From Candidatus Heimdallarchaeota archaeon LC_2 (lineage in GTDB: Archaea; Asgardarchaeota; Heimdallarchaeia; Heimdallarchaeales; Kariarchaeaceae): a stretch of DNA of 12,910 nucleotides. The notes under the pieces were generated by a model that ran no database searches, had not been told where the DNA came from, and saw nothing but the letters and a program-made list of their open reading frames with translations. The stretch spans positions 1-12,910 of the forward strand of contig MDVR01000075.1 in NCBI GenBank assembly GCA_001940725.1, written 5' to 3'. The translations under genes and the position numbers were made by a program. Below are positions 1 to 12,910 of this stretch, one piece after another; positions within the stretch are counted from its first letter, which is position 1, and the number at the start of each line of letters is the position of its first letter.

Positions 1-235
1 GGATCTGTGGGATAATCGAAAAAATAGCCAAGATTATTAAAAATATCAGAAGAACCGTCAATACTTCTGAAAAATTATTTAGAAAAGATCCATAAAGCCC
101 GACAATAAATAAACCAAAAGTATGAATTAATTTTCGGGTAAACCATTGTGGCTTGTTAATACGATGAGAATAAAATGCCACTAGGAATAAAAGAAAGGGC
201 ATCAAAACTAGAAATGCAATTTTATAAATATCCAA
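1..235 (-). CDS. Partial multi-pass membrane protein, possibly of the phosphatidate cytidylyltransferase / dolichol-phytol kinase group
   Basis: The minus strand is open from a TGA at 251-253 to the left window edge, so only the first 78 residues (from the chosen start) are present. The translation is strongly hydrophobic, with segments at about residues 6-22, 39-52 and 58-75. A short basic loop between the first two carries FTRKLIH (residues 32-38). An RKxxH motif just before a membrane helix is typical of the N-terminal part of the CTP-dependent polyprenol/phytol kinase and CDP-diglyceride synthetase-like families; assigning this protein to them is inference, because the catalytic C-terminal half lies outside the window. 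I chose TTG at 233-235 because a TATA-like GTATAC lies 23-28 bases upstream, as at other leaderless-looking starts here. The alternative is ATG at 200-202 (residue 12), which would cut into the first membrane segment. The gene is divergent from hisS. Confidence 0.7.
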   Translation of the reverse strand, partial: MDIYKIAFLVLMPFLLFLVAFYSHRINKPQWFTRKLIHTFGLFIVGLYGSFLNNFSEVLTVLLIFLIILAIFSIIPQI

Positions 236-257
236 ATAACCAAATTTAGATCAAAAT

Positions 258-263
258 GTATAC
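258..263 (-). promoter_or_regulatory. TATA-like element for the left-edge membrane protein gene
   Basis: Read on the minus strand, TTTTAGTATAC ends 23 bases before the TTG at 235, and no Shine-Dalgarno sequence lies between. This spacing matches an archaeal TATA box with transcription beginning at or near the start codon. The GTATAC core is palindromic, so strand is assigned from gene position only. Confidence 0.3.
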
Positions 264-370
264 TAAAAAAAATTAACCTAGATCCCAAAAATTCTTGTCG
301 AAAACATTGGAGAAATAGTAGGAAAATTTATTTTAGGGAAACTAAAATATCAAATATCTACCTTTATTCA

Positions 371-376
371 TATAAA
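371..376 (+). promoter_or_regulatory. TATA box for hisS
   Basis: TATAAA begins 28 bases before the GTG start of hisS. No purine-rich ribosome-binding site is seen between the box and the start, which suggests a leaderless transcript. Bases 236-398 form the divergent promoter region between the membrane-protein gene and hisS; nothing else is recognised there. Confidence 0.5.
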
Positions 377-398
377 CGAATCTACAAAGAATTAATTA

Positions 399-1889
399 GT
401 GAGTAATATAGATCTCCTCAGTGGGCTACAAGGATTTAGAGACTATTATCCTGAATATTGGAGAGAAATAAATTATATTTTAAATAACATGCGAAATGTA
501 TCTCGGAGTTATGGATACTTGGAATATGAAGGTCCATCTCTTGAAAGAGTTGAATTAATTGAAGCAAAATCAGGTGCAGATTTAATAAAAGAGATTTTTA
601 CTTTAACAGATCGCAATGATAGTCGTCTTCTCTTGCGACCTGAACAAACACCAACATTAGCAAGAATGCTTGCCAAAGAACAACAGAGATACAAAAGACC
701 AATTAGATGGTTTTCAATTCCCAGATTATTTCGAGATGAGACAGTTCAAAAAGGTAGAGAACGAGAATTTTGGCAATTAAATGTGGATATTCTTGGAGAA
801 GAATCCGTATCTGCTGATGCCGAGGTTATTGCAGTTGCAGTTGATATAATCAGAGAGGTAGGACTAGAAGACAAACAATTCAACATGTTCGTAAATCACA
901 GAGAATTGCTCAATTCATTTATAAATTCAATTACAAAGATTAATCCTCAAAAACTAATTCCAATAATAGATAAACGACTTTCGTTAATTCAGTCTGAAAT
1001 TACTGATATCTTAAAAAATGAAGGAAAATCTGAAAGAGAGTCTGAAGAACTTGGTTTATTATATAGAAGAATTTTGATTTCCAGTGGTGAGTTCAAGAAA
1101 AAATTACTTTCAAACGCTAAAGAATTAACCCAATTATTAGAAAACGAAGATGAAATATCAGAAAAGGTAATGGTCCGAGAATTGGTAAAGAACGGCTTAA
1201 AAGAAGAAAATGCATTGAAATTATATAATCTCACAAATATTAAAGGCCCACCTTCTCAATTCATTAAAGCAATTAACAATCTGAATTTACCAAAAGAGTG
1301 TGTAGATGTCATTGAAAAATTGGAAGTTTTAGGAACATATTTGGATGGGTTTGGCGTTGGAGAATCAATAATTTTTGATGCGAGTCTAGCCAGAGGATTA
1401 GATTATTACACTGGTGTTGTGTTTGAAGCCTTTGATTCAACCGGTCAAATTGTAAGGGCAATCTGTGGTGGTGGACGATATGATGATCTAGTTTCAGATA
1501 TTGGAGGGGGAACTCAATTAAAAGGAACAGGATTTGGTATGGGCGAATTAGTGTTATTAGAATTAGCAAAGCTAAATGATGTGATTACTGAAAAAAATGA
1601 TATCATCGATTTATACCTTGTTCCAATAAAAAAAGGATCAATTCCTTTTATTCTTAAATTGGCAACTGAATTAAGAAAAAACTTTAGTGTTAGGTGCAAT
1701 CCATATCCTTGGAAAATAAACAAGCATTTCGAATATGCCGATGATAATCACTTTAATCTCATGATTTTTGCCGGTCCAAAGGATATAACAAATAATCAAA
1801 TTTCAGTTAGAAAGGTTGAAACTGGAGATAATTTTACTCTAGTTATTGATGAAAAATTAGAAGAAAATCTTAAGAAACTTCTTGATTAA
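399..1889 (+). CDS. hisS: Histidyl-tRNA synthetase, archaeal type
   Basis: This class II synthetase charges tRNA-His with histidine, using ATP, in the cytoplasm. Visible landmarks are LSGLQGFRDYYPE (residues 8-20), the RPEQTPTLAR stretch (80-89), class II motif 2 around FRDE (111-114) followed by REFWQLNVDI, the histidine-specific motif RGLDYYTG from R332, and the second histidine motif CGGGRYDD (356-363). The C-terminal 95 or so residues form the anticodon-binding domain. Intact RGLDYY argues for a true synthetase rather than the regulatory paralogue HisZ. At 496 residues it is longer than the roughly 420-430 usual for prokaryotic enzymes. The extra length lies in the helical insertion between the REFWQ and RGLDYY regions (about residues 170-320), which is rich in Lys and Glu. 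The start is GTG, set by the TATA box 28 bases upstream. It is followed after 69 bases by the hydrolase gene, which appears to have its own promoter. Confidence 0.96.
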   Translation: MSNIDLLSGLQGFRDYYPEYWREINYILNNMRNVSRSYGYLEYEGPSLERVELIEAKSGADLIKEIFTLTDRNDSRLLLRPEQTPTLARMLAKEQQRYKRPIRWFSIPRLFRDETVQKGREREFWQLNVDILGEESVSADAEVIAVAVDIIREVGLEDKQFNMFVNHRELLNSFINSITKINPQKLIPIIDKRLSLIQSEITDILKNEGKSERESEELGLLYRRILISSGEFKKKLLSNAKELTQLLENEDEISEKVMVRELVKNGLKEENALKLYNLTNIKGPPSQFIKAINNLNLPKECVDVIEKLEVLGTYLDGFGVGESIIFDASLARGLDYYTGVVFEAFDSTGQIVRAICGGGRYDDLVSDIGGGTQLKGTGFGMGELVLLELAKLNDVITEKNDIIDLYLVPIKKGSIPFILKLATELRKNFSVRCNPYPWKINKHFEYADDNHFNLMIFAGPKDITNNQISVRKVETGDNFTLVIDEKLEENLKKLLD

Positions 1890-1928
1890 ATTTAGAAAGA
1901 TCGAATTTATATCCTCCTTCAGATCAAA

Positions 1929-1938
1929 TTTTAATATA
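1929..1938 (+). promoter_or_regulatory. TATA-like box for the metallo-hydrolase gene
   Basis: TTTTAATATA is centred about 25 bases before the ATG at 1959, with no Shine-Dalgarno site in between. This is the arrangement expected for a leaderless archaeal transcript and suggests the hydrolase-kinase pair is transcribed separately from hisS. Confidence 0.4.
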
Positions 1939-1958
1939 GATTCTAGTTTCCAATAGAT

Positions 1959-2609
1959 ATGGAAAAAATTGGAACTTCAAGTTATTCCTTGGATGTAAAC
2001 GGTCATTGTGCATTACTCACATCTAATCGATTAATCTTAATTGATACAGCAACTCAACCAACTGCTGAGGATCTTTTAAATGAAATCTCAAAAACTGGTT
2101 ACAAAGCGACTGATATTGAAAGTATCATTATTACACATACTCATCTAGATCATGTTGGAGGACTTACTAAACTTAAGGAGATTTCAGGAGCTAATATTGC
2201 AGCACATGAGATCGAAGCTGCATTTATTTCTAAAGAGAAAACCTACGATGGTCCACCAGGGGCCCAATATCAGAAACATGAGGGTACACCGATTAATCAT
2301 CTCCTAAAAGATGGAGATATTTATGAGGGACTTCTTATCATTCACACTCCAGGTCATACTCCAGGCCACATCTCATTATTAGACACGGAGCTGGAGTTAC
2401 TTATTGGAGGAGATGCCTTGAGAAATGATGAAGAAGGATTAGCACCAATGCCTGATATGTATAATTTTGATCCTAAACTCCACCGAGAGTCAATAAAAAA
2501 GCTTGGGAATTATAATTTTAAACACCTTATTATCGGACATGGTAATCCGGTTGAACATCATGCAAAAGAAATGTTAAATAAATTAATATCAAGCGGCAAC
2601 TTGGATTAA
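1959..2609 (+). CDS. Metallo-beta-lactamase-fold hydrolase, glyoxalase II-like
   Basis: A 216-residue single-domain protein of the metallo-beta-lactamase superfamily. All metal-site motifs are visible: THTHLDH (H60, H62, D64, H65), HTPGHTPGH (metal ligand probably H133), GGD (D152) and IIGHG (H194). The complete ligand set implies an active di-metal hydrolase. The substrate cannot be told from sequence; the family includes glyoxalase II, lactonases, persulfide dioxygenases and many uncharacterised thioester or ester hydrolases. There is no signal peptide or membrane segment, so it is probably cytoplasmic. The stop codon is immediately followed by the start codon of the PfkB-type kinase, so the two are almost certainly co-transcribed and may be translationally coupled. 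No Shine-Dalgarno site precedes the ATG. Confidence 0.9.
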   Translation: MEKIGTSSYSLDVNGHCALLTSNRLILIDTATQPTAEDLLNEISKTGYKATDIESIIITHTHLDHVGGLTKLKEISGANIAAHEIEAAFISKEKTYDGPPGAQYQKHEGTPINHLLKDGDIYEGLLIIHTPGHTPGHISLLDTELELLIGGDALRNDEEGLAPMPDMYNFDPKLHRESIKKLGNYNFKHLIIGHGNPVEHHAKEMLNKLISSGNLD

Positions 2610-3521
2610 ATGCTAGCAATTGGTTTCGATCCTTCTTTTATTGACACTCTTGTTAGAGCTGAAAACATAGATGGATCCTTGGCTAAGGATCTACCCTCAC
2701 CGGGTTATCATAATAGAACTCCAACAATAACTCGAATTGCGGGAGGTAATGGCGTTAATTTGTCAGCAATGTTGACAAGCATGGATATAGAACATACTTT
2801 AGTTGTACCTTGTGATCAAGAATTTGAGATTTTACTTAATAAACGAAATATCAAAACCATTGAAAAAATTCAATGTGGTGTAAATAACTCAGTGGGGGTA
2901 ACTTGGTTAGCCGGTGAGATACAATTCAATGATGCAAAATTTGGTCCCGGAAGAGCTCAATGGAATCAAATCATACATAATCTTTGGAAAGATTCACCAC
3001 TTCATTGTTATTTAAATTGGGGATTAAATCCAAATTCTATAGAATGGGTTTCCATTCAATGGCTAGTCTCGTGTGGATGGAGTTATCAAGAAATAATTGA
3101 GGAAAATGACCTATTTAATCAAGCTATCAAAACTGAATACCCACGAAATTCAATTTTACTAGAACCAGGAAGTGTTCAATTCCATAAAGATAATATAAAA
3201 TTAAACCCTCTATTGAATCATATGGCGAAATCTTCTCAAGAATTAGAATATGCTGTTTTCATCAGTAATGAGGAGGAATATAAAGAATATTCTAATATTG
3301 TGATGAAACAGTATATTTTACATACTTCAGAATTTGTTTCCCTAAAACAAAATGACAAAACAAAAAGATACAAAGTACCTCGATTAATGAAAGAGCCTTC
3401 CACTTATGTTGGTGCAGGTGATGCATTTCTAGCTGGAATAGTTAAATCATTAATGAATAATATTCTGGATCCAGAGGTTGGAATTTTGATTGCTCAAGAC
3501 TTCTTAAATGGGAAATTATGA
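2610..3521 (+). CDS. PfkB/ribokinase-fold carbohydrate or nucleoside kinase
   Basis: A 303-residue protein of the ribokinase superfamily, which phosphorylates sugars or nucleosides with ATP or ADP. The substrate-side motif GGNGVN is near residues 45-50. An SNEEEY segment near 218-223 matches the NxxE element involved in Mg/phosphate binding. VGAGDAFLAG near 266-275 is the family signature, with its Asp as catalytic base. An insert around residues 105-160 contains several Trp residues (for example LNWGLNP and IEWVSIQW) and does not resemble the standard lid as I know it. The family is clear but the substrate is not: fructose-1-phosphate, ribose, adenosine/inosine or a modified sugar are all possible. 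The ATG directly abuts the TAA of the hydrolase with no recognisable Shine-Dalgarno site, pointing to coupled translation and perhaps a shared pathway. Confidence 0.88.
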   Translation: MLAIGFDPSFIDTLVRAENIDGSLAKDLPSPGYHNRTPTITRIAGGNGVNLSAMLTSMDIEHTLVVPCDQEFEILLNKRNIKTIEKIQCGVNNSVGVTWLAGEIQFNDAKFGPGRAQWNQIIHNLWKDSPLHCYLNWGLNPNSIEWVSIQWLVSCGWSYQEIIEENDLFNQAIKTEYPRNSILLEPGSVQFHKDNIKLNPLLNHMAKSSQELEYAVFISNEEEYKEYSNIVMKQYILHTSEFVSLKQNDKTKRYKVPRLMKEPSTYVGAGDAFLAGIVKSLMNNILDPEVGILIAQDFLNGKL

Positions 3522-3769
3522 TAAATTTAATTATAATGAATATCAAATTATAGCGCCTTACCCAATTGTCAAAATAATTAATAGAAACAATCCAAATTCA
3601 TGAATCCTAGGAAAAAAATAATGCCTAGTAAAATAATCCCCCAATTTATTTATATTTGATAAATTAAAAGTAAACAAGTTCTTTCTTTGAAATCAGCTAG
3701 AAATAAATTTGCGTATTTATTAAGGATGGTTTTTAAGTAAGTTACTGTTATGTTAAAGTAAGATAACAC

Positions 3770-3774
3770 GAGGA
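3770..3774 (+). promoter_or_regulatory. Ribosome-binding site of the surface-protein gene
   Basis: GAGGA lies 7 bases before the ATG at 3782 and fixes this start. It is one of only two clear Shine-Dalgarno sites in the window. Together with the 260-base gap after the kinase gene, it implies a transcript with a real 5' leader. AT-rich stretches such as TTTATATTTG near 3648-3657 could hold the promoter, but I cannot choose one. Confidence 0.6.
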
Positions 3775-3781
3775 TAATAAT

Positions 3782-6700
3782 ATGGGTAACAAGTACCATT
3801 TTGGAATTTATTTTGTGGCTATTACTACATTAATGATGTTAGTTGCATCTCCTGTGGCAGCAGCTCCGACCTTAAATTCTAATAATCTTAACGCAATAAA
3901 TTCTCAACCTAGCATGGAATTCCTACAAGTAGTTCCAGGGAAAGATAATGCAGTACTTACTAGCATGTATATCTTTGGAGGCGAAGCTCAGCTCCCATTA
4001 GATGTAACAAGCAGCGGTCTTGCAGAAGCTGAATCCTGGTTACTATTATACGGTAATCAAGCTGGTTTCGAAACCTATCTCAATCGATTACCACTGGAAA
4101 CACGTGATGGCTTATCGTTGATTCTTTCATATGAAAGTGGTTCTAACTCTTTCAACTTGGCAGCTGATGCGAAAACCACGGTTGAAAATACGTACAATAT
4201 TGATTTGTTCTTTTCATCTTATAACCTGATTGATGGACTTGATATATATACTTTCTTTGCAGAAGGATCGAGTACCTTATTTACGGCAGTTGCAGATGGA
4301 GTTGAAGATATCAGCAGTGCTGGATTTGCAGCTTTGGAAAAAGCTGATTTAGTCACATCTGCACCAGTAAGTTGGGCAGGATTTGGCGTAACAACCATTT
4401 TTGAAGAGAGTACTTTTAGACAAATAGCAGTACATGGAATGGGGTTTGTTACTACTGATGGAATAACTGGCTCTGGACCTTACACATTATCTACTGATAA
4501 TTTATTAGGTGTAAGTAACATATCACCTCTCGGTGGTTTTGGTCTAAGTCGAGTTCAGATATCATTCCCATATCCAATTGAGCCAACAGCAGGAGGAATA
4601 GTACCAAGTATGACCTCAAATCCATTGCCTCATGTCACGGGACAAATGGTTTGGGATCTCAGACGTCCAGTTGGTTTTACTGTACCAGGTGCTGGAGTAT
4701 ATTCAGTCTCATTTAATGTTGGAATGGATGCTGCATTTCCAATGATAAGAAATGAAATGACAGTCGACAAAGCATTGTTAGACGCAGGTACTCTCCAAGC
4801 TAACTTTACTTTAACAAACGATGGAGACGCACCCGCAGAGAACATTAAAATGAGCTTTCCTTTAGGATCTGATTTTAATCTTATTAAGAATGGAATTGAT
4901 ATATATAAAATTAATAGTTCTAGTTATGCGTTGAATGATGCATTGACATCTACATATAACATCGATCTCTCAAGTTCTTTAGCAAACATCAACTATGATG
5001 CTTTTACACTCACTGGATGGTATGAAGAAGCTGGGAATCCAGGAGTTAGAGCTTTATGGAATCCAATTACTACAATTACATTGTTTGAAAAAACATTAGG
5101 TGAGACATTTACTCTAACTATTTCATCACCTGATGGATTCCCTCAACCCGTTGTTGACGCAATAAATGATGTTATTATCCCAGCCTTAACAGATATTAAC
5201 ATAGATATTAATCTCAAAAATAATCTGGAAGCTGGTATTAGAGACAATCTTCCTGCCGCATTTTTCCAAGCTTACAATGATGCTTTCAATGAACTTTATA
5301 TTAAAGAAAGTAAATTTAATCTGAATTATGCAGGGGATGGTTGGTCATTAGTAGGCCCAGTATCTGTGTCAGTTGGATCTGATCGAGTTGAAAATCAATA
5401 TTTTCTAAAATTAAATGTTAGTACTCTTGCAGTAGATGAAACAAAGGTATTCTCTTTCAGTATTGATAATATTCCTACAACAGCTGATCAACTTGCATTA
5501 ATGAATTTTGTAAAAGAAACAGACATTATAACTGGATTGCCAACTGTCGAATTAATTTCCAAAGTTCAAAACTATGAAGAAGTATTACTATATGCTTTTG
5601 ATAGCCTTGGTTTTGATGGGAGACCTTTATCTGTTAATCTTCCTGATGGAACACGATTAGGATTTGGTAATGATCAAATACCATCTACTCTATCACTAGG
5701 TATGCCATTTACTTGGGAAAATGCAAATAACTTCAAATTCTTTGGATTATCAAATGGTCTAAATCTACAAATTGCAGACGATGAAGCAATGATTTCAGCT
5801 AGTGTAGTTTTAATGGACGCAGATCTTGTCTATAATCCTGGAGATTTGAAAACAATAAAAGTCGATCTTAGTAATTTAGGTGACCTTCCTGCAGAAAATG
5901 TTAGAGTACATATTATGCAAGCTTCTCTTGGTAGAGATAATCAATTATTTGAGAGATATCAAAGACTTGAAACTCTAAATGCAGGAACCCTAGCAGGTTT
6001 TGGAGGAACATGGACAGAAACGATTCAAGTCGAAGCTAATAGTTTCTTAGGATATTCTCCTGTATTTGCAGTAGTTGAATTTGACTCAGATGTAGGTCAA
6101 TCTGGTGTTGTAGTTCCTGATTTCAGAGGTGAAGCTAATTCGGTAACATTCGAAGAAGGTGGAGAAACTCACCACTTTACTATGTCAACCTTGACTGGAG
6201 CTTTATTATTACCTGAAGACCCAACAGCTAGAGCTCCTTCTATTGCGGAACCTCTTCTAAGAATCACAAGATCTGTCGATGTAGATGTCGTCACTTATGT
6301 TGTGAAAAATGTAGGTCTCGCTGATACAGAATTGACTATGTTGCAGGGCTATAAAGGCATGATACTAGACACCAGTGATGTAACAGTCTCAGTTGTCGCA
6401 GATGTTGACATCCTTAGTGTCGAAAACGTAAATGTTCTCACTATAAAGAATATAGATCTTAATGTTGGAGATACTGTAGAAATCAAAATGAAGTTCCAAA
6501 ATGATAATGCTGATGCTTATTTACCACCTGCTTTATTCTCATTTACGACAGGGGGTGAATCCTCTCTCGGTGCAGCTTTCAATTTGGGTGCAGTTGGGAC
6601 TGGAACTCCTAGTTCCATCCTATCATTATCTGCCGGCGCAGCAGCGCAACAAGAAGCACAACAATCAGCCACAGAAGATTCCAGTTCAGCTGCATTCTCA

Positions 6701-6856
6701 GCATCATCATCCGTTGGTGCATCAGTCAATGTAGGTGTTGATACCGATACAAAGACCGTTGGTGACAGCGGTTTCGTTGGACCTTCTGCAACTGAAACTT
6801 TGAGCATAATGCTGATATCTGTAACTCTATTAACATACTTCAGAAGAAGAAAATAA
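3782..6856 (+). CDS. Large secreted surface protein with C-terminal membrane anchor
   Basis: A 1024-residue protein with a clear signal peptide (hydrophobic core at about residues 7-23, then PVAAAP, likely cut near residue 28). A short C-terminal hydrophobic segment (about 1006-1020) ends in the basic tail FRRRK, so the body should lie outside the cell. I found no cysteine in the whole protein. Two segments share NxGDxPAEN: NDGDAPAEN (346-354) and NLGDLPAEN (698-706). A third, VKNVGLADTEL (from 841), is a weaker copy. These resemble beta-sandwich CARDB-type or conserved-repeat modules of archaeal surface proteins. TYNIDL occurs twice (137-142 and 391-396). Before the anchor is a Ser/Ala/Gln-rich, low-complexity stalk (about 950-981). 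Several N-x-S/T sequons are present. No enzyme motif was recognised; the role may be S-layer, adhesion or binding. It is preceded by a 260-base non-coding leader and followed by a hairpin, so it is probably monocistronic. Confidence 0.9.
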   Translation: MGNKYHFGIYFVAITTLMMLVASPVAAAPTLNSNNLNAINSQPSMEFLQVVPGKDNAVLTSMYIFGGEAQLPLDVTSSGLAEAESWLLLYGNQAGFETYLNRLPLETRDGLSLILSYESGSNSFNLAADAKTTVENTYNIDLFFSSYNLIDGLDIYTFFAEGSSTLFTAVADGVEDISSAGFAALEKADLVTSAPVSWAGFGVTTIFEESTFRQIAVHGMGFVTTDGITGSGPYTLSTDNLLGVSNISPLGGFGLSRVQISFPYPIEPTAGGIVPSMTSNPLPHVTGQMVWDLRRPVGFTVPGAGVYSVSFNVGMDAAFPMIRNEMTVDKALLDAGTLQANFTLTNDGDAPAENIKMSFPLGSDFNLIKNGIDIYKINSSSYALNDALTSTYNIDLSSSLANINYDAFTLTGWYEEAGNPGVRALWNPITTITLFEKTLGETFTLTISSPDGFPQPVVDAINDVIIPALTDINIDINLKNNLEAGIRDNLPAAFFQAYNDAFNELYIKESKFNLNYAGDGWSLVGPVSVSVGSDRVENQYFLKLNVSTLAVDETKVFSFSIDNIPTTADQLALMNFVKETDIITGLPTVELISKVQNYEEVLLYAFDSLGFDGRPLSVNLPDGTRLGFGNDQIPSTLSLGMPFTWENANNFKFFGLSNGLNLQIADDEAMISASVVLMDADLVYNPGDLKTIKVDLSNLGDLPAENVRVHIMQASLGRDNQLFERYQRLETLNAGTLAGFGGTWTETIQVEANSFLGYSPVFAVVEFDSDVGQSGVVVPDFRGEANSVTFEEGGETHHFTMSTLTGALLLPEDPTARAPSIAEPLLRITRSVDVDVVTYVVKNVGLADTELTMLQGYKGMILDTSDVTVSVVADVDILSVENVNVLTIKNIDLNVGDTVEIKMKFQNDNADAYLPPALFSFTTGGESSLGAAFNLGAVGTGTPSSILSLSAGAAAQQEAQQSATEDSSSAAFSASSSVGASVNVGVDTDTKTVGDSGFVGPSATETLSIMLISVTLLTYFRRRK

Positions 6857-6885
6857 ATAAAATATAAAAACTAAACATAGAAAAG

Positions 6886-6907
6886 ATAGGCAGACATTTC
6901 TGCCTAT
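6886..6907 (+). terminator. Terminator-like hairpin after the surface-protein gene
   Basis: ATAGGCAGA (6886-6894) and TCTGCCTAT (6899-6907) form a perfect 9-bp stem with a CATT loop. The stem can be extended outward by one G-U and one A-U pair. A T-rich stretch (TTATTTAAATTT) follows. It begins 30 bases after the surface-protein stop and is the strongest inverted repeat I noticed in the window. The structure is seen directly; its role as terminator or 3'-end stabiliser is inference. Confidence 0.6.
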
Positions 6908-7005
6908 TTATTTAAATTTGCAATAATTAATTTTATATTTTTGCTAAACATTTAGCACAATAGATTATTTTATAATTACTTAATTCTTTGATTTTTAAAA
7001 TAAAC

Positions 7006-7011
7006 AGGAGG
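7006..7011 (+). promoter_or_regulatory. Strong Shine-Dalgarno site deciding a TTG start
   Basis: AGGAGG sits 7 bases before TTG at 7019-7021. This spacing supports TTG as the true start of AMP phosphorylase, giving the N-terminus MKFKLIKFTIKG expected of the family's N-terminal domain. Confidence 0.8.
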
Positions 7012-7018
7012 AAATACA

Positions 7019-8533
7019 TTGAAATTCAAATTAATAAAATTTACAATAAAAGGAGTTCCATCCAATTACATAATATTACACCCCTCCACAGCAGAAAATC
7101 AAGATCTAGATCCTGGTTCTCTGTTAGTAACTGAAGACAATACAATTGGATTCAGATTAATTACATCAGCAAGTGTTGATCAAGGCTTTGCTGGACTTCC
7201 ACCCGATCGATTTAATGGAGAATCACTCATCGAAGGTCAAGACATTACACTCATTTCTGCAGGCGTTGAAAGTCTGACTAAGATTATCAGAAGAAAAATG
7301 GATAAAAAAACTTTATCAGATCGTGAAATTGATGATTTTATGAGTGCGATTGCTCATGGATTAGTTACCAAAAGTCATATGACTGCATTTGGAACTGCTG
7401 TTGAGATTAATGGTATGCATGGGGATGAAATAACTTCTGTTGCTCAATCAATAATAAAAAATTCAAGGAAATTCTCACATTCCGGAAAAAAAGTTGTTGA
7501 TAAACATTCCATAGGAGGTATAGCAGGTAATCGAATTACACCTCTAATGATACCAATAATTTCTGCATGTGGATTGGTTATCCCTAAAATATCCACAAGA
7601 GCAATAACTTCACCTGCAGGCACTGTTGATGCCCTTGAAACCGTGATGCCAGTTGATTTAACATTTGAAGAAGCATCTGAAGTATTAGATAAAACTAACG
7701 CATGTATGGTAAATGGAGCAACCGTAGAACTAGGATCTGTTGCAGATAAATTTCTGGAGGCAGTTAGTCCACTAAAGATTGACCCAAAGGAAATGATGAT
7801 TGCCTCAATACTTGCAAAGAAGAAAGCTGCCGGATCAGATTTTGTTTTAATTGATTTACCAACAGGTAAAGGGTCCAAACTGGCTTCGAGAGAGGATGCT
7901 AGATCTTTAGCATATGATTTTTCAAGGATTGGTAATTCGCTTGGTCAGCATATTGAGGCAGTTATTTCACCAGGAGATAAACCAGTTGGATCCATGATTG
8001 GTCCTTCTCTAGAAATGAAAGAAGTGATGACCATACTCGAATGCTCTGGTGGGGCACTTTCATTAAAACGGAAAGCAACAAGTTTAGCAGGACTAATTCT
8101 AGAAGGCGTTCAGCAGGCAAATAGAGGTGAAGGGCAACAAATGGCTACTGAGATTATTGACTCAGGCAAGGCCCTATCGAAATTCAGAGAAATTGTAGCA
8201 GCTCAAGGAGGTGATGCTAGTGTTACATCAAATAGTATCCCTCATGCACCATATTCACATGTAATTGAAGCTGAAAAATCTGATATCGTCTATGCTTTGG
8301 ATAGTTATAGTATTGGTGTTATGGCACGTGCCGCAGGTGCACCTCACGATAGTCACGCCGGTGTAATAATTCATGTTGATAGAGGAGATAATCTGAAACC
8401 AGGAGATCCAATAATAGAAATTAGATCACATTCTGAAGGGAAATTATCTGAAGCTATAGAAATGATGCGTACTGCACCCCCAATCATATTAGAACAATCC
8501 GTTCTAGAACATATTACAGGTATTAGTAACTGA
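7019..8533 (+). CDS. deoA: AMP phosphorylase, archaeal thymidine phosphorylase-like
   Basis: A 504-residue enzyme, the usual length for archaeal AMP phosphorylase, which converts a nucleoside 5'-monophosphate and phosphate to the free base and ribose 1,5-bisphosphate. It has the archaeal N-terminal domain (about residues 1-85), then the helical phosphorylase core beginning near RRKMDKKTLSDREID. Phosphate-binding KHSIGG (162-167) and SxRAITSPAGTxD (192-204) match AMP phosphorylase rather than bacterial thymidine phosphorylase, which to my knowledge has KHSTGG and a different second motif. In archaea this enzyme feeds ribose 1,5-bisphosphate isomerase and type III RuBisCO, linking nucleotide salvage to 3-phosphoglycerate. 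Neither partner is in this window, though pgk, acting on 3-phosphoglycerate, lies 3 kb away. It starts at TTG behind a strong ribosome-binding site and ends 31 bases from the convergent nuclease-like gene. Confidence 0.94.
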   Translation: MKFKLIKFTIKGVPSNYIILHPSTAENQDLDPGSLLVTEDNTIGFRLITSASVDQGFAGLPPDRFNGESLIEGQDITLISAGVESLTKIIRRKMDKKTLSDREIDDFMSAIAHGLVTKSHMTAFGTAVEINGMHGDEITSVAQSIIKNSRKFSHSGKKVVDKHSIGGIAGNRITPLMIPIISACGLVIPKISTRAITSPAGTVDALETVMPVDLTFEEASEVLDKTNACMVNGATVELGSVADKFLEAVSPLKIDPKEMMIASILAKKKAAGSDFVLIDLPTGKGSKLASREDARSLAYDFSRIGNSLGQHIEAVISPGDKPVGSMIGPSLEMKEVMTILECSGGALSLKRKATSLAGLILEGVQQANRGEGQQMATEIIDSGKALSKFREIVAAQGGDASVTSNSIPHAPYSHVIEAEKSDIVYALDSYSIGVMARAAGAPHDSHAGVIIHVDRGDNLKPGDPIIEIRSHSEGKLSEAIEMMRTAPPIILEQSVLEHITGISN

Positions 8534-8564
8534 GAAATAAAAATATTTTATCAACAGAAATAGA

Positions 8565-9095
8565 TTAGAAATAGTCCTTAAGTGAATTTTGGGAGTATCC
8601 ACAAAGGTTTCTTTTCTGCAAATTATCTATTAACTTTTCAGGAGTGGAAACGAAAATTTCCAGTTTCTTAGATTTTAATAACTCAATAGGAATGTGATTT
8701 GAAAATTGCTCTTCCCTAATTATATTTCGAATTGGGTAATCCCTAGTATAAACGACTGCACCAAAATAACGTTTATCCTGATTACCCCATCGATTATTCT
8801 GATTTACAGATTCAAATAATTTTCCAATATATCTGCAAACTTGTTCTATAGCATTTATATGGATTGAATTACTTATTTTTGCATAAGTTTTGACTTCAAT
8901 TACCCCAAAAATCACTTCTGCCTCTGACTTATAAATAATAACAATATCAGCTCTATTTGATTTGCTTAATCGCAATTCTTCAAATTTCATAAATTCAAAA
9001 CTGGATAATAAATAAGCGATTGCACTTTGAGCCTCTTGCCATTGAAGCACTGCCCATTCGGTCCTTCCACTGGGTAAAACATTATTATATACCAA
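8565..9095 (-). CDS. PD-(D/E)XK nuclease-like protein of unknown role
   Basis: A 176-residue protein with the layout of the restriction-endonuclease-like fold. It has an N-terminal helix rich in Gln/Glu (about residues 12-31), then NRADIVIIY with D50, then GVIEVKTY with E67 and K69, and a following helix with Q85 and Y89. D50-(16)-E67-x-K69 is the classical catalytic triad, so it is probably active on nucleic acid. The specific family is not recognised. It is not an obvious Holliday junction resolvase, and no methylase, helicase or other defence gene accompanies it. The start shown is TTG at 9093-9095, with a TATA-like TTAAAATATAT about 20-30 bases upstream. The next ATG (residue 36) would remove the first helix. 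It is divergent from the zinc-site protein and convergent with AMP phosphorylase. Confidence 0.75.
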   Translation of the reverse strand: MVYNNVLPSGRTEWAVLQWQEAQSAIAYLLSSFEFMKFEELRLSKSNRADIVIIYKSEAEVIFGVIEVKTYAKISNSIHINAIEQVCRYIGKLFESVNQNNRWGNQDKRYFGAVVYTRDYPIRNIIREEQFSNHIPIELLKSKKLEIFVSTPEKLIDNLQKRNLCGYSQNSLKDYF

Positions 9096-9114
9096 ATATT
9101 ATACAGTTGTTGCG

Positions 9115-9125
9115 ATATATTTTAA
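9115..9125 (-). promoter_or_regulatory. TATA-like box for the nuclease-like gene
   Basis: On the minus strand TTAAAATATAT spans about -30 to -20 relative to the TTG at 9095, with no Shine-Dalgarno site between. It lies in the 101-base divergent region shared with the gene starting at 9197. Confidence 0.4.
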
Positions 9126-9168
9126 GAATAATTGTGTTATGATTCACTTTTAATCTAGAGTAATTGTC

Positions 9169-9175
9169 TTTAAAA
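9169..9175 (+). promoter_or_regulatory. TATA-like box for the CxxC/CxxH protein gene
   Basis: TTTAAAA lies 22-28 bases before the ATG at 9197. Only AT-rich sequence follows, apart from GGGTG at 9176-9180, which is too far from the start (16 bases) to act as a normal ribosome-binding site. Confidence 0.4.
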
Positions 9176-9196
9176 GGGTGAATTGATATTATTATT

Positions 9197-9817
9197 ATGA
9201 TGTCATTACTAGTTCATCCTAGACATTCAGTTCAGTTATTGCAATATGTAACTAGACGATTTAATGGCATAATAGGTTTTAACTTAATAAAAGTCAAGAC
9301 TAATAGTGTTAAAATTAATTTTCCTTTACATCAAAACTCAAATGAATCAGTAATGGCTATTTTATTTACTAAACTCGCAACTTCTTTCAAAATAATCAAT
9401 GTAAGATACTTAGGAAAAAATGAAAAACATCGTCATGTACAGGTAAAATTCAATCAAGATGAAGATTTTTTTCAAATAAAAATTTCTGGTAGTCTTTATG
9501 TTCCAACTAGTAAATTTCTGAAATTATATAATTTGATCCTTTGGTATTATATAAGATATATAACAGGACAAAAACCATCAATGTCAGAAAAAGGTAGAAC
9601 ACTCTCAGAATTATGGAAATCTGAAGGTAAGCAAATAATAAAGGAAATCAATGCATTACCACGTAAAATGAATGTAAGTTATAACTCCCATCCATGTAAT
9701 ATTTGTGGAGAAAGTACCCTCAGAAGTAATTTATGGAAATTTAAATCAAAACGATTATCTTCAGGGATAGAAATAGAAACCTTTGTTTGTGAAAAACATC
9801 TGGATAAATTAATTTAA
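9197..9817 (+). CDS. Unrecognised protein with a C-terminal CxxC...CxxH putative zinc site
   Basis: A 206-residue protein I do not recognise. The N-terminal 130 or so residues alternate hydrophobic and basic residues, suggesting a mixed alpha/beta domain; a run near 127-139 (KLYNLILWYYIRYI) is hydrophobic and aromatic and could be a buried helix or a weak membrane-associated one. The C-terminus carries HPCNICGE, about 30 residues of basic linker, then VCEKHLD: a CxxC plus CxxH set able to hold one zinc ion. The protein is basic overall, so nucleic-acid or ribosome contact is possible, but this is inference. Two ATGs are adjacent (9197 and 9200). The gene is divergent from the nuclease-like gene and ends 12 bases from the convergent protease gene. 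Length, promoter placement and the Cys/His cluster support a real gene. Confidence 0.7.
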   Translation: MMSLLVHPRHSVQLLQYVTRRFNGIIGFNLIKVKTNSVKINFPLHQNSNESVMAILFTKLATSFKIINVRYLGKNEKHRHVQVKFNQDEDFFQIKISGSLYVPTSKFLKLYNLILWYYIRYITGQKPSMSEKGRTLSELWKSEGKQIIKEINALPRKMNVSYNSHPCNICGESTLRSNLWKFKSKRLSSGIEIETFVCEKHLDKLI

Positions 9818-9829
9818 ACAGATTAAATA

Positions 9830-11722
9830 CTAATCATCTATAAAATTATTGAATAATATATTAAAACCACTGGATGGTACATTTTCGAAGTATTCATTAG
9901 TAATAAAATTTGTTCCACCTAAAATTAAATAATTTCCATTCCCAATTGTTCCCAAAATTCCGATCGATAAAAATTCGAATCCAACATTAAAAGGATCTAC
10001 AGCAATTTTTACCCAACCAAGCTCAGTTGTATTTTCCCCGGTTGATCGTATTTCACCCCCAATATAAAAAAACTCATCCACACCGGTTACAATATCATCT
10101 GATGAGAAATTTGATACTATTTGAGGTAATCCGCTATAACTACCAATGTCGAGACCTGTGTATTCTGCTGAATATCTTGATAAATACTGCGAGGCTTGAT
10201 TAATATTTGTATATTCACTGCCATCACTCAATATTATTAAAGATCCACCATCAATTACGTATTGCTCGTAACTGTCTAACAAATCATCATTCAAAGGTCG
10301 CGTTATCGTAAGATTTTGTATCGTTTGGGCTTCAGCAAATCTGGGTACAATAACAGATTTATAGTCTGCGTATTCATAATTGATTTCGGTTAACAATTTA
10401 TGATGGACAATATAACCATTTGATCTCAGGAATCCTTCAAAATTGCTAAATTCTCCGTAAGGGTGCCCATAACCATTAACTGATGTTCTATGATCCAACA
10501 ATATTTTCCCATTTGAAGGTTCTATAATATTGAATCTATATTCAAAGGCATTCCCAATGTCTGTTTTAACCTGCAGAACGTATGATCCTGTTTTATTATT
10601 TGAATTAAAATTAATTGTGAGATATCCACCCCATGGGTTTATTTCAATTTGGTAATTATCGATTAGAGATACTCCATTTCCTATTAGGTCTAAATGAAGA
10701 TTTTTGGGATCATCGAAGCCTATTGTACTGAATTTCCAAGACCTTGACCAAGTTTCATCAGAAAATCGATTGTGGACATCGGTTTCATTTACTGCATGAA
10801 AAATGGTGGTTTGATCTGTTATATTCAATTTATTGTAGGATTCAGATTGGAGTAAATCAAAATCAATCTTCCCCCATCCAGAAAGCTTGTCAAAGACAGC
10901 AGAGTTCCACCCCACAGTTAATGTCGAAAATATTCCTTGTAACTCATTTAGAGTAGGCTGATTTCCATTTTTCCGTAAAATAAATAATAATTGGGATAAT
11001 CTTCCAGTTATTCTTGGAGCCGCGAAAGATGATCCTTGTTTCCCGGATTTTGAACCATCATCCAAATATTCTGTAACATAATTACCAAAGTAACCCATTC
11101 CACCTACTGTATAATCTGCAGGTAGTAACGAATTTTGACCATCGTATGCACCTACTCCAATCACCCAAGGATAAACAGCAGGCCATTCAATATATCCAGA
11201 ATCTTCAAAATTATTATCACCACCATTTCCAGTTGAAGCAACGAAAATTGTTTCATTTTGATATTCATAAAATACTTGATCAAGCATATCTGAAATATAA
11301 GGTACTGATCCTAATGATAGATTAATTATGTCAACTTCCATTTCCTCAACTAACCATGAAATAGCTGCTAGAATACTTTGAAATGTTAACTCGCCGTTGT
11401 AATTAGCGATTCTTGCGGAATATAGTTCCGAATTTGGGCTCTCATCATGAATTATATCACAAATCAATGTTCCATGATCTAATTTGTCGTATACATTTTC
11501 ATCATCGGAAAAGAAACCATATTCTTTAGTTGTAAATGAAGTATAAGCCTTTACAAATGATTCTTGACTTTCCGCACATCCACTATCTATAACTCCAACT
11601 TTAGTAAAATTAGTTTTATCATCATTGAATAATGTAGGAGTTAAAACATTCAATGTAAATCCTCCCAACAGTATGAGAATTAAGACAATAACCACAGAAA
11701 CTTGAGGCTCATTTAGTTTCAT
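9830..11722 (-). CDS. Membrane-anchored S8 (subtilisin-like) serine protease with Site-1-protease-like C-terminal domains
   Basis: A 630-residue protein with one hydrophobic segment at residues 8-26 (signal anchor or uncut signal), placing the rest outside the cell. The subtilase domain is intact: VIDSG with D46, DHGT with H83, oxyanion ASTGN with N166, and GSSFAAP with S232. Only about 15 residues separate the membrane segment from the protease domain, so there is no I9-type prodomain. After the domain (ending near GWGKIDFDLL, 282-291) come a beta-rich segment with INPWGGYLTI (361-370) and an alpha/beta domain. The latter contains GKILLDH (405-411), YGHPYGEF (418-425), FLRSNGYIV (431-439), DGGSLIILSD (491-500) and NYLILGGTNF (597-606), running to the end. 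As I recall eukaryotic Site-1 protease, motifs of the same kind occur in the same order there. The physiological substrate is unknown. The gene starts 36 bases after pgk on the same strand and may be co-transcribed with it. Confidence 0.93.
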   Translation of the reverse strand: MKLNEPQVSVVIVLILILLGGFTLNVLTPTLFNDDKTNFTKVGVIDSGCAESQESFVKAYTSFTTKEYGFFSDDENVYDKLDHGTLICDIIHDESPNSELYSARIANYNGELTFQSILAAISWLVEEMEVDIINLSLGSVPYISDMLDQVFYEYQNETIFVASTGNGGDNNFEDSGYIEWPAVYPWVIGVGAYDGQNSLLPADYTVGGMGYFGNYVTEYLDDGSKSGKQGSSFAAPRITGRLSQLLFILRKNGNQPTLNELQGIFSTLTVGWNSAVFDKLSGWGKIDFDLLQSESYNKLNITDQTTIFHAVNETDVHNRFSDETWSRSWKFSTIGFDDPKNLHLDLIGNGVSLIDNYQIEINPWGGYLTINFNSNNKTGSYVLQVKTDIGNAFEYRFNIIEPSNGKILLDHRTSVNGYGHPYGEFSNFEGFLRSNGYIVHHKLLTEINYEYADYKSVIVPRFAEAQTIQNLTITRPLNDDLLDSYEQYVIDGGSLIILSDGSEYTNINQASQYLSRYSAEYTGLDIGSYSGLPQIVSNFSSDDIVTGVDEFFYIGGEIRSTGENTTELGWVKIAVDPFNVGFEFLSIGILGTIGNGNYLILGGTNFITNEYFENVPSSGFNILFNNFIDD

Positions 11723-11758
11723 AATATCAGCTCTTATTATAGTACAGTACTTTTTAGT

Positions 11759-12910
11759 TTACAAAGGTTTTCCTATTAAGCAATTAATTCCGGGCATTGG
11801 TTTCCCACTCATTAGTTCCAATGTAGCACCACCACCAGTTGATATATGAATATTTTCAGGAATTTCAGCAATTTCAGCAATTTTAATAGCATATATTGTA
11901 TCACCGCCACCAATGATAATGTTTGCTGAACTGGAAAAAATTGCTGTGGTGATGGCTAGTGTACCAGATTTATATAATTCCTGTTCAAATACACCCATTG
12001 GCCCATTCCAAATAATAGAATTGGCTTTTTCGATAACATTTATGAACAATTTTTCTGAGTTAGGCCCAATATCTAATCCCATCGTCAAATCTGGAATTTG
12101 GCAAGAATTCACTATTTTTGCTTCTTCTTTCTCGATAATTGGGTTTTCAAAATCGTGACCTATTCTAATATCTACTGGCAAATGAATACCAACATGTTTT
12201 CTCTTTGCTGTTAACAGAATATCTTTTGCCACATCAATCATGTCTTCTTCAATTAGAGAAGTTCCAACTTTACCTCCATTTGCAACTATGAAGGTGAAGG
12301 CCATTGCCCCGCCTATGATTAAATCATCAACAACATTGACAAAATTCTTTAGAATTTCTAATTTTGATGAAATCTTAGCCCCGCCAACAATGGCTAATGA
12401 AGGGCTTAAAGGATTTGAAGTAGCGTCGGTTATACGGATAAATTCTTTTTCCATTAAAAATCCAGTATAACCTGGAATATAACGAGTAATTCCTTCCGTT
12501 GATGCATGACCTCTATGAGAGGAACCGAAGGCATCAGATACAAAAATTTCACCCAAAAGTGCTAATTCTTTGGCTAGGTGAGTACTATTCTTGGTTTCTC
12601 CTTCATGAAATCGAGTATTTTCTAACAAAATCACTTGATATGTATCATCAGATAGTCCTTCGATTAATGCTTCAGATTCAGAACCTATTAATTCTGATGA
12701 GAATTTAACTTCTCGATTGAGATGTTTGGACAAATGTGTTGCAACAGGCCTTAGAGAAAATTTTTTATCAACTCCCTTTGGCCTTCCAAGATGAGACATT
12801 AAAATTACATATCCTCCTTTGTCAAGAATGTAATTTATTGTAGATAAACTTCGAACAATCTTTGTGTCATCAAGGACCATTCCATCTTCAATAGGGACAT
12901 TGTAATCAAC
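11759..12910 (-). CDS. pgk: Phosphoglycerate kinase, bacterial/eukaryal type, missing its N-terminal tip
   Basis: The enzyme moves phosphate between 1,3-bisphosphoglycerate and ADP in glycolysis and gluconeogenesis. The reading frame stays open to the right edge: the first complete codons give VDYNVPIEDG, matching the N-terminal RVDFNVP element, so the ATG at 12878-12880 is an internal Met and about 15-20 residues lie outside the window. The visible 383 residues contain SHLGRPKG (39-46 of the fragment), LENTRFHEGE, SDAFGSSHRGHAS, GGAKISSK, WNGPMGVFE, GGGDT and HISTGGGATLE, covering both substrate and nucleotide lobes. To my knowledge typical archaeal enzymes have different versions (for example a THQGKP-like loop, LENLRFSAEE and DAFATAHRS), so this copy is of the bacterial/eukaryal type and may have been acquired by transfer. 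It is followed by the protease gene after 36 bases. Confidence 0.96.
   Translation of the reverse strand, partial: VDYNVPIEDGMVLDDTKIVRSLSTINYILDKGGYVILMSHLGRPKGVDKKFSLRPVATHLSKHLNREVKFSSELIGSESEALIEGLSDDTYQVILLENTRFHEGETKNSTHLAKELALLGEIFVSDAFGSSHRGHASTEGITRYIPGYTGFLMEKEFIRITDATSNPLSPSLAIVGGAKISSKLEILKNFVNVVDDLIIGGAMAFTFIVANGGKVGTSLIEEDMIDVAKDILLTAKRKHVGIHLPVDIRIGHDFENPIIEKEEAKIVNSCQIPDLTMGLDIGPNSEKLFINVIEKANSIIWNGPMGVFEQELYKSGTLAITTAIFSSSANIIIGGGDTIYAIKIAEIAEIPENIHISTGGGATLELMSGKPMPGINCLIGKPL

Follow-up and report, generated by a model that had tools for sequence, protein, structure and literature searches.

An archaeal S8 protease with the ectodomain plan of eukaryotic Site-1 protease

The window studied here (12,910 nucleotides from a contig of Candidatus Heimdallarchaeota archaeon LC_2) encodes a 630-aa, probably membrane-anchored protease in which a peptidase S8 domain, a beta-sandwich and a GIFT domain follow one another in the ectodomain plan of Site-1 protease (S1P, also MBTPS1 or SKI-1; PDB 8uw8, 8uwc, 9csd). 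The analysis showed the domains and the order in which they occur, the completeness of the catalytic set, the match of the whole chain to the S1P fold and the spread of the architecture among Asgard archaea. It is probable in our judgment that these proteins form a family of archaeal extracytoplasmic serine endopeptidases with the S1P ectodomain plan, that they process surface proteins and that they share one ancestry with S1P. The window protein is a short, prodomain-less member of this archaeal family and not an S1P orthologue.

The protease gene and its family

The gene occupies 9830..11722 on the minus strand, stop codon included, and starts with ATG. The encoded chain begins with a hydrophobic helix (residues 7-31; 11630..11704, minus strand), recognized in the model and by hydropathy scan, which could be either a signal anchor or a signal peptide, indistinguishable here. 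The Peptidase S8 catalytic domain (about residues 40-296; 10835..11605, minus strand) was delimited by Pfam, by VIA-align against subtilisins and by the catalytic residues. It is followed by a beta-sandwich located where S1P has its P-like subdomain (about residues 307-404; 10511..10804, minus strand; model strands 324-400 and VIA-align) and by a GIFT / GATase-like domain (residues 405-630; 9833..10510, minus strand; model and matches to IFT52, OST48, S1P and STM1381), within which the chain terminates. The model of the C-terminal part has a pLDDT of 87.9. In the Pfam scan, PF00082 (Peptidase_S8) covered residues 40-253 (E 5.7e-25) and no other family was over cut-off. The fold, the Asp/His/Ser triad and the oxyanion Asn are those of an S8 peptidase, and the C-terminal domain has the GIFT fold.

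In the profile search, 18 proteins (P0001-P0018, the window protein being P0001) formed a short family at E < 1e-130, the next match reaching only 7e-33. The intact catalytic set D46, H83, N166 and S232, to which the first-pass annotation had drawn attention, is invariant in 18/18 members, and in the alignment with archaeal relatives these residues pair with D218, H249, N338 and S414 of S1P (PDB chain index minus 6), the catalytic residues named in PMC11231238. Two non-catalytic residues are also invariant among the 18, W364 (in the PWGG motif, PWGGYLTI, of the beta-sandwich) and Y485. All 18 members have an N-terminal hydrophobic segment by hydropathy scan, and the catalytic Asp lies at residue 42-63 in 17 of them, a simple pattern having failed for P0012. 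In the window protein 45 residues precede D46, and only about 15 separate it from the hydrophobic helix; with the helix and so short an N-terminus, there is therefore no space for a prodomain. When residues 265-630 were searched against 5.8 billion proteins, three close relatives were found besides the protein itself (64, 48 and 46% identity), two of them bearing names (Candidatus Kariarchaeaceae and Candidatus Heimdallarchaeota), and alignment with these three showed conservation over the full length. The genome-contig scan gave one locus, L001, from Candidatus Heimdallarchaeota. These nearest relatives mark the host as a Heimdall-type Asgard archaeon, akin to the ancestors of complex cells.

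Fold comparison with S1P and other proteins

In VIA-align, one superposition of the window-protein model spanned all three S1P domains over 538 residues, and the C-terminal model aligned to S1P 478-869. As in S1P, a single chain thus carries S8, then the P-like beta-sandwich, then GIFT, the beta-sandwich being assigned by fold only. The third S1P entry, 8uwc, ranked only 40th (4.9e-13). The comparison of the C-terminal part with MBTPS1 by Foldseek, proposed in the first-pass annotation, gave a divided result: in plain Foldseek, Ig-like and beta-galactosidase matches led and neither S1P nor IFT52 was among the best 50, whereas VIA-align found both. By Z in VIA-align, the GIFT domain was nearer to IFT52 than to S1P.

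Apart from the common ectodomain plan, the window protein differs from S1P in several respects. S1P has A and B prodomains, a C-terminal transmembrane segment and a short cytoplasmic tail; the window protein has neither prodomain and, by hydropathy scan, neither C-terminal transmembrane segment nor tail, and carries the N-terminal hydrophobic helix in their place. It is also the shorter protein, S1P being about 1050 aa long. In IFT52 (N-terminal domain) and OST48/DDOST, the matched stretches comprised the GIFT domain only, from about model residue 405, and neither protein is known to have an S8 domain. Bacterial subtilisins (BPN' and intracellular subtilisin) and Vpr (8jmw) share the S8 domain, at which the matches stop; in VIA-align these ended at about model residue 303, with one row reaching 336.

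Sequence relationship to S1P

Likeness to S1P was claimed in the first-pass annotation from a series of short motifs, every one of which is present in the window protein. In the alignment of S1P with archaeal relatives, six motif pairs fall at the positions proposed (S1P second): GWGKIDF/GHGKLDL, PWGGYLTI/PWSGYLAI, KILLD/RVLWD, LRSNGYIV/LRSMGYFV, DGGSLIILSD/NGLSLVIFSD and NYLILGGTNF/GRIVLYGDSN. The register of GYGHPYGEF was wrong, as this stretch aligns with NGDHIHTNF of S1P and not with YPPGYF. The motif pattern is real but weak alone, and becomes significant only via wider relatives and structure. A profile of the C-terminal part of the 18 short-family sequences scored 9.1 bits against S1P (E 5.3), the best of 1000 shuffles reaching 3.1 bits, and its two weak S1P segments were the PWGGYLTI and LRSNGYIV regions that had been named earlier.

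Only subtilisins were among the best 60 in a full-family sequence search of the PDB, S1P not being one of these 60, and a four-member C-terminal profile gave no significant match there. With profile A6, built from 22 archaeal C-terminal regions, the PDB search recovered IFT52 (2.3e-10), the Salmonella GATase-like entries 3soz (2e-6) and 2gk3 (5.8e-6), and S1P (1.8e-4), of which only S1P was covered across both the beta-sandwich and GIFT (profile 53-240). A profile built from 22 long Asgard C-terminal regions reached E-values of 4.2e-10 for the C-terminal part of S1P in a search space of 177,635 and of 2.7e-5 for the window protein in one of 1,000,000. With all 53 archaeal rows in one profile, in which at least four proteins had been entered twice (P0078, P0086, P0095 and L041 = P0049), the S1P C-terminal part scored 51.7 bits (6e-13), colinear through the beta-sandwich and GIFT. 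In its controls, 1000 shuffles gave at most 2.5 bits, 104 generic S8 C-termini at most 7.6 bits and the reversed sequence no reported match. The generic S8 control is not independent, because the 11 proteins left out of it (P0088, P0093, P0097, P0102, P0108, P0122, P0124, P0128, P0132, P0137 and P0140) had all matched earlier profiles; P0072, P0074 and P0075 were also left out. The S1P signal of the 53-row profile is carried by the GIFT part (8e-10), and the beta-sandwich alone was insignificant by sequence (9.7 bits, where 1000 shuffles reached up to 9.4).

IFT52 was scored above S1P by six of seven GIFT profiles, namely those of the short family (14.1 vs -0.6 bits), the Loki set (22.1 vs 10.2), the long forms (60.8 vs 31.9), all S8-linked GIFTs (58.3 vs 44.3), the free-standing proteins (28.7 vs 7.3) and the Bathyarchaeia-type set (17.0 vs 0.3), the last consisting of eight rows of which only P0088 and P0108 are so named. 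Only the set of nine forms of about 1000 aa preferred S1P (23.7 bits, vs 17.0 for IFT52). Some Asgard GIFT proteins have no S8 match (L017, L018, L024 and L034; 415-459 aa), and IFT52_GIFT was over cut-off in 4/4 scanned; these could be related to IFT52 or to gliding/ABC-associated proteins.

Distribution and long forms

The genome searches for the architecture covered the Asgard phylum, in which 74 of 227 genomes matched the C-terminal profile A2. Among the first 30 loci, 22 combined the S8 domain with the C-terminal region in a single frame, and the other eight frames, 415-467 aa long, lacked an S8 match; S8 was found in all of 20 additional loci that had been picked for frames of at least 600 aa. 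At E 0.001 the Pfam family MBTPS1_4th (PF23090) had matches in 23 of 225 Asgard genomes, and it was over cut-off in 11, as against 0/14 controls. Ten of these 11 loci were analyzed, and each combined the S8 domain with the C-terminal region in a single frame; a C-terminal hydrophobic segment was present in nine, the exception being L083 (797 aa). The longer Asgard member P0062 scored 31.2 bits for MBTPS1_4th (cut-off 27), and the window protein had no match to it at E up to 10. MBTPS1_3rd (PF23094) was not listed for the window protein and matched 0/225 Asgard genomes, a search made uninformative by a control that likewise had no match. The long Asgard S8/GIFT proteases (such as P0049-P0065 and L081-L090) resemble the window protein in the S8 domain and C-terminal region but have a prodomain-sized N-terminus and mostly the C-terminal hydrophobic segment, both of which the window protein lacks. 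Long and short forms occur together in at least two Heimdall-type genomes, G001 (L043 long, L001 short) and G038 (L085 long, L010 short).

In the search that gave the long forms, with an Odinarchaeum protein and 120 of 492 matches listed, the named rows with at least 96% coverage were all Asgard (Odin, Atabey, Thor, Hodar and Loki), and rows named Streptomyces or Bathyarchaeia had 41-54% coverage; as the listing covered this part of the matches, the architecture may also occur in bacteria. Against a restriction of the architecture to Asgards, P0088 (3.4e-9) and P0108 (2.9e-6), both named Bathyarchaeia, matched profile A6. Like P0122, P0132 and P0140, they are S8 proteins 1620-1780 aa long in which a GIFT-like stretch closely follows the S8 domain, and P0088 has a CUB match marginally above cut-off.

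Phylogenetic analyses

All trees were quick searches. For the S8 tree 96 of 212 domains were selected manually, P0055 having been dropped from the set. In the free S8 tree S1P was placed, with support 89 and on a long branch, beside three generic rows (two bear the name Vpr) and not with the Asgard sequences. Grouping of S1P with the short family (p 0.628) or with all Asgards (p 0.71) was rejected by neither AU test, and both constraints gave a likelihood above that of the free tree. An S8 phylogeny of this kind had been proposed in the first-pass annotation; its free topology went against an Asgard affinity of S1P, and the AU tests did not reject such an affinity.

In the whole-region tree (50 rows), S1P fell in a 29-row set (support 97) that also comprised L043, the long forms, the Bathyarchaeia-type rows and two others and that was separate from the short branch of the window protein. 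The AU p values were 0.331 for S1P with the short family, 0.235 with the core long forms, and 0.543 with the Bathyarchaeia-type rows plus two others. For the GIFT tree (54 rows; long set halved; P0078, P0086 and P0095 in two sets), which did not resolve the groups, they were 0.414 when S1P was joined to the S8-linked GIFTs, 0.2 when it was joined to the 1000-aa set, and 0.383 when it was joined to IFT52 and OST48. The free topologies were not trusted because several constrained trees scored a higher likelihood. The history of S1P and the archaeal family is settled by none of these trees.

Gene neighborhood

A gene for phosphoglycerate kinase (PGK; 11759..12910, minus strand, cut by the window edge; PF00162, 7.4e-122) lies 36 bases upstream of the protease gene on the same strand. 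PGK adjoins the S8 gene in five of eight Heimdall-type genomes (G001, G034, G035, G036 and G037; loci L001, L050, L049, L008 and L048, respectively), the two genes being recorded as same-strand in those loci with L001 excepted. On the other side are a convergent gene for a 206-aa protein of unassigned family (9197..9817, plus strand; nothing over the Pfam cut-off), one whose 176-aa product weakly resembles VRR-NUC proteins (8565..9095, minus strand; E 0.021, below cut-off) and one for AMP/thymidine phosphorylase (7019..8533, plus strand; NF003338 over cut-off). This order, from PGK to AMP phosphorylase, is preserved in G035 and G037.

A 1024-aa protein encoded at 3782-6856 has a signal-like stretch at its N-terminus and, at its C-terminus, a hydrophobic one with FRRRK as the last residues; no Pfam family was over cut-off. 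Homologues are present in seven of the eight Heimdall-type genomes, and on the protease contig in four (G035, G036, G037 and G038; partial in G035 and G037). By its position only, this surface-type neighbor is a possible substrate of the protease. Between its gene and that of a metallo-beta-lactamase-fold protein, a divergent PfkB-like protein below the Pfam cut-off is encoded at 2610-3521.

Origin and possible function

The observation behind the first-pass annotation was confirmed and its interpretation partly supported: the protein shares the ectodomain plan of S1P but is not an S1P orthologue. Common descent of the archaeal family and S1P is likely, and the simplest history derives S1P and the archaeal long and short forms from a single old S8/beta-sandwich/GIFT protease. 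More tentatively, and with slightly less than an even chance in our estimation, S1P derives from a pre-eukaryotic archaeal S8/P-like/GIFT membrane protease, of which the Asgards keep long forms with the full plan (prodomain, S8, beta-sandwich, GIFT and transmembrane segment) as well as the short Heimdall forms.

In the window protein, the N-terminal helix would tether the protease to the outer face of the membrane, where the S8 domain may cleave surface or secreted proteins. The beta-sandwich would serve as a folding support that stabilizes the protease, and the GIFT domain, presumably non-catalytic, would position a substrate or partner and shape the active-site cleft, as proposed for S1P. 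According to PMC11231238, the GIFT and S8 subdomains of S1P contact each other via loops supporting the oxyanion residue, and access to the active site may be governed by a loop of the GIFT subdomain. As it has no prodomain, the short Heimdall branch would be made active and not as a zymogen, with control by location or partner. Processing of cell-surface proteins is the likeliest role of the window protease and signaling proteolysis a possible one. Cleavage by S1P occurs after RxxL-type motifs and is the opening step of a two-step membrane cascade.

The domain plan could also have arisen by convergent fusion, if archaeal S8 proteases and the S1P ancestor each gained a beta-sandwich and a GIFT/GATase-like domain on their own. 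We regard this as unlikely, since a single superposition covers the three S1P domains, the profile match is colinear through the beta-sandwich and GIFT, and the AU tests allow S1P with all Asgard S8 domains as well as with S8-linked GIFTs. It does agree with the closeness of the GIFT domain to IFT52 in six of seven profiles and by Z, with the eight of 30 Asgard loci whose frames have GIFT without an S8 match (IFT52_GIFT in 4/4 scanned), with the separation of S1P from Asgards in the free S8 tree, and with P0102 and P0128, in which the S8 domain and the C-terminal-type stretch are widely separated.

As to function, S8 proteases are often secreted for nutrition. The window protease could be an ordinary extracellular, peptide-scavenging subtilase whose C-terminal domains are binding or stability modules, the likeness to S1P being functionally irrelevant; the many generic S8 proteins among the matches listed in the Odinarchaeum-protein search point this way, as do sediment archaea reported as protein degraders (PMC9123169). 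We hold this to be a serious possibility but not the expected one, given that the predicted N-terminal hydrophobic helix may hold the protease at the membrane, that PGK adjacency is kept in five of eight Heimdall-type genomes and that the non-catalytic W364 and Y485 are invariant, although all of these points are compatible with nutrition and none excludes it. It is improbable that the protein is the site-1-like protease of an Asgard two-step membrane signaling cascade, opening a pathway whose site-2 protease would be an M50 enzyme. The S1P-like ectodomain would suit such a cascade, and the genome search for a site-2 protease, proposed in the first-pass annotation, did find M50 proteases in 8/8 related genomes; however, they were also present in 14/14 control genomes, no M50 gene was among the nine window proteins scanned, and the protease has no known substrate.

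In the open-access literature, no report of S1P/MBTPS1 or regulated intramembrane proteolysis in archaea or eukaryogenesis was found, the single match being on a Clostridium protease. Among the matches listed for Asgard proteases, no title or abstract opening reported this architecture, and no open-access paper was found on the long Asgard S8/GIFT proteases. The presence in many Asgard genomes of single chains that combine S8, a beta-sandwich at the P-like site and GIFT provides candidate prokaryotic relatives of S1P, whose prokaryotic origin thereby becomes testable, and the prodomain-less homologues offer simpler systems for studying the role of the GIFT domain. Human S1P switches on cholesterol genes; if pre-eukaryotic descent is true, the protease of SREBP/ATF6 signaling would be an inherited archaeal surface protease, with GIFT already present as a substrate or partner gate.

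Two further features were noted. The long Asgard proteases P0056, P0062, P0064, L040 and L041 carry a zinc ribbon (PF13240, over cut-off) at the extreme C-terminus, perhaps a cytosolic partner-binding tail. In the short family, two Cys residues are at least 90% conserved among the 18 members, C49 (11576-11578, minus strand) directly after the catalytic DSG and C88 (11459-11461, minus strand) five residues past the catalytic His; equivalents are absent from Loki-type rows and from S1P, and a disulfide or thiol control beside the active site is conceivable.
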